Shown: one piece after another, positions 1 to 64,000 of the stretch
Layout: each line of letters starts with the position of its first letter
Numbering within the stretch: position 1 is the first letter of the stretch
Source of the DNA: Blautia sp. Marseille-P3201T
GTDB lineage: Bacteria > Bacillota > Clostridia > Lachnospirales > Lachnospiraceae
Assembly: GCF_900120295.1 (NCBI RefSeq)
Contig: NZ_LT635469.1
Coordinates: 248,001 to 312,000 of the forward strand
Direction of reading: 5' to 3'
Length of the DNA stretch: 64,000 bases
Notes under the pieces: model-generated
What the model was told of the DNA's origin: nothing
The model's input: only the letters and a program-made list of their open reading frames with translations
The model's database searches: none
Translations under genes and position numbers: made by a program

Positions 1-561
1 AATGGGGTGATTGATTACTTCCAGGTTACTTTCTTTGGGAACCTGTGCTGTAAATAAACTGACAGACAGGCTGATACCCCCTATCATCTGAAAGAGTGCA
101 GTAATCAGTTCCTCGAAGAAGGAAAGCGTTTTGTAAATCCCCCATCCGGACCAATATTTTGTCTGGATAATCTGGGAATATAAATCAAAAACAGGCTGTC
201 TTTCTATATCTGCATAATCTAAATTTAACATTTTTTTCATATAGATTTGTCTGTCTAAAGAGTGAGCACAGCTTTTTTCATAATCCAGCCAATGCTTTAA
301 AATACTATTCAATAAAGCACATAGAGAGGTACAGGTCAGAGTTAAAATAACCCATTTTGAAAGGACTTCTACATTCCGATTTCCGGAGAGTTCATTGATA
401 ATCTGAGCAGACAGGAAGATAGTTACATAAGGAGTTAATGCTTTCACCATAGAGGAAAAACCTGCTGAAAAAAAGAAACCGGGACAGAGCTTCCACCAGA
501 TTTTCCAAGCTCTTATGTTCATTTTCCAGGCAGAGTGGGCAGTTGCTTTTTTACTTGTCAC
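1..561 (-). CDS. ABC exporter half-transporter, N-terminal membrane part (cut by window edge)
   Basis: Reading starts at a GTG (559-561) one base past the stop of the neighbouring ABC gene, and that gene's last codons (GAG GGA GGA) supply the Shine-Dalgarno. The 187 visible residues are open to the edge. They begin with a basic stretch, then hydrophobic segments at about 25-50 and 65-85, a soluble part containing YMKKMLNLDYADIERQPVFD, and another hydrophobic segment near the end. This is the pattern of the ABC type-1 exporter membrane domain; the ATPase domain lies outside the window. Together with the gene at 563-2374 it probably forms a heterodimeric exporter. The substrate is unknown; peptide export is only a guess from the quorum-type regulators upstream. 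Confidence 0.75.
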   Translation of the reverse strand, partial: MTSKKATAHSAWKMNIRAWKIWWKLCPGFFFSAGFSSMVKALTPYVTIFLSAQIINELSGNRNVEVLSKWVILTLTCTSLCALLNSILKHWLDYEKSCAHSLDRQIYMKKMLNLDYADIERQPVFDLYSQIIQTKYWSGWGIYKTLSFFEELITALFQMIGGISLSVSLFTAQVPKESNLEVINHPI

Positions 562-562
562 T

Positions 563-2374
563 TTACATTCCTCCCTCTTTGTAATATTGGCTTTGTACGT
601 CAAAAAGCTTGGCATATTTGCCTTTTAATGCAATTAATTCTTCATGAGTTCCCTGCTCTGCAATCTGCCCTTTTTCCAGAAATAAAATACGGTGACAAAA
701 GCGGGTAGAAGCAAGGCGATGAGAAATAAAGACCGATGTTTTATGGGCAGTCATTTCGTTATATTTTAAATAAATATCGTTTTCGGCAATCGGATCAAGA
801 GCAGCAGTAGGTTCATCTAAAATGAGTATGGGAGCATTCTTATAAAGTGCTCTTGCCAACATCAGACGCTGCATTTGTCCTCCGGAAAGTTCGATACCAT
901 CTTCATAAACCTGCCTTCCGATAATCGTATTTATGTCCTTTGGCAGGGAAGAAACTTTTTGCAAAAGTCCTGCCTGTTTCAGACAATTCCAAACTTCCTC
1001 TTCATTAATATTGGCTGTTTGCTGGGCAATATTTTCAGAAATGCTTGCCTCTAAAACAGAAAAATCCTGAAATACGGCGGAAAATAGAGTATAGTAATTT
1101 TGACGATTATATTGTCGAATATCCTTTCCATTTAGAAGAATTTGTCCTTCCGTTGGGTCTAAAAAACCACAGATTAGTTTTACCAGAGTTGTTTTTCCTG
1201 CTCCATTGAGACCGACGATTGCAAGCTTTTCTCCGGCATGTACGGTAAGATTAAGCTGATGAATGGTGTCTTTTTTTGCTTCAGGATAGCGAAAGGATAC
1301 GTTTTCCAAACAAATTTCGTAAGATGAAAAATCGTCTTTGGAAATTTCTTTTCCTTCTTCAAAAAGGAAAGGCTCCGGATATTCTAAAAATTCCCTTACA
1401 GTAGATAAATCAAGACTGCATTTGTGTAATTGAGTAAACATTTCTAAAATTCCACCTATCCATTGCGTAAAACCGCTTACAGCAGTGAAATAGAGCAGAA
1501 ATTCTGAAGCATTTAAGCCCTGTGTCAGTGTAAGCCATAATAAATAAACATAGGAAGCTCCGTTTCGCAGAAATGTCAGGAATAAATCTGCAATATCTGC
1601 CCATATATACACGGACTCTCGTTTGCGAAGAAAACTTTGATAAAGCTTTAAAATACTCATCCATACATCGTTTATCCACGTATCAAGACCAAAGATGCGG
1701 ATGTCTTTGGCATAGGAACGCTTTGTGGCAACATCATGCAGATAGTCAAGCTGTTTGGTGTATTCTGCTTCTTCCTCTCTGTGTTCGTAGCCCCATCTGC
1801 TAATTCTTTTATTTATGACATATCCGAGAAGTGTAGTGATGGTGGCTATACAGACCAATATCGGATGGAGATTAGATAAAAGCGCCAGATAGATGGAAAA
1901 TCCCAGAATATTTGTAAGGATAGAAGTCCAGATTGTCCAGATATATTCGGTTGCTTCTATATTGCTGGAACAGGCTTTCGAAGCTTTACTTTCCATATCA
2001 TTAAACTTATCATCCATTAGATTAGGATAAGAAGTTCGGGCTATTTTGTCAGAAATTTGCACTACAATAGACGTGCGGACTGCAATACGTCCAAACTGTG
2101 TATTGGTGTCAATATATTGCTTTAATTCAGACAAAAAAAGTAGTCCGAAGCTAAATATGGCAATGGTAAAAAGTAATTCAGAAAGTGGTGCGGTTGTTTC
2201 AACTTTTTTAAGTATTGTAGGGGCTAAAAAAAGCTCAACAGCAAATTTCAAAGCAGTTGCAACAGCCAGTGCAATACATAAAAATAAAACACTTTTACAG
2301 CTTTTTACAGCATTTTTTACCATAAACCCAGTACCTTGCCACATATTATATTTTGGTTTTCTTTTTTCTTCCAT
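563..2374 (-). CDS. ABC exporter, fused permease and ATPase
   Basis: 603 residues, usual size for a half-size ABC exporter. An N-terminal membrane domain (about 20-320) carries several hydrophobic helices; the ATPase domain follows from about 350. Visible motifs: Walker A GLNGAGKTT near 387-395, signature LSGGQ near 495, Walker B ILILDEPTAALD near 517-525, and switch His in FISHRLAST near 554. SD GGAGGTG lies eight bases before the ATG. The degenerate second partner overlaps immediately downstream (1-561). Upstream, co-directional, are a GHKL kinase and a LytTR regulator, an arrangement common for peptide or antimicrobial export and immunity operons. The transported molecule cannot be inferred. 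Confidence 0.88.
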   Translation of the reverse strand: MEEKRKPKYNMWQGTGFMVKNAVKSCKSVLFLCIALAVATALKFAVELFLAPTILKKVETTAPLSELLFTIAIFSFGLLFLSELKQYIDTNTQFGRIAVRTSIVVQISDKIARTSYPNLMDDKFNDMESKASKACSSNIEATEYIWTIWTSILTNILGFSIYLALLSNLHPILVCIATITTLLGYVINKRISRWGYEHREEEAEYTKQLDYLHDVATKRSYAKDIRIFGLDTWINDVWMSILKLYQSFLRKRESVYIWADIADLFLTFLRNGASYVYLLWLTLTQGLNASEFLLYFTAVSGFTQWIGGILEMFTQLHKCSLDLSTVREFLEYPEPFLFEEGKEISKDDFSSYEICLENVSFRYPEAKKDTIHQLNLTVHAGEKLAIVGLNGAGKTTLVKLICGFLDPTEGQILLNGKDIRQYNRQNYYTLFSAVFQDFSVLEASISENIAQQTANINEEEVWNCLKQAGLLQKVSSLPKDINTIIGRQVYEDGIELSGGQMQRLMLARALYKNAPILILDEPTAALDPIAENDIYLKYNEMTAHKTSVFISHRLASTRFCHRILFLEKGQIAEQGTHEELIALKGKYAKLFDVQSQYYKEGGM

Positions 2375-2469
2375 GAATGTTTCACCTCCGATGCTACCTT
2401 AGCACAAAAATTCGCCCACCATGTATTTGGGGGACGAATTGTTTTGTGCGGGGGATGAATAGTAAAAAA

Positions 2470-3132
2470 TTATAGCTGTGGCAGTAAAATTTCTGTGGTA
2501 AAAGCGCCATCTTCGCTGTTTCTGCTGATGTAACCTTCCTGACGTTCTATAATTGCATCAATTCGTGCCAGGCCAAATCCGTGTCCGTCCCCTTTTGTAC
2601 TTCGAAATAGATTGCCTTCTTTTTTTAGTTTCTTTCCGGCAGTAAAGTTTGTAAAAGAAATATAAAGCTGCGTGTTTTTCATATCCATATAGATGCGAAT
2701 TAGACGTTGTTCTTCAGGAAGTTTCAGACTGGCATCAATGGCATTGTCAAAGAGATTTCCGATAATACAGCATAAATCAATTTCTGAAGATTTTAATTTT
2801 ACTGGAATATGGGCATCTGCAATTACCTGAATATTTTTGGATTTTGCAAGAGAAATTTTTGAGTTTAGGATGGCATCTGTCATGGGATTTCCGGTCTTAA
2901 CCACGGTGTCTACAGTGGTTAAATCCTCATCCAGCAAATCCAGATAATGACTGAGCGCTTGCCAATTTCCAGTAGCTGCGTAGGCTTTCATGGTTTGAAT
3001 ATGATTGCGGTAATCGTGTCGCCAGCCCCGCATTTGCCGGTACATATTGTCCACTTCATGGTAATGAGTTTCCATGAGCTCCTGCTGATATGCTGCAAGT
3101 TCCTTATCAATTTTTTTTGAAAAAAATCTCAT
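2470..3132 (-). CDS. soluble GHKL sensor histidine kinase (AgrC/BlpH catalytic module only)
   Basis: 220 residues. A candidate phosphoacceptor His lies in WRHDYRNHI (about 37-45); the ATPase domain shows the N box NLFDNAIDAS and a G box GDGHGFGLARID. This matches the cytoplasmic module of the AgrC-like GHKL kinases that pair with LytTR regulators. No transmembrane or sensor segment precedes it: the gene starts right after the regulator stop, using a GAGG site overlapping that stop. Full AgrC-like proteins are about 430 residues, so this is a soluble, sensor-less form or one that relies on a partner for signal input. Its partner regulator is at 3141-3839. Confidence 0.85.
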   Translation of the reverse strand: MRFFSKKIDKELAAYQQELMETHYHEVDNMYRQMRGWRHDYRNHIQTMKAYAATGNWQALSHYLDLLDEDLTTVDTVVKTGNPMTDAILNSKISLAKSKNIQVIADAHIPVKLKSSEIDLCCIIGNLFDNAIDASLKLPEEQRLIRIYMDMKNTQLYISFTNFTAGKKLKKEGNLFRSTKGDGHGFGLARIDAIIERQEGYISRNSEDGAFTTEILLPQL

Positions 3133-3140
3133 ATTTTTTC

Positions 3141-3839
3141 TTACCTCATGTTAATAATTGCTCGATTTACACCTTCATAAGCTCCTCGTGGAAGAGGAAT
3201 AACAGTTCCGTCGTTGAGCTTAATTTCTGTTTTTGTTACTCGGATGATACTTGTTATATTTACGATTACAGAACGTCCTGCACGATAGAAACGTTCATCA
3301 AGGCACTTTTCTAATTTACTTAAAGTCATTTTTATTGTGTAATCTTTTTTAGCATGAATGGTTACATAGTTTCCTGTTACATCAGCATAGCGGATTTCAT
3401 AAATGGGAATTCGTATCATCTCACTGACTGTTTCTAAATTCAAAATTTTTTCGTTTTTCTTTACCTTATCAAGGGCACGATAAAGTACAGAAAACAGCTT
3501 TTCTTTTTGAACAGGCTTTAAAAGATAATGAAGGGCAGCGACTTCATATCCTTCGGAAATATAGTCAGAATAGCCGGTAAGAAAAACAATTTGAATGGTG
3601 TCGTTTTCTTTTCTGAGAGTTTTTGCTAAAGTGACACCGTCCATAGCGCCCATTTCAATATCTAAAAGCAGAATATCGTAATCCTTCTTTTCCGTGTAAT
3701 GAAACAGAAAGGCTTCCGCAGAGGGAAAAGTGTCAATATGTACAAGAATATTTGCTTTCCTTGCCCATGAATTTACAAAATTTGTTATATACTCAGTATC
3801 TATTCTGCTGTCATCACAAATCGCTATCTGGTAATACAT
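3141..3839 (-). CDS. LytTR-family response regulator
   Basis: The N-terminal receiver domain has the acidic pair CDD near residue 8, the phosphoacceptor Asp in ILLLDIEMGAMDG and the conserved Lys in LLKPV. The C-terminal LytTR DNA-binding domain includes RIPIYEIRYADVTGNYVTIH and FYRAGRSVIVNITSI. I start at MYYQIAICDD (codon ending 3839) because receiver domains begin there; an in-frame ATG at 3875 sits on top of a TATAAT hexamer and is less likely. It is first gene of the operon with the kinase at 2470 and the two ABC genes, and probably controls that operon; an inverted repeat lies just upstream (3904-3918). Confidence 0.87.
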   Translation of the reverse strand: MYYQIAICDDSRIDTEYITNFVNSWARKANILVHIDTFPSAEAFLFHYTEKKDYDILLLDIEMGAMDGVTLAKTLRKENDTIQIVFLTGYSDYISEGYEVAALHYLLKPVQKEKLFSVLYRALDKVKKNEKILNLETVSEMIRIPIYEIRYADVTGNYVTIHAKKDYTIKMTLSKLEKCLDERFYRAGRSVIVNITSIIRVTKTEIKLNDGTVIPLPRGAYEGVNRAIINMR

Positions 3840-3875
3840 GTTGAAATTCAGTCCTTTTGTGTTTTGTTTTTTCAT

Positions 3876-3956
3876 ATTATAACAGGTTGTTTTAAGTTTT
3901 GAAATACACATTGTGTATGAGAATATGATGTAATGGAATGTATATACAATGTGTAA
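3876..3956 (-). promoter_or_regulatory. candidate promoter and paired operator of the LytTR operon
   Basis: On the minus strand TATAAT (3876-3881 region) stands about 40 bases before the regulator start codon. Upstream lies a perfect 7-1-7 inverted repeat ATACACA-N-TGTGTAT (3904-3918) and a second related site, TATACAATGTGTA (about 3943-3955), roughly 38 bp centre to centre. The -35 is poor, as expected for an activated promoter. That these are sites for the adjacent LytTR regulator is inference; known LytTR sites are usually direct repeats. Confidence 0.45.
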
Positions 3957-4044
3957 AGAAGCGAGAAACTATGGATTGCAGAATTTATGTATGGTTATGC
4001 TCTATTGCGAAACATTTATGGTATCAGGAACTTAAAAAAAGAGA

Positions 4045-4417
4045 ATGGGAAAAAACATTAAAGCTGTCACAGTGAGAAGCAGAAAAAAATTAATAGCAGC
4101 GGTTCTGGGAACGGCACTGGCGGTATCGGCAGCAGTGATTTTGCTTTTTCCCCTTACATATAAGGATGTAGAACTTCAGTGCCAGGTAAAGGAAAATAGG
4201 ACTTATATTGAAATGCAGTCACAGGCAGGATATGAATTATGGTTTACAGGAACCTCAGATAAAGAGAAAAAAGAAAGTAGGAAATTCAGAGACTTCTAAA
4301 TCAAGCTGGGAAGGAGAAGTGGATGTGGAAGAATTGTATCAATATATTTTCGAGTTTAGTGATAAAATTGTGACCATAGAGAACGGGAAAGTGGTAAGCG
4401 AGAAGGATAAAAAATAG
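4045..4417 (+). pseudogene. decayed small membrane-anchored protein gene (frameshift)
   Basis: The first frame (4045-4299) encodes a basic N-terminus and one membrane helix (LIAAVLGTALAVSAAVILLF) followed by an extracytoplasmic stretch, YIEMQSQAGYELWFTGTSDK, then loses sense. A second frame continues with VEELYQYIFEFSDKIVTIENGKVV to a stop at 4415-4417. The two join near the A-rich run at about 4260-4275, so a one-base indel explains the break. I do not recognise the family. It is divergent from the LytTR operon and could have been a signal or immunity partner. The alternative is that only the 84-aa first frame is a real gene. Confidence 0.45.
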
Positions 4418-4462
4418 AAAAATCATCATAAATAATAAAATTGTATAAAATTATAATCGTTA

Positions 4463-4492
4463 TTGACAGATTGATATGATGTTTCATATACT
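4463..4492 (+). promoter_or_regulatory. promoter for yesN-yesM-like genes
   Basis: TTGACA at 4463-4468 and TATACT at 4487-4492 with an 18-base spacer; about 60 bases before the regulator ATG at 4554. No other gene lies between. Confidence 0.6.
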
Positions 4493-4553
4493 TGACTTAT
4501 ATATTTTCAGAAAATATGTGGATGGGATAAAAGAGGGGAGTGTCTAATAAGAT

Positions 4554-6137
4554 ATGGCTTTTCATACAGGTTATCGTTTAGTAATTGTTGATGATGAGGA
4601 AGAAAGTTTAAAGGGGATGAAAGAAACTCTTTCCTGGGAAAAATGGGGATATGCAGTTGTTGGAACGGCATCTTCTGCGGAAGATGCAATAAATTTATTA
4701 AATAAAATAGATGCAGACATATTGCTGACAGACATCAGGATGGGAAAGTTAAGTGGGATTGACCTGATTGATTATATGTCACAGAAATATCCATTGATGA
4801 AATTTGTAATTATTAGTGGATATAGCGATATAGAGTATTATAGAAAGGCTTTGGAGTATAAGGTGTTTGATTATATTCTAAAGCCTTCTTGCGAAGCTGA
4901 TTTTGAAAAGATATTTTTAAAACTCAAGAATGTCTTAGATGAAGAATATCAAAAACGGGAGAAATATGAATTTTTAAAAGGATACTGGGATACACATAGA
5001 AAAAAACGACAAGAAAATATTGTTAAAAATATGTTAGATGAAGCGGTAGAGGAGTACGAAGAGATTAATATTTTTGAAAAGGAGAACAATATAAAATTCC
5101 CAAGTCAGGTATATATGATACTTATTGATTATAGAGAAAATGAGAATGTTTGGCTGGAACATTGTAGAGAAATAAAGGCACAATTGAATTACAAAATAAA
5201 GGGAGTTCCAGGAATTGTGTTTTTAAACAAAGACAATAAAATTGCACTTTTAATCTCTTCTGAAAAAACAGAGGAGAGAATAAGCGAAATAATAGAGCAA
5301 ATACATAGAAAAGTTTGGGCAGATTGGAGATTGAAAATATGTTTTGGGATTAGTTGCTGCCAAAAAATAGAAAATATTAAGAAAGCAAATAAAGAAGCGC
5401 AGGTGGCCTTAAATCAAATGTTTTTTATGGATAGCAGGGATGTTTTTTGGTTTGATGATTTGATTTTTGATACAGAATACATAAATATAAAATTTCAAGT
5501 AGAAAAATTACAGCATATTATTTTTGTGGGACATGGAGAGAGAATGGAGGAAGAAATAGAAGTTGTTTTAAAAAAGTTTCAAAGTAAATGTATTTATGAT
5601 TTTAAACATATCGATTTTCTTTGTACACAATTATATAATGATATTCTTTTGTATGCAGAAACACATGGAGGAGTACTTGAAGAATGTGATTTTAGAGAAG
5701 AGTTTTCACGACGAATAGAAAAAGCACATACTTTAAAAGATAAAAAAAATTTTCTTATAAATTCTATTAAACAAATTTCTCAAAATAATGTGAACGGAGA
5801 GGTAAAATCAAAGTTAGTCAGAGAAATTGACGCTATTATTAAAACAGAATATGCAAATTTTAATATGTCATTGCAGTATATTGCAGAAAGAACAGGGAAA
5901 AGTTCAAATTATTTATCAGCTGTTTACAAAAACGAGTTGGGAAAAAATATTAATGAAGAAATTATTTATTACAGAATGGAGAAGGCAAAAGAACTGGTTG
6001 CAAGTGGAAGTATGAAAATGTATAAAGTGGCAGAGAGTATAGGCTATGCAGACAGCTCTTATTTTGCAAAACTATTTAAGAAATATACAGGGTTAAGTCC
6101 GGCAAAATACCGAGAGATGGTAATAGAAAGAAGTTGA
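4554..6137 (+). CDS. YesN-type AraC-family response regulator
   Basis: 527 residues, standard for the YesN class. A receiver domain (about 7-125) has acidic residues VDDEE at 12-16, phosphoacceptor D60 in LLTDIR and K110 in YILKPS. A long middle region links to two AraC helix-turn-helix motifs at about 420-525 (SLQYIAERTGKSSNYLSAVYK and AESIGYADSSYFAKLFKKYTGLSPAKYRE). The cognate kinase starts four bases after its stop. YesN/YesM pairs commonly activate nearby carbohydrate ABC importers, so the binding protein, permeases and sulfatase at 8045-14507 are the likely targets. SD AGAGGGGAG is about 13 bases before the ATG. Confidence 0.9.
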   Translation: MAFHTGYRLVIVDDEEESLKGMKETLSWEKWGYAVVGTASSAEDAINLLNKIDADILLTDIRMGKLSGIDLIDYMSQKYPLMKFVIISGYSDIEYYRKALEYKVFDYILKPSCEADFEKIFLKLKNVLDEEYQKREKYEFLKGYWDTHRKKRQENIVKNMLDEAVEEYEEINIFEKENNIKFPSQVYMILIDYRENENVWLEHCREIKAQLNYKIKGVPGIVFLNKDNKIALLISSEKTEERISEIIEQIHRKVWADWRLKICFGISCCQKIENIKKANKEAQVALNQMFFMDSRDVFWFDDLIFDTEYINIKFQVEKLQHIIFVGHGERMEEEIEVVLKKFQSKCIYDFKHIDFLCTQLYNDILLYAETHGGVLEECDFREEFSRRIEKAHTLKDKKNFLINSIKQISQNNVNGEVKSKLVREIDAIIKTEYANFNMSLQYIAERTGKSSNYLSAVYKNELGKNINEEIIYYRMEKAKELVASGSMKMYKVAESIGYADSSYFAKLFKKYTGLSPAKYREMVIERS

Positions 6138-6141
6138 TAAA

Positions 6142-7953
6142 ATGGTTAGAAGATGGACATTAAGAAAAAATTTAATCACGGTTAATGTTGTTTTATTAGT
6201 TGTGGGAATATTGTTTAGTTCAGTTATGCTTTTAAGGTATAGTGTTAATGTGACAATGAAAAATTTACTAAATAGTTCGTATGATATGTTAGATTATGCA
6301 GGTAGAAATATAGATGATTTTATTAATTCTGAAATTAAAATCAGTACAGAAATGATACAAAATGATTTACAGTTAAAAGAAGTATTGAATGCGAAAATAG
6401 TAGATTATGAAGATGACAGGGAAAAACTTGTTGATGTATATATGATAAATCGTTATCTTTTGCAGAGAAATTCATATCTTGGAATTAGTTCATCTTTAAG
6501 TGGAATGGTAAATCGTTATGGAGTTGTTTATAATCTTCAATATCCTATGAATTATGATAAGACAGCTGCAGAATATGTACAGGAATTGCAACAGACGGAA
6601 CCAAAGACTATGTATGAATATTCGTGGTATTCTTTGAGAGAAAACTGTTTTGCTCCTAAAACAAAAGATATCAGGAAAGACTTGGCAATACCGGTTAAAA
6701 AAAATCTTTTATTTGATGGAGGTGGTAATCAGGGAGCATTGATTTTTATGCTGAAAGAACAGGATATATATACACAATATAAGGATTGTGGACTTTTAAA
6801 AAATGGATATATGTATATTATTGACAATCAGGGAAATTTAGTTTCTCATAGTGACGAGCAGTTTTTAAGCGAAGATAAATCACCCAGATATATAAAAGAG
6901 ATTTTAAATGAAACAGAAGATTATTTTATTGATAAAAATCAGGTTATTATGTCAAAAAAAGTAAATGATGGAAACTGGTATATGGTAGCTGTTATTCCAT
7001 TAAATGATATGCTGACAGAGTTGTTTCATACATACAAATATTTCATATTGGTAATTGTGGGAATTCTTTTTATATCTATACTTATTTCGGCCATTTTATC
7101 TAAAGAAGTCGTAAAACCAGTGGAAAAAATGATTAAGTCTATGGAGTATGTAGAAAATGGAGACTTTTCTGTGCGTGTAGAGGAAAAAGGTCCATCTGAT
7201 ATTGTTCAGCTTTTGCATTATTACAATAATATGTTAAAAAATACAGAAGATTATATTCACAAAGAATATCAAATTAAAAAAATGAAAAGGGCAGCAGAAT
7301 TGGATGTGTTAGTTGCACAGATTAATCCGCATTTTTTATATAATACTTTAGAGTCTATTGTGTGGCAGGCAAGAGCGGCAGGAGCACCTAAAATTAGTGA
7401 TATGGCTTATTCTCTGGGAAAACTGTTTAATATTATGGTAAATAAAGGACACAGTATGCTTAGTGTAGAAAGGGAACTGGAACATGTGAAATTGTATGTA
7501 CACTTGCAAAATATACGATATAATAACCGCTTTTCTTTAAAAATCGATTTAGATGATGAGGATTTGCTGGAGTGTAAGACCTTAAAGTTAATTTTACAAC
7601 CGATTATAGAAAATGTAATTTTACATGGCTTTCCGGAAGAGAAAGAAGAGTGCATTATTCATATCGGAGTATATGAAAGTCATAAAATGCTGATTTATGA
7701 GGTAGAAGATAATGGAGTAGGAATTTCAAAGGAAGAGCTTGCACATATTCGAGAAAGTTTTTCTGAACAGAATTATATAGAATATGATGAGCAGAATGCA
7801 AAAGCTAGACAAAATAAAGGACGAGGAATAGGGTTGAAAAATGTGCATCAAAGAATACAACTTTATTATGGAATGCAATTTGGATTGGAGATTAAAAGTA
7901 TAGAAGGGGAAGGAACAGAAGTAATTGTGAAAATTCCGATGGATAAATCGTAG
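6142..7953 (+). CDS. YesM-type sensor histidine kinase
   Basis: 603 residues. TM helix at about 12-32, a roughly 260-residue extracellular Cache-like sensor, second TM at about 294-316, HAMP segment ending near 370, His_kinase domain with phosphoacceptor H397 in INPHFLYNTLESI, and a HATPase domain with N box PIIENVILHGF and G box NKGRGIGLKNVHQR. This is the standard layout of the LytS/YesM class. It probably senses an extracellular sugar or binding-protein complex and phosphorylates the regulator at 4554. The pair looks like one transcript. Confidence 0.9.
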   Translation: MVRRWTLRKNLITVNVVLLVVGILFSSVMLLRYSVNVTMKNLLNSSYDMLDYAGRNIDDFINSEIKISTEMIQNDLQLKEVLNAKIVDYEDDREKLVDVYMINRYLLQRNSYLGISSSLSGMVNRYGVVYNLQYPMNYDKTAAEYVQELQQTEPKTMYEYSWYSLRENCFAPKTKDIRKDLAIPVKKNLLFDGGGNQGALIFMLKEQDIYTQYKDCGLLKNGYMYIIDNQGNLVSHSDEQFLSEDKSPRYIKEILNETEDYFIDKNQVIMSKKVNDGNWYMVAVIPLNDMLTELFHTYKYFILVIVGILFISILISAILSKEVVKPVEKMIKSMEYVENGDFSVRVEEKGPSDIVQLLHYYNNMLKNTEDYIHKEYQIKKMKRAAELDVLVAQINPHFLYNTLESIVWQARAAGAPKISDMAYSLGKLFNIMVNKGHSMLSVERELEHVKLYVHLQNIRYNNRFSLKIDLDDEDLLECKTLKLILQPIIENVILHGFPEEKEECIIHIGVYESHKMLIYEVEDNGVGISKEELAHIRESFSEQNYIEYDEQNAKARQNKGRGIGLKNVHQRIQLYYGMQFGLEIKSIEGEGTEVIVKIPMDKS

Positions 7954-8006
7954 AAAAGTCCCAGAAATCGTAATTTTTTATCGTGTTTTCTAAAAAAAAG
8001 AACTGC

Positions 8007-8012
8007 TATACT
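8007..8012 (+). promoter_or_regulatory. -10 hexamer of the binding-protein operon
   Basis: TATACT lies 33 bases before the GTG start and no good -35 hexamer stands 16-18 bases upstream. That pattern fits an activator-dependent promoter; control by the upstream YesN-like protein is inference. Confidence 0.35.
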
Positions 8013-8044
8013 TTAAATATAAACAAACGGAAGGAGAGATAAGC

Positions 8045-9391
8045 GTGAAAAAAGTAATTAGCAGTATTTTAACAGTTGCGGTAGCATCTTCTTTATTAAC
8101 AGGGTGTGGAGATGCAGAGTCAAAAACAAAAGAAAAACCGGTAAAAGAAGAAACCAGTAAGGGAGAGGAAACAGTTCACTTAAAATGGGCGGTAAAAGCA
8201 AGTGAAGCAGGACGAGCGGAATTTGAAGAAATGGCAGAGCTGGCAGAAAAGGAATGTGGAGTAGAAATCGAAATTGTAGCACTTCCAGATCCGGAAGCAG
8301 GTGAAGCAAACAAACTTCTTATTAGTTTAATGGCGGGAGATGAGTTTGATATTGTAGAAGATGCTTACTCAAATATGAAACAATTCCATGAAGCGGGTGT
8401 TATTGAAGATATGGGAGCTTTAGCTGAGAATGTGGGATATGACATTGAAAAGATTTTCGGAGAGTATCCGGCGAAATTTGATGATAAGGTATATGGGTTA
8501 CCGGCATATGTAGATAAGGCATTAACAATTTATAATAAAGACTTATTCGACAAAGCGAATATACCATATCCTACAGCTGAAGACTGGACATGGGAAAAAT
8601 TTATAGAGATTGGCAAGCAGCTAACAGATGAAGCAAATGGAATTTATGGTGCGTATAATCCTGATTGGGTACATTATAATTATATGTACGCAATGCAAAA
8701 AGGATTTGAACATTATAAGGAAGATGGAACTTCCAACTATGATGATCCTTTGTTTAAAGAAAGTGTTGAATGGTACTATGGTCTTGGAAATGTAGAAAAA
8801 ATTCAGCCATCTTATTTGGTGCAAAAAAGCAAACAAATGCCGGTAGACTATTTTACTACAGGAAAAGTAGGAATGAGTGTATGCGGAGGTTGGACAACAA
8901 ACTGGCTTATTGATAAAGAAAAATATCCTCGTGACTGGAAAGCAGGTGTTTTGCCTATGCCACATCCTGAAGGGGAAGAGAAATCAGTCAGTGTAGTTGT
9001 TAGTAATGTATGGATTCCTACTACATCGAAAAATAAAGAAAAAGCATTTGAAGTAGCAAAATTATTTGCGGAAAATCAATATACATTGGGCTATGGACGA
9101 ATTCCGGCAAGAGTTGACTTGACAGATGAAGAAATACAGAACTATATTAAAGAACAAATTTTACCTACATTAGAAGCAGATGGTATTACGGTAGAAGATA
9201 TTCAGGAAATGTGGTTTGATCCTGATGTGAAGATTTTCGATGAGAAGCCGGTTGGGGACGCTAGCACAGATATTAAAAATATTATTGTGGACGAATGCGG
9301 CTTATATGGTATAGGAGAGCAGTCTTTGGACGACACTGTCAGTCATATTAAAGAAAAAGCAGATGCTGCAATAGCTGCGGCTAAGAAGTAA
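8045..9391 (+). CDS. sugar ABC transporter, substrate-binding lipoprotein
   Basis: 448 residues, starting at GTG with GGAAGGAGAG eight bases upstream. The signal peptide ends in a lipobox, LLTGC, giving lipidated C21. The mature part has the extracellular solute-binding family 1 pattern (type II periplasmic-binding fold), with LLISLMAGDEFDIV and AYVDKALTIYNKDLFDKANI and many aromatic residues expected in a sugar site. Two permeases follow in the same orientation. No ATPase is encoded here; as in many Firmicutes, a shared MsmK/UgpC-type ATPase elsewhere is likely. A TATACT at 8007-8012 has only a weak -35, consistent with activation by the YesN-like regulator. Confidence 0.88.
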   Translation: MKKVISSILTVAVASSLLTGCGDAESKTKEKPVKEETSKGEETVHLKWAVKASEAGRAEFEEMAELAEKECGVEIEIVALPDPEAGEANKLLISLMAGDEFDIVEDAYSNMKQFHEAGVIEDMGALAENVGYDIEKIFGEYPAKFDDKVYGLPAYVDKALTIYNKDLFDKANIPYPTAEDWTWEKFIEIGKQLTDEANGIYGAYNPDWVHYNYMYAMQKGFEHYKEDGTSNYDDPLFKESVEWYYGLGNVEKIQPSYLVQKSKQMPVDYFTTGKVGMSVCGGWTTNWLIDKEKYPRDWKAGVLPMPHPEGEEKSVSVVVSNVWIPTTSKNKEKAFEVAKLFAENQYTLGYGRIPARVDLTDEEIQNYIKEQILPTLEADGITVEDIQEMWFDPDVKIFDEKPVGDASTDIKNIIVDECGLYGIGEQSLDDTVSHIKEKADAAIAAAKK

Positions 9392-9414
9392 ATACGGAAA
9401 GGAGAGGAACATAC

Positions 9415-10305
9415 ATGACATCTTCCTTGAGACGAAAAGAAGCTCGTGTAGCATGGCTCTTTATTACTCCGTATTTGATAGGGTTTATATTATTTCATTT
9501 TTTGCCAATTTTTTTATCTATAATTCTGAGTTTGACAGATATGAAATATATTAGTACAGCAGACCAGACAAGTTTTATAGGATTAGGCAATTACTTTGAA
9601 ATGATTTATGATGCAGAGTTTCGAAATGCATTTAAAAACAGTATTATTTATTCAGTATGTTTTGTACCACTGGTTATGGTAGTTGGATTGCTTCTTGCGG
9701 TACTTGTAAATCAGAAAATATATTTTAGAAATGGTATCAGAGCAATGATTTTTATGCCCTATGTATCAAATATGGTAGCAATTGCTATTGTATGGTCGCT
9801 CCTCCTTGATCCTGTAGATGGGATTATAAATCAGACATTGCGCGCATTAGGAGTTTCTAATGCGCCAATGTGGCTTATGGGATCAAAAACAGCACTTATA
9901 ACAGTAGTTATGATAGCTGTTTGGAGAGAAGTTGGACTTCAATTTGTAACATATCTTGCTGCTTTGCAGGATGTTCCAAAAGAATTAAAAGAAGCAGCAC
10001 AGATAGATGGAGCAAATCGTTTTCAGTTATTTCGCTTTGTGACGTTTCCATTATTAAAAAATACGACTTTCTTATTAATTATTACTTCAATTATTACATC
10101 CTTGAAGAACTTTACTATTATACAGGTGTTGACCGAAGGAGGACCGGGAAATGCAACAACTGTTCTGCCTCTTAAAATTGTAGATACAGCTTTTTCTTCT
10201 GCAAGAATGGGATATGCAAGTGCTCAGGCAATGGTAATGTTTGTGCTGGTAATGGTAATAACGGCGGTTCAGTGGATTGGAAAGAACAGAAGTGAAATTT
10301 ATTAG
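9415..10305 (+). CDS. sugar ABC transporter permease (MalF/UgpA type)
   Basis: 296 residues with six hydrophobic segments and the binding-protein-dependent permease EAA loop starting at E193 (EAAQIDGANRFQLFRFVTFP), which docks the ATPase. Length and order (directly after the binding protein, before a second permease) fit the MalF-like subunit of a carbohydrate uptake family 1 importer. It would form a heterodimeric channel with the product of 10324-11157. SD GGAGAGG is eight bases ahead of the start. Confidence 0.9.
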   Translation: MTSSLRRKEARVAWLFITPYLIGFILFHFLPIFLSIILSLTDMKYISTADQTSFIGLGNYFEMIYDAEFRNAFKNSIIYSVCFVPLVMVVGLLLAVLVNQKIYFRNGIRAMIFMPYVSNMVAIAIVWSLLLDPVDGIINQTLRALGVSNAPMWLMGSKTALITVVMIAVWREVGLQFVTYLAALQDVPKELKEAAQIDGANRFQLFRFVTFPLLKNTTFLLIITSIITSLKNFTIIQVLTEGGPGNATTVLPLKIVDTAFSSARMGYASAQAMVMFVLVMVITAVQWIGKNRSEIY

Positions 10306-10323
10306 GAGAGGAGTGGACACGAT

Positions 10324-11157
10324 ATGAAAACAAAGAAAAAAAAGTTTGGAAAAATATTTTTGACAGCAGTGTTGTTTCTTTTTGGCATTGCCTGTATTTT
10401 TCCGTTTATATTTATGCTGTCTTCTTCCTTTAAACCACTGAATGAAATTTTTGTATATCCAATCAAATTAATACCGGAACATTTTATTTTTACTAATTAT
10501 ACAGAAGTTTTTTCGGAGAAATATAATTTTATTCAATGGTACGGAAATACGTTAGTTATGGTTTTTATGATTATAGTATTAAAAATAGGAATTGTGACTT
10601 TAACAGCGTATGCATTTGCAAGACTACGATTTAAAGGAAGAGATGTTTTATTTTTGGTGTTGCTGTCATCTATGATGATTCCTCCAGATGCAGTAATAGT
10701 GCCTAAGTATGTGATTTTTAAGGCCTTTGGCATTGTTGACTCTATGTGGAGTATTATCTTACCTTCTATTTTTGATGTGTTCTTTGTATTTATGGTAAGA
10801 CAATTTTTCCTTGCAATACCGGAAACTTTAAGTGAGGCTGCTATTATAGATGGTTGCAGTCATTTTAAAATTTATTCTAGAATTATTTTGCCTTTGGCAA
10901 AGCCGGCAATTGTAACAATGATATTGTTTACATTTATTTGGGCATGGAATGATTATATGGGACCATATATTTTTATTACAAGTCCGGAGAAACAAATGCT
11001 TTCTGTAGGAATTAAGATGTTTCAGGTAAATAATGCTGTAGACTATGGATTGCAAATGGCGGCTGCTACATTGGTTTTAGTTCCGATTTTAATTGTATTT
11101 CTTTTTTGTCAAAAGTATTTCATTGAAGGAATTGCAACCAGTGGTATGAAAAATTAA
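10324..11157 (+). CDS. sugar ABC transporter permease (MalG/UgpE type)
   Basis: 277 residues, six hydrophobic segments and an EAA loop from E171 (EAAIIDGCSHFKIYSRIILP). The N-terminus starts with a lysine-rich cytoplasmic tail, typical for MalG-like subunits. It follows the first permease by 18 bases with its own SD (GAGAGGAG). It is the second half of the importer channel for whatever glycan the 8045 lipoprotein binds. Confidence 0.9.
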   Translation: MKTKKKKFGKIFLTAVLFLFGIACIFPFIFMLSSSFKPLNEIFVYPIKLIPEHFIFTNYTEVFSEKYNFIQWYGNTLVMVFMIIVLKIGIVTLTAYAFARLRFKGRDVLFLVLLSSMMIPPDAVIVPKYVIFKAFGIVDSMWSIILPSIFDVFFVFMVRQFFLAIPETLSEAAIIDGCSHFKIYSRIILPLAKPAIVTMILFTFIWAWNDYMGPYIFITSPEKQMLSVGIKMFQVNNAVDYGLQMAAATLVLVPILIVFLFCQKYFIEGIATSGMKN

Positions 11158-11175
11158 TACGAGGGGAGGAGAAAT

Positions 11176-13104
11176 ATGTCATACGCATTGCGTGTTGTAA
11201 TACACGAAGAACAATGGGAAAGACAGTTAGAGGATATTGTGTGGATATGCCATACTGCCAATATAGAAGAAGTATATTTAAAAGAACAATGTCATCAAAT
11301 CCTTATGTCACCTTATCCACTGGAAAAGCATAAAAGAATGGCAGCTGTCTATAAAAAAATGGCAAAGAGACTGGAAAATGAAGGGATTTTATTTAGTATA
11401 AATATTGCCACAATAGTAGGTCATATTGACTGTAAATTAGAGGATAAAGATACTCTGCCATTCGAAAAATTTGTGGGAGAAGATTTGCGTACCTCAAATT
11501 CAGTATATTGTATTTTAGATGAAAAATGGCAGAAGTATGCTTGTGAAGTTGTAGCTTTGTATGCAGAAACACACCCAAAGGCATTATGGATTGATGATGA
11601 CTTTAGAAGTTTAAACCATTCTTGCAAGTATGGATGTTTTTGTCCTGTGCATGCAAAGGCTGTTTCTGTTGAATTAGGTCAGGAATTGACAGGAGCGGAA
11701 ATTCGAGAACTTATAGTTAAAGACGATGATTACGGAAAAAAGGTAAGGAAAGTCTGGATGCAGATTAACTATAAGGGACAGAGAAAAGCAGCTGCACGTA
11801 TTGAGCAAGCCGTTCATAATATTGATGCAAAAATAAGGGTGGGACTTATGAATAGCGGAGAAAAGGCTCATGCTTTGCAAGGACGAGATATGGATGAACT
11901 GCTTCATATATTTGCAGGTCATAATCAACCATTATCAAGACCATTAGGTGGTGCGTATAAAGATTGTCTTCATGAGGAATTGATTGATATTCATCAGGGA
12001 ATGGCACTTAGCATATCACAATTGTCAGAGAATGTGGAAATTGTCAGCGAAGTTGAAAATTGGCCACATACAAGATATACAAAGAGTCTTAAAATAACGG
12101 CATTGCAAATGCTGTTGCATGCTTTGGCCGGTGCAGATAAAATATCTATGAATATATTTGATTTTATGGGAACTCCATATCGTCAGGAAATGGAAATGGT
12201 TGAGCTCATTAGAGACAATAAGCAGGAAGTAACAGAAATTCAGGATTTGCGAAAGGGGAAAAGGCAACAGGGAGTTGGATTACTATGGTATCCGGGACAG
12301 GTAGAAAAACTTCCAAGGAAAAAAGGGACTTTGGATGATTTAATGATAAAAAGACAATTCGATACGCTATTTCCTATGCTGGGAATTCCCACATGCTTTC
12401 AGGAGAGTCAGGTGAATTTTTTATCTGGGGTAAATGCAAAGTGCTGCGGTAGGGAAAAACTTCTGCAACTTTTGAAAAAAGGTTTAATCTTAGATGGAGA
12501 ATCTGCTTTATATTTATGTGAGCAGGGGTTTGGTGAGTATATAGGATGTACAAATACAGGGGAACAGATCAGGTGTCCATCGGCAGAAAGATTGATAGGG
12601 AAAAAGTATCATGGTGAATTTTCAGATAATTTATTGCCTACTGACTGGGTGCGATTAGAGTATGAAAGTGAATGTATACCATTGTTTCAGTATAATCCTA
12701 GATGCGAAATTCTTTCGGAATATGTTGATAAAGAAAAGCAATATTTAGGTGATGGAATTGCGCTATATGAAAACCAATTGGGAGGTCGAGTATGTATTAT
12801 TCCAAGTTATATAGGGGCATGGCAATTTTCATATAGAAGTAGAAGTTGGCAGATGAAAGAAATCGTACGTTGGCTCTATAAAGAAAAATACCCGGTACTT
12901 CTTGAAGATAGTACGAATATTGCATTATTTTATTATGAGGGACAGAGAGAAGGAATGTTGGCATTGTTAAATACGGGATTAGATATAGAAAATACAAAAA
13001 TATTAACAGAATATAAGCTGGTGAATTTAAAGGGGGAGAAATGGGTAAAAGAATTTAAAATGAAGCCGTTAGAATTATTGATATTGAAGACAAGGAGAGA
13101 TTAA
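11176..13104 (+). CDS. unrecognised 642-aa protein, possibly a glycoside-hydrolase-like barrel
   Basis: I cannot place this in a named family. It is cytoplasmic by sequence (no signal peptide or TM). The first 350 residues read like a TIM-barrel enzyme: alternating strands and helices, an acidic strand end ALWIDDDF (D140-D142), a Cys/His cluster GCFCPVH near 155-161, and an acidic strand SEVENW (E292, E294) before a helix, as in clan-A glycosidases. A middle part (about 350-480) resembles the domain that follows the barrel in GH42-type beta-galactosidases, and the C-terminus looks like a small beta domain. Sitting between a sugar importer and a sulfatase, three bases from the latter, it most likely acts on the imported glycan. 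Confidence 0.6.
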   Translation: MSYALRVVIHEEQWERQLEDIVWICHTANIEEVYLKEQCHQILMSPYPLEKHKRMAAVYKKMAKRLENEGILFSINIATIVGHIDCKLEDKDTLPFEKFVGEDLRTSNSVYCILDEKWQKYACEVVALYAETHPKALWIDDDFRSLNHSCKYGCFCPVHAKAVSVELGQELTGAEIRELIVKDDDYGKKVRKVWMQINYKGQRKAAARIEQAVHNIDAKIRVGLMNSGEKAHALQGRDMDELLHIFAGHNQPLSRPLGGAYKDCLHEELIDIHQGMALSISQLSENVEIVSEVENWPHTRYTKSLKITALQMLLHALAGADKISMNIFDFMGTPYRQEMEMVELIRDNKQEVTEIQDLRKGKRQQGVGLLWYPGQVEKLPRKKGTLDDLMIKRQFDTLFPMLGIPTCFQESQVNFLSGVNAKCCGREKLLQLLKKGLILDGESALYLCEQGFGEYIGCTNTGEQIRCPSAERLIGKKYHGEFSDNLLPTDWVRLEYESECIPLFQYNPRCEILSEYVDKEKQYLGDGIALYENQLGGRVCIIPSYIGAWQFSYRSRSWQMKEIVRWLYKEKYPVLLEDSTNIALFYYEGQREGMLALLNTGLDIENTKILTEYKLVNLKGEKWVKEFKMKPLELLILKTRRD

Positions 13105-13106
13105 GT

Positions 13107-14507
13107 ATGCAAAAGCCGAATTTACTTGTTGTTTTTGCAGACCAGTGGAGAGGAACAGCAGTAGGATTTCGAGATGAACAAGTTTTGACTCCAAATATAG
13201 ATAAATTTACAGAAACCTCTTTTTACACAGAAGAAGCTGTGACTGGTTGTCCTCTCTGCTCGCCTTATAGAGGAGAACTTTTAACAGGTAGACATACAGC
13301 TTCTACAGGTATTTTTGGAAATTGTATGACAGGATATACTTTTGCATTGTCAGAAGATGAGATTTGCATAAGTGACATATTAAAAAAGGAGGGGTATCGA
13401 ACCGGATATATTGGAAAATGGCATTTAGATATGCCAGAAAGGAACTTCTGTGTAAATCCGCTTTCGGGAGCAGAAGATTGGGATGCTTATACGCCTCCGG
13501 GGAAGAAACGCCATGGTTTTGATTACTGGTATGCATATAATGCTTCAAATGATCATTTACATCAACACTATTGGCATAATACAGTAGAAAAAATATATGC
13601 TTCAGAATGGTCCCCCATTCATGAGACAGGAAAAGCTATAGATTTTATAGAAAAATCGTCAAATGGTCCGTTTGCCTTATTTCTATCATGGAATCCTCCG
13701 CATCCTCCTTTTTCCAAAGTACCGAAAGAATATAGCAGTCTTTATAAAGAAGGAGAAATAAGGTTTCGCCAGAATGTGCAAGGAACACGATTTGATAATC
13801 AAACAGGGGAATTGGGAATAGAGAACGAAAAGAAACTTAGGGAAGCTGCATGTCAGTATTTTGGAGCTGTTTCAGGGCTTGATGAACAGTTTGGAAGATT
13901 ATTGGATTATCTGCAAAAGAAAGATTTACTTGATAATACGATTATTTTGTTGACAGCAGATCATGGAGAACATTTAGGAAGTCACGGATATGTAGGAAAG
14001 CATACATGGTTTGAGGAATCTATCGGTGTTCCTTTTATTTTAAGGTATCCCTCCAAAGTCCCGAAAGGAAAAAATAATATTTTTATTCAGACAGTTGATA
14101 TTTTTCCTACGTTATTTGGAATTATGGGACTTTCTACGCCAGATACAGTGCAAGGAAGAGATTTATCAAAATATATAAAAAATGGAGTAAAACCAGATCA
14201 GAACAGAGCCTTTTCTTCTGCCTATATTAGCAGAGATATCTTTTTAGAGGCATATAAAAAGGCAGGAAAAGAGCTTCAGAAAAGTGGGTGGAGGTGCATA
14301 AAAACACCAGAATACAAGTATGTTATTGAAAAAGGATATATGCCGGATTGCCAAGTGAGATATTGGTTGTATGATAGAGAAAATGATCCATATGAAATGC
14401 ATCCTGTTATGGCGGTTAATTTTGAACAGGATAAAATAATGAAAAAATTACACGAGCAGCTATGTGGATACTTAGAAGAAATAGGGGACATGATATATTT
14501 AACTTAA
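13107..14507 (+). CDS. cytoplasmic sulfatase (formylglycine type)
   Basis: 466 residues of the alkaline-phosphatase/sulfatase superfamily. The activation motif is C51-S-P-Y-R55 followed by GELLTGRH, so C51 is the residue converted to formylglycine. Metal ligands are seen in FADQWR (D12, Q13) and TADHGEHLGSHG. A further IGKWHLD matches the family. No signal peptide is present, so the enzyme works inside the cell on imported substrate, consistent with the upstream ABC genes. No anaerobic sulfatase-maturing radical-SAM enzyme (anSME) is encoded in the window; one must exist elsewhere for activity. The sulfated substrate is not predictable from sequence alone. Confidence 0.9.
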   Translation: MQKPNLLVVFADQWRGTAVGFRDEQVLTPNIDKFTETSFYTEEAVTGCPLCSPYRGELLTGRHTASTGIFGNCMTGYTFALSEDEICISDILKKEGYRTGYIGKWHLDMPERNFCVNPLSGAEDWDAYTPPGKKRHGFDYWYAYNASNDHLHQHYWHNTVEKIYASEWSPIHETGKAIDFIEKSSNGPFALFLSWNPPHPPFSKVPKEYSSLYKEGEIRFRQNVQGTRFDNQTGELGIENEKKLREAACQYFGAVSGLDEQFGRLLDYLQKKDLLDNTIILLTADHGEHLGSHGYVGKHTWFEESIGVPFILRYPSKVPKGKNNIFIQTVDIFPTLFGIMGLSTPDTVQGRDLSKYIKNGVKPDQNRAFSSAYISRDIFLEAYKKAGKELQKSGWRCIKTPEYKYVIEKGYMPDCQVRYWLYDRENDPYEMHPVMAVNFEQDKIMKKLHEQLCGYLEEIGDMIYLT

Positions 14508-14524
14508 AGTGCTATAATTACCTG

Positions 14525-14562
14525 AGGAAGCTTTGCGAAAAAAGCAGGCTTCCTTAATTTTT
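14525..14562 (+). terminator. terminator after the sulfatase operon
   Basis: AGGAAGC (14525-14531) pairs with GCTTCCT (14548-14554) and a T-rich tract follows. It lies 18 bases after the sulfatase stop. Confidence 0.75.
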
Positions 14563-14577
14563 GGTGTTTTTGCCTAC

Positions 14578-14606
14578 TTGAATTCCGACAAAAGGAATGC
14601 TATAAT
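14578..14606 (+). promoter_or_regulatory. promoter of the structured leader / 72-aa ORF
   Basis: TTGAAT at 14578-14583 and TATAAT at 14601-14606 with a 17-base spacer, directly after the sulfatase terminator. Confidence 0.6.
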
Positions 14607-14609
14607 CAA

Positions 14610-14866
14610 ATTCAGATAGAGAAGCGTTCCTTGTTAGAAAAAGAGAAAGGAGGAAAAGCTTCTACATCGTTTTAAATTTTAATATTTTCTAAAATTCAGT
14701 ATACGGCTTTCTGCTGTAATTGTTCGATACATTCTGTACGAATAGAAAATCCATGACATGATGAGAAATAAGAAAATTTAGGAGGCTTCTCTATCATTTT
14801 GTATCTGAATATGTGTGTTTGTGTTGAGAAAAAACAGGATAATAATATATCACAAAATAAATCCTG
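14610..14866 (+). ncRNA. candidate structured leader or small RNA
   Basis: A ~270-base gap without a gene follows a good promoter. Its 5' end, ATTCAGATAGAGAAGC (14610-14625), is complementary to two segments 160-185 bases later: GCTTCTCTATC (14785-14795) and TATCTGAAT (14802-14810), which compete for the same strand. Inside is a hairpin with arms TTCG-TAC and GTACGAA (near 14722-14741). A further ACAGGAT/ATCCTGT pair (about 14834-14867) ends just before the ribosome site of the 72-aa ORF. It could be a regulatory leader or a free RNA such as a 6S-type hairpin; I cannot tell which. Confidence 0.4.
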
Positions 14867-14877
14867 TGGGAGGAAGC

Positions 14878-15096
14878 ATGAATAAAAGAGAAGCTAATGT
14901 ACTCTATCAAGAATTGGAAGTCTATCGTGAAATGGGAATTCCTCTATATTTAAATGGAAAAAAGAGTACACCAAAACGCATTGAGAAAGCATATAGAATT
15001 GCAGAAGAAGGTGTTTATATGCGAGATTACATACAAGATGATACAGGAAGATTAAAGGGATTGTCCTTTGATTTCGTAAGAGAAGAAGAACCATAA
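14878..15096 (+). CDS. 72-aa protein of unknown function
   Basis: I choose ATG 14878, preceded by GGGAGGAA at seven bases; a longer in-frame start at 14815 has no ribosome site and lies in the structured leader. The product begins MNKREANVLYQELEVYREM, is charged, soluble and predicted mostly helical, and ends in REEEP. I do not recognise it. Codon use matches the neighbours, so it looks like a resident gene. Nothing around it suggests a function. Confidence 0.65.
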   Translation: MNKREANVLYQELEVYREMGIPLYLNGKKSTPKRIEKAYRIAEEGVYMRDYIQDDTGRLKGLSFDFVREEEP

Positions 15097-15172
15097 CAAA
15101 TATATAAAGAAAAGATAAAATCTGAAAAAAACATGAAATCCTGAAGAAATTGATGACGAAGGGAAAAAATAT

Positions 15173-15500
15173 GGTATAATAATTGCACGATGTGCAATTT
15201 AAGCCGATTTCATCGGCTTACTGCCGTATGGCAGATTATACCGGCAAGCCACAACTTGTCGAGAAAATGCTCTGACGAGCGCTTCCTCGCCTGCGTATGT
15301 GGTATAATAATTGCACGATGTGCAATTCAAGCCAATAAAATTGGCTTGCCGCCACAAGGGTGTCGGATTATACCGGCAAGCCACGGCTTGAAAAGTAAAT
15401 ACTTTAGAGGGTGCTTCCTTTTCTGCGCACGTGGTATAATAATTGCATAATGTGCAATTTAAGCTGGTTACATCAGTTTACGTCACAAGTGTAGAAACAA
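15173..15500 (+). repeat. three tandem structured repeats, period about 130 bp
   Basis: Units start with GGTATAAT at 15173, 15301 and 15433 (spacing 128 and 132). Unit 1 folds without linkers: GGTATAAT (15173-15180) pairs with ATTATACC (15235-15242), enclosing three hairpins: AATTGCAC/GTGCAATT, AAGCCGAT/ATCGGCTT and CTGCC/GGCAG. Unit 2 (15301-15374) keeps the closing helix and first hairpin, but the second is AAGCCAAT/ATTGGCTT and the third is different yet still paired. Unit 3 has hairpins one and two only and runs into the ribosome site of the next gene. Compensatory changes in hairpin two argue for selection on structure. Each GGTATAAT is also an extended -10 (TGGTATAAT). Confidence 0.8.
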
Positions 15501-15523
15501 ATGAAAATAAAAGGAGTTAGGAA

Positions 15524-17233
15524 ATGGCGAAACGAAGGAGGAGAAGACGACGGAGAAATCAATTAGTTCCAATATTGGTTGCGATGCTTCTGATTATACT
15601 CGTTGCTATTGCGGGTATTGTAACAGGTTTCATAAAAAAGTATACACCATCTGATGCAAAGATGGATTTGACAGATTATTATCATACAGATGAAGATGAA
15701 GTTGCTTTGATTTTACAAAATATGATCAGTGAAACAAAAGGAAAGATGGTAGATGGAAAAATTTATTTACCATATAGTGTCATAACAAAAGAGCTGGGTG
15801 GAAGATTTTACTGGGACAGTGAAACTGAAAAGGTACTGTATACTACAGCAACAGATACTCTGGAGATAAAACCGGAAGATACTTCATATACAATAGCGGG
15901 TCAGACAAAACAGCAGGATTATGTTATTGCAAAGAAGATTGGCGAAGAACTTTATATAGCTCTTGACTTTGCTGAAGAATATATGCCAATTCAGGGGGAA
16001 GTATACGAAAATCCAAATCGAGTTGTGTTATCCTATCAATGGGGCGAATGGAATATGGTGTCTGCGTCAAAAGATACTGAAGTCAGATATCAGGGCGGTA
16101 TAAAAAGCCCAATTCTTTCCGAAGTGAAAAAAGGTGACACAATGGTGCTGCTGGAAGAAATGGAAAATTGGTCCAGAGTCATGACGGCAGATGGCATTGA
16201 TGGTTATGTAGAAAAGAAAAGTCTGGAAAAACCTCAAGCTACAGAAGTATCTTATACTGGAAATTATAAGGAAGATTATAGTAGTCTTACAAGAGATTAT
16301 AAAATAAATCTGGCATGGCATCAGGTTACTTCTGAGGCGGCAAATGCCACATTAGGAGAAACTATTCAGAATATGACAGGAGTGAATGTAATTTCTCCTA
16401 CATGGTTTTCCATTACAGCTAATGAAGGAACAATTTCTTCTTTGGCAAGTGCAGATTATGTCAATGAAGCACATGATAAAGGTATGGAGGTCTGGGGCTT
16501 AATTGATAACTTTAATCCATCTGTCAGTACACTGGAAACTTTATCAACCAGAAGTTCCAGAGAACATATTATTCAAAAACTTTTAGAAGAAGCCAAAAGA
16601 GTAGGGCTTGATGGGATTAATGTGGACTTTGAAGCTCTCACAGAAGAGGAAGCACCGCATTTTATCCAATTTATAAGAGAACTGTCTGTTGTATGTAGAG
16701 CTAATAATCTGGTCTTATCTGTGGATAATCCTGTTCCTCAGTTTACAGGATTTTATAATAGAAAAGAACAGGGTATTGTAGCAGATTATGTTATAATTAT
16801 GGGATATGACGAACATACCACAGGTTCAGAAGAGGCAGGTTCTGTTGCATCATTACCTTTTGTAAAAGAGGGTATTGAAAAAACTTTACAGGAAGTACCA
16901 AAGGAAAAAGTGATTAATGGTATACCTTTTTATACCAGACTTTGGACAGAATCCAATAATGGAACTCTTTCCAGTGAGGTTATGACTATGAATCAAGCAA
17001 GTGAGTATGTACAGAATAATGGTATAGAAGTGTACTGGGAAAAAGCGACAGCCCAAAATTATGGTGAATTGCTTACGGACAATGGAACACAAAAAATATG
17101 GCTGGAAGATGAACAGTCAATTGAGGAAAAGATGAAACTGATTGAACAGTATGGACTGGCAGGTGTGGCTTCGTGGAAGTTGGGCTTTGAGAGAGCAGAT
17201 GTCTGGACTATAATCAGTGAATATTTACAGTAA
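15524..17233 (+). CDS. membrane-anchored SH3 / GH18 glycoside hydrolase
   Basis: 569 residues: an Arg-rich cytoplasmic tail (residues 4-11), TM helix at about 14-36, a stalk domain of the copper-amine-oxidase-like type (about 50-165), a bacterial SH3 domain (about 170-240; VRYQGGIKSPILSEVKKGD) and a C-terminal GH18 barrel. The catalytic strand reads DGINVDFE with E370 as the acid; Asn replaces the middle Asp of the classic DxxDxDxE, as in the YaaH/SleL spore-hydrolase branch. It probably cleaves peptidoglycan or a spore-cortex glycan outside the membrane. It is immediately downstream of the tandem structured repeats and 23 bases before a DivIVA-like gene. Confidence 0.85.
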   Translation: MAKRRRRRRRRNQLVPILVAMLLIILVAIAGIVTGFIKKYTPSDAKMDLTDYYHTDEDEVALILQNMISETKGKMVDGKIYLPYSVITKELGGRFYWDSETEKVLYTTATDTLEIKPEDTSYTIAGQTKQQDYVIAKKIGEELYIALDFAEEYMPIQGEVYENPNRVVLSYQWGEWNMVSASKDTEVRYQGGIKSPILSEVKKGDTMVLLEEMENWSRVMTADGIDGYVEKKSLEKPQATEVSYTGNYKEDYSSLTRDYKINLAWHQVTSEAANATLGETIQNMTGVNVISPTWFSITANEGTISSLASADYVNEAHDKGMEVWGLIDNFNPSVSTLETLSTRSSREHIIQKLLEEAKRVGLDGINVDFEALTEEEAPHFIQFIRELSVVCRANNLVLSVDNPVPQFTGFYNRKEQGIVADYVIIMGYDEHTTGSEEAGSVASLPFVKEGIEKTLQEVPKEKVINGIPFYTRLWTESNNGTLSSEVMTMNQASEYVQNNGIEVYWEKATAQNYGELLTDNGTQKIWLEDEQSIEEKMKLIEQYGLAGVASWKLGFERADVWTIISEYLQ

Positions 17234-17255
17234 GAAAAGATAGAGGTGGAGTATT

Positions 17256-18077
17256 ATGGGAGAACATGAAATGTTTAAAACAACTCTGATGGGCGGATAT
17301 GACAAGGAAGAAGTCCAGGAGTTAATTCAGAAAATGAAAGATGAAATGGCAGAAGTGCAGGTGAACTACAGAAAGCAGCTTGCAGAAAGGGACGCTAAAA
17401 TAGCAGAACTACAGAAGCGTATTGAATTGAAAGATGCATCTCAGGCTAAAATGGAAGAAGATATTAAAGAAAAGTATCAGAAATACATTGATAATTATGA
17501 GAGCATTGGAAAACTCGTGTTTGAGGCACAGCTGAAATCTGATGGTATGGTGAAAGAAGCAGAGGAAAAATGTGCAAAGATGATTGAAGAGGCAGAAGCA
17601 GAAGCCAAACACAGAGTTGAGTCAGTTCAGTCAGAAATTGATGATAAGCTTTTAGAAGGAAAGAAAAAATATCTGGCTGTACAGGAAGAAATGAATGGTA
17701 TAGTAGAGCTGATTAATCAGGCGCAGAAAAGATTTATGTCCTCCTATAAAGAGGTACACCAGATTATTAACAGTATGCCTACTTCTTTAAATGATATTGA
17801 AGATGTGGTAGACTTGGAAATTCAGAAATTAGATGATATTTCATCAGAAGAAATTTTAGATACAGAGAGTAAAGAGGAAGAAATTCATCTGGGTGATACA
17901 CAGGAATTGGACATTCTTGATGCAGTGGATGATATTTCAGACTTAGAAGAATTTGATGAAGATGATACAGAAGAACAGGATGAAGACAGTAAACTTGCGA
18001 TGCAGATATCAAAGCTTTTAAGTGAAGAAGATGAAGCAATGATGGAAGAAGAACTGGAAGACCTGTTTAAAGAGTAA
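17256..18077 (+). CDS. DivIVA-like coiled-coil protein
   Basis: 273 residues. The start MFKTTLMGGYDKEEVQELIQKM resembles the membrane-binding N-terminus of DivIVA/GpsB proteins; then a long coiled coil to about residue 150 and a very acidic C-terminal tail (about 190-273) rich in Asp and Glu. DivIVA proteins bind curved membrane at poles and division sites and recruit partners. The adjacent GH18 and amidase genes suggest a role in envelope or spore morphogenesis. A second, shorter paralogue is at 47164. SD GAGGTGG precedes the ATG. Confidence 0.7.
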   Translation: MGEHEMFKTTLMGGYDKEEVQELIQKMKDEMAEVQVNYRKQLAERDAKIAELQKRIELKDASQAKMEEDIKEKYQKYIDNYESIGKLVFEAQLKSDGMVKEAEEKCAKMIEEAEAEAKHRVESVQSEIDDKLLEGKKKYLAVQEEMNGIVELINQAQKRFMSSYKEVHQIINSMPTSLNDIEDVVDLEIQKLDDISSEEILDTESKEEEIHLGDTQELDILDAVDDISDLEEFDEDDTEEQDEDSKLAMQISKLLSEEDEAMMEEELEDLFKE

Positions 18078-18093
18078 AATAAGATATGTATGG

Positions 18094-18122
18094 AAACCGC
18101 TTTCGGAAGAAGGCGGTTTTTA
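18094..18122 (+). terminator. terminator after the DivIVA-like gene
   Basis: AAACCGC pairs with GCGGTTT around a short loop and ends in a T-run, about 17 bases after the gene's stop. Confidence 0.75.
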
Positions 18123-18123
18123 G

Positions 18124-18154
18124 TATTGTATAGGAAATTGCGGCCTATACAATA
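18124..18154. repeat. hairpin with conserved loop (first copy)
   Basis: Perfect 11-bp arms TATTGTATAGG/CCTATACAATA around AAATTGCGG. The inner part, ATAGGAAATTGCGGCCTAT, is nearly identical to a hairpin at 61689-61715 whose outer arms differ in sequence but still pair. A second hairpin CGCTCC/GGAGCG follows at 18159-18174. Confidence 0.6.
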
Positions 18155-18256
18155 TTAACGCTCCGTAAGGAGCGCACTGCGGCGGACAGGGATTATGCTG
18201 CCATTTTTATAGAGGTTCCCGCATATATTGAACCAAAAGCAAAAAAGGTGATATAT

Positions 18257-18967
18257 ATGAAAAAGAGATGGTTAAAAGGAGCAATGACAATTTGTATGTT
18301 ATGTGCAGTTTATTTCTTGTCAAGAGAGGGAGCTATATTGTCAGGAAAGAATATAACAGGAGAGAAAGGCCTTATTCTGATTGACAGTGGCCACGGGGGA
18401 ATTGACCCAGGCGTAGTGGGAATTGGAGGAGTGAAAGAAAAAGATATTAACTTGCAAATTTCCAAAGAACTTGCAAAGGCACTTGAGAAAAAGGGATATA
18501 AAGCAGTTCTTATAAGAAAAGATGACAATGGCTTATATGATGCGGAAAGTAAGAATAAAAAAGTACAGGATATGCAAAAGCGATGTGCTATGATAAAAGA
18601 AGAAAAACCATTATTGACAGTGAGCATTCATCAAAATAGTTATCAGGATGAAGCAGTATGCGGGCCTCAGGTGTTTTATTACAAGGACTCTTTAGAAGGT
18701 GCAAATCTTGCAAAATGTATACAAGAGGAATTAAATGCACAACTGAAAGTAGAAAAACCCAGAACTGAAAAGTCAAATGCCACCTATTATCTTTTGAAAC
18801 GAAGTGAAGGCGTGCTGAACATTGTAGAAACAGGATTTCTTACAAATAAAAAAGAGGCAGAACTTTTGCAGACTAAGGAGTATCAAAAAAAATGTGCAGA
18901 TGCTATTTGCGATGGGATTTTAAAATTTTTAAAAATAGTAGAAATGGGTAAGAAGAATGTGGTATGA
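18257..18967 (+). CDS. cwlD: N-acetylmuramoyl-L-alanine amidase, CwlD-like
   Basis: 236 residues from ATG 18257, which has AAAGGTGA six bases upstream; an in-frame GTG at 18248 is inside that site. A signal anchor (about 8-24) is followed by an Amidase_3 domain with zinc ligands H46 (DSGHGG), E61 (VKEKDINL) and the His of SIHQNS, and the catalytic Glu of VETGFLTN. Length matches CwlD, which removes peptide side chains so that muramic-delta-lactam forms in spore cortex. Conservation of the compact domain without cell-wall repeats supports CwlD over vegetative amidases. The gene starts a cluster with sua5, rpiB, upp and the deaminase. Confidence 0.8.
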   Translation: MKKRWLKGAMTICMLCAVYFLSREGAILSGKNITGEKGLILIDSGHGGIDPGVVGIGGVKEKDINLQISKELAKALEKKGYKAVLIRKDDNGLYDAESKNKKVQDMQKRCAMIKEEKPLLTVSIHQNSYQDEAVCGPQVFYYKDSLEGANLAKCIQEELNAQLKVEKPRTEKSNATYYLLKRSEGVLNIVETGFLTNKKEAELLQTKEYQKKCADAICDGILKFLKIVEMGKKNVV

Positions 18968-19009
18968 TAAGAACGTATGTAAATTAGAATTGAAAGGGAA
19001 GAAGGCACA

Positions 19010-20059
19010 GTGAATACAAAATTAGTCAAAGTAGAGAAAGAATATCCTGATTTGCAGCTTATAAAGGAAGCGGGAGAAATTCTGAAAAACGGCGGACTGG
19101 TGGCGTTTCCTACCGAAACCGTATATGGTCTGGGCGGTGATGGATTAAATGCTCGTTCCTCAGAGAAAATATATACAGCGAAGGGAAGACCTTCTGACAA
19201 TCCTTTAATTATACATATTGCAGACATGGAAAGCCTGAATAAGATTGTCAGACAGGTTCCTGAAAAAGCCAAATTACTTGCTGCAAAGTTCTGGCCGGGA
19301 CCATTGACAATGATTTTTCAAAAAAGCTCTGAAGTCCCCTATGAAACTACAGGAGGTCTGGAGAGTGTAGCTGTGAGAATGCCAAACCATCCTGTTGCAT
19401 TGGCGCTTATTAAAGCCGGAGGCGGATATATCGCTGCACCAAGTGCAAATACTTCAGGAAGACCCAGTCCAACAAAAGCAGAACATGTTGCAGAGGATTT
19501 AAATGGCAGAATTGATATGATCGTAGATGGCGGAGATGTGGGGATTGGATTAGAGTCTACAATTGTAGATTTTACAGAAGAAATTCCGGTTATACTTCGT
19601 CCTGGCTATATTAATCAGCAGATGATTGAAGCAGTAATAGGAACTGTCCGTATGGATAAGGGGCTTTTAATTTCAGATGAAAAAATAAAGCCAAAGGCAC
19701 CTGGAATGAAGTATCGCCATTACGCTCCAAAAGCACAATTGGTCATTGTGCAGGGGAATACGGAAAAAGTAATTGCACATATTAATCAGGTCAGCGAAAC
19801 ATTGCAGAAGTCAGGGAAGAAAGTGGGAGTCATAGCTACTGATGAAACAAAAGGACAATATCAGGCAAATGTGGTAAAAAGTATCGGTACCAGAGAAGAT
19901 GAAGAAGGGATTGCAAGACATCTTTTTGCGATATTGAGAGAGTTTGATGAAGAAGATGTAGACTGTATTTATTCAGAGGCTTTTGATACACCAAAGATTG
20001 GACAGGCAATTATGAATCGTCTTTTAAAAGCGGCCGGGCACCATATTATTTATTTATAA
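19010..20059 (+). CDS. sua5: L-threonylcarbamoyladenylate synthase (Sua5 type)
   Basis: 349 residues: an N-terminal YrdC domain (about 1-205; KGRPSDNPL and APSANTSGRPSPT contact ATP and threonine) and a C-terminal Sua5 domain (about 240-349). It makes threonylcarbamoyl-AMP from threonine, bicarbonate and ATP for t6A37 modification of ANN-decoding tRNAs. It starts at GTG 19010 with AAAGGGAAGAAGG upstream. The order sua5-rpiB-upp resembles the ywlC-rpiB-upp region of Bacillus. It begins 42 bases after cwlD. Confidence 0.92.
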   Translation: MNTKLVKVEKEYPDLQLIKEAGEILKNGGLVAFPTETVYGLGGDGLNARSSEKIYTAKGRPSDNPLIIHIADMESLNKIVRQVPEKAKLLAAKFWPGPLTMIFQKSSEVPYETTGGLESVAVRMPNHPVALALIKAGGGYIAAPSANTSGRPSPTKAEHVAEDLNGRIDMIVDGGDVGIGLESTIVDFTEEIPVILRPGYINQQMIEAVIGTVRMDKGLLISDEKIKPKAPGMKYRHYAPKAQLVIVQGNTEKVIAHINQVSETLQKSGKKVGVIATDETKGQYQANVVKSIGTREDEEGIARHLFAILREFDEEDVDCIYSEAFDTPKIGQAIMNRLLKAAGHHIIYL

Positions 20060-20070
20060 GGAGGTACAGC

Positions 20071-20499
20071 ATGATAGCATTGGGATGTGACCATGGTGGT
20101 TACGAATTAAAACAGGAAATTATTAAATATTTGGAAGAAAAGAATATTCCATATAAGGATTTCGGATGTCATAGTACAGAGGCAGTGGACTACCCTATTT
20201 ATGCCAGAATGGTAGGAAAAGCAATTCAGACAGGAGAATGTGAAAAAGGAATTCTTATTTGTGGTACGGGAATTGGAATTTCCATTGCAGCAAATAAAAT
20301 GAAAGGTATCCGTGCAGCACTTTGTACAGATTGCTTCTGCGCAGAGGCTACCAGAGAACACAACGATGCCAATGTTTTAGCACTGGGCGGAAGAGTTGTA
20401 GGTCCGGGACTTGCAGTGAAAATTGTAGATACATTCTTAAATACAGAATTTTCTCACGCAGAACGCCATCAGAAACGTATTGATTTAATAGAAGAGTAA
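20071..20499 (+). CDS. rpiB: ribose-5-phosphate isomerase B
   Basis: 142 residues, full length for the RpiB/LacAB family. The start [14 protein letters not shown] holds the phosphate-binding residues; the catalytic Cys lies in [16 protein letters not shown], with conserved ALCTD and [13 protein letters not shown]. It interconverts ribulose-5-phosphate and ribose-5-phosphate in the pentose phosphate pathway. The gene is 11 bases after sua5 and carries its own AGGAGG. Confidence 0.92.
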
Positions 20500-20524
20500 G
20501 CAGAGAACAAAGGAGAACAGAAAA

Positions 20525-21154
20525 ATGGCAAAAACAATGGTGATGGAGCATCCATTAATTCAGCATAAAATTGGTATTATCCGCAGAAAGGAAACAAGTT
20601 CAAAAGAATTTCGTGAGCTGGTAAGTGAAGTCGCAATGTTTATGGCTTATGAAGCTACCAGAAACTTAAAACTTGTTGACGTGGATATTGAAACTCCTAT
20701 TACAAAAACCACAGTGAAAGAGCTGGCAGGTAAGAAAATGGCAGTTGTTCCTATTTTACGTGCAGGTCTTGGCATGGTTGAAGGAATGCTGACAATGGTT
20801 CCGGCGGCAAAAGTAGGACATATTGGTCTTTATAGAGATCCGGAGACATTAAAACCAGTGGAATATTACTGTAAATTGCCTGCTGACTGCGGGGAAAGGG
20901 AAGTATTTGTTACAGACCCTATGCTTGCAACAGGCGGTTCTGCTGTAGCAGCAATCACTATGTTAAAAGAGAAAGGTGTAAAAAATATCCACTTTATGTG
21001 TATTATTGCAGCGCCGGAAGGTGTAAAAGCATTGCAGGAAGCACATCCGGATGTGGATATCTACATCGGAGCTTTAGATGAACACTTAAACGATCATGGT
21101 TATATTGTACCTGGTCTTGGTGATGCAGGTGACCGTATTTTTGGAACCAAATAA
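20525..21154 (+). CDS. upp: uracil phosphoribosyltransferase
   Basis: 209 residues, typical for UPRT. PRPP-binding motif [19 protein letters not shown] and the uracil-site segment [12 protein letters not shown] are both present. It converts uracil and PRPP to UMP for pyrimidine salvage. It lies 25 bases after rpiB and precedes a dCMP deaminase, so the pair serves pyrimidine metabolism. Confidence 0.95.
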
Positions 21155-21166
21155 GAGGTGACAGGT

Positions 21167-21652
21167 ATGACAGGAAAGAGAGATGGATATATTTCCTGGG
21201 ATGAATATTTTATGGGAGTGGCAAAGCTTTCAGGGATGCGCTCTAAAGATCCGAATTCTCAGGTGGGGGCCTGTATTGTAAGTCAGGATAATAAAATTTT
21301 ATCTATGGGATACAATGGCTTTCCTATGGGATGCTCTGATGATGAATTTCCATGGGCCCGAGAAGGAGAAGAACTTGATACAAAATATTTCTATGTGACA
21401 CACAGTGAATTAAATGCTATTTTGAATTACCGCGGCGGTTCTTTAGAAGGTGCGAAACTGTATGTTTCCTTGTTTCCATGTAATGAATGTGCGAAAGCAA
21501 TTATTCAGGCAGGAATAAAGACCATTGTTTATGAATGTGATAAATACGCAGACTCTCCTGCAGTAAAAGCATCAAAAAGAATGTTGGATGCAGCGGGGGT
21601 GCGCTATTATCAGTATAATAAAACCGGAAGAAAAATAGAAATAGAAGTATAA
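21167..21652 (+). CDS. comEB: deoxycytidylate (dCMP) deaminase
   Basis: 161 residues from ATG 21167; GAGGTG at 21155-21160 sits six bases ahead, so the in-frame GTG at 21158 is part of the ribosome site. Zinc-deaminase motifs are HSELNAIL (His ligand and proton-shuttle Glu) and PCNECAKAII (two Cys ligands). It deaminates dCMP to dUMP for dTMP synthesis. Homologues are called ComEB in Bacillus. Directly follows upp. Confidence 0.9.
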   Translation: MTGKRDGYISWDEYFMGVAKLSGMRSKDPNSQVGACIVSQDNKILSMGYNGFPMGCSDDEFPWAREGEELDTKYFYVTHSELNAILNYRGGSLEGAKLYVSLFPCNECAKAIIQAGIKTIVYECDKYADSPAVKASKRMLDAAGVRYYQYNKTGRKIEIEV

Positions 21653-21659
21653 TAGCAGT

Positions 21660-21690
21660 TAAGAGCTGCCGGAGAAAACCGGCAGAAGCT
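21660..21690 (+). terminator. hairpin after the deaminase gene
   Basis: AAGAGCTGCCGG pairs with CCGGCAGAAGCTC with a small bulge; it is followed directly by a TTGACA promoter rather than a T-run, so terminator activity is moderate at best. Confidence 0.5.
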
Positions 21691-21691
21691 C

Positions 21692-21720
21692 TTGACAAAA
21701 AGAAAAAATTCTAATAAAAT
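21692..21720 (+). promoter_or_regulatory. promoter of the proS T-box leader
   Basis: TTGACA at 21692-21697 and TAAAAT at 21715-21720 with a 17-base spacer. Confidence 0.65.
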
Positions 21721-21726
21721 GGGTAA

Positions 21727-21987
21727 AAGTAAAATGACGAAGAAAAGGAATAGTATGCGAAAGGAACTCTAAAGAGAGAAAGCTGTATGGTGAGAAGCTT
21801 TTGTGGGAAATCGCAGAACCAGCCTTGGAGTTGCCTGTGATGAGCAGGACGTGGGCTTTGACGTTAAAAAAGCAAAGGAAGTGAGTAGTCCGGATAAAAA
21901 TGAATAAAATAGGACTGCTAATAAGGGTGGTACCGCCGGGTAAAAGACATCGGTCCCTAGGAGATAGGGGTTGTATGTCCTTTTTTT
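21727..21987 (+). promoter_or_regulatory. T-box leader, proline specific, with terminator
   Basis: The T-box sequence AAGGGTGGTACCGCCGGG is at 21923-21940; the terminator (GACAT...ATGTC with inner pairing and T7) is at 21945-21987. Stem I shows AGAGAG, GGTGAGAAG and GAA-CCA-GCCTTGGAG, placing CCA (21819-21821) as the specifier, a proline codon. This fits the downstream prolyl-tRNA synthetase: uncharged tRNA-Pro would favour the antiterminator. Unusually, about 270 bases including a dispersed palindrome separate the terminator from proS. Confidence 0.9.
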
Positions 21988-22000
21988 ATGTAAATAGCTA

Positions 22001-22142
22001 TTTATGAAAAAATCATATCGGGAATATGACACATTCACGCTCAGTCTGCGTTCACTTTGAGCCATAGTCTCAAAGCGTACTCGACAAATTCGCTGAAATG
22101 TGTCAATATTCCGATATGCTTTCAAAACAGCAGTTTCATAAA
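22001..22142. repeat. dispersed palindromic element, copy A
   Basis: TTTATGAAA (22001-22009) pairs with TTTCATAAA (22134-22142); inside, CATATCGG-AATAT-ACACATT (from 22014) pairs with AATGTGT-AATATT-CCGATATG (to 22118). The central ~57 bases (22038-22094) contain CTCAGTCTGCG, CACTTTGAG...CTCAAAG and CGACAAATTCGCT and are nearly identical to the core of the element at 59421-59571, although the arms are unrelated. No protein is encoded. Confidence 0.75.
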
Positions 22143-22256
22143 AGCTTTGGGACATGAGATATAAAATGCTAACGATGCAATGGAAAATATATTGTACCTC
22201 TATCCAACAAATAGCAAGTATAAAAATAAATAAAAAATCTAAAGGAGAAAGCAGTT

Positions 22257-23696
22257 ATGGCAAATAACAAAAAACTGGTAGAAGCAATTACTTCTATGGA
22301 AGAAGATTTTGCGCAATGGTATACGGATGTAGTAAAAAAAGCAGATTTAATTGATTATACAAGTGTAAAGGGCTGTATGGTAATTAAACCGGCAGGTTAT
22401 GCAATATGGGAAAATATTCAGCATGAATTAGACAGAAGATTTAAGGAAACAGGTGTGGAAAATGTATATTTACCAATGTTTATTCCTGAAAGTCTTCTTC
22501 AGAAGGAAAAAGATCATGTAGAAGGTTTTGCTCCTGAAGTTGCATGGGTCACACATGGTGGACTGGAGCCGCTTCAGGAAAGACTTTGTGTGCGTCCTAC
22601 TTCTGAAACTTTATTCTGTGATTTCTATGCAAAAGAAATTCATTCTCACAGAGATTTACCAAAAGTATATAATCAGTGGTGTTCTGTTGTTCGCTGGGAA
22701 AAAACAACAAGACCATTCCTTCGTTCCAGAGAATTTTTATGGCAGGAAGGTCACACTGCACATGCAACAGCGGAAGAAGCAGAGGAAAGAACAATTCAGA
22801 TGTTAAATATCTATGCAGATTTCTGCGAGCAGGTGCTGGCAATGCCTGTTGTAAAAGGAAAGAAAACAGACAAAGAAAAATTTGCAGGAGCAGAGTCTAC
22901 TTACACAATCGAAGCTTTAATGCATGATGGAAAGGCATTACAGTCAGGAACAAGTCACAATTTTGGTGATGGATTTGCCAAAGCTTTTGGTATTCAGTAT
23001 ACAGACAAAGAAAACAAACTTCAGTACGTTCATCAGACGTCATGGGGAATGACAACACGTTTAATCGGCGCCATTATTATGGTTCACGGAGATAACAGCG
23101 GTCTGGTATTGCCACCTAGAATTGCTCCGGTACAGGCTGTTGTTATTCCAATTCAGCAGAAAAAAGAAGGAGTTCTGGATAACGCTTACAAACTGCAGGC
23201 ACAGTTAAAAGCAACAGGAATTCGCGTAAAAACAGATGATACAGATAAGAGTCCTGGATTTAAGTTTGCAGAGCAGGAAATGCGCGGTATTCCGGTTCGT
23301 ATTGAATGTGGACCAAAGGATATGGAAGCAAATCAGGCAGTTGTAGTAAGACGTGATACAAGAGAAAAAATTACAGTATCTCTTGACAATCTGGCAGAAG
23401 AAGTTCAGAAAATCCTGGATACTATGCAGGTGGAAATGTTGGAAAGAGCAAGAGCGCACAGGGAAGCTCATACTTATACAGCAACAGATTACGAAGAATT
23501 TAAGTCTATTGTAGAGGAAAAACCGGGATTTGTAAAAGCAATGTGGTGTGGCTGCAAAGAGTGCGAAGACAAAATCAAAGAAGATGTTCAGGCTACATCC
23601 AGATGTATGCCATTTGAACAGGAAAATCTTTCAGATAAGTGCGTTGTCTGCGGAAAACCGGCTAAGAAAATGGTTTATTGGGGGCGTGCATACTAA
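22257..23696 (+). CDS. proS: prolyl-tRNA synthetase, archaeal/eukaryote-like type
   Basis: 479 residues. Class II motifs: [12 protein letters not shown], the motif-2 region [25 protein letters not shown], and motif 3 near [19 protein letters not shown]. The anticodon domain follows, and the C-terminus carries a Cys4-type zinc site (CGCKEC and CVVCGKP) ending in WGRAY, the signature of the short ProS type that lacks the bacterial editing insertion. It charges tRNA-Pro. Expression should respond to tRNA-Pro charging through the upstream T-box. Confidence 0.95.
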
Positions 23697-23698
23697 TT

Positions 23699-24946
23699 AT
23701 GAAAATCGAAGTTCCAAAGAAAGTACAGACAATTATCAGGACTTTGCAGGAACATGGATACGATGCTTATGCGGTAGGAGGCTGTGTTCGTGACAGCCTC
23801 CTTTTCCGTTCTCCGGCAGACTGGGACATTACCACTTCTGCAAAGCCCCTGGAAGTAAAAGAAATATTTAAAAGAACAGTAGATACAGGACTTCAGCATG
23901 GAACTGTAACGGTTCTTATTGAAAAAGAAGGATTTGAAGTCACTACCTATCGTATTGACGGAGAATATGAAGACAGTCGGCATCCAAAGGAAGTTATTTT
24001 TACAGGAAATCTGGAAGAAGATTTAAAACGCAGGGATTTTACCATAAATGCAATGGCATACAATGATGAAACAGGTCTTGTAGATGTTTTTGGAGGAAGA
24101 CAGGACTTGCAGGATAAAATTGTGCGGTGTGTGGGAAATCCACAGGAACGCTTTACAGAAGATGCCCTCCGTATTTTAAGAGCAGTGCGGTTTTCTGCCC
24201 AGTTGGGATTTTCCATTGAGGAAAAGACAAAAGAAGCGGCAAAAGTCCTTGCACCTACTTTGAAAAATATCAGTGCAGAGCGTATTCAGACGGAGCTTTT
24301 GAAACTTCTGGTGTCTAAAAATCCTCACTATTTAAAAATTGCATGGGAATTGGGAATTACCAAGATTGTATTACCTGAGTTTGATGTCATGATGGAAACA
24401 GACAGAGGAGAGAAAACATTAAAAGCTTTTGCCTATACAAATGCAGATAAAGTAGAGCGGCTTGCAGTTCTCTTTGCGAATATGGAGGACACACCGGAAA
24501 AGGGCAGAGATTTGGCGAAAAAGATTTTAAGAAGGCTGCGTTTTGACAATGATACGATTAATAAAGTGTCCGAGCTGGTTTTGTGGCATACTTGTTCATG
24601 GGAATGTACGAAAAAGGCAGTGAGAATTGTTTTAAGCCAATGTACGCCATCGCTCTTTCCTGAACTTTTAAATGTTCATAGAGCAGAACTTCTGGCAGAG
24701 GAAAAGCCAGATAAAGAAGAGTTGGAATTCCTGGAGAAAAGCAGGCAGTTTTACGAAGAAATCATGCAAAACAAAGAGTGTATTTCTATAAAAATGTTAG
24801 CTGTTTCAGGAAAAGATTTTATTGAACTGGGAGTAGAGCCGGGGAAAAAAATCGGAGAGCTGCTTTCTGCCTGTCTGGAGTTTGTATTGGAAAATCCTGA
24901 AAAAAATACAAAAGAATACCTTCTTTCTAACTTTGTGGACAACTAA
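23699..24946 (+). CDS. cca: CCA-adding tRNA nucleotidyltransferase
   Basis: 415 residues from ATG 23699, two bases after the proS stop; GGGGG near 23680-23684 is the likely ribosome site. The head has AVGGCVRDSLL and the metal-binding DWDI, with RDFTINAMAY further on; the neck, body and tail are helical, and no HD phosphohydrolase domain is visible. It adds or repairs the 3' CCA of tRNAs, which matters here because the tRNA genes in the window lack encoded CCA. Overlap-like spacing implies co-transcription with proS. Confidence 0.92.
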   Translation: MKIEVPKKVQTIIRTLQEHGYDAYAVGGCVRDSLLFRSPADWDITTSAKPLEVKEIFKRTVDTGLQHGTVTVLIEKEGFEVTTYRIDGEYEDSRHPKEVIFTGNLEEDLKRRDFTINAMAYNDETGLVDVFGGRQDLQDKIVRCVGNPQERFTEDALRILRAVRFSAQLGFSIEEKTKEAAKVLAPTLKNISAERIQTELLKLLVSKNPHYLKIAWELGITKIVLPEFDVMMETDRGEKTLKAFAYTNADKVERLAVLFANMEDTPEKGRDLAKKILRRLRFDNDTINKVSELVLWHTCSWECTKKAVRIVLSQCTPSLFPELLNVHRAELLAEEKPDKEELEFLEKSRQFYEEIMQNKECISIKMLAVSGKDFIELGVEPGKKIGELLSACLEFVLENPEKNTKEYLLSNFVDN

Positions 24947-25016
24947 ATTCTGCCCACTTCTAAGCTTGAGTTTTGGTGCATACAATGAAAGGAACATGTG
25001 GTAGTAGAAAGGGGAA

Positions 25017-26006
25017 ATGGGATTGTATGACAAAGGGCTTAGTGTTTTAGAACAGTATGATTTAGAAGCCACGGCTGTATATCGCGGAAGGGGGGCATTA
25101 ATCTGCGATACGAAAGAAGGAACTGTACTGATAAGGGAGTTTTTAGGCACTCAAAGAAAGTTAGAATATCAGGCGGAATTATTGTCTTCTATTTCAAAGT
25201 CCGGCGAAGTTTTGACAGACGAAATTCTGGCAAATCAGGAGGGAAATTATATTTCTCTGGATAAGGAGAATGTTTCGTATATTGTGAAACGCTGGTATCA
25301 GGGAAGAGAGTGTGATACCAGAAGTGAGAGGGATATTTATGCCGGCATATCGGCAATGGCAGCTTTACATAAAGTTATGCAAATGCCGACGCAGATGCAT
25401 TATGCGAAAGAACCTTTAAGCAGGGAATTTCAGCGCCATAATGCTGAACTTAGGAAAATTCGAAAATTTGTTTCTGTAAAACGAAAAAAGAATGACTTTG
25501 AATTACAATTTCTAGATAGCATTAAAGGATATTTAGAACATGGGGAAGAAGCTTTGAAAAGTTTGGAAACTTCTCAATATGAGAAGTTAAAGGCGAATGC
25601 TCTGGAAAAGGGAACTGTTTGTCATGGAGATTATAACCAGCATAATGTGTGGCTGCTGGAGCAGAAAGCAGAACAGAAAGTTGCCGTTACAAATTTTGAC
25701 AGCTGGAATTACGATGTACAGACAGCTGATTTATATCAGTTCATGCGGAAAATTTTAGAAAAACACGATTGGGATTTCAAAATTGGGAAAAATATGTTGA
25801 ATAAATATCAGGAAATTAAGCCACTATCAAAAGAAGAGCTTGAAAACCTGCGTGTTCGATTTGCGTACCCTGAGAAATATTGGAAATTGGCAAATTATTA
25901 TTATACGCATAATAAAGCCTGGACTTCAGAAAAAAATCTGGAAAAACTTAAAAAACTGACAGCACAGCATGATAACTGGAGAAACTTTGTAGAAAGTATG
26001 GTGTGA
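25017..26006 (+). CDS. CotS/YsxE-family spore coat protein (kinase-like fold)
   Basis: 329 residues with the aminoglycoside-phosphotransferase/choline-kinase-like fold of the CotS family: a glycine-rich N-lobe, catalytic-loop-like CHGDYNQHNVWLL and an acidic segment VTNFDSWNYDVQTADLYQFMRKIL. CotS-family proteins belong to the spore coat of Bacilli and Clostridia, but the fold also includes active small-molecule kinases, and the HGDYNQHN loop is intact, so catalysis is possible. SD AAAGGGG precedes the ATG. A sporulation role fits the surrounding genes but is inferred. Confidence 0.75.
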   Translation: MGLYDKGLSVLEQYDLEATAVYRGRGALICDTKEGTVLIREFLGTQRKLEYQAELLSSISKSGEVLTDEILANQEGNYISLDKENVSYIVKRWYQGRECDTRSERDIYAGISAMAALHKVMQMPTQMHYAKEPLSREFQRHNAELRKIRKFVSVKRKKNDFELQFLDSIKGYLEHGEEALKSLETSQYEKLKANALEKGTVCHGDYNQHNVWLLEQKAEQKVAVTNFDSWNYDVQTADLYQFMRKILEKHDWDFKIGKNMLNKYQEIKPLSKEELENLRVRFAYPEKYWKLANYYYTHNKAWTSEKNLEKLKKLTAQHDNWRNFVESMV

Positions 26007-26030
26007 GAAGAAAAGCGTGCTGTGCAGTGT

Positions 26031-26059
26031 TTGAAATTTCCAAAAGGATAGGGTATAAT
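26031..26059 (+). promoter_or_regulatory. promoter of the phosphoglucomutase gene
   Basis: TTGAAA at 26031-26036 and TATAAT at 26054-26059, spacer 17 bases; 28 bases before the ATG. Confidence 0.65.
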
Positions 26060-26086
26060 GTAAAAAACTGCACAGGAGGTAGGAAA

Positions 26087-27823
26087 ATGGATTATAGAGA
26101 ACTTTACAGGGAATGGATGACAAATTCATATTTTGATGAAGATACAAAAGCGGAATTAAAAGCTATTGAGAATGATGATAATGAAATCAAAGAGCGTTTT
26201 TATAAAGAATTAGAGTTTGGAACTGCAGGTCTTAGAGGTATTATTGGTGCAGGGACAAATCGCATGAACATTTATACAGTAAGAAAAACAACACAGGGGC
26301 TTGCAAATTATATTGCGGCAGTGAACGGACAGGCTAAAGGTGTGGCTATTGCTTATGACTCACGCCGTATGTCACCGGAGTTTGCAAAGGAAGCGGCTCT
26401 TTGTCTGGCTGCAAATGGTGTAAAGGCTTATATTTTTGAAACTTTAAGACCGACACCTGAATTATCTTTTGCAGTAAGGAAATTAGGATGTATTGCAGGT
26501 ATCAATATTACAGCCAGCCACAACCCGCCGGAATACAATGGCTATAAGGTATATTGGGAAGATGGCGCACAGATTACACCTCCTCATGACTCCGGTATTA
26601 TGGCAGAGGTTCAAAAGGTTGCTGATTATAATGAAGTAAAGACCATGGATGAAGAAGCTGCAAAAGCAGCAGGTCTTTTTGTTGTAATCGGAAAAGAGAT
26701 TGATGATGCTTATATGGAGGCGTTAAAGAGTCAGGTTATTCATGCAGATGCCATTAAAGCAATGGCAAAAGAATTAAAAATTGTCTACAGTCCACTTCAC
26801 GGAACAGGAAATATTCCTGCAAGACGTGTTTTGAAAGAGCTGGGATTTGAAAACGTATATGTTGTAAAAGAGCAGGAGCTTCCGGATGGTGAGTTCCCAA
26901 CAGTAAGCTATCCAAACCCTGAAGCAGATGAAGCTTTTGAATTAGGTCTGAAGCTGGCTAAGGAAGTTGATGCAGACCTGGTTTTGGCAACAGATCCGGA
27001 TGCAGACCGTCTTGGTGTACGTGTAAAGGATAGTAAAACAGGGGAATACCATACTCTTACAGGAAATATGTCCGGTTGTCTTTTGGCGGATTATGAATTA
27101 GGACAGAAAAAAGCAGTTTTAGGAAAATTGCCGGAAGATGGAGCTGTAATTTCTACCATTGTTACAACAAATATGGCAGCAGCTATTGCAAAATATTACG
27201 GTGTGGAATTTATTGAAGTATTAACGGGATTTAAGTATATTGGACAGCAGATTTTAGGCTTTGAAATAAAAGGAAAAGGAAGCTATCTGTTTGGATTTGA
27301 AGAAAGCTATGGCTGTCTTATCGGTACACATGCAAGAGATAAAGACGCTATTGTTGCTACAATGGCACTTTGTGAAGCAGCAGCTTATTATAAGACAAAG
27401 GGTATGACTCTGTGGGATGCAATGGTAGCTATGTATGAAAAATACGGATATTATAAAGATGATATTCAGTCTATTACTTTAAAAGGCATTGAAGGACTTG
27501 AAAAAATTCAGACAATCCTTGAGAATTTGAGAAAAAATCCACCGACAGAAATCGGTGCATATAAAGTTTTATCTGCGAGAGATTATAAAGCAGATACCAT
27601 TGTAAATATGGAAACAAAAGAAACGACAGCTACAGGACTTCCAAATTCCAATGTATTGTATTATGACTTAAATGATGATGCCTGGGTATGCGTAAGACCA
27701 TCTGGAACAGAGCCTAAGATTAAGATTTATTATGGTATTAAAGGTACTTCTTTGCAGGACGCAGATGAGAAGTCAGAAGCTCTTGGAGCAGATGTGAAAA
27801 AGCTGATAGATACAATGATGTAA
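26087..27823 (+). CDS. pgcA: alpha-phosphoglucomutase / phosphomannomutase
   Basis: 578 residues from ATG 26087 (AGGAGGT seven bases before); an in-frame GTG at 26003 has no support. Catalytic phosphoserine in TASHNPPEYNGYK, metal loop ATDPDADRLGV, sugar-ring loop FGFEESYG and phosphate loop RPSGTEPKIK are all present. It interconverts glucose-1- and glucose-6-phosphate (PgcA/PGM2 class), feeding UDP-glucose and glycogen metabolism and possibly linked to the GH13 enzyme at 35291. Confidence 0.92.
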   Translation: MDYRELYREWMTNSYFDEDTKAELKAIENDDNEIKERFYKELEFGTAGLRGIIGAGTNRMNIYTVRKTTQGLANYIAAVNGQAKGVAIAYDSRRMSPEFAKEAALCLAANGVKAYIFETLRPTPELSFAVRKLGCIAGINITASHNPPEYNGYKVYWEDGAQITPPHDSGIMAEVQKVADYNEVKTMDEEAAKAAGLFVVIGKEIDDAYMEALKSQVIHADAIKAMAKELKIVYSPLHGTGNIPARRVLKELGFENVYVVKEQELPDGEFPTVSYPNPEADEAFELGLKLAKEVDADLVLATDPDADRLGVRVKDSKTGEYHTLTGNMSGCLLADYELGQKKAVLGKLPEDGAVISTIVTTNMAAAIAKYYGVEFIEVLTGFKYIGQQILGFEIKGKGSYLFGFEESYGCLIGTHARDKDAIVATMALCEAAAYYKTKGMTLWDAMVAMYEKYGYYKDDIQSITLKGIEGLEKIQTILENLRKNPPTEIGAYKVLSARDYKADTIVNMETKETTATGLPNSNVLYYDLNDDAWVCVRPSGTEPKIKIYYGIKGTSLQDADEKSEALGADVKKLIDTMM

Positions 27824-27849
27824 AACCTCTGGAAATAAGGGTAATATGC

Positions 27850-27878
27850 TTGACAAACCCAGGGAAAAAAGGTATAAA
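27850..27878 (+). promoter_or_regulatory. promoter of the HU gene
   Basis: TTGACA 27850-27855 and TATAAA 27873-27878 with 17 bases between; about 100-base leader to the HU start. Confidence 0.65.
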
Positions 27879-27979
27879 TATCAGTAGACCGCAAACGACG
27901 GTGCGCGTATAGAGTGCGGAGAATTCTGCGAATTAGAATTCTTTTTCTAAGTGCTAAATTTATTTAGGAGGAAATACTC

Positions 27980-28255
27980 ATGAACAGAACAGAATTAGTT
28001 GCTGCTATGGCAGAAAAAACACAGTTATCTAAAAAAGATGCAGATTTAGCTTTAAAAGCGTTTATTGATGTTGTATCCGAAGAAATGCAGAAAGGTGAAA
28101 AAGTTCAGTTAGTTGGATTTGGTACTTTTGAAGTTTCTGAAAGAGCAGCGAGAGAAGGAAGAAACCCACAGACAGGTGAAACAATGACAATCGCAGCATC
28201 TAAATCTCCAAAATTCAAAGCAGGAAAAGCTTTAAAAGATTTAGTAAATGCATAA
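27980..28255 (+). CDS. hup: HU-family DNA-binding protein
   Basis: 91 residues, the usual HU length. The start MNRTELVAAMAEKTQLSKKDA, the core VQLVGFGTFEVSERAAREGRNPQTGE (the DNA-inserting Pro lies in RNPQTG) and the end FKAGKALKDLVN are characteristic. It binds and bends DNA as a nucleoid protein. It has its own strong promoter, AGGAGG site and terminator (28268-28294), so it is probably highly expressed as a single gene. It could be named hbs. Confidence 0.95.
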   Translation: MNRTELVAAMAEKTQLSKKDADLALKAFIDVVSEEMQKGEKVQLVGFGTFEVSERAAREGRNPQTGETMTIAASKSPKFKAGKALKDLVNA

Positions 28256-28267
28256 GAGCATAGAATG

Positions 28268-28294
28268 GGAGATGCCTTTGGCGTCTCCTTTTCT
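28268..28294 (+). terminator. terminator of the HU gene
   Basis: GGAGATGCC (28268-28276) pairs with GGCGTCTCC (28280-28288) with one G-U pair, followed by TTTTCT. Confidence 0.85.
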
Positions 28295-28320
28295 ATTATT
28301 TCATTTCATAGGAGAAAATT

Positions 28321-28560
28321 ATGAGATTAGATAAATACTTAAAGGTATCCAGACTGATTAAGAGAAGAACAGTAGCTAATGAGGCCTGTGACGCAGGAAG
28401 AGTATTGATTAATGACAAGCCGGCTAAGGCTTCTGCACAGGTCAAAGCAGGAGATATTTTGGAAATTCAGTTTGGAAGTAAAAATGTTCGTGTAGAAGTG
28501 CTGGATGTGCAGGAAACAGTCAAGAAGGAAGCGGCCAGTGAACTTTTTAAGTATCTGTAA
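28321..28560 (+). CDS. rqcP: S4-domain RNA-binding protein RqcP/YabO
   Basis: 79 residues with a single S4 domain from the start (MRLDKYLKVSRLIKRRTVANEACDAGRV). RqcP in Bacillus works with RqcH on stalled 50S subunits to add alanine tails in ribosome quality control; the E. coli relative is Hsp15. Position before yabP-yabQ-divIC-spoIIE is the same as in Bacillus, which supports the call over other small S4 proteins. Confidence 0.88.
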   Translation: MRLDKYLKVSRLIKRRTVANEACDAGRVLINDKPAKASAQVKAGDILEIQFGSKNVRVEVLDVQETVKKEAASELFKYL

Positions 28561-28631
28561 GCAAAATGGAATAATTGTTTTTATCCCCCCATATAATCTT
28601 TCATAAAGAAAAGATGTGGGGGATTGTCATT

Positions 28632-28916
28632 TTGGAAGAAAAGCAGCATAAGGCAGTTCACAAACTTCAGCTTACAGACCGCAAAGAAGGCAGCATTACA
28701 GGCGTAAAAGATGTGCAGTCCTTTGATGAAAAAGAAATAAGTCTTGTAACAGAAGCCGGAATTTTGCTTGTAAAAGGAGAAGAACTTCATGTCACCAGAC
28801 TTGATTTAGAAAAGCAGGAAGTTGATATAGGAGGAAAGGTGGACAGTCTGCTTTACAGCCAGGGAACTACAAAAGCAAGAGGAGGAGAAGGCGTCTTAAA
28901 GAGGCTGTTCCAATAG
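28632..28916 (+). CDS. yabP: sporulation protein YabP
   Basis: 95 residues if begun at TTG 28632, which has GTGGGGGA about nine bases upstream and gives the family-like start (M)EEKQHKAVHKLQLTDRKEGSITGVKDVQSFDE. An upstream in-frame ATG at 28614 or GTG at 28617 is possible. YabP is a small protein needed for sporulation, with the related YqfC spore-membrane family. It lies between rqcP and yabQ in the conserved order. Confidence 0.82.
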   Translation: MEEKQHKAVHKLQLTDRKEGSITGVKDVQSFDEKEISLVTEAGILLVKGEELHVTRLDLEKQEVDIGGKVDSLLYSQGTTKARGGEGVLKRLFQ

Positions 28917-28919
28917 CCT

Positions 28920-29387
28920 ATGAGTGAGTATATGTATCAGGAACTCCTCTTTTTTGGACGCACCTTTCTGGCAGGTGTATTTTTAGCTGTATGTTACGAT
29001 ATACTCCGCATAATCAGGAGAATTATTATACATACCTCTTTCTGGATGGGGCTGGAAGACATCTTTTACTGGTGTTTCACAGGAGTTTTTCTGTTTTTTG
29101 TTATATATACAGAAAATGATGGAGTTATTCGGAGCTATGCTCTTCTTGCAATTGGAATAGGAGCATGGTCTTATCATGCAGGTCCGGGTAAATTATTGTT
29201 TGAGCTGGCTGTATATATGATTGAAAAAGTGTTGACACCCATACGAAAGTGGAGAAAAAGGTTGAAATTTCAATGGAATAGAGTTAAAATTTTTATATGT
29301 AAACAAAAAATGATAAGAAATATTAGAGAGTGTAAAAATGAAGAGACGAAAAAAAAGAAATCTTCAAAACAGGATTGCGATGCTTAG
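28920..29387 (+). CDS. yabQ: spore cortex biosynthesis protein YabQ
   Basis: 155 residues, three bases after yabP. Four or five hydrophobic segments (about 8-25, 40-62, 68-85 and 90-108) are followed by a basic, Lys/Arg-rich tail, the pattern of YabQ, a mother-cell membrane protein of spore cortex formation. The N-terminal YQELLFFGRTFLAGVFLAVCYDILRIIRR fits the family. Its 3' end overlaps divIC by 50 bases. Confidence 0.82.
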   Translation: MSEYMYQELLFFGRTFLAGVFLAVCYDILRIIRRIIIHTSFWMGLEDIFYWCFTGVFLFFVIYTENDGVIRSYALLAIGIGAWSYHAGPGKLLFELAVYMIEKVLTPIRKWRKRLKFQWNRVKIFICKQKMIRNIRECKNEETKKKKSSKQDCDA

Positions 29388-29637
29388 TATTACTTGTGTT
29401 GTGGCAATTTTATTTGTTGCAATGATGATGCAAAGCATTTCTGTGGAGAAACAGCTTTCCCAGTACCAGCAGGAGATGCAGGAGCTGGACGACAAAATGA
29501 CAGAAGAAACAGAGCGCACAAAAGAAATTGACGATATGAAAGAATATATGGAAACAGACGAATATGCAGAAGAGGTCGCAAGGGATAAACTGGGACTTGT
29601 AAAAGACAATGAAATTGTATTTAAAGAACAGGAATAA
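29338..29637 (+). CDS. divIC: cell-division protein DivIC/FtsB-like
   Basis: 99 residues: short basic cytoplasmic start, one TM helix (about 15-33), then a coiled coil and the C-terminal EYMETDEYAEEVARDKLGLVKDNEIVF motif of septum formation initiators. It acts in the FtsL-DivIC-DivIB complex at the septum. Overlap with yabQ in another frame is conserved in the order yabQ-divIC-spoIIE and suggests coupled expression. Confidence 0.88.
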   Translation: MKRRKKRNLQNRIAMLSITCVVAILFVAMMMQSISVEKQLSQYQQEMQELDDKMTEETERTKEIDDMKEYMETDEYAEEVARDKLGLVKDNEIVFKEQE

Positions 29638-29680
29638 ACTGCAAATTTTGTCTGAAAGTTTTTTGATTTTGGGGACTGTT

Positions 29681-29714
29681 TTTGACAAAGTTTAAAGAAA
29701 AAAGCATCTATAAT
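29681..29714 (+). promoter_or_regulatory. spoIIE promoter with 21-base spacer and Spo0A-like box
   Basis: TTGACA (29682-29687) and TATAAT (29709-29714) are 21 bases apart, too long for ordinary sigma-A promoters but the arrangement known for spoIIE and close to spoIIG of Bacillus, which Spo0A-P activates. TTTGACA at the -35 differs in one base from the reverse Spo0A box TTCGACA. A looser TGTC-GAA-like match is at 29649-29656. Confidence 0.6.
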
Positions 29715-29754
29715 ACTCTTTTGATAGCGGTTGCTTATTCAGGGAGGGAAGAAG

Positions 29755-31242
29755 ATGCAGGAATGGATGATTGCCATGCTCGTAATCAGCGTACTGCTTA
29801 TATTACGTGACATGGCAAAAACTATTTTTTCAGAGATGAAAAAAAGTGCGGCTACTTTGGCCTACGAACATCACCCACAAAAAGAAAAAATGCAGCGCTA
29901 TGCAGAATCCTTTCAGAAACTGGCAAACAGTTTTTATGGCATGCCTTACAGGAAGGATTATCTTTCCAGTTCAGAGATTGATGAAATGGTTCGTGAAGTG
30001 CAGGAAGGGCTGTGCAAAAGATGCCGTTTCAACCAGGTCTGCTGGAAACAGAATTCCGTTCAGTCCTATCAGAGAATTTACAGCCTTCTGCGCATTATGG
30101 AAGAAGATGACGAGGAAAAATTCAGAAAGGCAAAAGCTGATTTGACAGAGGTTTGCATAAATCAGGGGAAACTGGTGCAGGAATTACAAAGGATGATGGA
30201 CAGAGAACGACAGAATTTAATATGGAATAACAAACTTCTGGAAAACCGGGTGGCTGTTGCAGAACAACTTGGGGAGATGGCAGAACTTATGAAAGTGTTG
30301 TCACGGGATTTATTTGACATGGTGGAAGCAGATGTTCAATTTCGTGAAGAATTTGCCCGGCGGTTAAAGAAACATCACATCCAGGTTCGGAATGTGTGGT
30401 TTTTAGAACAGCCTGACGGAAAGCTGCGGTATTATGCAGAGCTTCGGACAAAGGGAGGCGGCTGTGTGCCGGCAGGGGAAGCGGCAGCAGTGCTTTCAAA
30501 GCTGTGTCAAACACGTATGATACCAAAGGAGTCCGGAAAGACATTGATTAACAGAGAATTTTCTGTTTTGGGGTTTGCAGAAAAAGTGAATTTTAAGATG
30601 CTTTACGGAGCGGTGAAAATAACCAAAGACAAGGAAACAATTTCAGGAGATAATTATACCTGTACTACAGAAGAAAACGGACAATTTTTTATGTGTCTTT
30701 CTGATGGCATGGGCTCCGGACTTGAGGCATGTCAGGAAAGTGAAGGGATTGTGGATACTCTGGAACAACTTATTGAGGCTGGATTTTCAGGAGAAACAGC
30801 TGCCCGAATGGTGAATTCTGTTTTAAACTTAAAGACGAAAAATGGGAGATTTTCCACGGTAGATATTTCAATGGTGGATTTGTATTCTGGAATGTGCCAT
30901 TTCCTGAAGGCGGGAGCAGCGACTACGTTTATTAAGAGGGATCATTGGGTAGAGGCGATTTCATCTACCAGTCTTGCTTTGGGGCTGGTGCAGCAGGCAG
31001 ATTTTGAGTCTTCTACGAAAAAGCTTTATGAAGGGGATTTTCTGATTATGGTCACAGACGGAGTGCTGGATGCATTGCCGGAAGGACAGGCGGAAGAAAT
31101 TATGAAAGAGATTATTTTACAGACCAATGCCAGTGCAGCACAGGAGCTGGGGCGGGGGATTTTAGAAAGAGTGCTTACATACAGCGGCTATTGTGCGACA
31201 GATGACATGACCGTGTTGGCGGCAGGATTATGGAGGAATTAA
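29755..31242 (+). CDS. spoIIE: SpoIIE-type PP2C phosphatase with short N-terminus
   Basis: 495 residues from ATG 29755 (GGGAGGGAAG upstream); Bacillus SpoIIE has about 830. One TM helix (about 5-22) replaces the ten-helix domain; a linker with CKRCRFNQVCW (about 80-90) and coiled-coil segments follows, then the SpoIIE/PP2C domain with metal-site motifs SDGMGSGLEA, MVTDGVLDALP and ATDDMTVLAAG. The enzyme dephosphorylates SpoIIAA to release sigma-F. Position between divIC and tilS identifies it as the true orthologue rather than an RsbU-like phosphatase. The Cys-rich linker is notable and of unknown role. Confidence 0.85.
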   Translation: MQEWMIAMLVISVLLILRDMAKTIFSEMKKSAATLAYEHHPQKEKMQRYAESFQKLANSFYGMPYRKDYLSSSEIDEMVREVQEGLCKRCRFNQVCWKQNSVQSYQRIYSLLRIMEEDDEEKFRKAKADLTEVCINQGKLVQELQRMMDRERQNLIWNNKLLENRVAVAEQLGEMAELMKVLSRDLFDMVEADVQFREEFARRLKKHHIQVRNVWFLEQPDGKLRYYAELRTKGGGCVPAGEAAAVLSKLCQTRMIPKESGKTLINREFSVLGFAEKVNFKMLYGAVKITKDKETISGDNYTCTTEENGQFFMCLSDGMGSGLEACQESEGIVDTLEQLIEAGFSGETAARMVNSVLNLKTKNGRFSTVDISMVDLYSGMCHFLKAGAATTFIKRDHWVEAISSTSLALGLVQQADFESSTKKLYEGDFLIMVTDGVLDALPEGQAEEIMKEIILQTNASAAQELGRGILERVLTYSGYCATDDMTVLAAGLWRN

Positions 31243-32606
31243 AAATAGCCATGAAAACAGAAGAAAAAGTATTTTCTTGTATAGAAAAATATCAGATGAT
31301 ACCAAAAAACAGTCATGTAATTGTAGGGGTTTCCGGAGGGGCAGACTCTGTATGTCTGCTGAAGCTTTTAAAAGAGTATGAAAAACAGCAGGATTTTCAG
31401 CTTTATGCAGTACATGTTAATCATCATATCAGAGGGGAAGAAGCAGTGCGTGATGAGGAATTTTCAAAGGCAGTTTGTCAGAAACAGGGAATTCCTTTTA
31501 CAGTATTTCATTACAATGTGCCTCAAATTGCAGCAGAGAGTAAACTTTCTCTGGAGGAGGCTGGCAGAAATATTCGAAGGGAGGCCTTTTCTGAGGCTAT
31601 AAAGAATATTAAAATGCCGGGAAAGAAGATTATCGCTTTGGCACATCATGAAAATGACAATGCGGAAACGGTTCTGCATAATCTTATGAGGGGGACGGGA
31701 GCAGCCGGACTTGGCGGTATACGCCCTGTAGCTGGGGAGAACAGGGAATATATTCGTCCGCTCCTGTTTGTGAAAAGGAAAGAGATTGAAATATATTTGA
31801 AAGAGCAGGGAATTTCCTGGGTAACAGACAGTACCAATATGGAAATGGAATATACCAGAAATAAAATTCGTCATCAGATTATTCCGATGATGGAGGAAAT
31901 CAATCCTCAGGCTGTTTCCTGTATTGGAAGAGCCGCAGAAAATATGTGGAAGATAGAAGAATATCTTCAGGAGCAAACGGATATACTTTATGGAAAGTAT
32001 GTAAAAAGAACAGAAAATGCGTTTTGTATCAGCAAAGAATGTTTTTTGGAAAAAGAAATTATGCAGTCATACTTGATTATGCGTGTTTTAGAGAAGGCAT
32101 CAAAAGGGAAAAAGAATATAACTGCAGCACATATAGAGGCAGTACGAGGGCTTTTTAAAGGAAGGACAGGAGCTTCGGTATCTCTGGCATGGGGGCTGAC
32201 GGCCAGTCAGGTGTATGGAGATGTTCATATTCAGCGCAGGAAAGAAGAAAAAAATGGAATGTATGCTCTGGAATGGGAAGTATTCCCTTATGAAAAACAG
32301 CAAATTCCGGAAAAAACATATACGAAATGGTTTGATTATGATAAAATAAAGAATAGTCTGAGTGTTCGCCATCGTTTGCAGGGAGATTATCTGGTGGTAA
32401 ATGATAAAGGCGGACGAAAGAAATTAAAAGACTATTTGATTGACTGTAAAATTCCAAGACAAGAGAGAGATGAACTGACTCTTTTGGCAGATGGCTCCCA
32501 TATCTTATGGGTTGTGGGATATCGTATCAGTGAAAATTATAAAGTTACCAGTCAGACAAAACAAATATTAAAAGTACAGGTAAAAGGAGTAGAGGAAAAT
32601 GAGTGA
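31230..32606 (+). CDS. tilS: tRNA(Ile)-lysidine synthetase
   Basis: 458 residues. PP-loop ATP site SGGADS (about 34-39), conserved HVNHHIRGEEAVRDEEF, LAHHENDNAETVLHNLMRGTGAAGL, and the C-terminal TilS substrate-binding domain (about 375-455). It adds lysine to C34 of tRNA-Ile2 so that it reads AUA. ATG 31230 overlaps spoIIE by 13 bases; an in-frame ATG at 31251 with GGAGG at 12-14 bases is an equally possible start. It precedes hpt and ftsH as in Bacillus. Confidence 0.93.
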   Translation: MEELKIAMKTEEKVFSCIEKYQMIPKNSHVIVGVSGGADSVCLLKLLKEYEKQQDFQLYAVHVNHHIRGEEAVRDEEFSKAVCQKQGIPFTVFHYNVPQIAAESKLSLEEAGRNIRREAFSEAIKNIKMPGKKIIALAHHENDNAETVLHNLMRGTGAAGLGGIRPVAGENREYIRPLLFVKRKEIEIYLKEQGISWVTDSTNMEMEYTRNKIRHQIIPMMEEINPQAVSCIGRAAENMWKIEEYLQEQTDILYGKYVKRTENAFCISKECFLEKEIMQSYLIMRVLEKASKGKKNITAAHIEAVRGLFKGRTGASVSLAWGLTASQVYGDVHIQRRKEEKNGMYALEWEVFPYEKQQIPEKTYTKWFDYDKIKNSLSVRHRLQGDYLVVNDKGGRKKLKDYLIDCKIPRQERDELTLLADGSHILWVVGYRISENYKVTSQTKQILKVQVKGVEENE

Positions 32607-33123
32607 AAAAATCCGTGTATTATTAAGCGAAGAAGAAGTAGGAAAGAAAATTCGTGAAATCGGAGAGCAGATCAGCAAAGATTATGAAGGAAAAACAGTT
32701 CATTTAATTTGTGTATTAAAAGGTGGAGTATTCTTTACTTGTGAACTTGCAAAAAGAATTACAGTTCCTGTTACTATGGACTTTATGTCTGTTTCAAGCT
32801 ACGGAGATGAAACAAGTTCAAGTGGAGTAGTTCGTATTGTAAAAGATTTAGATGAAAGCCTGGAAGGAAAGGACGTCTTAATCGTAGAGGATATTATTGA
32901 CTCAGGAAGAACTTTAAGTCATCTTCTGGAAATCTTAAAACAGAGAAATCCAAACAGCCTTCGTCTGTGCACTCTGCTTGACAAGCCGGAACGCAGAGTA
33001 AAAGACGTAAATGTAGATTATGTATGCTTTAATATTCCAGATGAATTTGTAGTGGGATATGGACTGGATTATGCACAGAAATATAGAAATCTTCCATATA
33101 TTGGTGTGGTTGAGCTTTCATAA
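32599..33123 (+). CDS. hpt: hypoxanthine phosphoribosyltransferase
   Basis: 174 residues, overlapping tilS by 8 bases. PRPP-binding motif VLIVEDIIDSGRTLSHL, early KGGVFFTCEL and the C-terminal VGYGLDYAQKYRNLPYIG are all typical. It salvages hypoxanthine and guanine to IMP and GMP. In Bacillus this gene is also between tilS and ftsH and the protein can activate ftsH transcription with TilS; whether that holds here is unknown. Confidence 0.93.
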   Translation: MSEKIRVLLSEEEVGKKIREIGEQISKDYEGKTVHLICVLKGGVFFTCELAKRITVPVTMDFMSVSSYGDETSSSGVVRIVKDLDESLEGKDVLIVEDIIDSGRTLSHLLEILKQRNPNSLRLCTLLDKPERRVKDVNVDYVCFNIPDEFVVGYGLDYAQKYRNLPYIGVVELS

Positions 33124-33144
33124 CCGGAAAGGAGAAACGACAAC

Positions 33145-34956
33145 GTGAATAAGCAGGCGAGAAACTGGATAACACCACTGTTGCTCCTGCTGCTGGTGCT
33201 GTGCGTGGGAAGTGTGATCATTCGTCAGACAACGCAGAATTCCAGCTATACAATGGAGGAATTCCAGCAGGCAGTAAAGGATAAGCAGATTACAGAGGCT
33301 TTTATTCAGCCTAATGAGGAAGTTCCCACAGGAGAGGTGACAATACGTCTAAGAGATGGTAAAGAAGAACATTTTTATGCTCTTAATTTAGAAGAAGTAC
33401 AGGATATTCTCATGGATGGAGGAGTTCACAATGTGAGAATAGGTCAGGTGCCGGGAGATAATACATGGATGTCTACACTCATTCCATTACTGCTGACGGG
33501 ATTTATGCTGTTTTTGGTAATCAGCATGATGAACCGCCAGATGTCAGGAGGCAGCAATGCCAAAATGATGAACTTTGGAAAAAGCAGGGCTAAAATGTCC
33601 ACAGATGCAGATAAAAAAGTGACTTTTAAGGATGTAGCAGGTTTGCAGGAAGAGAAGGAGGAGCTGGAAGAAATCGTAGATTTCTTAAAAGAACCTCAAA
33701 AATATGTAAAAGTAGGAGCCAGAATTCCTAAGGGTGTGCTTCTTGTAGGACCTCCGGGAACAGGTAAGACACTTCTTGCAAAGGCAGTAGCCGGAGAAGC
33801 CGGTGTTCCGTTCTTTTCTATTTCCGGTTCTGATTTTGTAGAGATGTTTGTCGGTGTAGGTGCTTCCCGTGTAAGAGATTTATTCGAAGAAGCAAAGAAA
33901 AATGCGCCGTGTATTATTTTTATCGATGAAATTGATGCTGTGGCAAGACGCAGAGGAACAGGAATGGGCGGAGGACATGACGAAAGAGAACAGACCTTAA
34001 ACCAGCTTCTGGTAGAGATGGATGGATTTGGTGTCAATGAAGGCATTATTGTTATGTCCGCTACAAACAGAGTAGATATTTTAGACCCGGCTATTCTGCG
34101 TCCCGGACGTTTTGACAGAAAAGTAGGCGTAGGAAGACCGGATGTAAAAGGCAGAGAGGAAATTTTGAAGGTTCATGCGGCAAAGAAGCCTTTAGGGGAA
34201 GATGTAGACTTAGAGGAGATTGCAAGAACTACTGCAGGGTATACCGGCGCAGACTTAGAAAATTTAATGAATGAAGCTGCAATTCTTACAGCGAAAGATG
34301 GCAGATTTTTCATCAATCAGAAAGATGTCCGTCAGGCATTTATTAAGACCGGTATTGGTGCAGAGAAAAAAAGCCGTGTTATTTCTGATAAAGAAAAGAA
34401 AATTACCGCATACCACGAAGCAGGGCATGCCATTTTATTCCATGTCCTGCCGGAAATGGAGCCGGTTCATACTATTTCCATTATTCCTACAGGGATGGGA
34501 GCCGCAGGATATACCATGCCTCTTCCGGGAAAAGATGAGATGTTCAACAGTAAGAACAAAATGCTGGAGCATATTGTAGTTTCTCTTGGAGGCAGAGTAG
34601 CAGAAGAAATGATTTTCGGTGATGTAACAACAGGAGCATCTCAGGATATCAAACAGGCAACACAGACTGCAAGAGCAATGGTAACGCAATATGGTATGTC
34701 TGATAAAGTAGGTATGATTAATTATGGAAGCGATGATGATGAGGTCTTTATTGGCAGAGATTTAGCACATACAAGGAATTATGCAGAACAGACCGCAGCT
34801 CTTATTGACAGCGAAGTAAAACGTATTATAGACGAAGCTTATGCAAAGGCAAAAGAGATTATTTCAGAGCATGAGGATGTGCTTCATAAGTGTGCAGAGC
34901 TTTTGATTGAAAGAGAAAAAATTAATCGAAACGAGTTTGAAGCGTTGTTTTTATAA
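33145..34956 (+). CDS. ftsH: ATP-dependent zinc metalloprotease FtsH
   Basis: 603 residues from GTG 33145 with GGAAAGGAG upstream. Two TM helices (about 8-25 and 107-127) flank a small extracytoplasmic domain; the AAA ATPase has Walker A GPPGTGKT from G202, Walker B IIFIDEID and the arginine-finger region; the peptidase has H424-E425-A-G-H428. It degrades membrane and regulatory proteins and in Bacillus is needed for early sporulation. It ends the rqcP-to-ftsH cluster. Confidence 0.96.
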
Positions 34957-35290
34957 AGAATTAGGCAGAATACTGAATGATTTTCGGGGGAGAAGAAAAC
35001 AGCCATGTTAAAAATACTCAAAAAAATGTTAAAAAAAAATGTAAGATTGTGCACACTTTTTGGGTGCTACATGATATTATAATAACTGTAAAAACCCCCC
35101 AATACATTATATAGTTTTTGCTACACCCCATAAGAAGAAATACCTTCTCCAAAAACGCCAATCGAAAGATTGGCGTTTTTACTATATAAAAAGAAACAAA
35201 AAACAGTTGTATATATTTATGGGGTAAGATAGAATAATAGTAGATAATAATTCGGCAAAATAAGTCGGTATAAATAGAGAGGATGGCAGT
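34957..35290. other. intergenic region after ftsH
   Basis: No gene found. It holds a strong bidirectional hairpin terminator (35151-35182). About 75 bases before that, a TATAAT-like stretch (35075-35082) could start a ~100-base transcript, but no clear -35 or conserved structure supports a named RNA. A weak TATAAA lies about 30 bases before the next gene. Confidence 0.5.
35151..35182. terminator. bidirectional terminator
   Basis: AAAAACGCCAATC pairs with GATTGGCGTTTTT around GAAA, with A-runs on one side and T-runs on the other. Confidence 0.9.
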
Positions 35291-37390
35291 ATGGATTACG
35301 AACACTTGGCAGAGACAAGAAAAATTCAGGAATATGTGACCAATATGCGGCCTGCTTTTAATAAACGTGCAGTATTTAGTGATGAAACTGAAAATTATAG
35401 AACGCCGGCAGAACCGGAGCCGGGGGATATAGTAAATATCAGAATTCGAACCAAAAGTAATAATGTGGATTTTGTATATCTGGTGGCGGGAAATCTTCGC
35501 CAGAGAATGAAAATGTTAGGGACCAAGGACGGATTTGACTATTATGGAACAGATATAAAACTAGGAGCACAATCGATCCGTTATTTTTTTGAAATCATTT
35601 CCGGAAAAATTCAGTGTTATTATAACAAAATTGGTATTACAAAAGAAATTGATGATCATTATTCTTTTGGAATTGTGCCGGGATTTCATACCCCTGAATG
35701 GGCAAAAGGGGCAGTGATGTACCAGATTTTTGTGGACCGCTTTTGCAATGGTGATGGTTCAAATGACGTGGTAAGTAATGAGTATTGTTATATTGACGAA
35801 AAGGTTCAGAAGATAGAGGATTGGAATACTCCACCCAGAGCAATGGATGTAAGAGATTTCTATGGCGGGGATTTGCAGGGAGTTATGAATAAATTGGACT
35901 ACCTGCAGGAACTGGGGGTTGATGTTATATATTTTAATCCTATTTTTGTTTCACCTTCCAATCATAAGTATGATATTCAGGACTATGATTACATTGATCC
36001 TCACTATGGGAAAATTGTAAATGACGGAGGAGAACCACTGGCAGATTGGGATAAAGAAAACGCCCATGCATCTAAGTATATTCAGCGCGTTACTGCAAAG
36101 GAAAATCTGGAAGCCAGTAATGCTTTTTTTGCAAGGCTGGTAGAGGAAATTCATAAGAGAGGTATGCGCGTTATTTTAGATGGTGTGTTTAATCATTGTG
36201 GTTCTTTTAATAAGTGGTTAGACAGAGAACGAATATATGAAAATCAGAGTGGCTATGAAAAAGGAGCCTATGTATCAACAGATAGTCCTTATCGAAGCTT
36301 TTTCCGCTTTCATGGCGCCCAGAGCAATGAATATGATGGCTGGTGGGGACATAATACCCTTCCGAAATTAAATTATGAGGAGTCACCGAAGCTATATGAG
36401 TATATTATGCATATTGCGAGAAAGTGGGTGTCACCGCCTTATAATGTGGATGGATGGCGTCTTGATGTTGCTGCGGATTTGGGGCATAGTGAAGAGTATA
36501 ACCATCAGTTTTGGCGAGATTTCAGAAGAAATGTAAAGGAAGCAAATCCTGATGCTATTATTTTGGCAGAACACTATGGGGATGCAAGATCATGGCTTGC
36601 AGGTGACCAGTGGGATACAGTAATGAACTATGATGCTTTTATGGAGCCCATAACCTGGTTTTTAACCGGTATGGAGAAGCATAGTGATGAATACAGGGAT
36701 GGTATGTTTGGAAATAGTGACAGCTTTATTGGAGCCATGAATTATCACGGAGCCAGTTTTTATGCTCCGTCATTATATACTGCTATGAATGAGCTTTCAA
36801 ACCACGATCATTCCCGATTTCTTACAAGAACCAATCATGTAGTGGGCCGCGTGGGAGAACTGGGAAGTGAGGCAGCGGAACGAAATGTAAACAAAGCAGT
36901 ACTCAGAGAAGCAGTTGTCATGCAGATGACATGGCCGGGAGCGCCTACAATCTACTACGGAGACGAAGCCGGTGTCTGTGGGTTTACTGATCCTGATAAC
37001 AGACGTACTTATCCTTGGGGCAGAGAAGATAAAGAGCTTATTCAGTTCCATAGAGATATGATAAGAATTCATAAAGAAAATCCTTCTTTAATAAAGGGTT
37101 CTTTAAAGTTTATTGCCAATGATTACCAACAGCTTGTTTATGGAAGATTTACAGAAAAAGAGAAAGTTGTGGTTGTGATTAACAATAGCAATGAAACAAA
37201 AAATATGGAGATTTCAGTGTGGGAACTGGGAATTTCCAGAATAAAAACACAGAAATTTAAACAGTTGATGGTTACAGGTGATTTTGGCTACAGCCTGGTG
37301 AAAAAAATATATGAGTGTAAGGGTGGGGTGCTGCATTTGGAAGTACCTTCTCATGGAGCTATTATTGTAAGAGGAATTTTGGAAGAATAG
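35291..37390 (+). CDS. GH13 alpha-amylase family enzyme (neopullulanase/cyclomaltodextrinase-like)
   Basis: 699 residues, no signal peptide, so cytoplasmic. An N-terminal CBM34-like beta domain (about 40-130) precedes the catalytic barrel. Conserved GH13 regions: DGVFNHCG, GWRLDVAAD with nucleophile D392, AEHYGD with acid E427 and SNHDHS with D506; the C-terminal beta domain closes the protein. The layout suggests hydrolysis of maltodextrins or cyclodextrins. It follows a terminator and precedes the accessory patch, with no partner sugar transporter nearby. Confidence 0.88.
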   Translation: MDYEHLAETRKIQEYVTNMRPAFNKRAVFSDETENYRTPAEPEPGDIVNIRIRTKSNNVDFVYLVAGNLRQRMKMLGTKDGFDYYGTDIKLGAQSIRYFFEIISGKIQCYYNKIGITKEIDDHYSFGIVPGFHTPEWAKGAVMYQIFVDRFCNGDGSNDVVSNEYCYIDEKVQKIEDWNTPPRAMDVRDFYGGDLQGVMNKLDYLQELGVDVIYFNPIFVSPSNHKYDIQDYDYIDPHYGKIVNDGGEPLADWDKENAHASKYIQRVTAKENLEASNAFFARLVEEIHKRGMRVILDGVFNHCGSFNKWLDRERIYENQSGYEKGAYVSTDSPYRSFFRFHGAQSNEYDGWWGHNTLPKLNYEESPKLYEYIMHIARKWVSPPYNVDGWRLDVAADLGHSEEYNHQFWRDFRRNVKEANPDAIILAEHYGDARSWLAGDQWDTVMNYDAFMEPITWFLTGMEKHSDEYRDGMFGNSDSFIGAMNYHGASFYAPSLYTAMNELSNHDHSRFLTRTNHVVGRVGELGSEAAERNVNKAVLREAVVMQMTWPGAPTIYYGDEAGVCGFTDPDNRRTYPWGREDKELIQFHRDMIRIHKENPSLIKGSLKFIANDYQQLVYGRFTEKEKVVVVINNSNETKNMEISVWELGISRIKTQKFKQLMVTGDFGYSLVKKIYECKGGVLHLEVPSHGAIIVRGILEE

Positions 37391-37404
37391 AAAAAAGATA
37401 GTAA

Positions 37405-37433
37405 TTGCAGGTCGAAATGACCTGTGTTATACT
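37405..37433 (+). promoter_or_regulatory. promoter of the small toxin mRNA
   Basis: TTGCAG 37405-37410 and TATACT 37428-37433, spacer 17 bases, about 95 bases before the toxin ATG. Confidence 0.6.
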
Positions 37434-37477
37434 GATTTTATGGAAAGCTAGAGCACATAAAGGCGGTCTACCCTCCT

Positions 37478-37530
37478 ATATAGGAGGGGCAAACCCTCCA
37501 AACCAAAGAGGAAAGGAGGGCGATGCCAAT
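37478..37530 (+). promoter_or_regulatory. ribosome-site sequestering stem in the toxin mRNA
   Basis: CCCTCCTATATAGGAGGG forms a near-perfect hairpin, and a second ACCCTCC can pair with the GGAGGG ribosome site eight bases before the toxin ATG. Either fold would keep translation low until processing. Confidence 0.5.
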
Positions 37531-37621
37531 GTATGTTACATATCAGGACTTGGTTCAGGTTGGAATATTCATTGTTGCCCTTATTGGATTGTGTTATACA
37601 ATCTTCAAGGGAAAAAAATAG
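37529..37621 (+). CDS. 30-aa holin-like toxin peptide (type I toxin)
   Basis: The ORF begins at ATG 37529 behind GGAAAGGAGGGCG and ends at TAG 37619-37621. The peptide begins MYVTYQDLVQVG, continues with a hydrophobic helix IFIVALIGLCYTIF and ends KGKK: one TM helix and a short basic tail, the form of the putative holin-like toxins (TxpA/BsrG group). The leader has CCCTCC repeats able to pair with the GGAGGG ribosome site, a usual control in type I systems. An opposing promoter and terminator (37610-37753) supply a matching antisense RNA. Toxicity is inferred from family resemblance. Confidence 0.72.
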   Translation: MYVTYQDLVQVGIFIVALIGLCYTIFKGKK

Positions 37622-37718
37622 CCGCCACTACTACCAATAGTGACGGCAAACCTCATTTGAGGTAAAAGCATTTACTGTTTTGGGGTAGACCGTGTGTTTC
37701 TGGTTTTCCCTTTTTTCT
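37610..37718 (-). ncRNA. antisense RNA antitoxin candidate
   Basis: On the minus strand a promoter with -35 TTGTAT (37748-37753), 17-base spacer and -10 TATATT (37725-37730) would start RNA near 37718. It would end at the hairpin GCCGTCACTA/TAGTGGCGGC (37621-37647) followed by a T-run (37611-37620). This ~108-base RNA overlaps the 3' part of the toxin mRNA, as RatA overlaps txpA in Bacillus. Confidence 0.62.
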
Positions 37719-37724
37719 ACTACA

Positions 37725-37753
37725 AATATAACATATCTATCCATATAATACAA
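37725..37753 (-). promoter_or_regulatory. antitoxin promoter
   Basis: TTGTAT and TATATT on the minus strand with exactly 17 bases between. Confidence 0.5.
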
Positions 37754-38004
37754 GAAAATTTTTAAACTGTGCAACTTTTTGAGAAAAAGAAAAAAGCTGT
37801 AAACCCCTCTATCTATTACAAACTAAGCTTTGTACTTATTTATCATTTTTCAAATGTGTAGTTGATAAAAGTAAAAATGAAATGCCTAATAATAAAAACC
37901 TTATTGCTGAGGTAGTATTCATATCCATAAAATTTATTGTTGACATTATAAAGAAACATATAAACCTGCTGGAATTTATTTACATCAGATTGAAGAGGGC
38001 ATTT

Positions 38005-38483
38005 TCATATTTTTTTCACAATCGAATTTTGACTTCCTAAGTTATATGGGCAAACATCCCTACACTTATGACAAGATATTCTCCAAATCTGCTTTTCCTC
38101 ATCATCTCCAAATGCAAAATCCCAACAAGATTGTTGTTGTATTTCTGAATTTTCCAGCGCATTGATGGGGCAAATATTAACACATAAATCGCAATTATTG
38201 CAGATAGACTCTTTCATTTCATCAGGTTCAAACTCCTGTTCACGTAACACTGCGCCTAACCAAATCATACTTCCATATTCTGGCGTTATTAACAACGAAT
38301 GTCTTCCTATTGTTCCCAGTCCAGCCGCTTGAGCTATATGCTTTTTTTCATTTCAATACAAAAATCCAAAGCTATTGCATCCAATTTAGGCGTAATAGAA
38401 TTTCTTACCCTCGTATATGGAACATCTGATTTGCAGATAAGTGTCCCTACTGGAAATCTACATCCAAATGAAATTACTGATTT
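38005..38483 (-). pseudogene. QueG-like iron-sulfur protein, C-terminal part (interrupted by IS21)
   Basis: Reading leftwards from the IS: KSVISFGCRFPVGT, then TPKLDAIALDFCIEMKK, a one-base frameshift in a 7-A run (38342-38348), then HIAQAAGLGTIGRHSLLITPEYGS and two ferredoxin-type clusters CNNCDLCVNICP and CHKCRDVCP. This is the second half of an epoxyqueuosine-reductase-like 4Fe-4S protein; the N-terminal half lies beyond the IS at 41069-41278. Both the insertion and the frameshift make it a pseudogene. The intact 96-aa ORF 38005-38295 alone carries the cluster motifs. Confidence 0.85.
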
Positions 38484-38489
38484 ACATGC
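38484..38489. repeat. target-site duplication, left copy
   Basis: ACATGC directly abuts the left inverted repeat; the same six bases are at 41063-41068 next to the right repeat. Confidence 0.9.
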
Positions 38490-38577
38490 TTGCAAATTAC
38501 GCTCAAACGGAATGCCAGTTCCGCTACTGCGGAACTGCTATTCCATTTTTTACGGTACGAAGTACCGCTAGATGATA

Positions 38578-39342
38578 TCATTCTGTTTCACGCATATTTA
38601 TACCGTTCATTTCCAGACGATATGTATGATGTTTATCTGTGATTCGTGTAAGGCACGCATCAGCGTAGGTATTATCAGCAAACATATCAAACCATGTACT
38701 GACTGGAAACTGTGAGATGACTACAGTTGATTTTCTTCCATCCCTGGTGTCAAGGACTTCAAAAAGATCCCGGCATTTATCAAGATCGAGATCCATAAGG
38801 CCAAAATCATCGATTACAAGAAGATCCAGCTTGGTCAGCTTATTCAGGTAATCCAGATTTGTGGATTTGATACGTGTCTGTTCCATTTCGCTCATAAGAG
38901 TGTTCGCTTTTATATACTTTACACTCTTAGACTGCTTCATTGCAGTTACACAAAAAGCATTGATTAGATAAGTTTTTCCACTGGCGGAAGATCCTGTTAC
39001 AATGAGATTCTTTCCTTCCTCTATCCAATGGCAGGTACTCAGTCGCTCTATTGTCTGGGTATCAAGCTGACGTTCTGGACGGTAAATAGTTTCGTCAAGA
39101 TCCGCCGCTGGGTATCGCAGATGCGCTTCTTTCATCAGACGATTAAAACGTTTATCTGCTCGCGCCTGCCACTCTGCATCAACCATTGCTGTCATGCGTT
39201 CCATAAAAGTGTTCAGATCTGCATTGGGATCTTTCAACTGTTCTTCCAGGATATGTGCCATTTCTGGAACACGGAAACTCTTCAGACGCATGATCAGAGC
39301 CTGCTCCTGAGGTGTTAATGTAATGTCATGGGATGAACTCAT
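38578..39342 (-). CDS. istB: IS21 helper ATPase IstB
   Basis: 254 residues, AAA+/DnaC-like: Walker A GSSASGKT, Walker B LLVIDDFG, sensor region STVVISQFPVSTW. IstB assists the IstA transposase and selects target DNA. The ATG overlaps the end of istA (ATGA-type), indicating translational coupling. Intact. Confidence 0.95.
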   Translation of the reverse strand: MSSSHDITLTPQEQALIMRLKSFRVPEMAHILEEQLKDPNADLNTFMERMTAMVDAEWQARADKRFNRLMKEAHLRYPAADLDETIYRPERQLDTQTIERLSTCHWIEEGKNLIVTGSSASGKTYLINAFCVTAMKQSKSVKYIKANTLMSEMEQTRIKSTNLDYLNKLTKLDLLVIDDFGLMDLDLDKCRDLFEVLDTRDGRKSTVVISQFPVSTWFDMFADNTYADACLTRITDKHHTYRLEMNGINMRETE

Positions 39343-40910
39343 TTGTATGCCTCCTTTCCACGGATGTTTGTATGGGAAGGAAGTTTTCCGGTTCCGTTTA
39401 TAGCGCTGCTGGAATGATTATTCTGAACCATGCTAAGTACTTTCTTGAAATAAGAATACTTGCAGGCATTGGCTTCTACGCATTTCTCAGCAGCCTCCTG
39501 AACCAGCCTGTGAGGAACATCTTTACAGGAATGGAGTACACCGGCACAGCTGTTGTATGCCTGTTCCTCATGCTTGGAACTGCGGAGTATCCTGTCAATA
39601 AGAGTTACCATAGATTCTCCATAAACAGATGCCCATCGTCTGTAATAAGCTCCGTCATGTGCATTCACTTCTTTGTAATATAGGTGTTCTGGAGGCATAT
39701 GACTGTCATCTGTAATGTAAAGAGGAAAATCACGGTAAGATCTTGGATGGCGGCAGATCAGCCGGTTATACTCATCACAGATCCGTATCTCCGTCATTGT
39801 AGCCTTAAGAATTGCAGGCTTCCCTTTATAGGTATACAATACAGAATAGTAGTGGGCATCATACTCAAGATGGTAATTATCTGGAACTTTAAGAAAGTAT
39901 TTATAATCACAAAGTGTATAACTTTCGCCTGGAAGCTGGTTCATACGCGGTTTGTCGTACTTTTCGAATCCATTCATGCGGGATTTCCGAATGTCAGATT
40001 TTTTCTGGAAAGGACGCTGGTTGATGTCTGCTACGATCTTTTTGACCGCAGCATTCAGAGCTTCCAGAGAAGTATAAGTATCTTTCTTTAATTCTTCTAC
40101 CAGATGCGTCTCCAAGAAACGCACATGATTTTCAACTGTTGGTTTACCTTTCGGTTTCCTTGGTGGTGACGGCAGAATAATCGTATCATAAAAAGTTTCC
40201 AGATCTGAAAAAGCTGACTGCAGCACAAGTTCATCTTTACTATGCCTGGTAACAGCTGTTCTCAGATTGTCCGGGACAAGATATTTAGGAACTGCCCCAT
40301 AATAAGACAGTGCATGTACTGTGCCGGTAATAAAATGTGGAAGTTTTTCATCCGGAAAGATCTCTGCATAAACAAGGCTGCTAAAACCAAGTGTAGTTGT
40401 AAAAATGTGAACTTTCCGAAGTTCGCCAGTTGTTGTATCCAATAGCAGTTCCGGCTGGTCACCTACCCAGTCAATATACATCTTTTCACCAGGGATCCGT
40501 TCCACAGGCATAGATGTTTTTGAAGTACCATAAGTATCTACCATAAAATCACGATACAGCTTATAAAACTGAGCAAGCTGGTAACCGTTAGGATGCTCTT
40601 TTTTATAATCAATCCATAGAAAACTCAAGTCAGCATGTTTTCCCATTTGGATCATCTGCTCATGTATTTTTTCAAAATCAGGCAGTGGAATATCCTTATG
40701 TCGAAGGTTTTCTTTTGGATAGATGAGATCAACCACCTTTGAGGCTGGCATTTGTCGAAGATCATCCAATGATAAGCCTGAATCCTTGTAGCGGTTCATG
40801 ATCAATGCAATCCCGCTCCGTCCGATCCGGTAACGTTTTTGTACAGAGTCATAACTGACTTTACTGAGCCGAAGTTCTATGACTCCAAGAATAGTATTGT
40901 AGTCGTGCAT
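39339..40910 (-). CDS. istA: IS21 transposase IstA
   Basis: 523 residues: N-terminal helix-turn-helix (about 10-45), DDE integrase core with D147 (YIDWVG), D214 (VPDNLR) and E260 (KPTVENH), and a C-terminal beta-barrel. It cuts and joins the IS ends. Full length and no frameshift; promoter must lie in the right end of the IS. Confidence 0.95.
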   Translation of the reverse strand: MHDYNTILGVIELRLSKVSYDSVQKRYRIGRSGIALIMNRYKDSGLSLDDLRQMPASKVVDLIYPKENLRHKDIPLPDFEKIHEQMIQMGKHADLSFLWIDYKKEHPNGYQLAQFYKLYRDFMVDTYGTSKTSMPVERIPGEKMYIDWVGDQPELLLDTTTGELRKVHIFTTTLGFSSLVYAEIFPDEKLPHFITGTVHALSYYGAVPKYLVPDNLRTAVTRHSKDELVLQSAFSDLETFYDTIILPSPPRKPKGKPTVENHVRFLETHLVEELKKDTYTSLEALNAAVKKIVADINQRPFQKKSDIRKSRMNGFEKYDKPRMNQLPGESYTLCDYKYFLKVPDNYHLEYDAHYYSVLYTYKGKPAILKATMTEIRICDEYNRLICRHPRSYRDFPLYITDDSHMPPEHLYYKEVNAHDGAYYRRWASVYGESMVTLIDRILRSSKHEEQAYNSCAGVLHSCKDVPHRLVQEAAEKCVEANACKYSYFKKVLSMVQNNHSSSAINGTGKLPSHTNIRGKEAYK

Positions 40911-41068
40911 AATAGTTCCTCCTTTGCACTGTGATGAATAATAGTTACATCACAATAATAAAGGAAAAACGTACCGTTTTGAGCAGAAAACGCGTACCGC
41001 TAAATCAGAATGAATGTACCGCCGATTTCAGAATAGGCGTACCGTTCGAGCAGAATTTGCAAACATGC

Positions 41069-41278
41069 TGGAAACACATCTAAGGGATGATAGCCTTTCG
41101 GTGCATTAGCAAACCTATCTATACTTGCTATACCACATAAATCTGCACCTAACGCAAACATTATTTCCTTTACCTCTTTACTAATCTCTGCATACCCTTT
41201 TTCATACTGTATTGCCTTTAAGTATAATCTGCTGTCATATTTCCTTGTTAATCTTTTTATTGGATATTCAGATATTTT
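41069..41278 (-). pseudogene. QueG-like iron-sulfur protein, N-terminal part
   Basis: Read leftwards: IQYEKGYAEISKEVKEIMF, then ALGADLCGIASIDRF, then ANAPKGYHPLDVFPAC, ending exactly at the IS target duplication; it continues in frame with KSVISFG at 38483. An in-frame stop (41279-41281) precedes it and no good start codon exists, so the 5' end was also lost, at a junction with the recombinase fragment on the other strand. Confidence 0.8.
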
Positions 41279-41286
41279 CTATTAAC

Positions 41287-41496
41287 ATTTACTGCAATGA
41301 AGCTGGTGTTCCTTACCATTCCAGTCACAAAATCCGTTTCTACAATGCTTCCACAACCTTTGACGGGAATAATCTCACAACCTTGAGTTATTTAATGGGG
41401 CATAGCGAAACGGCAACCACACTTCACTATTTACGGAACGTCAACAAGAGGAAGAATGACCGCTTTGCTTTTCAAAGACTGGGGATTTCCTCATAA
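41287..41496 (+). pseudogene. tyrosine recombinase (integrase) C-terminal fragment
   Basis: The frame encodes EAGVPYHSSHKIRF (His-x-x-Arg of box II), then LSYLMGHSETATTLHYL (conserved His and catalytic Tyr) and ends about 70 residues later. Only the last third of a phage/ICE integrase remains. It ends 84 bases from the 3' end of tRNA-Leu, a typical integration site, so an integrated element was probably present here once. No intact attachment repeat was found on the left. Confidence 0.75.
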
Positions 41497-41579
41497 GGTG
41501 TTCAAAGGTGTTCAAACTTTTGGAAGCAAAAAAATAAGAGAAACGCTGTAAAATCAACGCTTCTCTCTCTTTTAACCAA

Positions 41580-41666
41580 TGCCGCAGACCGGAATCGAAC
41601 CGGTACGGGAGTATAAGTCCCGCAGGATTTTAAGTCCTGTGCGTCTGCCTGTTCCGCCACTGCGGC
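41580..41666 (-). tRNA. tRNA-Leu (UAA)
   Basis: 87 bases, class II with a long variable arm. Acceptor GCCGCAG/CTGCGGC, anticodon loop CTTAAAA with anticodon TAA, TΨC GGTTCGATTCC. CCA is not encoded. The last base is the discriminator A at 41580. Confidence 0.95.
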
Positions 41667-41679
41667 AAGTCTTTTATGA

Positions 41680-41761
41680 TGGGCGATGGTGGATTCGAAC
41701 CACCGAAGGCGTTGCCAGCAGATTTACAGTCTGTCCCCTTTGGCCACTCGGGAAATCGCCC
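41680..41761 (-). tRNA. tRNA-Tyr (GUA)
   Basis: 82 bases, class II variable arm. Acceptor GGGCGAT/ATCGCCC, anticodon loop CTGTAAA with anticodon GTA, TΨC GGTTCGAATCC. It precedes tRNA-Leu by 13 bases on the same strand, so they are probably co-transcribed. CCA not encoded. Confidence 0.95.
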
Positions 41762-41853
41762 ATGTCATTTTGACTAAATAGAATTATAGCATAGTTTGTG
41801 AAAATTGCAAGTATTTTTTTACATACATAATTGTTTGAATTTTTGTGAAAATA

Positions 41854-41923
41854 AGAAGAGACTGTCGCTTCAAACATTATCCACAAGTATTCGGGATATG
41901 GTACTTAATGCGACAGCCTCTTC
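41854..41923. terminator. terminator hairpin of the GCTGTCG repeat family
   Basis: AGAAGAG-CTGTCGC pairs with GCGACAG-CTCTTC around a ~40-base loop. It lies after the permease stop (minus strand) and shares CTTAATGCGACAGC with hairpins elsewhere in the window. Confidence 0.7.
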
Positions 41924-41953
41924 GGTTTTATGTATTATTTAGTGCCGAAATCT

Positions 41954-43366
41954 TTATTGTGCAGCTTCTTTGTCCTGTGGAATTGCAATATTTAAAATCA
42001 TAGCAATAATTGCAGCAGGAACAATTCCTGAACCGCCAAAAATCAGTTCTACAAATTGAGGCAAGTTAGAGAGTACTTCAGTATTTGCTCCCAGACCATA
42101 TCCAAGACCTAATGCTACAGATACAATGGTTACAGTACGATTGCTGACACCGTCTTTGGTTACAAGCTGAATTCCGCTGACAACAATAGAAGCAAACATC
42201 ATAACAGCAGCACCACCAAGTACACTCTGTGGCATCATTTGCACAATTGCGGCTAATTTCGGGAATAATCCGCAGAGTACCAGAAAAATAGCTCCGGTTG
42301 AGATTGCAAACAGATTGACAATTTTGGTCATTGCAATCAATCCCACATTCTGGCTGAAGGATGTATTAGGAAGTACACCAAAGAATGCAGCAATAGAAGA
42401 ACCAAGACCATCACAGATAACGGAGCCTGACAGTTCTTTATCTGTTGCCTCTCTTCCAAGACCGCCCTCTGTAATAGCAGAAGTGTCTCCAACTGTCTCT
42501 ACAGCCGTTACAATAAACATGATCACAATTGGAACAATAGCGCGAAGATCAATCATATCCTTGCTGAACCCAAAAGGCATAAATGCAGGAACTGCAAACC
42601 AGCTTGCATCCCTTACTTTTGAAAAGTCAAGAACCCAGGAGCATGTTTTTGTGATGGTTTCCTGTGTGTTTGGATCAACATACTGGTAGGTTGTAGGTAA
42701 AATCATTCCCATAATTCCACAAACAATATAACCTACAATAATTCCGATTAAAATAGATGCTGTACTGGTAACGCCCTTTGTAAAGTGTTTTAACAGAATG
42801 ATAGTTACAAGAACTACAGTTCCGACAAAAAGGTTGGGAAGAGAGCCAAAATCGCCATTGTTATTTCCCCCTCCAAAAGAGTTTATCCCAACAGAAATCA
42901 AAGAAAGTCCGATTGCCATTACTACAGTTCCGGTCACAAGTGACGGGAAGAAACGGCGAAGTGGTTTGAGAAAAAATCCTAATACGGTCTCAAATAATCC
43001 ACCAATAAAACTGGCAAAAATGATAGCGCCATAGGTAACAATTCCCTGTCCCATGGTAGCTGCCACACCGCTGCATACTCCGATAAAACCGGAACTTGTT
43101 CCCATTACAATAGGAAGCTTTGCCCCCACCGGTCCAACAGTAAAAATCTGTAACAGTGTAATAATTCCTGCCATCAGCATCGCATTTTGAATAATTTGAA
43201 GCTGAAGTTCTCCGCTCAGAGCACATGCGCCGGTAATTAACAGAACAGGCGTTAAATTTCCTACAAACATGGCCATGACATGCTGCAGACCATATAAAAT
43301 CGCCTGCCCAAGGGGAATTTTTCCTTCCAGCTCATAGGGACTGGAATAATTTTGTTTCTTTTGCAT
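41954..43366 (-). CDS. NCS2-family nucleobase permease (xanthine/urate type)
   Basis: 470 residues with about 14 hydrophobic segments. Family signatures: GLQHVMAMFVGNLTPVL at the start, PIVMGTSSGFIGVCSG, and AVETVGDTSAITEGG with the substrate-site acidic residue. The sequence is nearer xanthine/uric-acid transporters (PbuX/UapA type) than uracil permeases. It may feed purines to the xanthine dehydrogenase-like enzyme at 53043-56603. AAGGAGA precedes the ATG; no purine riboswitch was seen in the 77-base upstream gap. Confidence 0.88.
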   Translation of the reverse strand: MQKKQNYSSPYELEGKIPLGQAILYGLQHVMAMFVGNLTPVLLITGACALSGELQLQIIQNAMLMAGIITLLQIFTVGPVGAKLPIVMGTSSGFIGVCSGVAATMGQGIVTYGAIIFASFIGGLFETVLGFFLKPLRRFFPSLVTGTVVMAIGLSLISVGINSFGGGNNNGDFGSLPNLFVGTVVLVTIILLKHFTKGVTSTASILIGIIVGYIVCGIMGMILPTTYQYVDPNTQETITKTCSWVLDFSKVRDASWFAVPAFMPFGFSKDMIDLRAIVPIVIMFIVTAVETVGDTSAITEGGLGREATDKELSGSVICDGLGSSIAAFFGVLPNTSFSQNVGLIAMTKIVNLFAISTGAIFLVLCGLFPKLAAIVQMMPQSVLGGAAVMMFASIVVSGIQLVTKDGVSNRTVTIVSVALGLGYGLGANTEVLSNLPQFVELIFGGSGIVPAAIIAMILNIAIPQDKEAAQ

Positions 43367-43443
43367 TTTCTTTTCTCCTTAGAATTGATATTCTCTTAAT
43401 TTGTCCAACTAACACTCTATCATTGTTAAGAAAAAGAAGTCAA

Positions 43444-44004
43444 TCATTTTGTAAATTTTTCTTCTCTTTTGTGGATTTCACAAAACCGGTGATTTTTAAT
43501 ATGGTTATAAATTAAAGAAGCAATTACCTCTGCGTCTTCTTTCATGTCTTCCTGGAGCCAGTGCATAAAGATGTTATACAAGGCACCGGAATAGTAGTAG
43601 AGTTCGTATCTTTCCAAAGAAGATGTGTTTTGTGTCTGCGTAACTTCTAACATATATAAATCAAGTCCATAGAGAAGAATTTGCGAGCGGTTTGCCTGTG
43701 TGATGCACTGTACATAGTCTTTGTACTTTTGAAGATATTTCATGCTGTTTAAAATGTGCTCGTAGGTCTGGAAATTAGAAGAGAAAGCAGGATCTTTTAA
43801 ATCTTCTACATATTCCTTTAAAATCCGATACATGTAGTCTAATAAAATATCATCTTTAGATTTATAATTCCGATAGTAGGACATCCGGGAAACGCCGGCA
43901 CGTTTTGTGATATCGGTGATAGAGATATCATTATAATTTTTTATATGCATAAGTTGGAGAAGTGCTTCCATGATACAGTTTTTTGTGAATTCTTTTGTTT
44001 CCAT
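43444..44004 (-). CDS. TetR/AcrR-family regulator
   Basis: 186 residues. The helix-turn-helix near residues 22-50 reads ISITDITKRAGVSRMSYYRNYKSKDDIL; the rest is helical ligand-binding domain. It is transcribed away from the DegV gene, and a 24-bp perfect palindrome between them (44063-44086) is the likely operator. It probably represses itself and degV. The ligand is unknown; fatty acids are plausible given DegV. Confidence 0.88.
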   Translation of the reverse strand: METKEFTKNCIMEALLQLMHIKNYNDISITDITKRAGVSRMSYYRNYKSKDDILLDYMYRILKEYVEDLKDPAFSSNFQTYEHILNSMKYLQKYKDYVQCITQANRSQILLYGLDLYMLEVTQTQNTSSLERYELYYYSGALYNIFMHWLQEDMKEDAEVIASLIYNHIKNHRFCEIHKREEKFTK

Positions 44005-44062
44005 GAAACAAAAACCTCCTTTTTGTCACAGTTGGGCTGTTAGATATTGTTTTCGAGAATAG

Positions 44063-44086
44063 TAAATGTTACAATTGTAACATTTA
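44063..44086. promoter_or_regulatory. 24-bp perfect palindromic operator
   Basis: TAAATGTTACAA followed immediately by its exact reverse complement. It lies midway between the divergent TetR-type and DegV genes, consistent with a TetR dimer site controlling both. Confidence 0.75.
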
Positions 44087-44136
44087 GTAAAATCATATCA
44101 GAATAAAATAGGAAAAGCAAGAAAGGCTGGAAAGAA

Positions 44137-45033
44137 ATGAAATTTGGAATTGTTACAGATAGCTCCTGTGATTTGCCGGAGAGTTATACAGTACAGGAAG
44201 AAGTCACTGTAGTATCTTTTTATGTTTCTTTTGATGGAGAAAATTATTTAAGAGAGGGTAAAGAAGCAGGGATTACAGAATTTTATCAGAAGATGGCAGA
44301 TAATCCTGACTGCTACCCGAAAACCTCCATGCCCTCTGTACAGGATTATATAGATGCCTTTCTTCCGTTGGTGAAGAAAGGGTTACCGGTTTTATGTATT
44401 TGTCTTACTAAGAACTTTAGCGGTTCTATGCAGGCGGCAGTGAATGCTAAGGAAGCGGTAGAAGAAGAATTTCCTCAGGCAAAAATAGAGGTTGTAAATT
44501 CTCAGCTTGTTACAGCGCTGCAGGGACTTTTTGTAAAAGAAGCGGTGAAATTGCGAAATCAGGATATAGATTTGGAAACTGCAGTGGAAGCATTGAAAAA
44601 AATCAGAAATACAGGACAAATCTTTTTTACTACAAAGGATTTAAAGTATTTAGAACATGGCGGAAGAATTGGAAAAGCAGCCTGTCTTGCAGGCAGTATG
44701 TTGAATATTAAACCAATTCTCCGTTTTTGTGATGGGGAGTTGGGTTCTACAGAGCTTTGCAGAGGAAGAAAGAAATCCCTTCATAAAATTATTGAGAAAT
44801 TTTTAGATTATGTAGAAAAAGAGAAAATAGATTTAAATCAATATACACTTGTTACAGGGCTTGGTCTGATGGTACCTGAATTTGATGCTTTCCAGGAAGA
44901 ACTGCGAGAAGGCTTGAAAAATAAAGGATATAATATTGAAACGTGGGAAACTATGCAAATTGGAGCAACAATCGGTGTACACACAGGACCATATCCAATG
45001 GGACTTGGGATTTTGAAAAAATGTGAGATTTAA
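44137..45033 (+). CDS. DegV-family fatty-acid-binding protein
   Basis: 298 residues. The start MKFGIVTDSSCDLPES, the central SGSMQAAVNAKE and AGSMLNIKPIL motifs and the C-terminal GATIGVHTGPYPMGLG are DegV landmarks. DegV/FakB proteins bind a fatty acid and hand it to FakA kinase for activation to acyl-phosphate. No fakA in the window. Divergent from a TetR-type regulator with a shared palindromic site; ends at a bidirectional terminator. Confidence 0.9.
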   Translation: MKFGIVTDSSCDLPESYTVQEEVTVVSFYVSFDGENYLREGKEAGITEFYQKMADNPDCYPKTSMPSVQDYIDAFLPLVKKGLPVLCICLTKNFSGSMQAAVNAKEAVEEEFPQAKIEVVNSQLVTALQGLFVKEAVKLRNQDIDLETAVEALKKIRNTGQIFFTTKDLKYLEHGGRIGKAACLAGSMLNIKPILRFCDGELGSTELCRGRKKSLHKIIEKFLDYVEKEKIDLNQYTLVTGLGLMVPEFDAFQEELREGLKNKGYNIETWETMQIGATIGVHTGPYPMGLGILKKCEI

Positions 45034-45036
45034 GTC

Positions 45037-45075
45037 AGAATAGGCTGTCGTATTGGAAATTCGACAGCCTATTCT
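45037..45075. terminator. bidirectional terminator (GCTGTCG family)
   Basis: AGAATAGGCTGTCG pairs exactly with CGACAGCCTATTCT. It sits between the convergent DegV and ABC-class ATPase genes. Confidence 0.85.
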
Positions 45076-45083
45076 GTATGAAA

Positions 45084-46772
45084 TTATGGCCTTCGATATC
45101 GGTTGAAACAGGAAAAAATTTCTTCTGTGCGGGGAATAGCCATACCGCAGGGAATATAAGAACAGTTACAAATTTTACTGAAACCATCTTTTTCCAGAGA
45201 GTCTTGCAGCGTATGTACAATTTCTGCAAGAGTACGTTTTCCGTCAATCAGATGTTCCCGGGCATATTTTAATAATTCTCCCAGGGTGGCAGTTTGCTCC
45301 TTGTCTATCAGTTGTTCTATGTATCTTAAATCGACAATATCTTTTCCAAGAGAAAAAGCATCTTTACCCTGACATTTTATTTTAAAATCTTTGTAAGAAG
45401 ATTTTTTGGTACTGCTCATAATGCGATGAGAAGACGGCATACAAAAATCAGCGGCGGCAGATGGAGGCAGGGGATATTTAGGGCAAAGTTTTTTGACTTT
45501 CTTTGTAATATCCATAGCCTGATAATTGTCCATTTGTATAATGGTGTCTGCAATATGAAAAAAAGCTCCGCAACTGCCGGCTACCAGGATGGTGGAAATA
45601 TCTGCTTTGGCAAATAATTGTGCCGCACGTTCTAAAAATGGTGTAATTGGTTCTTTATCACGGCTGATGACTTGCTGCATAAAAGCATCCCGTACCATAA
45701 AATTAGTGGCAGAAGTATCCTCGTCCAAAAGGAAAAGTTTACTGCCAGCCTCTATGCCTTCTACAATTCCAGCTGCCTGAGAGGTGCTGCCGCTGGCATC
45801 TAAAGTAGAGAAACAATGCGTATCTTTTCCGTTAGGTAAATCATTGATAAAGAGGGAAATATCTACATCTTTAATAAAACGTCCATCTTCTGAGCGAAGC
45901 TTAACAGCGGATGCATCTGTAAGGACAAATTCTCTGCCATCACCGGAAATATGATTGTATACACCTGTTTCCAGTGCTGTTAAAAGTGTAGATTTTCCAT
46001 GATAACCGCCGCCTGTAATCAGGGTAATACCCTTAGGAATTCCCATTCCTTTTATTGTGCCTTTATGAGGCAGTGAGATTTCTATGGCAAGAGACTCAGG
46101 TGATTGAAATGGAATGGCATTTTGAAGCGGTTTTTGGGAAATTCCGCTTTCTCTTGGGAGAATAGAACCATTTGCGAGAAAGGCAACAAGATGGCGTTTT
46201 TTTAGTTCCTGTCGCAGAAACTCCTGGTCTTCAGCGAGGAATACTATATTTTCAATGGTTTTGTGGGGAAGATTTTTATAAAGCAGTGCATTTTCCACAC
46301 AAGCAGGAAGAAAATCAAAGAGAATTTTTTCCAGCTCAAAGGCATTGATAGTTCTTCCGTTAGCAGGAAAACCTACAGTAAAGCGAACAGTGATAAAGTC
46401 AGAGCTTATTTCACAGGCGCTTCTTTCCAGAACTTCTTGTCCGCAGTTGGTAGTGGAAATAGAGCCGCTTTTGCCAGAACCTTTTGCTTTAAAGCTGTAA
46501 ACAGAAAGCTGATGGGAAAATTTCCGCAAAAGATAGTCCTGTACAGCAATTCGTATTGCTTTTGTGGAAAAACAATAATCAGGAAAATCAGCAAGTTTTG
46601 CAGGAACCTGAATACTCAGATGTGAAGGAGAGGCAAAAGGATCTCCCTGTACATGGTCTATGGAGAGCAGATAATATTTAAAATCGTAAATACCTTTTAA
46701 AGTTTTGTAAGCAGGATAGCTTTTTCGATTAATAGAAGAAAGCTGCTGTTTGAGTTGGTAGGAAGTAAACAT
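45084..46772 (-). CDS. ABC-class predicted ATPase (PF09818-type)
   Basis: 562 residues, soluble. A glycine-rich P-loop GGGYHGKSTLLTALETGVYNHI starts near residue 253, later LFLLDEDTSATNFMVRDA gives the Walker B and following switch region, and DADISTILVAGSCGAFF-like strands complete the fold. This matches the family described only as predicted ATPase of the ABC class; it has a single nucleotide domain in a long protein and no membrane partner. Function unknown; a link to RNA or chromosome handling has been proposed for relatives but cannot be judged here. AAAGGA precedes the start. Confidence 0.78.
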   Translation of the reverse strand: MFTSYQLKQQLSSINRKSYPAYKTLKGIYDFKYYLLSIDHVQGDPFASPSHLSIQVPAKLADFPDYCFSTKAIRIAVQDYLLRKFSHQLSVYSFKAKGSGKSGSISTTNCGQEVLERSACEISSDFITVRFTVGFPANGRTINAFELEKILFDFLPACVENALLYKNLPHKTIENIVFLAEDQEFLRQELKKRHLVAFLANGSILPRESGISQKPLQNAIPFQSPESLAIEISLPHKGTIKGMGIPKGITLITGGGYHGKSTLLTALETGVYNHISGDGREFVLTDASAVKLRSEDGRFIKDVDISLFINDLPNGKDTHCFSTLDASGSTSQAAGIVEGIEAGSKLFLLDEDTSATNFMVRDAFMQQVISRDKEPITPFLERAAQLFAKADISTILVAGSCGAFFHIADTIIQMDNYQAMDITKKVKKLCPKYPLPPSAAADFCMPSSHRIMSSTKKSSYKDFKIKCQGKDAFSLGKDIVDLRYIEQLIDKEQTATLGELLKYAREHLIDGKRTLAEIVHTLQDSLEKDGFSKICNCSYIPCGMAIPRTEEIFSCFNRYRRP

Positions 46773-46800
46773 AATAAAATCCTTTCATAGAAAATAAGAA

Positions 46801-46820
46801 AGAGGCTGTCGCATTAAGTG
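46801..46820. repeat. half copy of the GCTGTCG repeat
   Basis: AGAGGCTGTCGCATTAAGTG matches the arm of the hairpins at 41854, 50633 and 59421, but no pairing arm follows. It lies between the ATPase start and the tRNA-Arg terminator. Confidence 0.5.
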
Positions 46821-46847
46821 TAATTCTTGCGGTACGTTCCATACAAC

Positions 46848-46882
46848 AAAAAAATCCCTTATATCCGAAGATATAAGGGATA
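46848..46882 (-). terminator. terminator of tRNA-Arg
   Basis: TCCCTTATAT pairs with ATATAAGGGA around CCGAAG; read on the minus strand it ends in a T-run, just past the tRNA 3' end. Confidence 0.8.
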
Positions 46883-46884
46883 TA

Positions 46885-46958
46885 CGTGCGTTAGAGGATT
46901 CGAACCCCCGACCTTTTGGTCCGTAGCCAAACGCTCTATCCAGCTGAGCTAAACGCAC
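46885..46958 (-). tRNA. tRNA-Arg (ACG)
   Basis: 74 bases, class I cloverleaf. Acceptor GTGCGTT/AACGCAC, anticodon loop CTACGGA with anticodon ACG (to be deaminated to ICG), TΨC GGTTCGAATCC, discriminator G. CCA not encoded. Confidence 0.95.
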
Positions 46959-47163
46959 ATTTGTTAGCTGACTGCCTCAGCAACAAAATTGATTATATGG
47001 CATAAAACTAAAAATGTCAATACTTTTTTTAAAAAAAATTTTAGGGAATTAAAAAAACCAGGGATTTTGTATGAAATATGCTGGAAGAATTGTAAAATAC
47101 GTGATAAGATAATAAAAGATGCAGGGGATAAAATTTTAATTTTACATAAAGGGGAGAATATGC

Positions 47164-47757
47164 ATGGAGAATGAAATTACATTTAAAACCTCAGTAGGAG
47201 GCTACAGACGAGATGAAGTTATTGAATATGTAGAAAGTATGAATGAAAAGATTTTTTACATGAAGAAAGAGCATGAAGATGCTGTGGCTAATTATAAAGT
47301 CAGAATTAAAGAATTAGAAGATCTTCTAAAACAAGGGGAAATAAATGAGGCTGCACTTATGGAGGAGAAGGGGGCAAAGCTTGAAGCTTGTGAAACAGAA
47401 AATACAAAATTAAGAGAAGAATTGGAAAAACTGGAAGAGCAGTATAAAGTGGTGCGTTCTGATGTGACAAAACTGGAAGCAGAAAAAAGAATTTTGAAGG
47501 ATAAATTAGGACGGGAAGTTTTAAGACTTCGCACAGAAAATCAGGATTTAAAAGAAAAACTGCAGGAGGCAGAGAAGAATATAGGTTCAGAAGCAGATTA
47601 TGAAGGAGTACGTGATGCTGTTTCAGAAGTACAGTATAAAATCGCAGAATACGTAAATATTATTAATAAAACTCAGCAGAGCCTTGCAGAAACATATCAA
47701 AAGATGAATGGAATTAAGAAAAAAGTAGCAGAACAATTGGAGAGTAGTAAAAAATAA
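47164..47757 (+). CDS. DivIVA-like coiled-coil protein, short paralogue
   Basis: 197 residues. ENEITFKTSVGGYRRDEVIEYVESM resembles the start of the 17256 protein (MFKTTLMGGYDKEEVQELI), the DivIVA membrane-binding N-terminus. It is followed by heptad-rich coiled coil to about 135 and a helical tail. GGGGAG stands eight bases before the ATG. Likely localises to membrane or septum as a scaffold; no partner gene adjoins it. Confidence 0.65.
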   Translation: MENEITFKTSVGGYRRDEVIEYVESMNEKIFYMKKEHEDAVANYKVRIKELEDLLKQGEINEAALMEEKGAKLEACETENTKLREELEKLEEQYKVVRSDVTKLEAEKRILKDKLGREVLRLRTENQDLKEKLQEAEKNIGSEADYEGVRDAVSEVQYKIAEYVNIINKTQQSLAETYQKMNGIKKKVAEQLESSKK

Positions 47758-47770
47758 AAATGTACTTGTA

Positions 47771-47981
47771 ATGGCAGGGCAGATAGATATGGGGAAAATT
47801 ATATTATTTCATGGTACACCGGATAAGGATACCGAAAATTTTATGCCTATTACCAATGGTACTATAATATGTCAAGTGCAGAGGTTATAAAAAAGTGCCT
47901 GTAGATTTTTTGAAAAAAGCTTATTATGGAAGAGCAACAGCTATCAACGAAATTGCTGATAGCTGTTGTTCTTTTGCATAG
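47771..47981 (+). pseudogene. remnant, possibly of a DUF3990-type gene
   Basis: Three short pieces in different frames: GKIILFHGTPDKDTENF (from 47771 to a stop at 47890), YYNMSSAEVIKKC, and VDFLKKAYYGRATAINEIAD ending at 47981. ILFHGTPDK resembles the start of DUF3990 proteins (ADP-ribosyltransferase-like fold). The distance is too short for a whole protein, so it is a scar. Family identity is weak. Confidence 0.3.
47935..47974. terminator. bidirectional terminator
   Basis: GCAACAGCTATCA pairs with TGATAGCTGTTGT around ACGAAATTGC and a T-rich stretch follows. It lies between the remnant and the convergent DtxR-type gene, and overlaps the last codons of the remnant. Confidence 0.7.
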
Positions 47982-48000
47982 TAGACATTATGATGCCTAT

Positions 48001-48390
48001 TTAATTTTCATTGTTATGTTTTTTTGCCATGTTTTGTGTATGCTGTTTAATTGCAAGAAAACTTTCCGTACTGATGACATGTTCCATGCGGCAGGCATCT
48101 TCGGAAGCCGTTTCAGGAGCTACGCCCAGTTTTATCAGCCATGTACTTAAGAGTTCGTGGCGCTCATATATTTTTTCCGCAATAGCAAGCCCGGACTCAG
48201 TAAGGGTGATATAGCCTTCCTGATTAACATTTATGTATCCGTTTAGTCGGAGATTTTTCATGGCAACGCTGACACTTGGTTTGGAAAAGGATAATTCATT
48301 GGCGATATCAATAGAGCGAACCTGAGGTTTGCGTTTGCTGATAACGAGAATAGTTTCCAAATAGTTTTCAGCAGATTCCTGTATTTTCAT
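48001..48390 (-). CDS. DtxR/MntR-family metal-dependent regulator
   Basis: 129 residues, two domains: winged helix (about 5-65; VRSIDIANELSFSKPSVSVAMKNLRLNGYI) and dimerisation/metal domain with metal-ligand residues in SEDACRMEHVIS (Cys, Glu, His) and an earlier ERHELL. No SH3-like third domain, so the MntR-like short form. It represses metal uptake genes when Mn or Fe is bound; the target is not adjacent. GGAAGGAGT precedes the start. Confidence 0.88.
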   Translation of the reverse strand: MKIQESAENYLETILVISKRKPQVRSIDIANELSFSKPSVSVAMKNLRLNGYINVNQEGYITLTESGLAIAEKIYERHELLSTWLIKLGVAPETASEDACRMEHVISTESFLAIKQHTQNMAKKHNNEN

Positions 48391-48482
48391 GCAGCGACTC
48401 CTTCCTTCAAAAATATACTGATATTAGGATACCATATTTTGCTAAGAAGTTCAAATGGATAAGAACTTGAAGGTTATTTATG

Positions 48483-48511
48483 TTTACATTCCAGATATTT
48501 TGTACTAGAAT
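48483..48511 (+). promoter_or_regulatory. asnA promoter
   Basis: TTTACA 48483-48488 and TAGAAT 48506-48511 with a 17-base spacer, about 30 bases before the ATG. Confidence 0.55.
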
Positions 48512-48542
48512 AAGACACATAATATTTGACGGAGGAAAGTAA

Positions 48543-49550
48543 ATGGGAACAGTAATCATACCGAAAGACTATCATTCATGTTTATCCAGATACGAAACAC
48601 AGGAAGCAATTGGAGCAATTAAAAATCTTATGCAGAAAAAACTGTGTATGGCATTAAAGCTGAAGAGAGTGACGGCTCCCTTATTTGTAGACCCTGCTAT
48701 GGGATTAAATGACGATTTAAATGGCGTGGAGCGTCCTGTAAACTTTGATATTCCTGATGCAGGAACTACAGCACAGGTGGTTCATTCCTTGGCAAAATGG
48801 AAACGTATGGCGCTTTATCATTATGATTTTCATGTGGGTAAAGGGCTTTTAACTGATATGAATGCAATTCGCAGAGACGAAGAGTTGGATAACCTTCACT
48901 CAATTTATGTGGACCAGTGGGATTGGGAAAAAATTATTACAAGAGAAGAACGTACTTTGGATTATTTAAAGAGTACAGTACAGCGTATTGTAGGTACAAT
49001 CTGCAATGCATTAGATGAAATAAAATACCAGTATGATAATCTGGACACAGAGCTTTGTAGAGATGTGACATTTATCACATCTCAGGAATTGGAAAATTTA
49101 TATCCGTCTTTAACACCAAAGGAAAGGGAACAGGTATATACAAAGGAGCATAAAACAGTGTGTATTATGCAGATTGGGGATGTACTGGCTTCCGGTGAAA
49201 GACATGACGGAAGAGCTCCGGATTATGATGACTGGAAATTGAACTGTGATATTTTATTCTGGCACGAACCATTGCAGTGCGCTTTAGAGATTTCCTCTAT
49301 GGGAATTCGTGTAGATGAAAAATCATTGGATGAGCAGTTAAAGAAAGCAGGGTGTGAGGAGAGAAGGAACCTTCCTTTCCATCAAATGCTTTTGAAAGGA
49401 GAACTTCCTCTGACTATAGGTGGAGGTATTGGACAATCCAGAATTTGTATGCTCTTCTTGGGAAAGGTGCATGTAGGTGAAGTTCAGGCATCTATCTGGG
49501 ATGAAGAAACATTGACTGCTTGTAAAAAAGCGGGTATAGAAATTTTATAA
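48543..49550 (+). CDS. asnA: aspartate-ammonia ligase (asparagine synthetase A)
   Basis: 335 residues, full length for AsnA. Class II synthetase-like motifs include VTAPLFVDPAMGLNDDLNGVERPV, VDQWDWEKII and GGGIGQSRICMLFLGK. It makes asparagine from aspartate, ammonia and ATP and is related to aspartyl-tRNA synthetase. It precedes a binding protein by 12 bases but no functional link is evident. Confidence 0.95.
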   Translation: MGTVIIPKDYHSCLSRYETQEAIGAIKNLMQKKLCMALKLKRVTAPLFVDPAMGLNDDLNGVERPVNFDIPDAGTTAQVVHSLAKWKRMALYHYDFHVGKGLLTDMNAIRRDEELDNLHSIYVDQWDWEKIITREERTLDYLKSTVQRIVGTICNALDEIKYQYDNLDTELCRDVTFITSQELENLYPSLTPKEREQVYTKEHKTVCIMQIGDVLASGERHDGRAPDYDDWKLNCDILFWHEPLQCALEISSMGIRVDEKSLDEQLKKAGCEERRNLPFHQMLLKGELPLTIGGGIGQSRICMLFLGKVHVGEVQASIWDEETLTACKKAGIEIL

Positions 49551-49562
49551 AAGGAGAGCGAA

Positions 49563-50624
49563 GTGGAGCAGAAGACAAAAAAATGGCTTATTGCAGGGGC
49601 GATTGCTGCTGTAGTTGCAGGAACAGGGGTATATTATAGTAACATTTCTGAACCGAAGAAAGGAACGGATAAGAAACAAGAGGAAAAAGCAGTAGTAAAA
49701 GAAGAAATAGAGGAAACACAACAAGAGGAAAAATCTTACTATCCGCTGACCATAAAAACGATAGGACCAGACGGTAAGGAATATGAGACTGTTTACGAAA
49801 AACAGCCGGAAAAAGTTGTAGCTGTTTATCAGGGAAGTGTGGAAACGATGCTGGCTCTTGGCCTGGAAGACAAAATTGCAGCTGTTGCAGGGATAGAACA
49901 GCCGGTTTTAGAAGAATATCAGGAGTCCTTTGACAAGTTGAAAAATCTGGAGGAGTTTACACCTTCCAAAGAAACGATTACAGCAGAAGAACCGGATATG
50001 ATTTTCTCATGGGTTTCTTATTTTGAGGAAAGCACGCTGGGAGAGCCACAGGAATGGCTGGACCAAAATGTGAACGTCTATATCAATACCAATACGGCAT
50101 CTGAAAAAGATACGCTGGAAAACGAATATAAGGATATTGAAAATATAGGGAAAATCTTTCAGGTGGAGGAAAAGGCAGATAAGCTTGTAAAGTCCATGAA
50201 AGATAAGGTGAAAGAGCTTAAGAAAAAAGCAGATAAGATGGAAACAGTGCCATCAGTTTTGATTTTGGAAAAGGGAACAGATGGGTTTATTAATTACGGA
50301 GCAGACAGCCTTGCCGGAGATATGGTAACGCAGATTGGCGGAACTCTTGCAAAACAGGAGAGTGCAGTGATGACGGCAGAGGAAGTGGTTCAGGCAGATC
50401 CGGATGTACTGTTTGTTACATACACACCATATCTGGATGATGATGAAGAACTGATAAAAGAAGAAAAACAAGATTTGTTCTTGCAGGATGATACTTTTGC
50501 TGAAATGAAGGCGGTAAAGAATAATAAAGTAATTCCTGTAATGATGAACGAAATTTTTGCCAGCGGTGTGCGGACACAGGATGGGGTGGAAACATTGGCT
50601 GAGGGAATGTTTCCAGAACAGTAA
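49563..50624 (+). CDS. membrane-anchored ABC-type metal/cofactor binding protein (BtuF/FecB-like)
   Basis: 353 residues from GTG 49563 (GGAGAG upstream). An N-terminal TM anchor (about 8-25) without lipobox is followed by a Lys/Glu-rich linker and a class III (helical-backbone) binding fold: EKVVAVYQGSVETMLALGLEDKIAAV, later TAEEPDMIFSW and AEEVVQADPDVLFVTYTP. Typical ligands of this fold are siderophores, haem or cobalamin. No permease or ATPase is adjacent, so the partner system is elsewhere. Co-transcribed with asnA. Confidence 0.78.
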   Translation: MEQKTKKWLIAGAIAAVVAGTGVYYSNISEPKKGTDKKQEEKAVVKEEIEETQQEEKSYYPLTIKTIGPDGKEYETVYEKQPEKVVAVYQGSVETMLALGLEDKIAAVAGIEQPVLEEYQESFDKLKNLEEFTPSKETITAEEPDMIFSWVSYFEESTLGEPQEWLDQNVNVYINTNTASEKDTLENEYKDIENIGKIFQVEEKADKLVKSMKDKVKELKKKADKMETVPSVLILEKGTDGFINYGADSLAGDMVTQIGGTLAKQESAVMTAEEVVQADPDVLFVTYTPYLDDDEELIKEEKQDLFLQDDTFAEMKAVKNNKVIPVMMNEIFASGVRTQDGVETLAEGMFPEQ

Positions 50625-50632
50625 TATGAATT

Positions 50633-50707
50633 TTAGAGCTGTCGTATTAAGCAAAAATCAAGAATAGCTATACATTTTTGATATATGCTTAAATACGACA
50701 GCTCTAA
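50633..50707. terminator. bidirectional terminator (GCTGTCG family)
   Basis: TTAGAGCTGTCGTATTAAGCA pairs with TGCTTAAATACGACAGCTCTAA except for one base; the loop holds GAATAGCTATACATTTT, also found (GAATATCTATACATTTT) in the larger element at 59421. Between convergent genes. Confidence 0.8.
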
Positions 50708-50738
50708 TATATTATTAGATAATGTAGGAAATGGCTCC

Positions 50739-51479
50739 TTAGTTTACATAATCTTTCCAGATATAGCCTTTCTGTCCTTCAAAATCGACCTCATACCAGC
50801 CGCTTCCATCTATGTTTGTAACGGTTACAGCAGCACCGCTCTGTAAAGTTCCCAGAATTTCAGAACCGCTTTTGGGCTCTGAGCGGACATATACACTGCT
50901 GGCAATAGTGGTTTCTTTGGAGTCTCCCACAGCAAATTTGCTGTCATCAGTTTCTTCCTTCTCATCCTCTTCTTTCTCATCTTTTTTGTCATTTTCTTTT
51001 GCCGGGACTTTTTCATCGTCCTTTTCTTTTTTATTCTCCTGCTTTTCAGTTTCCTGTTGTTTGTCATCTTCTTCTAAGACAACCGGAGAGCCCGTACTGT
51101 TTGGAATGCTTTCTTCTGCCTTTTTGGCCAGAGCCAGAACGCTGGAATTATCTTCGCTGGTAATGATTTTTCTTATTTTTACTTTGCTGGTATCTGTATT
51201 GTCAATGGCTCCTACATACATAAGTGTCACTTCATTACCGGGAATAATCCCATTTTCTAAGTCCAGTTGTGCCTTTTCACAATTATCAAAAGATAATTCT
51301 TTTCCATCAGAAGTTTCAATAGATATTTCTGTGCCGGTATACTTGAGCAATGTTCCGCTTAAAGAGGAAGAAACTGCGTCCAGTTCGGCTTCTTCAGACT
51401 CCTGAGAATTATCTTTTTGGCATGCTGAAAAAGATAAAGTAGTTGCTGCTGCCAGTAGTACAAGTAAAAATTTTTTCAT
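50739..51479 (-). CDS. SH3-domain lipoprotein
   Basis: 246 residues from ATG 51479, which has AGGAGG nine bases upstream. Signal peptide with lipobox ending FSAC (C about 20), a ~75-residue beta domain (TGTEISIETSDGKELSFD region), a long highly charged Glu/Lys/Asp linker, and a C-terminal bacterial SH3 domain (ASSVYVRSEPKSGSEILGTL to GYIWKDYVN). Probably binds cell wall or another ligand at the outer face. Function otherwise unknown. Confidence 0.75.
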   Translation of the reverse strand: MKKFLLVLLAAATTLSFSACQKDNSQESEEAELDAVSSSLSGTLLKYTGTEISIETSDGKELSFDNCEKAQLDLENGIIPGNEVTLMYVGAIDNTDTSKVKIRKIITSEDNSSVLALAKKAEESIPNSTGSPVVLEEDDKQQETEKQENKKEKDDEKVPAKENDKKDEKEEDEKEETDDSKFAVGDSKETTIASSVYVRSEPKSGSEILGTLQSGAAVTVTNIDGSGWYEVDFEGQKGYIWKDYVN

Positions 51480-51499
51480 AAACAAAACCTCCTATCTTG

Positions 51500-52867
51500 C
51501 TATGAATTTTCACGTTTTTCTAAGTGCTTGTTAAATAGTAGAAGAAAACCTATTGTTGACATAACTGCGGCAATTCCATCTGCCAAAGGCTGCGCATAGA
51601 AAGCGCTCTTTGCCCCAAAGAAAATAGGAAGAAGAATGGTAAAGAGCATGTAATTTCCTTTTCTGGCAAGAGAAAGAAACAAAGCTGTTTTACTTCTTCC
51701 AAGAGCTGTAAATCCATCTACAAATACGTATTGGAAGCTGAGAGGGACAATCATTAAGGTGAAAACCCCAATTCCCCATGTGCAAAGTTCAAGCTGCACC
51801 GGGTCTTTTGTGAAAATATGAATAAAATACTGAGGTACAATACGGGAAAGTATAAACATTAAGGTGGTAAAGCAAAGGCATAGAATTAAAATGTATTTTT
51901 CTGCTTTTTTAACACGCCTGATTTCCTTTGCACCATAGTTGTAACTTAAAATTGCCTGAGTACCGCTGGAAATTCCTAACATAGGACCGGTAATCAGCAT
52001 CATAAAACTTTGCACAATCGTTGCACAGGTAATTAAAATATCTCCCTGGTCAGGACCGCCGAATTTTTGCAGAACAGAGTTCAACACAATAATAATCATG
52101 CTGTCTGTAGCCAGTATCAAAAATGGGGAAATTCCTAACATCAAAATTTTTCGCACAATAACAGGAGAAAAATTTCGTTTTTTCAGTAAAGTAATTTTAA
52201 TAGGTACTTTTTTGCCAATTAAAAACAGAAAAGCGAAAGTACAGGATGCAAATTGTGCAATAACAGTAGCAATAGCAGCTCCTGCAACTTTCATATCGAG
52301 CAGGAAAATGAAAACAGGGTCCAGCACAATATTAGTAACAGCGCCTATTAAAACAGTGAGCATTCCTATTGCCGGAAATCCCTGACAGGTAATAAAATAA
52401 TTCAGCCCAATAGCCATAAGGGCGAAAAATGTTCCTGCGGTGTAAATGGTAAGATAAGCATCTGCATAAGGGAAGGTTACAGGACTTGCACCAAACCAGT
52501 TGAGCAGATATTTTTTACTTACTAAAAATAATATAGTCAGTATGGCGGAAAAAAGAACCAGCATGGCAAAACTGTGGGCAAGAATGGACTCTGCCTGTTT
52601 TTTTCTTCCGGCACCCATACGCATGGACATTAAGATGGAACCGCCTAAACCGATCAGTGTACCGAAAGATGTCAATAGTGTAACAATAGGTCCACATACG
52701 CCGACACCTGCAAGGGCTGCATCTCCGATTTCTTTAATATTTCCAATAAACATTCGGTCAATGATACTGTATAAAACAGTGACAAACTGTGCAATCATAG
52801 AAGGGATTGCCAGCTTTAAAACCAGAATGGGAATTCGGTCTTTTCCTAAATCTGTTTGATGTTTCAT
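51500..52867 (-). CDS. MATE-family efflux transporter
   Basis: 455 residues with 12 hydrophobic segments in two halves. Family landmarks are LAIPSMIAQFVTVLYSIIDRMFIG in TM1 and the matching GPMLGISSGTQAILSYNYGAKEI in the second half. MATE carriers export drugs or metabolites using Na+ or H+ gradients. It precedes the SH3 lipoprotein by 20 bases and they are probably co-transcribed. Substrate unknown. Confidence 0.9.
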   Translation of the reverse strand: MKHQTDLGKDRIPILVLKLAIPSMIAQFVTVLYSIIDRMFIGNIKEIGDAALAGVGVCGPIVTLLTSFGTLIGLGGSILMSMRMGAGRKKQAESILAHSFAMLVLFSAILTILFLVSKKYLLNWFGASPVTFPYADAYLTIYTAGTFFALMAIGLNYFITCQGFPAIGMLTVLIGAVTNIVLDPVFIFLLDMKVAGAAIATVIAQFASCTFAFLFLIGKKVPIKITLLKKRNFSPVIVRKILMLGISPFLILATDSMIIIVLNSVLQKFGGPDQGDILITCATIVQSFMMLITGPMLGISSGTQAILSYNYGAKEIRRVKKAEKYILILCLCFTTLMFILSRIVPQYFIHIFTKDPVQLELCTWGIGVFTLMIVPLSFQYVFVDGFTALGRSKTALFLSLARKGNYMLFTILLPIFFGAKSAFYAQPLADGIAAVMSTIGFLLLFNKHLEKRENS

Positions 52868-52942
52868 TCTATCTTGTTCTCCTTCATGGTTATCTGTATT
52901 TAGATTTTAATACGAATTTGAAAAAAAGAAAAGAGAAAAAGC

Positions 52943-53025
52943 TTGCTTCCTGCAAAATGCCTGTGCTATACTGAATTCATGGGAAACACAACAAGGGGAG
53001 CACTGCGTGGGCAGTGCTTTTTATT
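52943..53025 (+). promoter_or_regulatory. xdh promoter with a leader terminator
   Basis: TTGCTT (52943-52948), 18-base spacer, TATACT (52967-52972). The ~50-base leader ends in AGCACTGC-GTGG-GCAGTGCT (52999-53018) followed by TTTTATT, a good intrinsic terminator only 18 bases before the first xdh ATG. The leader AACAAGGGGAGC looks like the start of a TPP riboswitch but the rest of that motif is missing. Confidence 0.55.
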
Positions 53026-53042
53026 ATGATGAAGGAGCAGAC

Positions 53043-53861
53043 ATGTTAAAGATTAAAAATTATGTAAGACCGGAGAGTCTGGAAGAAGCGTATGAATTGA
53101 ACCAGAAAAAATCTTCCTGTATATTAGGAGGAATGCTCTGGCTGAAAATGGGAAACAGAAATGTAGGAACAGCCATTGATTTATCAAAGCTGGGATTGAA
53201 TGAAATTAAAGAAACAGAAGAGGAATTTCAAATCGGTGCAATGACTTCTTTAAGAGAGTTAGAAGTACATAAAGGTCTGGCAGCATATACAAATGGAGCC
53301 ATGAAGGAAAGTCTTCGCCATATTGTAGGGGTGCAGTTTCGAAACCGCGCTACTGTAGGTGGAAGTATTTTTGGAAGATATGGATTTTCTGATGTACTCA
53401 CCATGTTTTTGGCAATGGATACAGAAGTGGAGCTTTATAAAAGAGGCCGGATTTCTTTAAAAGAATTTGCTGCAGAAAAACCGGACAGAGATATTCTGGT
53501 TCGTCTTATTATAAAGAAAACACAGGCAAATATGGCATATATCAGTCAGAGAAACAGCAGTACAGATTTCCCTGTATTGACTTGTGCAGTTTCTGTAGAG
53601 CAAACCGGAAAGGTAAATATTGCAGTAGGCGCCTGTCCTTTCCGGGCAAAGCTTGTGGAAGACAAAGAAAATATTTTAAAAGGCTTTTTAGATATGAGTG
53701 ATTTGCAGAAAGAAAAAGCAGCCTGTGACTTTGCTCTTTATGCGAAAGAGCAGGTAAGAACAGCGGGAAATATGAGAGCTTCTAAAGAATACAGAAGTCT
53801 TCTTGTTCAGGTTCTGGTAAAAAGAGCATTGTTAAAAGCAGGAGGGAAAAATGGAAATTAA
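53043..53861 (+). CDS. xanthine dehydrogenase-type FAD-binding subunit
   Basis: 272 residues from ATG 53043 (GAAGGAG upstream). FAD-binding domain (about 1-165): the IKNYVRPESLEEAYEL start, GGMLWLKMGNRNVGTAIDLS, and RNRATVGGSIFGRYGFSD with the pyrophosphate loop. The C-terminal CO-dehydrogenase-flavoprotein-like domain follows. It transfers electrons from the iron-sulfur subunit to the final acceptor. Overlaps the iron-sulfur gene by 11 bases. Confidence 0.88.
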   Translation: MLKIKNYVRPESLEEAYELNQKKSSCILGGMLWLKMGNRNVGTAIDLSKLGLNEIKETEEEFQIGAMTSLRELEVHKGLAAYTNGAMKESLRHIVGVQFRNRATVGGSIFGRYGFSDVLTMFLAMDTEVELYKRGRISLKEFAAEKPDRDILVRLIIKKTQANMAYISQRNSSTDFPVLTCAVSVEQTGKVNIAVGACPFRAKLVEDKENILKGFLDMSDLQKEKAACDFALYAKEQVRTAGNMRASKEYRSLLVQVLVKRALLKAGGKNGN

Positions 53862-54321
53862 ATTTAAATTAAATGGAAAAGAAATAAAAGCAGAAGCAGA
53901 AGCAGATACTATACTTTTAGATTTGTTAAGAGAAAAGGGCTGCTATAGCGTAAAAAGAGGCTGTGAAACAGCAAACTGTGGGCTGTGTACAGTTCTTATG
54001 AATAAAAAGTCTGTACTTTCCTGTTCCATATTGGCAGTGCAGGCAGATGGACAGGAAATTGTTACACTGGAAGGAATGCAGAAAGAAGCAGAAGAATTCG
54101 GAGATTTTCTTGCCAATGAAGGTGCAGAGCAGTGCGGATTTTGCAATCCCGGTTTTATTATGAATGTATTTGCCATGTTAGAAGAAATAGAAGAACCTAC
54201 AGAGGAAGAAATTCTGGAATATCTGGCAGGAAATCTCTGTCGTTGTTCCGGTTTTGTGGGACAGACAAGAAGTATTTTGAAATTTTTAGAATATAAGAAA
54301 GGGGGTAAAAAAGAAGTATGA
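53851..54321 (+). CDS. xanthine dehydrogenase-type [2Fe-2S] subunit
   Basis: 156 residues. A plant-ferredoxin-like cluster CETANCGLCTVLMNKKSVLSC and a second helical cluster with CGFCNPGFI and CRCSGF are both present. The subunit carries electrons from the molybdenum site to FAD. Overlaps with both neighbours indicate one transcript. Confidence 0.92.
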   Translation: MEIKFKLNGKEIKAEAEADTILLDLLREKGCYSVKRGCETANCGLCTVLMNKKSVLSCSILAVQADGQEIVTLEGMQKEAEEFGDFLANEGAEQCGFCNPGFIMNVFAMLEEIEEPTEEEILEYLAGNLCRCSGFVGQTRSILKFLEYKKGGKKEV

Positions 54322-56603
54322 GTTATGTAAATCAATCAGTACAGAAAAAAGATGCAAAAGCACTGGTTACAGGACAGCCGGTGTATACAGATGATTTAGC
54401 GCCTGCGGACTGTTTAATTGTGAAGGTGCTGAGAAGTCCCCATGCTCATGCCATAATAGAAGAAATTAAAACAGATATTGCGAAAAAAGTTCCGGGAATT
54501 GCCTGTATTCTTACTTATGAGGACGTACCTCAAAACCGTTTTACCATGGCAGGTCAGACTTATCCTGAATTAAGTCCTTATGACAGATTGATTTTGGATA
54601 AGCATTTAAGATTTGTAGGAGATGCTGTGGCTATTGTGGCAGGAGAAAATGAGAAAGCCGTGGATAAGGCTTTAAAACTCATCAAAGTGAAATATCAGAT
54701 TTTAGAGTCTGTATTGGATTTCCACAAAGCAAAAGACAGTGAAATTCTTATACATCCGGAAGAAGACTGGGAAGCAAAAGTTCCTGTCGGTGCAGATAAT
54801 CATCGAAACCTATGTGCATCCGGAGTGGAAAGCAAGGGCGATGTGGAGGCTCTTTTAAAGGAATGTAAATACGTGGTAGAGGGAACTTATCATACAAAAG
54901 CAAATCAACAGGCAATGATGGAGACTTTCCGTGCATATACTTATTTAGATCATTTTGGAAGATTAAATGTAGTTGCGTCCACACAGGTTCCTTTCCATAT
55001 AAGAAGAATTTTAGGGAGAGCTCTGGGCATTGGTGCATCTAAAGTGAGAGTCATAAAACCACGTATCGGCGGCGGATTTGGAGCAAAACAGACTTCTGTA
55101 GCAGAAGTATATCCGGCTATTGTTACTTTAAAGACGGGAAAACCGGCTAAAATGATTTACTCCCGCTATGAGTCTCAGATTTGCTCTTCACCGCGCCATG
55201 AAATGGAAGTAAAGGTGCGTTTGGGAGCAGATGAAAAAGGACTGTTAAGAGCGATTGACATTTATACGCTTTCTAACACAGGCGCTTATGGGGAGCATGG
55301 CCCTACAACGGTAGGCCTGTCTGCTCATAAACCGCTGGGATTGTATCGAAATACGCAGGCATATCGATTTACTTATGATGTGGTATATACAAACCACATG
55401 TCAGCAGGAGCTTATCGCGGATATGGAGCAACCCAGGGGATTTTTGCAGTAGAGTCAGCCATTGATGAGCTTGCAGAAAAGATTGGCATGGATCCGGTAG
55501 CTTTTCGGGCATTAAATGTGTCAAGAGAAGGAGACGCTTTTGTAGGATATGACGGAAGTCCTGTGGTTACAAGCTGTACCTTGGACGAGTGTATAGCAAA
55601 AGCGAAAGAAATGATTGACTGGGACAAAAAATATCCCTGCTATGAGACAGAAGATGGAAAAATCCGTGGTGTAGGGGCAGCTCTTGCTATGCAGGGGTCT
55701 TCTATTGCCGGTGTTGACGTAGGTGGTGCAACTATTAAAATGGGTGAGGATGCTTCTTATACTTTAAGTCTTGGCGCTACAGATATGGGAACAGGCTGTG
55801 ATACGATTTTGGCACAGATGGCAGCAGATATTTTAGAGACCAGACTGGAAAATATTGTAGTATTCGGTGTGGATACAGATATTTCCCCTTATGACTCCGG
55901 TTCTTATGCTTCTGCAACTACCTATGTTACGGGAATGGCTGTTGCAGATGCCTGCAGAGAACTTCGTCAAAAAATAAAAGAGCTGGGGGCACAGATATTA
56001 GATGTCCCTGTACAGGAAACAGAATTTGACGGACAGAAAGTTTATACGCTGGATGGAGAAAGAGAAATTTCTGCAGAAGAAATTGCAGTAAAGGGAACTT
56101 GCGGAAATAATCAGTCTCTTCATGTCACGGTTAATCGTTCTTCTGAAATTTCACCGCCGCCGTTTATGGCAGGAATGGCAGAAGTAGAGATTGACAGAGA
56201 AACGGGCAGCATTGAAGTGGTAGACTATGTAGCTGTAGTAGACTGCGGAACACCTGTAAATCCAAATCTTGCCAGAGTGCAGACAGAAGGCGGTCTTGCA
56301 CAGGGAATTGGAATGGCTTTATATGAGGATATCCAGTATAACGAAAAAGGACAGATGCGAAATAATTCCTTTATGCAGTATAAAATTCCATGCCGTCAGG
56401 ATGTGAAGAAAATTCGAGTGGAATTTGCTCCAAGCTATGAAAAATCCCATCCTTTTGGGGCGAAATCTATTGGAGAGATTGTAATTAACACCCCATGTCC
56501 GGCCATTGCAAATGCTGTATATAATGCAGTAGGACTTCGAATAAAAGAAATGCCTGTTACACCGGAGAAAATCGCAATGGGATTGTTGGAAAAGAAAATT
56601 TGA
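54318..56603 (+). CDS. xanthine dehydrogenase-type molybdopterin subunit
   Basis: 761 residues. Moco-binding motifs GGGFGAKQ (from G251) and AYRGYGATQG, and the catalytic Glu in GAKSIGE (E720). Domain order matches the Ald_Xan_dh_C and C2 families. The substrate could be xanthine, hypoxanthine or another purine/heterocycle; the NCS2 permease in the same window makes purines likely. No Moco insertion chaperone is adjacent. Confidence 0.88.
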   Translation: MSYVNQSVQKKDAKALVTGQPVYTDDLAPADCLIVKVLRSPHAHAIIEEIKTDIAKKVPGIACILTYEDVPQNRFTMAGQTYPELSPYDRLILDKHLRFVGDAVAIVAGENEKAVDKALKLIKVKYQILESVLDFHKAKDSEILIHPEEDWEAKVPVGADNHRNLCASGVESKGDVEALLKECKYVVEGTYHTKANQQAMMETFRAYTYLDHFGRLNVVASTQVPFHIRRILGRALGIGASKVRVIKPRIGGGFGAKQTSVAEVYPAIVTLKTGKPAKMIYSRYESQICSSPRHEMEVKVRLGADEKGLLRAIDIYTLSNTGAYGEHGPTTVGLSAHKPLGLYRNTQAYRFTYDVVYTNHMSAGAYRGYGATQGIFAVESAIDELAEKIGMDPVAFRALNVSREGDAFVGYDGSPVVTSCTLDECIAKAKEMIDWDKKYPCYETEDGKIRGVGAALAMQGSSIAGVDVGGATIKMGEDASYTLSLGATDMGTGCDTILAQMAADILETRLENIVVFGVDTDISPYDSGSYASATTYVTGMAVADACRELRQKIKELGAQILDVPVQETEFDGQKVYTLDGEREISAEEIAVKGTCGNNQSLHVTVNRSSEISPPPFMAGMAEVEIDRETGSIEVVDYVAVVDCGTPVNPNLARVQTEGGLAQGIGMALYEDIQYNEKGQMRNNSFMQYKIPCRQDVKKIRVEFAPSYEKSHPFGAKSIGEIVINTPCPAIANAVYNAVGLRIKEMPVTPEKIAMGLLEKKI

Positions 56604-56632
56604 CAAAAATTTGACGCTTTTAAAGGTATAAT
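56600..56632 (+). promoter_or_regulatory. promoter-like site before the APC gene
   Basis: TATAAT (56627-56632) with TTTGACA 21 bases upstream (TTGACA 56600-56605), overlapping the xdh stop; the same long spacing as the spoIIE promoter. A TTGACG at 56611 is too close to serve as -35. Confidence 0.35.
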
Positions 56633-56673
56633 GAAAGTCACTAAAAATTTATTAGAAACAAGGAGAAGAAGTA

Positions 56674-58083
56674 ATGAATAACCACAAAAGCGAAAAGAAA
56701 ATTATGTGGTACAGCCTTGCTTTTATGGCCTTTTCTACAGTATGGGGATTCGGAAATGTAATTAACGGATTTTCTGAATATGGCGGTTTAAAAGCAATTG
56801 TTTCATGGGCATTAATTTTTGCCATTTATTTTGTACCATATGCGTTAATGGTTGGTGAAATGGGAAGTGCTTTCAAAGAAGCCGGTGGCGGTGTAAGCTC
56901 TTGGATCTTAGAAACAATCGGACCTAGAATGGCTTATCTGGCAGGATGGACCTACTGGATTGTGCATATGCCATATATTTCACAGAAGCCAAACGGCGCA
57001 GTTATTGCAACAAGTTGGGCAATCTTCAGAGATGCACGTATCAGTAAGATGGATGTAAAATTACTTGCGGTAATCTGTCTTGTACTGTTCCTGTTTGCTG
57101 TATGGGTAGCATCTAAGGGAATTGGTGTTTTAAATAAACTGACATCCCTTGCAGGTTCTACTATGTTTATTATGTCTATTCTTTTCATCGTCATGATGCT
57201 TGCAGCACCTGCAATCACAGGCGCAGATGTAATGGATATCGAATGGTCATTGGAAACGTTTATGCCTACATTTGACAGCAAGTTCTTCTTGAACTTATCA
57301 ATTCTGGTATTTGCTGTAGGTGGATGTGAGAAGATTTCACCTTATGTAAATAAGATGAAAAATCCTGCAAAAGATTTCTCAAGAGGTATGATTACACTTG
57401 CCATCATGGTTACCGTATGTGCAGTATTAGGAACAATCGCATTAGGTATGATGTTTGATTCCAATAATATTCCACCGGACCTTATGACAAACGGTGCTTA
57501 CTACGCATTCCAGAAATTAGGAGAATATTACCATGTTGGTGATTTCTTTGTAGTAGTTTATGCGTTAACAAACTTAATTGGACAGTTTGCAGTATTAATC
57601 CTGTCTATTGACGCACCTCTGCGTATGCTTTTAGACAGCGCTGATGAAAATTACATTCCAAAAGCTCTGTTTAAACAGAACAAACACGGCACATATACAA
57701 ACGGACATAAATTAGTTATGGTTATCGTATCCTTACTGATTATTGTTCCTGCATTCGGTATCGAAAGTGTAGACGTGTTAGTAAAATGGCTTGTAAAAGT
57801 AAACTCTGTATGTATGCCTCTGCGTTACCTCTGGGTATTCGTTGCATATATTGCATTGAAAAAAGCAGGAGACAAATTCCATGCAGAATATCGTTTTGTT
57901 AAGAATAAAACAGTTGGTATTATCTTCGGTGTATGGTGCTTTGCGTTTACAGCATTTGCCTGCATCATGGGTATTTACTCAGAAGATCCATTCCAGTTAG
58001 TAATGAATATTGTAACTCCATTCGTATTAATCGGACTCGGATTTATTATGCCGGTTATTGCAAAACGTTCTAAAAACAAATAA
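56674..58083 (+). CDS. APC-family amino-acid transporter
   Basis: 469 residues, about 12 hydrophobic segments. Start MWYSLAFMAFSTVWGFGNVINGFSEYGGLKAIVSW and the TM3 region AYLAGWTYWIVHMPYI resemble glutamate/GABA-antiporter-type APC carriers. Substrate is not certain. AGGAGAAG precedes the ATG. It lies between xdh and an aminopeptidase, so it may take up or exchange amino acids released by the latter. Confidence 0.82.
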   Translation: MNNHKSEKKIMWYSLAFMAFSTVWGFGNVINGFSEYGGLKAIVSWALIFAIYFVPYALMVGEMGSAFKEAGGGVSSWILETIGPRMAYLAGWTYWIVHMPYISQKPNGAVIATSWAIFRDARISKMDVKLLAVICLVLFLFAVWVASKGIGVLNKLTSLAGSTMFIMSILFIVMMLAAPAITGADVMDIEWSLETFMPTFDSKFFLNLSILVFAVGGCEKISPYVNKMKNPAKDFSRGMITLAIMVTVCAVLGTIALGMMFDSNNIPPDLMTNGAYYAFQKLGEYYHVGDFFVVVYALTNLIGQFAVLILSIDAPLRMLLDSADENYIPKALFKQNKHGTYTNGHKLVMVIVSLLIIVPAFGIESVDVLVKWLVKVNSVCMPLRYLWVFVAYIALKKAGDKFHAEYRFVKNKTVGIIFGVWCFAFTAFACIMGIYSEDPFQLVMNIVTPFVLIGLGFIMPVIAKRSKNK

Positions 58084-58089
58084 TTTTTA

Positions 58090-58122
58090 ATAGTGCCCGG
58101 CTCTCAGGAGTACGGGCACTAT
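58090..58122 (+). terminator. hairpin after the APC gene
   Basis: ATAGTGCCCG pairs with CGGGCACTAT. No clear T-run follows, so it may stabilise the mRNA or terminate weakly. Confidence 0.45.
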
Positions 58123-58146
58123 GTATATAAGATAAGGAGGAAAAAT

Positions 58147-59415
58147 ATGTATCAGGAAACAGCAAAAGAACTTATTCAGTTTATCGAAAAAAGCCCAACT
58201 TGTTTTCATGCAGTAGCTTCCATGAAAGAAATTCTGGAAAAAGAAGGTTATACAGAATTAAAGGAAGCTGATAAATGGGAAATTAAAAAGGGCGGAAATT
58301 ACTATGTAACAAGAAATGACTCTTCTCTGATTGCATTTTCTGTACCGGAAGGAGAAGCAAAAGGCTTCCGTATTATGGCAAGCCATAGTGACTCCCCATG
58401 TTTTAAAATTAAAGAAAATCCGGAAATGACAGTGGATAACAAATATGTGAAGTTAAATGTAGAGCGTTACGGCGGTATGATTTGTGCTCCGTGGTTTGAC
58501 CGTCCTCTTTCTGTAGCAGGCCGTGTGATTGTAAAAGAAGACGGAAAACTGGTGACAAAGCTGGTTGATGTAGACAGAGATTTACTGATGATCCCAAATC
58601 TTGCTATTCACATGAACAGAGAAGTAAATGATGGGTACAAATACAATGCACAGAAGGATTTGCTTCCATTATTCGGAGATATTGCTGCAAAAGATACTTT
58701 TATGAAAACTATTGCTGAAGCAGCAGATGTAAAAGAAGAAAATATTTTAGGTCACGATTTATTCCTTTATAACAGAGAAAAAGGTTCTGTATGGGGAGCA
58801 AATGAAGAATATGTTTCTATCGGAAGATTAGATGATTTGCAGTGTGCATTTTCATCTTTAAAAGGTTTTCTGGCGGGAGAAAAGAAAGAATATATTGCAG
58901 TACATTGTGTTCTTGATAACGAAGAAGTGGGAAGCGGTACAAAACAGGGTGCGGCATCAACTTTCTTATATGATGTATTAGTTCGTGCAAATCAGGCTCT
59001 GGGACAGGATTATGAAAATTATTTAAGATATCTTGCCAACAGCTTTATGGTTTCTGCTGACAATGCACATGCAGTTCATCCAAACTATACAGAAAAGGCA
59101 GATCCTGTAAATCGTCCATACTTAAATGAAGGAATTGTAATTAAACACAGTGCAAATCAGAAATACTGTACAGATGGTGTTTCAGCAGCAATGTTTAAAG
59201 ATTTATGTAATGAAGCGGAAGTACCTTTCCAGACATTTACCAACCGTTCCGATATTTTAGGCGGTTCTACACTGGGAAATATCTCTAATACAAAGGTTGC
59301 TTTAAATGCAGTGGATATTGGACTTCCACAGCTTGCAATGCATTCTCCTTATGAAACAGTAGGAGTAAAAGATACAGAATATCTGATTAAAGCAGCAACA
59401 AAACTATTCCGTTAA
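58147..59415 (+). CDS. M18-family aminopeptidase
   Basis: 422 residues from ATG 58147 (AAGGAGGAA upstream; an in-frame upstream start is unsupported). Zinc-site motifs ASHSDSPCFKIKENPEM, DNEEVGSGTKQGA and SADNAHAVHPNY are typical of M18 aspartyl-type aminopeptidases. It removes N-terminal residues, often acidic or hydrophobic, from peptides in the cytoplasm. Co-directional with the APC carrier. Confidence 0.92.
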   Translation: MYQETAKELIQFIEKSPTCFHAVASMKEILEKEGYTELKEADKWEIKKGGNYYVTRNDSSLIAFSVPEGEAKGFRIMASHSDSPCFKIKENPEMTVDNKYVKLNVERYGGMICAPWFDRPLSVAGRVIVKEDGKLVTKLVDVDRDLLMIPNLAIHMNREVNDGYKYNAQKDLLPLFGDIAAKDTFMKTIAEAADVKEENILGHDLFLYNREKGSVWGANEEYVSIGRLDDLQCAFSSLKGFLAGEKKEYIAVHCVLDNEEVGSGTKQGAASTFLYDVLVRANQALGQDYENYLRYLANSFMVSADNAHAVHPNYTEKADPVNRPYLNEGIVIKHSANQKYCTDGVSAAMFKDLCNEAEVPFQTFTNRSDILGGSTLGNISNTKVALNAVDIGLPQLAMHSPYETVGVKDTEYLIKAATKLFR

Positions 59416-59420
59416 TGTAA

Positions 59421-59571
59421 AGAAGCTGTCATTTTAAGTCGCATCGAGAATATCTATACATTTTGCGCTCAGTCTGCGCTCACTTTGAGCTTGTAATCTC
59501 AAAGAGTGCTCGACAAATTCGCTAAAAATGTATAGATATCTCTGATTGCTCTTAATGTGACAGCTCTTTCT
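59421..59571. repeat. dispersed palindromic element, copy B
   Basis: Outer AGAAGCTGTCA pairs with TGACAGCTCTTTCT (to 59571); next GAGAATATCTATACATTTT pairs with AAAATGTATAGATATCTC; the core (59465-59523) is nearly identical to that of the element at 22001-22142. It lies between the convergent aminopeptidase and PsiE-like genes and probably acts as terminator. The outer arms belong to the GCTGTCG hairpin family. Confidence 0.75.
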
Positions 59572-59974
59572 AAAGTTTATCGTAAGTTTTTTCCTTATTT
59601 TCCGGAGCTTTTAAAAGTAAATATTTACGGATTGCAAAGATAACAGCAATTGCAACAACGCCGATGAGTGTTTCTATGGTATTGAGATGTTCTACCACCA
59701 TTTGCCTTGCAATCGCAAACATCAAAACTTCCAGCAGATTTTCAGCGGTATGTTTTGCCAACATCTTTACAAATTCCACACCAATTAAGAGTGTCATAGC
59801 ATTCCCCAGAAACTCAGTGAATTGTCCTGGTGTAATATCCAAAAGAGGGATACGGATAAAATTATAAAGCATTGGAATAATTAATGTAATAATTACAAGA
59901 AGCATCACAGCAGATAAAAATATTTCCGTATATCTGGATATTGTATAGATGATATCATTTAGTTTTCGCTTCAT
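59570..59974 (-). CDS. PsiE-like small membrane protein
   Basis: 134 residues, four predicted TM helices (about 15-35, 50-65, 70-85 and 95-115). EFVKMLAKHTAENLLEVLMFAIARQMVVEH resembles the phosphate-starvation-inducible E family. GAAAGGAGT precedes the start. Function unknown; family assignment moderate. Confidence 0.6.
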   Translation of the reverse strand: MKRKLNDIIYTISRYTEIFLSAVMLLVIITLIIPMLYNFIRIPLLDITPGQFTEFLGNAMTLLIGVEFVKMLAKHTAENLLEVLMFAIARQMVVEHLNTIETLIGVVAIAVIFAIRKYLLLKAPENKEKTYDKL

Positions 59975-60113
59975 TTGACTCCTTTCTTAAAATAATCAGA
60001 CATGCAAGAATTATGTAATAATTTGATAGATTTATCATATCACAAATTTTGGAAAAAACGAAGAAGATATAGGAAAAATAGGATAGTTATATCATATTTT
60101 TTTATAAATAATA

Positions 60114-60130
60114 TGTAACAGAAATTTAAA
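60114..60130 (+). promoter_or_regulatory. possible WalR-type site
   Basis: TGTAAC and TTTAAA separated by five bases approximate the WalR box (TGTWAH-N5-TGTWAH), 18 bases upstream of the -35 of a CwlO-like hydrolase, which is a WalR target in Bacillus. Confidence 0.3.
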
Positions 60131-60147
60131 AAATCCCAAGTTCACAC

Positions 60148-60176
60148 TTGCCAAGGGGTAGAAATTATGATATTAT
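60148..60176 (+). promoter_or_regulatory. promoter of the NlpC/P60 gene
   Basis: TTGCCA 60148-60153 and TATTAT 60171-60176, spacer 17 bases; the leader is about 80 bases. Confidence 0.6.
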
Positions 60177-60263
60177 ATACAGGAAGTTCGAGAAATATTT
60201 CATAAATGTTACAGATATTAAGAAAGTAAGTATAAAATTGTTATTGGAGAGGTACATAAAAGT

Positions 60264-61634
60264 ATGAAAAAAAGATTAGCATGTCTGTCATTGATTTTTG
60301 CTATGGCAGCGACACAAATTCTTCCAGTTTCAGCTGCAAGAAAAGATGATGTACAGGCTCAGAAATCAGAAACTCAGAGTAAACTTTCAGAGGCAGAAGA
60401 AAAAGCAGACAGCCTTGAGGCTGAGAAAAGCGCTCTTATGGGACAGATTAGTTCCTCTGAACAGGAGTTAGTAGATGTTCTTTCTCAGATTGATATTCTT
60501 GCCGGAGAAATTACAGATAAAGAAGCAGAAATTGAAAAAACAAAAGAAGACCTTGTACAGGCAGAGCAGAACCGAGATGAACAGTACGAAGCAATGAAGA
60601 AAAGAATTCAGTACATGTATGAAAACGGTGGAAGTGATGCTTGGGCACAGATTTTATTAGAGTCTGACAGTATTGCATCTATGCTTTCTAAAGTAGAAAA
60701 TACAGAAAAAATGTATGCGTACGATAGAGCAGAATTAAAAGAAATGAAAGAAGCTGTTCAGGAAGTTAAAGATTTAGAAGAAAAATTGGAAAATGAAAAA
60801 TCTGAATTGGAAACTGCTAAAGAAGAACAGGAAGGTATGAAGTCCTCACTTCAGACTAAGATTGATGATTTAAAAGCAAATGCATCTGACTATGAAGCTC
60901 AGATTGCAAATGTAAAAGCACAGGCTGAACAGTACAAAAACCTGATTGCACAGCAGACAGCAGAATTGGAACAAATTCAGGCACAGGAAGAAGCTGCAAG
61001 AAAAGAACAGGAAAAACAGCAGCAGGCTCAGCAGAATAATAACAAGAATAATAGCAGCAGTAATAAAAATAACAACAGTAATAAGAACAATAACAGCAAT
61101 AACAATAGTAGCAACAATAATAACAACAGCAACAATAACAGCAATAACAATAACAGCAATAACAATAACAGCAATAACAATAACAGCAATAACAATAACA
61201 GCAGTAACAATAACAACAACAGTAATAACAGCAACAATAATAGCAGCAGCAGTTCAAAACCATCTTATGATAGTGGAACAGGTGCAGCAGTTGTAGCTTA
61301 TGCAAAACAGTTTATTGGAAATCCTTATGTATATGGCGGAAACAGCTTAACAAATGGTATTGACTGTTCTGGATTTACACAGCAGATTTACGGACACTTC
61401 GGATACAGCCTTCCACGTACAAGTGGTGCACAGGCAAGCTCTGGTGTAGGTATTAATTATTCCCAGCACCGTGCGGGAGATTTAATTGTATATCCTGGTC
61501 ATGTAGCAATTCTTACAGGAGATGGCGGAATTGTACATGCTTCTAACAGTGCTCCATATCCAAAGGGTGGTATTAAATATACTGCAAATGCATTATATAG
61601 AGATTACATTACAGTTAGAAGAATTGTTCAGTAA
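60264..61634 (+). CDS. secreted NlpC/P60 peptidoglycan hydrolase with coiled coil (CwlO/PcsB-like)
   Basis: 456 residues. A signal peptide (cleaved near VSAA, about 25) precedes a long coiled coil (about 30-230), an Asn/Ser linker (about 257-331) and an NlpC/P60 endopeptidase domain with C368 in DCSGF and H413 in HVAIL. The coiled coil and layout match CwlO/PcsB proteins whose activity is gated by FtsEX. The enzyme would cut stem peptides during growth or division. AT-rich codons AAT/AAC/AGC repeat in the linker. Confidence 0.88.
   Translation: MKKRLACLSLIFAMAATQILPVSAARKDDVQAQKSETQSKLSEAEEKADSLEAEKSALMGQISSSEQELVDVLSQIDILAGEITDKEAEIEKTKEDLVQAEQNRDEQYEAMKKRIQYMYENGGSDAWAQILLESDSIASMLSKVENTEKMYAYDRAELKEMKEAVQEVKDLEEKLENEKSELETAKEEQEGMKSSLQTKIDDLKANASDYEAQIANVKAQAEQYKNLIAQQTAELEQIQAQEEAARKEQEKQQQAQQNNNKNNSSSNKNNNSNKNNNSNNNSSNNNNNSNNNSNNNNSNNNNSNNNNSNNNNSSNNNNNSNNSNNNSSSSSKPSYDSGTGAAVVAYAKQFIGNPYVYGGNSLTNGIDCSGFTQQIYGHFGYSLPRTSGAQASSGVGINYSQHRAGDLIVYPGHVAILTGDGGIVHASNSAPYPKGGIKYTANALYRDYITVRRIVQ
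61034..61255 (+). repeat. Asn/Ser codon repeat in the linker
   Basis: In the middle the unit AATAACAATAACAGC (five codons, NNNNS) recurs several times with period 15, the rest is a looser AAC/AAT/AGC mix. Such tracts vary in length by slippage. Confidence 0.85.
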
Positions 61635-61656
61635 TTAATTGCATAGTACATATTAG

Positions 61657-61687
61657 GGAGAAATACCAAAATGGTATTTCTCCTTTT
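61657..61687 (+). terminator. terminator of the NlpC/P60 gene
   Basis: GGAGAAATACCA pairs exactly with TGGTATTTCTCC, then TTTT. Confidence 0.9.
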
Positions 61688-61688
61688 A

Positions 61689-61715
61689 TTTCATAGGAAA
61701 GTGTGTCCTATGAAA
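61689..61715. repeat. hairpin with conserved loop (second copy)
   Basis: TTTCATAGGA pairs with TCCTATGAAA (10 bp). Inner ATAGGAAAGTGTGTCCTAT differs in three of 19 bases from the hairpin at 18124-18154, while the outer arms differ but pair. Confidence 0.6.
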
Positions 61716-61728
61716 CAAAAGGAGAAAA

Positions 61729-62415
61729 ATGATGAAAGAAGATAAGAAAATATTAATTGTAGAAGATGACACAGATATAAATAATCTACTTTTTACAGCA
61801 TTGAAGAAACAAGGATACACTGCCACGCAGGCATTTTCAGGAACGGAAGCAAAAATGGTGCTGAAAATGGATAACTTTGCATTAGTGTTGCTGGATTTGA
61901 TGCTGCCGGGAGCACCGGGAGAGGAAGTTTTGGAATTTATACGGGAACAGGGAAACAGTTCTGTGATTATTTTGACGGCAAAAGATACCCTTGACGATAA
62001 GGTAAATCTTTTAATTGCAGGGGCAGATGATTATATTACAAAGCCTTTTGAGATACAGGAGGTACTGGCAAGAGTTCAGGTGCAGCTTCGCCGCGGTGTT
62101 CAAGAGGGAAATGGCAATGTGCTTTCGCATAAACAAATGGTACTGGATAGAGAAAGATTTCAAATAGAAGTAGAAGGAAAACCACTGGGGAAAATTACGA
62201 AACAGGAATTTTCTATATTAGAGCTTTTACTAAAGCATCCGAAACAGGTATTCAGCAAAGAAGATATTTTTGAATATGCGTGGGAAGAGCCTTATATGGG
62301 AGAAACAAAAACTTTAGATGTGCATATCAGCAATATTCGAAAAAAGATAAAAGAGGTAACAAAGGAAGAATATATAGAAACCGTATGGGGAATTGGATAT
62401 CGGCTTCAGCAGTAA
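61729..62415 (+). CDS. OmpR/PhoB-family response regulator
   Basis: 228 residues; two in-frame ATGs (61729, 61732) behind AAAGGAG. Receiver with acidic VEDD, phosphoacceptor D56 in LVLLDLMLPG and conserved Lys in YITKPF; the C-terminal winged helix ends TVWGIGYRLQQ. No kinase gene stands between it and the ABC genes, so the partner may follow the permease past the window. Such regulators often control the adjacent BcrA-type transporter in response to antimicrobial peptides. Confidence 0.88.
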   Translation: MMKEDKKILIVEDDTDINNLLFTALKKQGYTATQAFSGTEAKMVLKMDNFALVLLDLMLPGAPGEEVLEFIREQGNSSVIILTAKDTLDDKVNLLIAGADDYITKPFEIQEVLARVQVQLRRGVQEGNGNVLSHKQMVLDRERFQIEVEGKPLGKITKQEFSILELLLKHPKQVFSKEDIFEYAWEEPYMGETKTLDVHISNIRKKIKEVTKEEYIETVWGIGYRLQQ

Positions 62416-62517
62416 TCTGCAGTTTCGCTCAAACTTTACTCTTTTTTTACTTTTGATTTGCGATTTTTTAGGATGAAAGAGATAGGATGAAAGCAGATAA
62501 GAAAAGGAGAAGTTATT

Positions 62518-63435
62518 ATGAGTGAATATTTATTGCAGACCAGAGGGCTGACAAAACAATATGGACGCCATAAAGCAGTGGAAAATGTGGATATCCATGT
62601 AAAAAAAGGCGCGATTTATGGATTTATAGGAAGAAATGGAGCAGGAAAGAGCACCTGTCTGAAAATGATAAGCGGGCTTTCACGTCCAACAGCAGGTGAA
62701 ATTGAACTTTTCGGATATTCAGGGAAGGAATTAAGAGATGTTCGTTCCAGAATTGGATGTTTAATTGAGATGCCAGGATTATATGGAAATATGACAGCAT
62801 ATCAAAATTTGAAAATAAAATGTAAAATGCTGGGAATTAACAAAGCCGGATATGTAGAAGATATCTTGAAAACCGTAGGGCTTGAAAAAACAGGAAGGAA
62901 AAAAACAAAACATTTTTCTCTGGGAATGAAGCAGCGTCTGGGAATAGGGCTGGCTCTTGTGGGAGAACCGGATTTGCTGGTTTTAGATGAACCCATTAAT
63001 GGACTTGATCCTCAGGGAATTGTAGAGGTTCGCGATACCATACAGAAGCTTCGAGATGAGCGAAATATGACGATTTTAATTTCCAGCCATGTATTGGAGG
63101 AACTTTCAAAACTGGCAACCCATTATGGGATTATTCATAATGGAAGTCTGCTGCAGGAGCTTAGTCAGGAAGAACTGATAAAACGATGTTCAGAGCGCAT
63201 AGAGCTGGAATTAGATTATCCGGAACAGGTGCTTCCTGTATTAGACAAAATGGGATTTACCAACTATCAGGTAATAGATAAACATCGTGTTTATATTTTT
63301 GAACGGTTGGAGGAGAGTGCTCTTTTAAATATGGAACTGGCAAAGGCAGGAATTTTAGTAAAGGGAATTTCGATTACCAGCGAAGATTTGGAAAGTTACT
63401 TTTTAAACCTGACAGGAGGTGCTCAGCATGCTTAA
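62518..63435 (+). CDS. ABC transporter ATP-binding protein (BcrA-type)
   Basis: 305 residues. Walker A GRNGAGKST (38-46), signature LGMKQRLGIG (LGMKQR replaces LSGGQ, as in BcrA-like and lantibiotic-immunity ATPases), Walker B LLVLDEPINGLDP, switch His in ISSHVLEE. A C-terminal extension of about 85 residues follows. The permease gene overlaps its stop by 8 bases. Role probably peptide-antibiotic immunity or export. Confidence 0.9.
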   Translation: MSEYLLQTRGLTKQYGRHKAVENVDIHVKKGAIYGFIGRNGAGKSTCLKMISGLSRPTAGEIELFGYSGKELRDVRSRIGCLIEMPGLYGNMTAYQNLKIKCKMLGINKAGYVEDILKTVGLEKTGRKKTKHFSLGMKQRLGIGLALVGEPDLLVLDEPINGLDPQGIVEVRDTIQKLRDERNMTILISSHVLEELSKLATHYGIIHNGSLLQELSQEELIKRCSERIELELDYPEQVLPVLDKMGFTNYQVIDKHRVYIFERLEESALLNMELAKAGILVKGISITSEDLESYFLNLTGGAQHA

Positions 63436-64000
63436 ACTGATTAAAATGGATTTATATCGAATGTTTCATACAAAGGCTTTTTATATTATTTGGATTATTC
63501 TTGGGGTAGCTGTTATTTTTTCAACTACGATGTCAAAGGAAGACTATCAATATATGCAAGAGGAAGCGGCAAAGGGCAGTTGGAAAGCGTTTCAGAAGGG
63601 AATTTAAACGTTGGACTAAATGTTACAATTCCTACAAAACCCGGAGAAAAAGTAACGGTGTTTGATCAGGTTTTTGCTAATATGCAGTCAAAATTTGTTG
63701 CCTTGTTTCTGGTTATTTTTGCGGTACTGTTTTCTACAGCAGATATTACAAGCGGATATATTAAGAACATTGGAGGGCAGGTAAAAGAGAGAGGAAATCT
63801 TATTCTTTCAAAAGCAATTGTACTGTTGATTTATACAGGATTAACGTTATTTTTATATTTGGTTATACAGGCGATTTGTCAGTACGCTGTATTCGGAGCA
63901 TCAAAATGGGGAGATATGGAAATGTTCTGGAGATATTTCGGAACGGAGGCAGTACTTCATTATGGTTTGGTATTGATTTGTATGGCAGTGGCAATTATTT
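63428..64000 (+). pseudogene. ABC transporter permease (BcrB-like), frameshifted and cut by the window edge
   Basis: ATG 63428 with AGGAGGT upstream opens a frame, MLKLIKMDLYRMFHTKAFY with a first TM helix, that ends at 63607. The second frame, from about 63590, continues with LNVGLNVTIPTKPGEKVTVF and further TM helices, e.g. FVALFLVIFAVLFSTADITSGYIKNIGG, to the window end. The change of frame falls between about 63565 and 63600. Sequence beyond the break is conserved-looking, so either the change is a recent mutation or a base-call error. Confidence 0.7.

Follow-up and report, generated by a model that had tools for sequence, protein, structure and literature searches.

The DNA upstream of a glycosyl hydrolase family 18 (GH18) gene in the window, by which we mean the whole stretch of 64,000 nucleotides analysed here, most probably carries one locus of a dispersed, non-coding and non-autonomous structured DNA repeat of Lachnospiraceae that is placed 3′ of −10 boxes. 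Its copies, some of them truncated, are oriented like the promoter and occur alone or as tandem repeats. As far as sequence comparison can tell, the best reading is a new family of structured DNA repeats at −10 boxes that would leave the promoter preserved, and not a dedicated riboregulator.

Repeat units upstream of the GH18 gene

The original prediction had proposed three units of about 130 bp at this locus. We find two full units and a partial third within positions 15173-15480, with a direct-repeat spacing of 128 and 132; the third unit lacks the closing strand. The full units share one plan: GGTATAAT, three abutting hairpins, ATTATACC (the complement of GGTATAAT), a long hairpin (hairpin II) and then, usually, GTGGTATAAT. 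As had been claimed, every unit has an extended −10 box: GGTATAAT starts at exactly 15173, 15301 and 15433, and it thereby flanks each full unit on both sides. All parts of this locus lie on the plus strand. In unit 1, the four-way junction spans 15173-15242 (70 nt), with ATTATACC at 15235-15242 and hairpins of 19, 21 and 14 nt at 15181-15199, 15200-15220 and 15221-15234; hairpin II, carrying an AAATG...CGCTT motif, follows at about 15248-15303, its 3′ foot GTGG lying within the next extended −10. The junction of unit 2 (15301-15374, 74 nt) runs from GGTATAAT at 15301-15308 to ATTATACC at 15367-15374 and is followed by a hairpin II at about 15380-15434, whose 3′ foot likewise overlaps the following extended −10. 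Unit 3 (15433-15480) retains only the extended −10 (15433-15440), hairpin 1 (15441-15459) and hairpin 2 (15460-15480).

In units 1 and 2, a closed stem surrounds the three hairpins with zero unpaired bases between helices, and hairpin 3 of unit 2 contains one internal mismatch. The predicted sizes and coordinates of both junctions were right, and their folds beat shuffled sequences: z was −6.8 for unit 1 (15171-15243) and −5.6 for unit 2 (15300-15375) when folded as RNA, and −8.8 and −8.0 when the plus strand was folded as DNA, with 0 of 200 shuffles folding equally well in each case. The base changes reported in hairpin 2 between units are present as well, the third including two G.T wobbles. 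The fold of unit 3 does not stand out (z −0.7, with 41 of 200 shuffles folding equally well), and hairpin II folded alone is weakly better than shuffles (z −2.0 in unit 1, −1.1 in unit 2). The conserved hairpin II in each full unit had escaped the original prediction, as had the dispersal of the family in the genome.

The gene at 15524-17233 (plus strand) contains the PF00704 domain of GH18 as well as SH3_3 and Cu_amine_oxidN1 domains, in a scan that covered this gene, its neighbours and locus L203 (see below). Its predicted native promoter (15150-15180, plus strand) consists of a −35-like TTGATG and an extended −10 reading TATGG TATAAT. Elsewhere in the window, a T-box leader (RF00230, 101.9 bits) lies at 21731-21961, upstream of an ORF at 22257 that appears, by reading of its translation, to encode prolyl-tRNA synthetase.

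The view that the structure has no named family was borne out by Rfam, which gave no match at gathering score in the region and none up to E 1 in 15100-15560. Nine related loci gave one sub-threshold U7 match (L154), which we take as chance, and a known Rfam family was accordingly rejected. A tRNA-like element was also rejected: the tRNA model does not match the repeat, and tRNA predictions in the window fall only at 41.6-41.8 kb and 46.9 kb. Passages of two structured-RNA surveys (PMC2864571, PMC8632094) do not name the repeat.

Distribution, position and turnover

Searching with unit 1 gave 20 blastn matches in its own genome at E values up to 1. Grouped by hand with covariance-model matches, these form 11 loci with units of about 130 nt: C4:41747, C5:58597, C5:85452, C8:244715, C9:233516, C9:263173 (the present locus), C9:607892, C10:307063, C10:380057, C10:576115 and C10:738428. 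A further site, C8:271574, may be a remnant of the repeat. Across species, blastn found the repeat in 5 of 61 genomes, its own included, all within the genus, and in 0 of 41 outside it. A covariance model built from 19 units, the kind of search that the original prediction had suggested, detected homologues beyond the locus at all three levels: in this genome, in 5 of 20 genus genomes and in at least 9 of 299 family genomes drawn from 298 genera (own genome included in both counts), the last a lower bound because the family search used stricter filters than the genus search. An exact pattern occurs in 15 stretches of GTDB contigs, from Eubacterium sp. UBA3279 (5), Dorea phocaeensis (4), Blautia hansenii (2) and, with one each, Ca. 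Blautia stercoravium, Claveliimonas bilis, [Ruminococcus] torques and Mediterraneibacter agrestimuris; membership of Lachnospiraceae was checked for three of these seven carriers, and the remaining four presumably belong there too. A phage or plasmid origin was rejected, there being no phage or plasmid match to the repeat and the exact pattern turning up in 0 viral contigs.

Some matches are more remote. Three loci from other genera (L100, L101, L102) look like distant relatives with very different junctions, yet they share the AAATG...CGCTT hairpin II, after which further palindromic stretches follow. Two weak model matches (L148, L153), at an orthologous site in the window's own genome (G000) and in its congener G008, resemble the end of hairpin II in their right part and are possible old remnants.

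Where do the copies sit? At 61 of 62 loci the next gene, by an ORF-length rule, begins at the repeat's right end; these loci were hand-chosen among those retrieved, orthologues included, and are thus not independent. The sole exception, L040, has about 300 bases of sequence available on the right. An outward gene start is present on the left at 20 of 56 loci; by side, gene starts are found on the right only at 35, on the left only at 0, on both at 20 and on neither at 1. Start codons follow shortly after the right end, and the downstream genes, by reading of their translations, look unrelated to one another. Over 48 loci, likeness to a −35 box 16-18 nt left of the first −10 averages 3.38 of 6 positions versus 2.56 in shuffled sequence, and TG precedes the first −10 in 43.

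Four loci could be compared between filled and empty relatives (polA, AI-2E transporter and other gene names are readings of translations). At all four, the native −10 stands at constant spacing in filled and empty genomes alike, and the repeat begins directly after it. At the GH18 locus, ATGACG and TATAAT are 16 nt apart in 18 of 19 listed genomes; in G008 one changed base made the pattern miss, and the spacing is the same by eye. The polA spacing is 13 nt in 12 of 12 genomes, 8 of 20 matches having been left out of the table since another gene abuts polA. At the AI-2E-like transporter it is 17 nt in 11 of 12 (the pattern gave 19 for G007), and at the gene of locus L003 it is 22 nt in 14 of 16 and, by eye, 21 in the two filled genomes, G000 and G008, for which the pattern took an earlier anchor (32); 16 of the 18 genomes with this gene are tabled. 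The −10 patterns accepted TATACT at the AI-2E-like locus and also TATTCT at the L003 gene. Selection for harmless sites could explain part of this position rule; it fits the coincidence with the −10 at four loci less easily.

Presence and copy number of the repeat differ between close species. One orthologous locus has two units in G000 (L005), one in G008 (L026) and a decayed copy in G003 (L023). At the GH18 locus, G003 has a bare promoter, most other congeners read TATGCTATAAT, and G008 has an apparent remnant of hairpin 1. At both the GH18 and the L003 gene, outgroups read GCTATAAT at the position of GGTATAAT in G003, and the empty sites of G003 may therefore be products of deletion rather than ancestral.

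Other inserts occur at comparable positions. The polA promoter of G008 holds a different structured insert between two copies of GTGGTATAAT (L048:1897-1983, minus strand; L160); the same genome has a further copy of this insert at another site, with 88% identity. A third kind follows directly after TATAAT at L154:326-540 and L028:1641-1800, the L154 insert having a hairpin II that resembles that of the main repeat; the L003 gene of G008 bears this third type, again with a similar hairpin II. Distinct inserts at polA and the L003 gene in one genome indicate that different cassettes use the same slot.

Conserved structure and competing explanations

Covariation extends well beyond the units of the window; since homologues also exist elsewhere, two of the three refuting conditions set by the original prediction did not hold. 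Across the 19 aligned units, compensated changes occur in 22 of 50 pairs, and 97.6% of cells are paired; doubly changed cells number 66, whereas shuffles average 17.6 and no slid control exceeds 11. Further pair types do not exceed shuffles (33 versus 31.2; 120 of 500). The closing helix is invariant in 19 of 19 units, and so is a U.G mismatch within a stem at columns 104/120, next to a conserved A opposite C. For a wider set of junctions, 50 units were chosen and two dropped since their closing strand was unrecognised. Among the resulting 48 (45 distinct), 44 pass from helix to helix without an unpaired base, at least 3 prefer a different minimum-energy fold (the second unit of L003, L027, L031), and hairpins 1, 2 and 3 occur with 21, 23 and 22 distinct arm strings, some differing in length only. 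Of 46 chosen copies of hairpin II, 38 retain the motif AAAT[GA]...[CT]GCTT, and the foot varies as a pair (CCAC/GTGG, CTCC/GGAG, CTAC/GTAG). The right end equals GTGGTATAAT in 27 of the 46. Related loci are not independent, and hence these counts overstate the number of events.

How might such a unit spread? It would do so by DNA-level copying into or next to −10 boxes, probably via a folded single strand. The gene would survive, with its native promoter staying on the left and the element supplying another −10 on the right, while effects on expression through a duplicated promoter or a structured leader are probably side effects. The internal ATTATACC, complementary to both the left and the right GGTATAAT, might help to choose the site, although this is a guess and L117 and L150, both short copies, are without it. 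Several observations count against spread by copying: no new insertion was seen directly, the empty sites in G003 may stem from deletion, and the search for a mobilising gene gave no Y1 transposase (Y1_Tnp) match in G000, G003 or G013, which also weakens the guide role proposed for ATTATACC.

Y1 matches occur in 6 of 11 carriers and in 2 of 6 genomes without the repeat, and there is no clear link between the two. A resident IS200-type partner was rejected, none being found in G000, and GGTATAAT being missing from the three Y1 loci in G008 and G004. In G187 and G338, Y1 transposase-like genes (L203:860-1804, from Pfam; L204:808-1623, minus strand, from the genome search) are, by eye, flanked by other long palindromes and not by the main repeat; we take them to be possibly RAYT-like.

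A bolder version holds that the repeat is a mobile element targeted to core promoters, in which ATTATACC of the folded strand would pair with GGTATAAT, insertion would occur directly behind the extended −10, perhaps where the transcription bubble has melted the DNA, and pairing of ATTATACC with the right-hand GGTATAAT would serve release. Targeting and promoter preservation would then be a single mechanism, and the polA and L154 cassettes would share the route. We regard it as doubtful, the copies lacking ATTATACC and the missing Y1 transposase again weighing against it.

Alternatively, the units could form a selected promoter array, with tandem extended −10 boxes raising or varying expression and folding being secondary. 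The extended −10 in each unit, the predicted native promoter on the left, the nearness of the right end to start codons and the frequency of GTGGTATAAT there would all suit such an array. Promoters, however, do not need hairpin covariation; in five copies (L097, L113, L128, L138, L141) a paired change in the foot of hairpin II removes the TG of the extended −10, and TATAAT is lost at the right ends of L005 and L021. From the sequences at hand, we judge this explanation unlikely.

Less probable again is a cis-regulatory RNA, with the four-way junction as a structured 5′ leader controlling the downstream gene. Strong covariation and a location directly upstream of genes would be expected of it. 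A pair held at the RNA level tolerates G.U and not A.C, whereas a pair held in DNA treats both alike. Counted strand-symmetrically over the 48 junctions, departures are equal (24 G.U versus 27 A.C), and neither strand folds better than the other (means −33.2 and −33.5, p 0.48). This equality makes selection on the transcript less likely and favours either DNA-level structure or a mutational process that perfects palindromes. On RNA minimum-energy folds, G.U exceeds single A.C mismatches (22 versus 4), a result that, like the lack of an excess of further pair types, goes against our preferred DNA-level reading; such folds keep G.U and open A.C, so this count favours G.U by design. The symmetric count carries more weight, and a transcript-strand preference is not supported. 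Nor do the unrelated downstream genes, the variable presence among congeners and the lack of an Rfam match favour a regulatory RNA, and transcription from a unit's own −10, starting about 7 nt after it at textbook spacing, would lose the 5′ arm of hairpin 1. The original prediction had named an RNA regulator, a promoter array and a DNA repeat as options; of these, the DNA repeat is best supported, the array would still fit the sequence, and the regulator is disfavoured by the equality of G.U and A.C and by the unrelated genes.

The same symmetry, together with hairpin sequences that vary freely, would also arise in an old inert repeat if a mutational process perfected its inverted repeats and structure itself were not selected. 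The abutting-helix architecture shared across genera, the retention of the hairpin II motif and the strict position and orientation make this very improbable. Finally, dyads beside the −10 might be operators bound by a transcription factor, as the hairpin 1 dyad TTGCAC...GTGCAA immediately 3′ of the −10 could suggest, but a sequence-specific factor would not allow so many different arm strings, and we give this idea next to no credence.

Relation to known repeats and mobile elements

Small dispersed repeats are common. To our knowledge, it is unusual for a repeat to lie base-precisely behind a −10 box, to form an abutting four-way junction and to end in a copy of the promoter core; among open-access papers, searched with narrow wording, we found none on interspersed repeats of Blautia or Lachnospiraceae. 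If confirmed, the structured DNA repeat would represent a natural means of insertion into promoters that spares the gene, and it would provide gut bacteria with tandem promoters and leaders. The case is also a warning that covariation by itself is no proof of a regulatory RNA.

None of the tested definitions of known classes fits the repeat fully. Like a MITE, it is short, non-coding, dispersed and non-autonomous; terminal inverted repeats of the MITE kind were not found, the outer ends being direct copies of GGTATAAT and the inverted ATTATACC being internal. TATAAT is present on both sides and can be read either as target or as element sequence.

BOX elements of Streptococcus pneumoniae are described, in passages of PMC3049150, as short, modular, dispersed structured repeats of variable module number that are thought to be parasitic. 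The present repeat, compared by description, is likewise short, modular, dispersed and structured and resides in a Gram-positive genome, but BOX elements have terminal inverted repeats and target duplications where we see direct GGTATAAT ends and a −10 box as the site. Correia repeat enclosed elements of Neisseria, judging from parts of PMC2649163 and the review PMC10969869, are mobile, gene-proximal, promoter-carrying and hairpin-forming. Here, too, hairpin-forming repeats lie near genes and carry predicted promoters; Correia elements, however, carry terminal repeats in inverted orientation and supply promoters from their ends, whereas the left border here is formed by the native −10, and the unit of four-way junction plus hairpin sets the repeat apart from them. 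With REP/BIME sequences and their TnpA-REP (PMC8266576, in part), the repeat shares palindromes with conserved stem mismatches. IS200/IS605 elements, according to passages of the same source, choose their site by pairing a DNA guide with the complementary cleavage site, and the complementarity of ATTATACC to both flanking GGTATAAT copies might, as a guess, be guide-like in the same way. In REP and IS605 systems (PMC8266576, in part), a tetranucleotide guide stands 5′ of the palindrome, whereas the complement here is internal and 8 nt long, the unit is far larger than a REP, and its genome gave no Y1 transposase match. By analogy, BOX and Correia elements thus appear closest to the repeat in life style, and REP/BIME and IS200/IS605 closest in structure.
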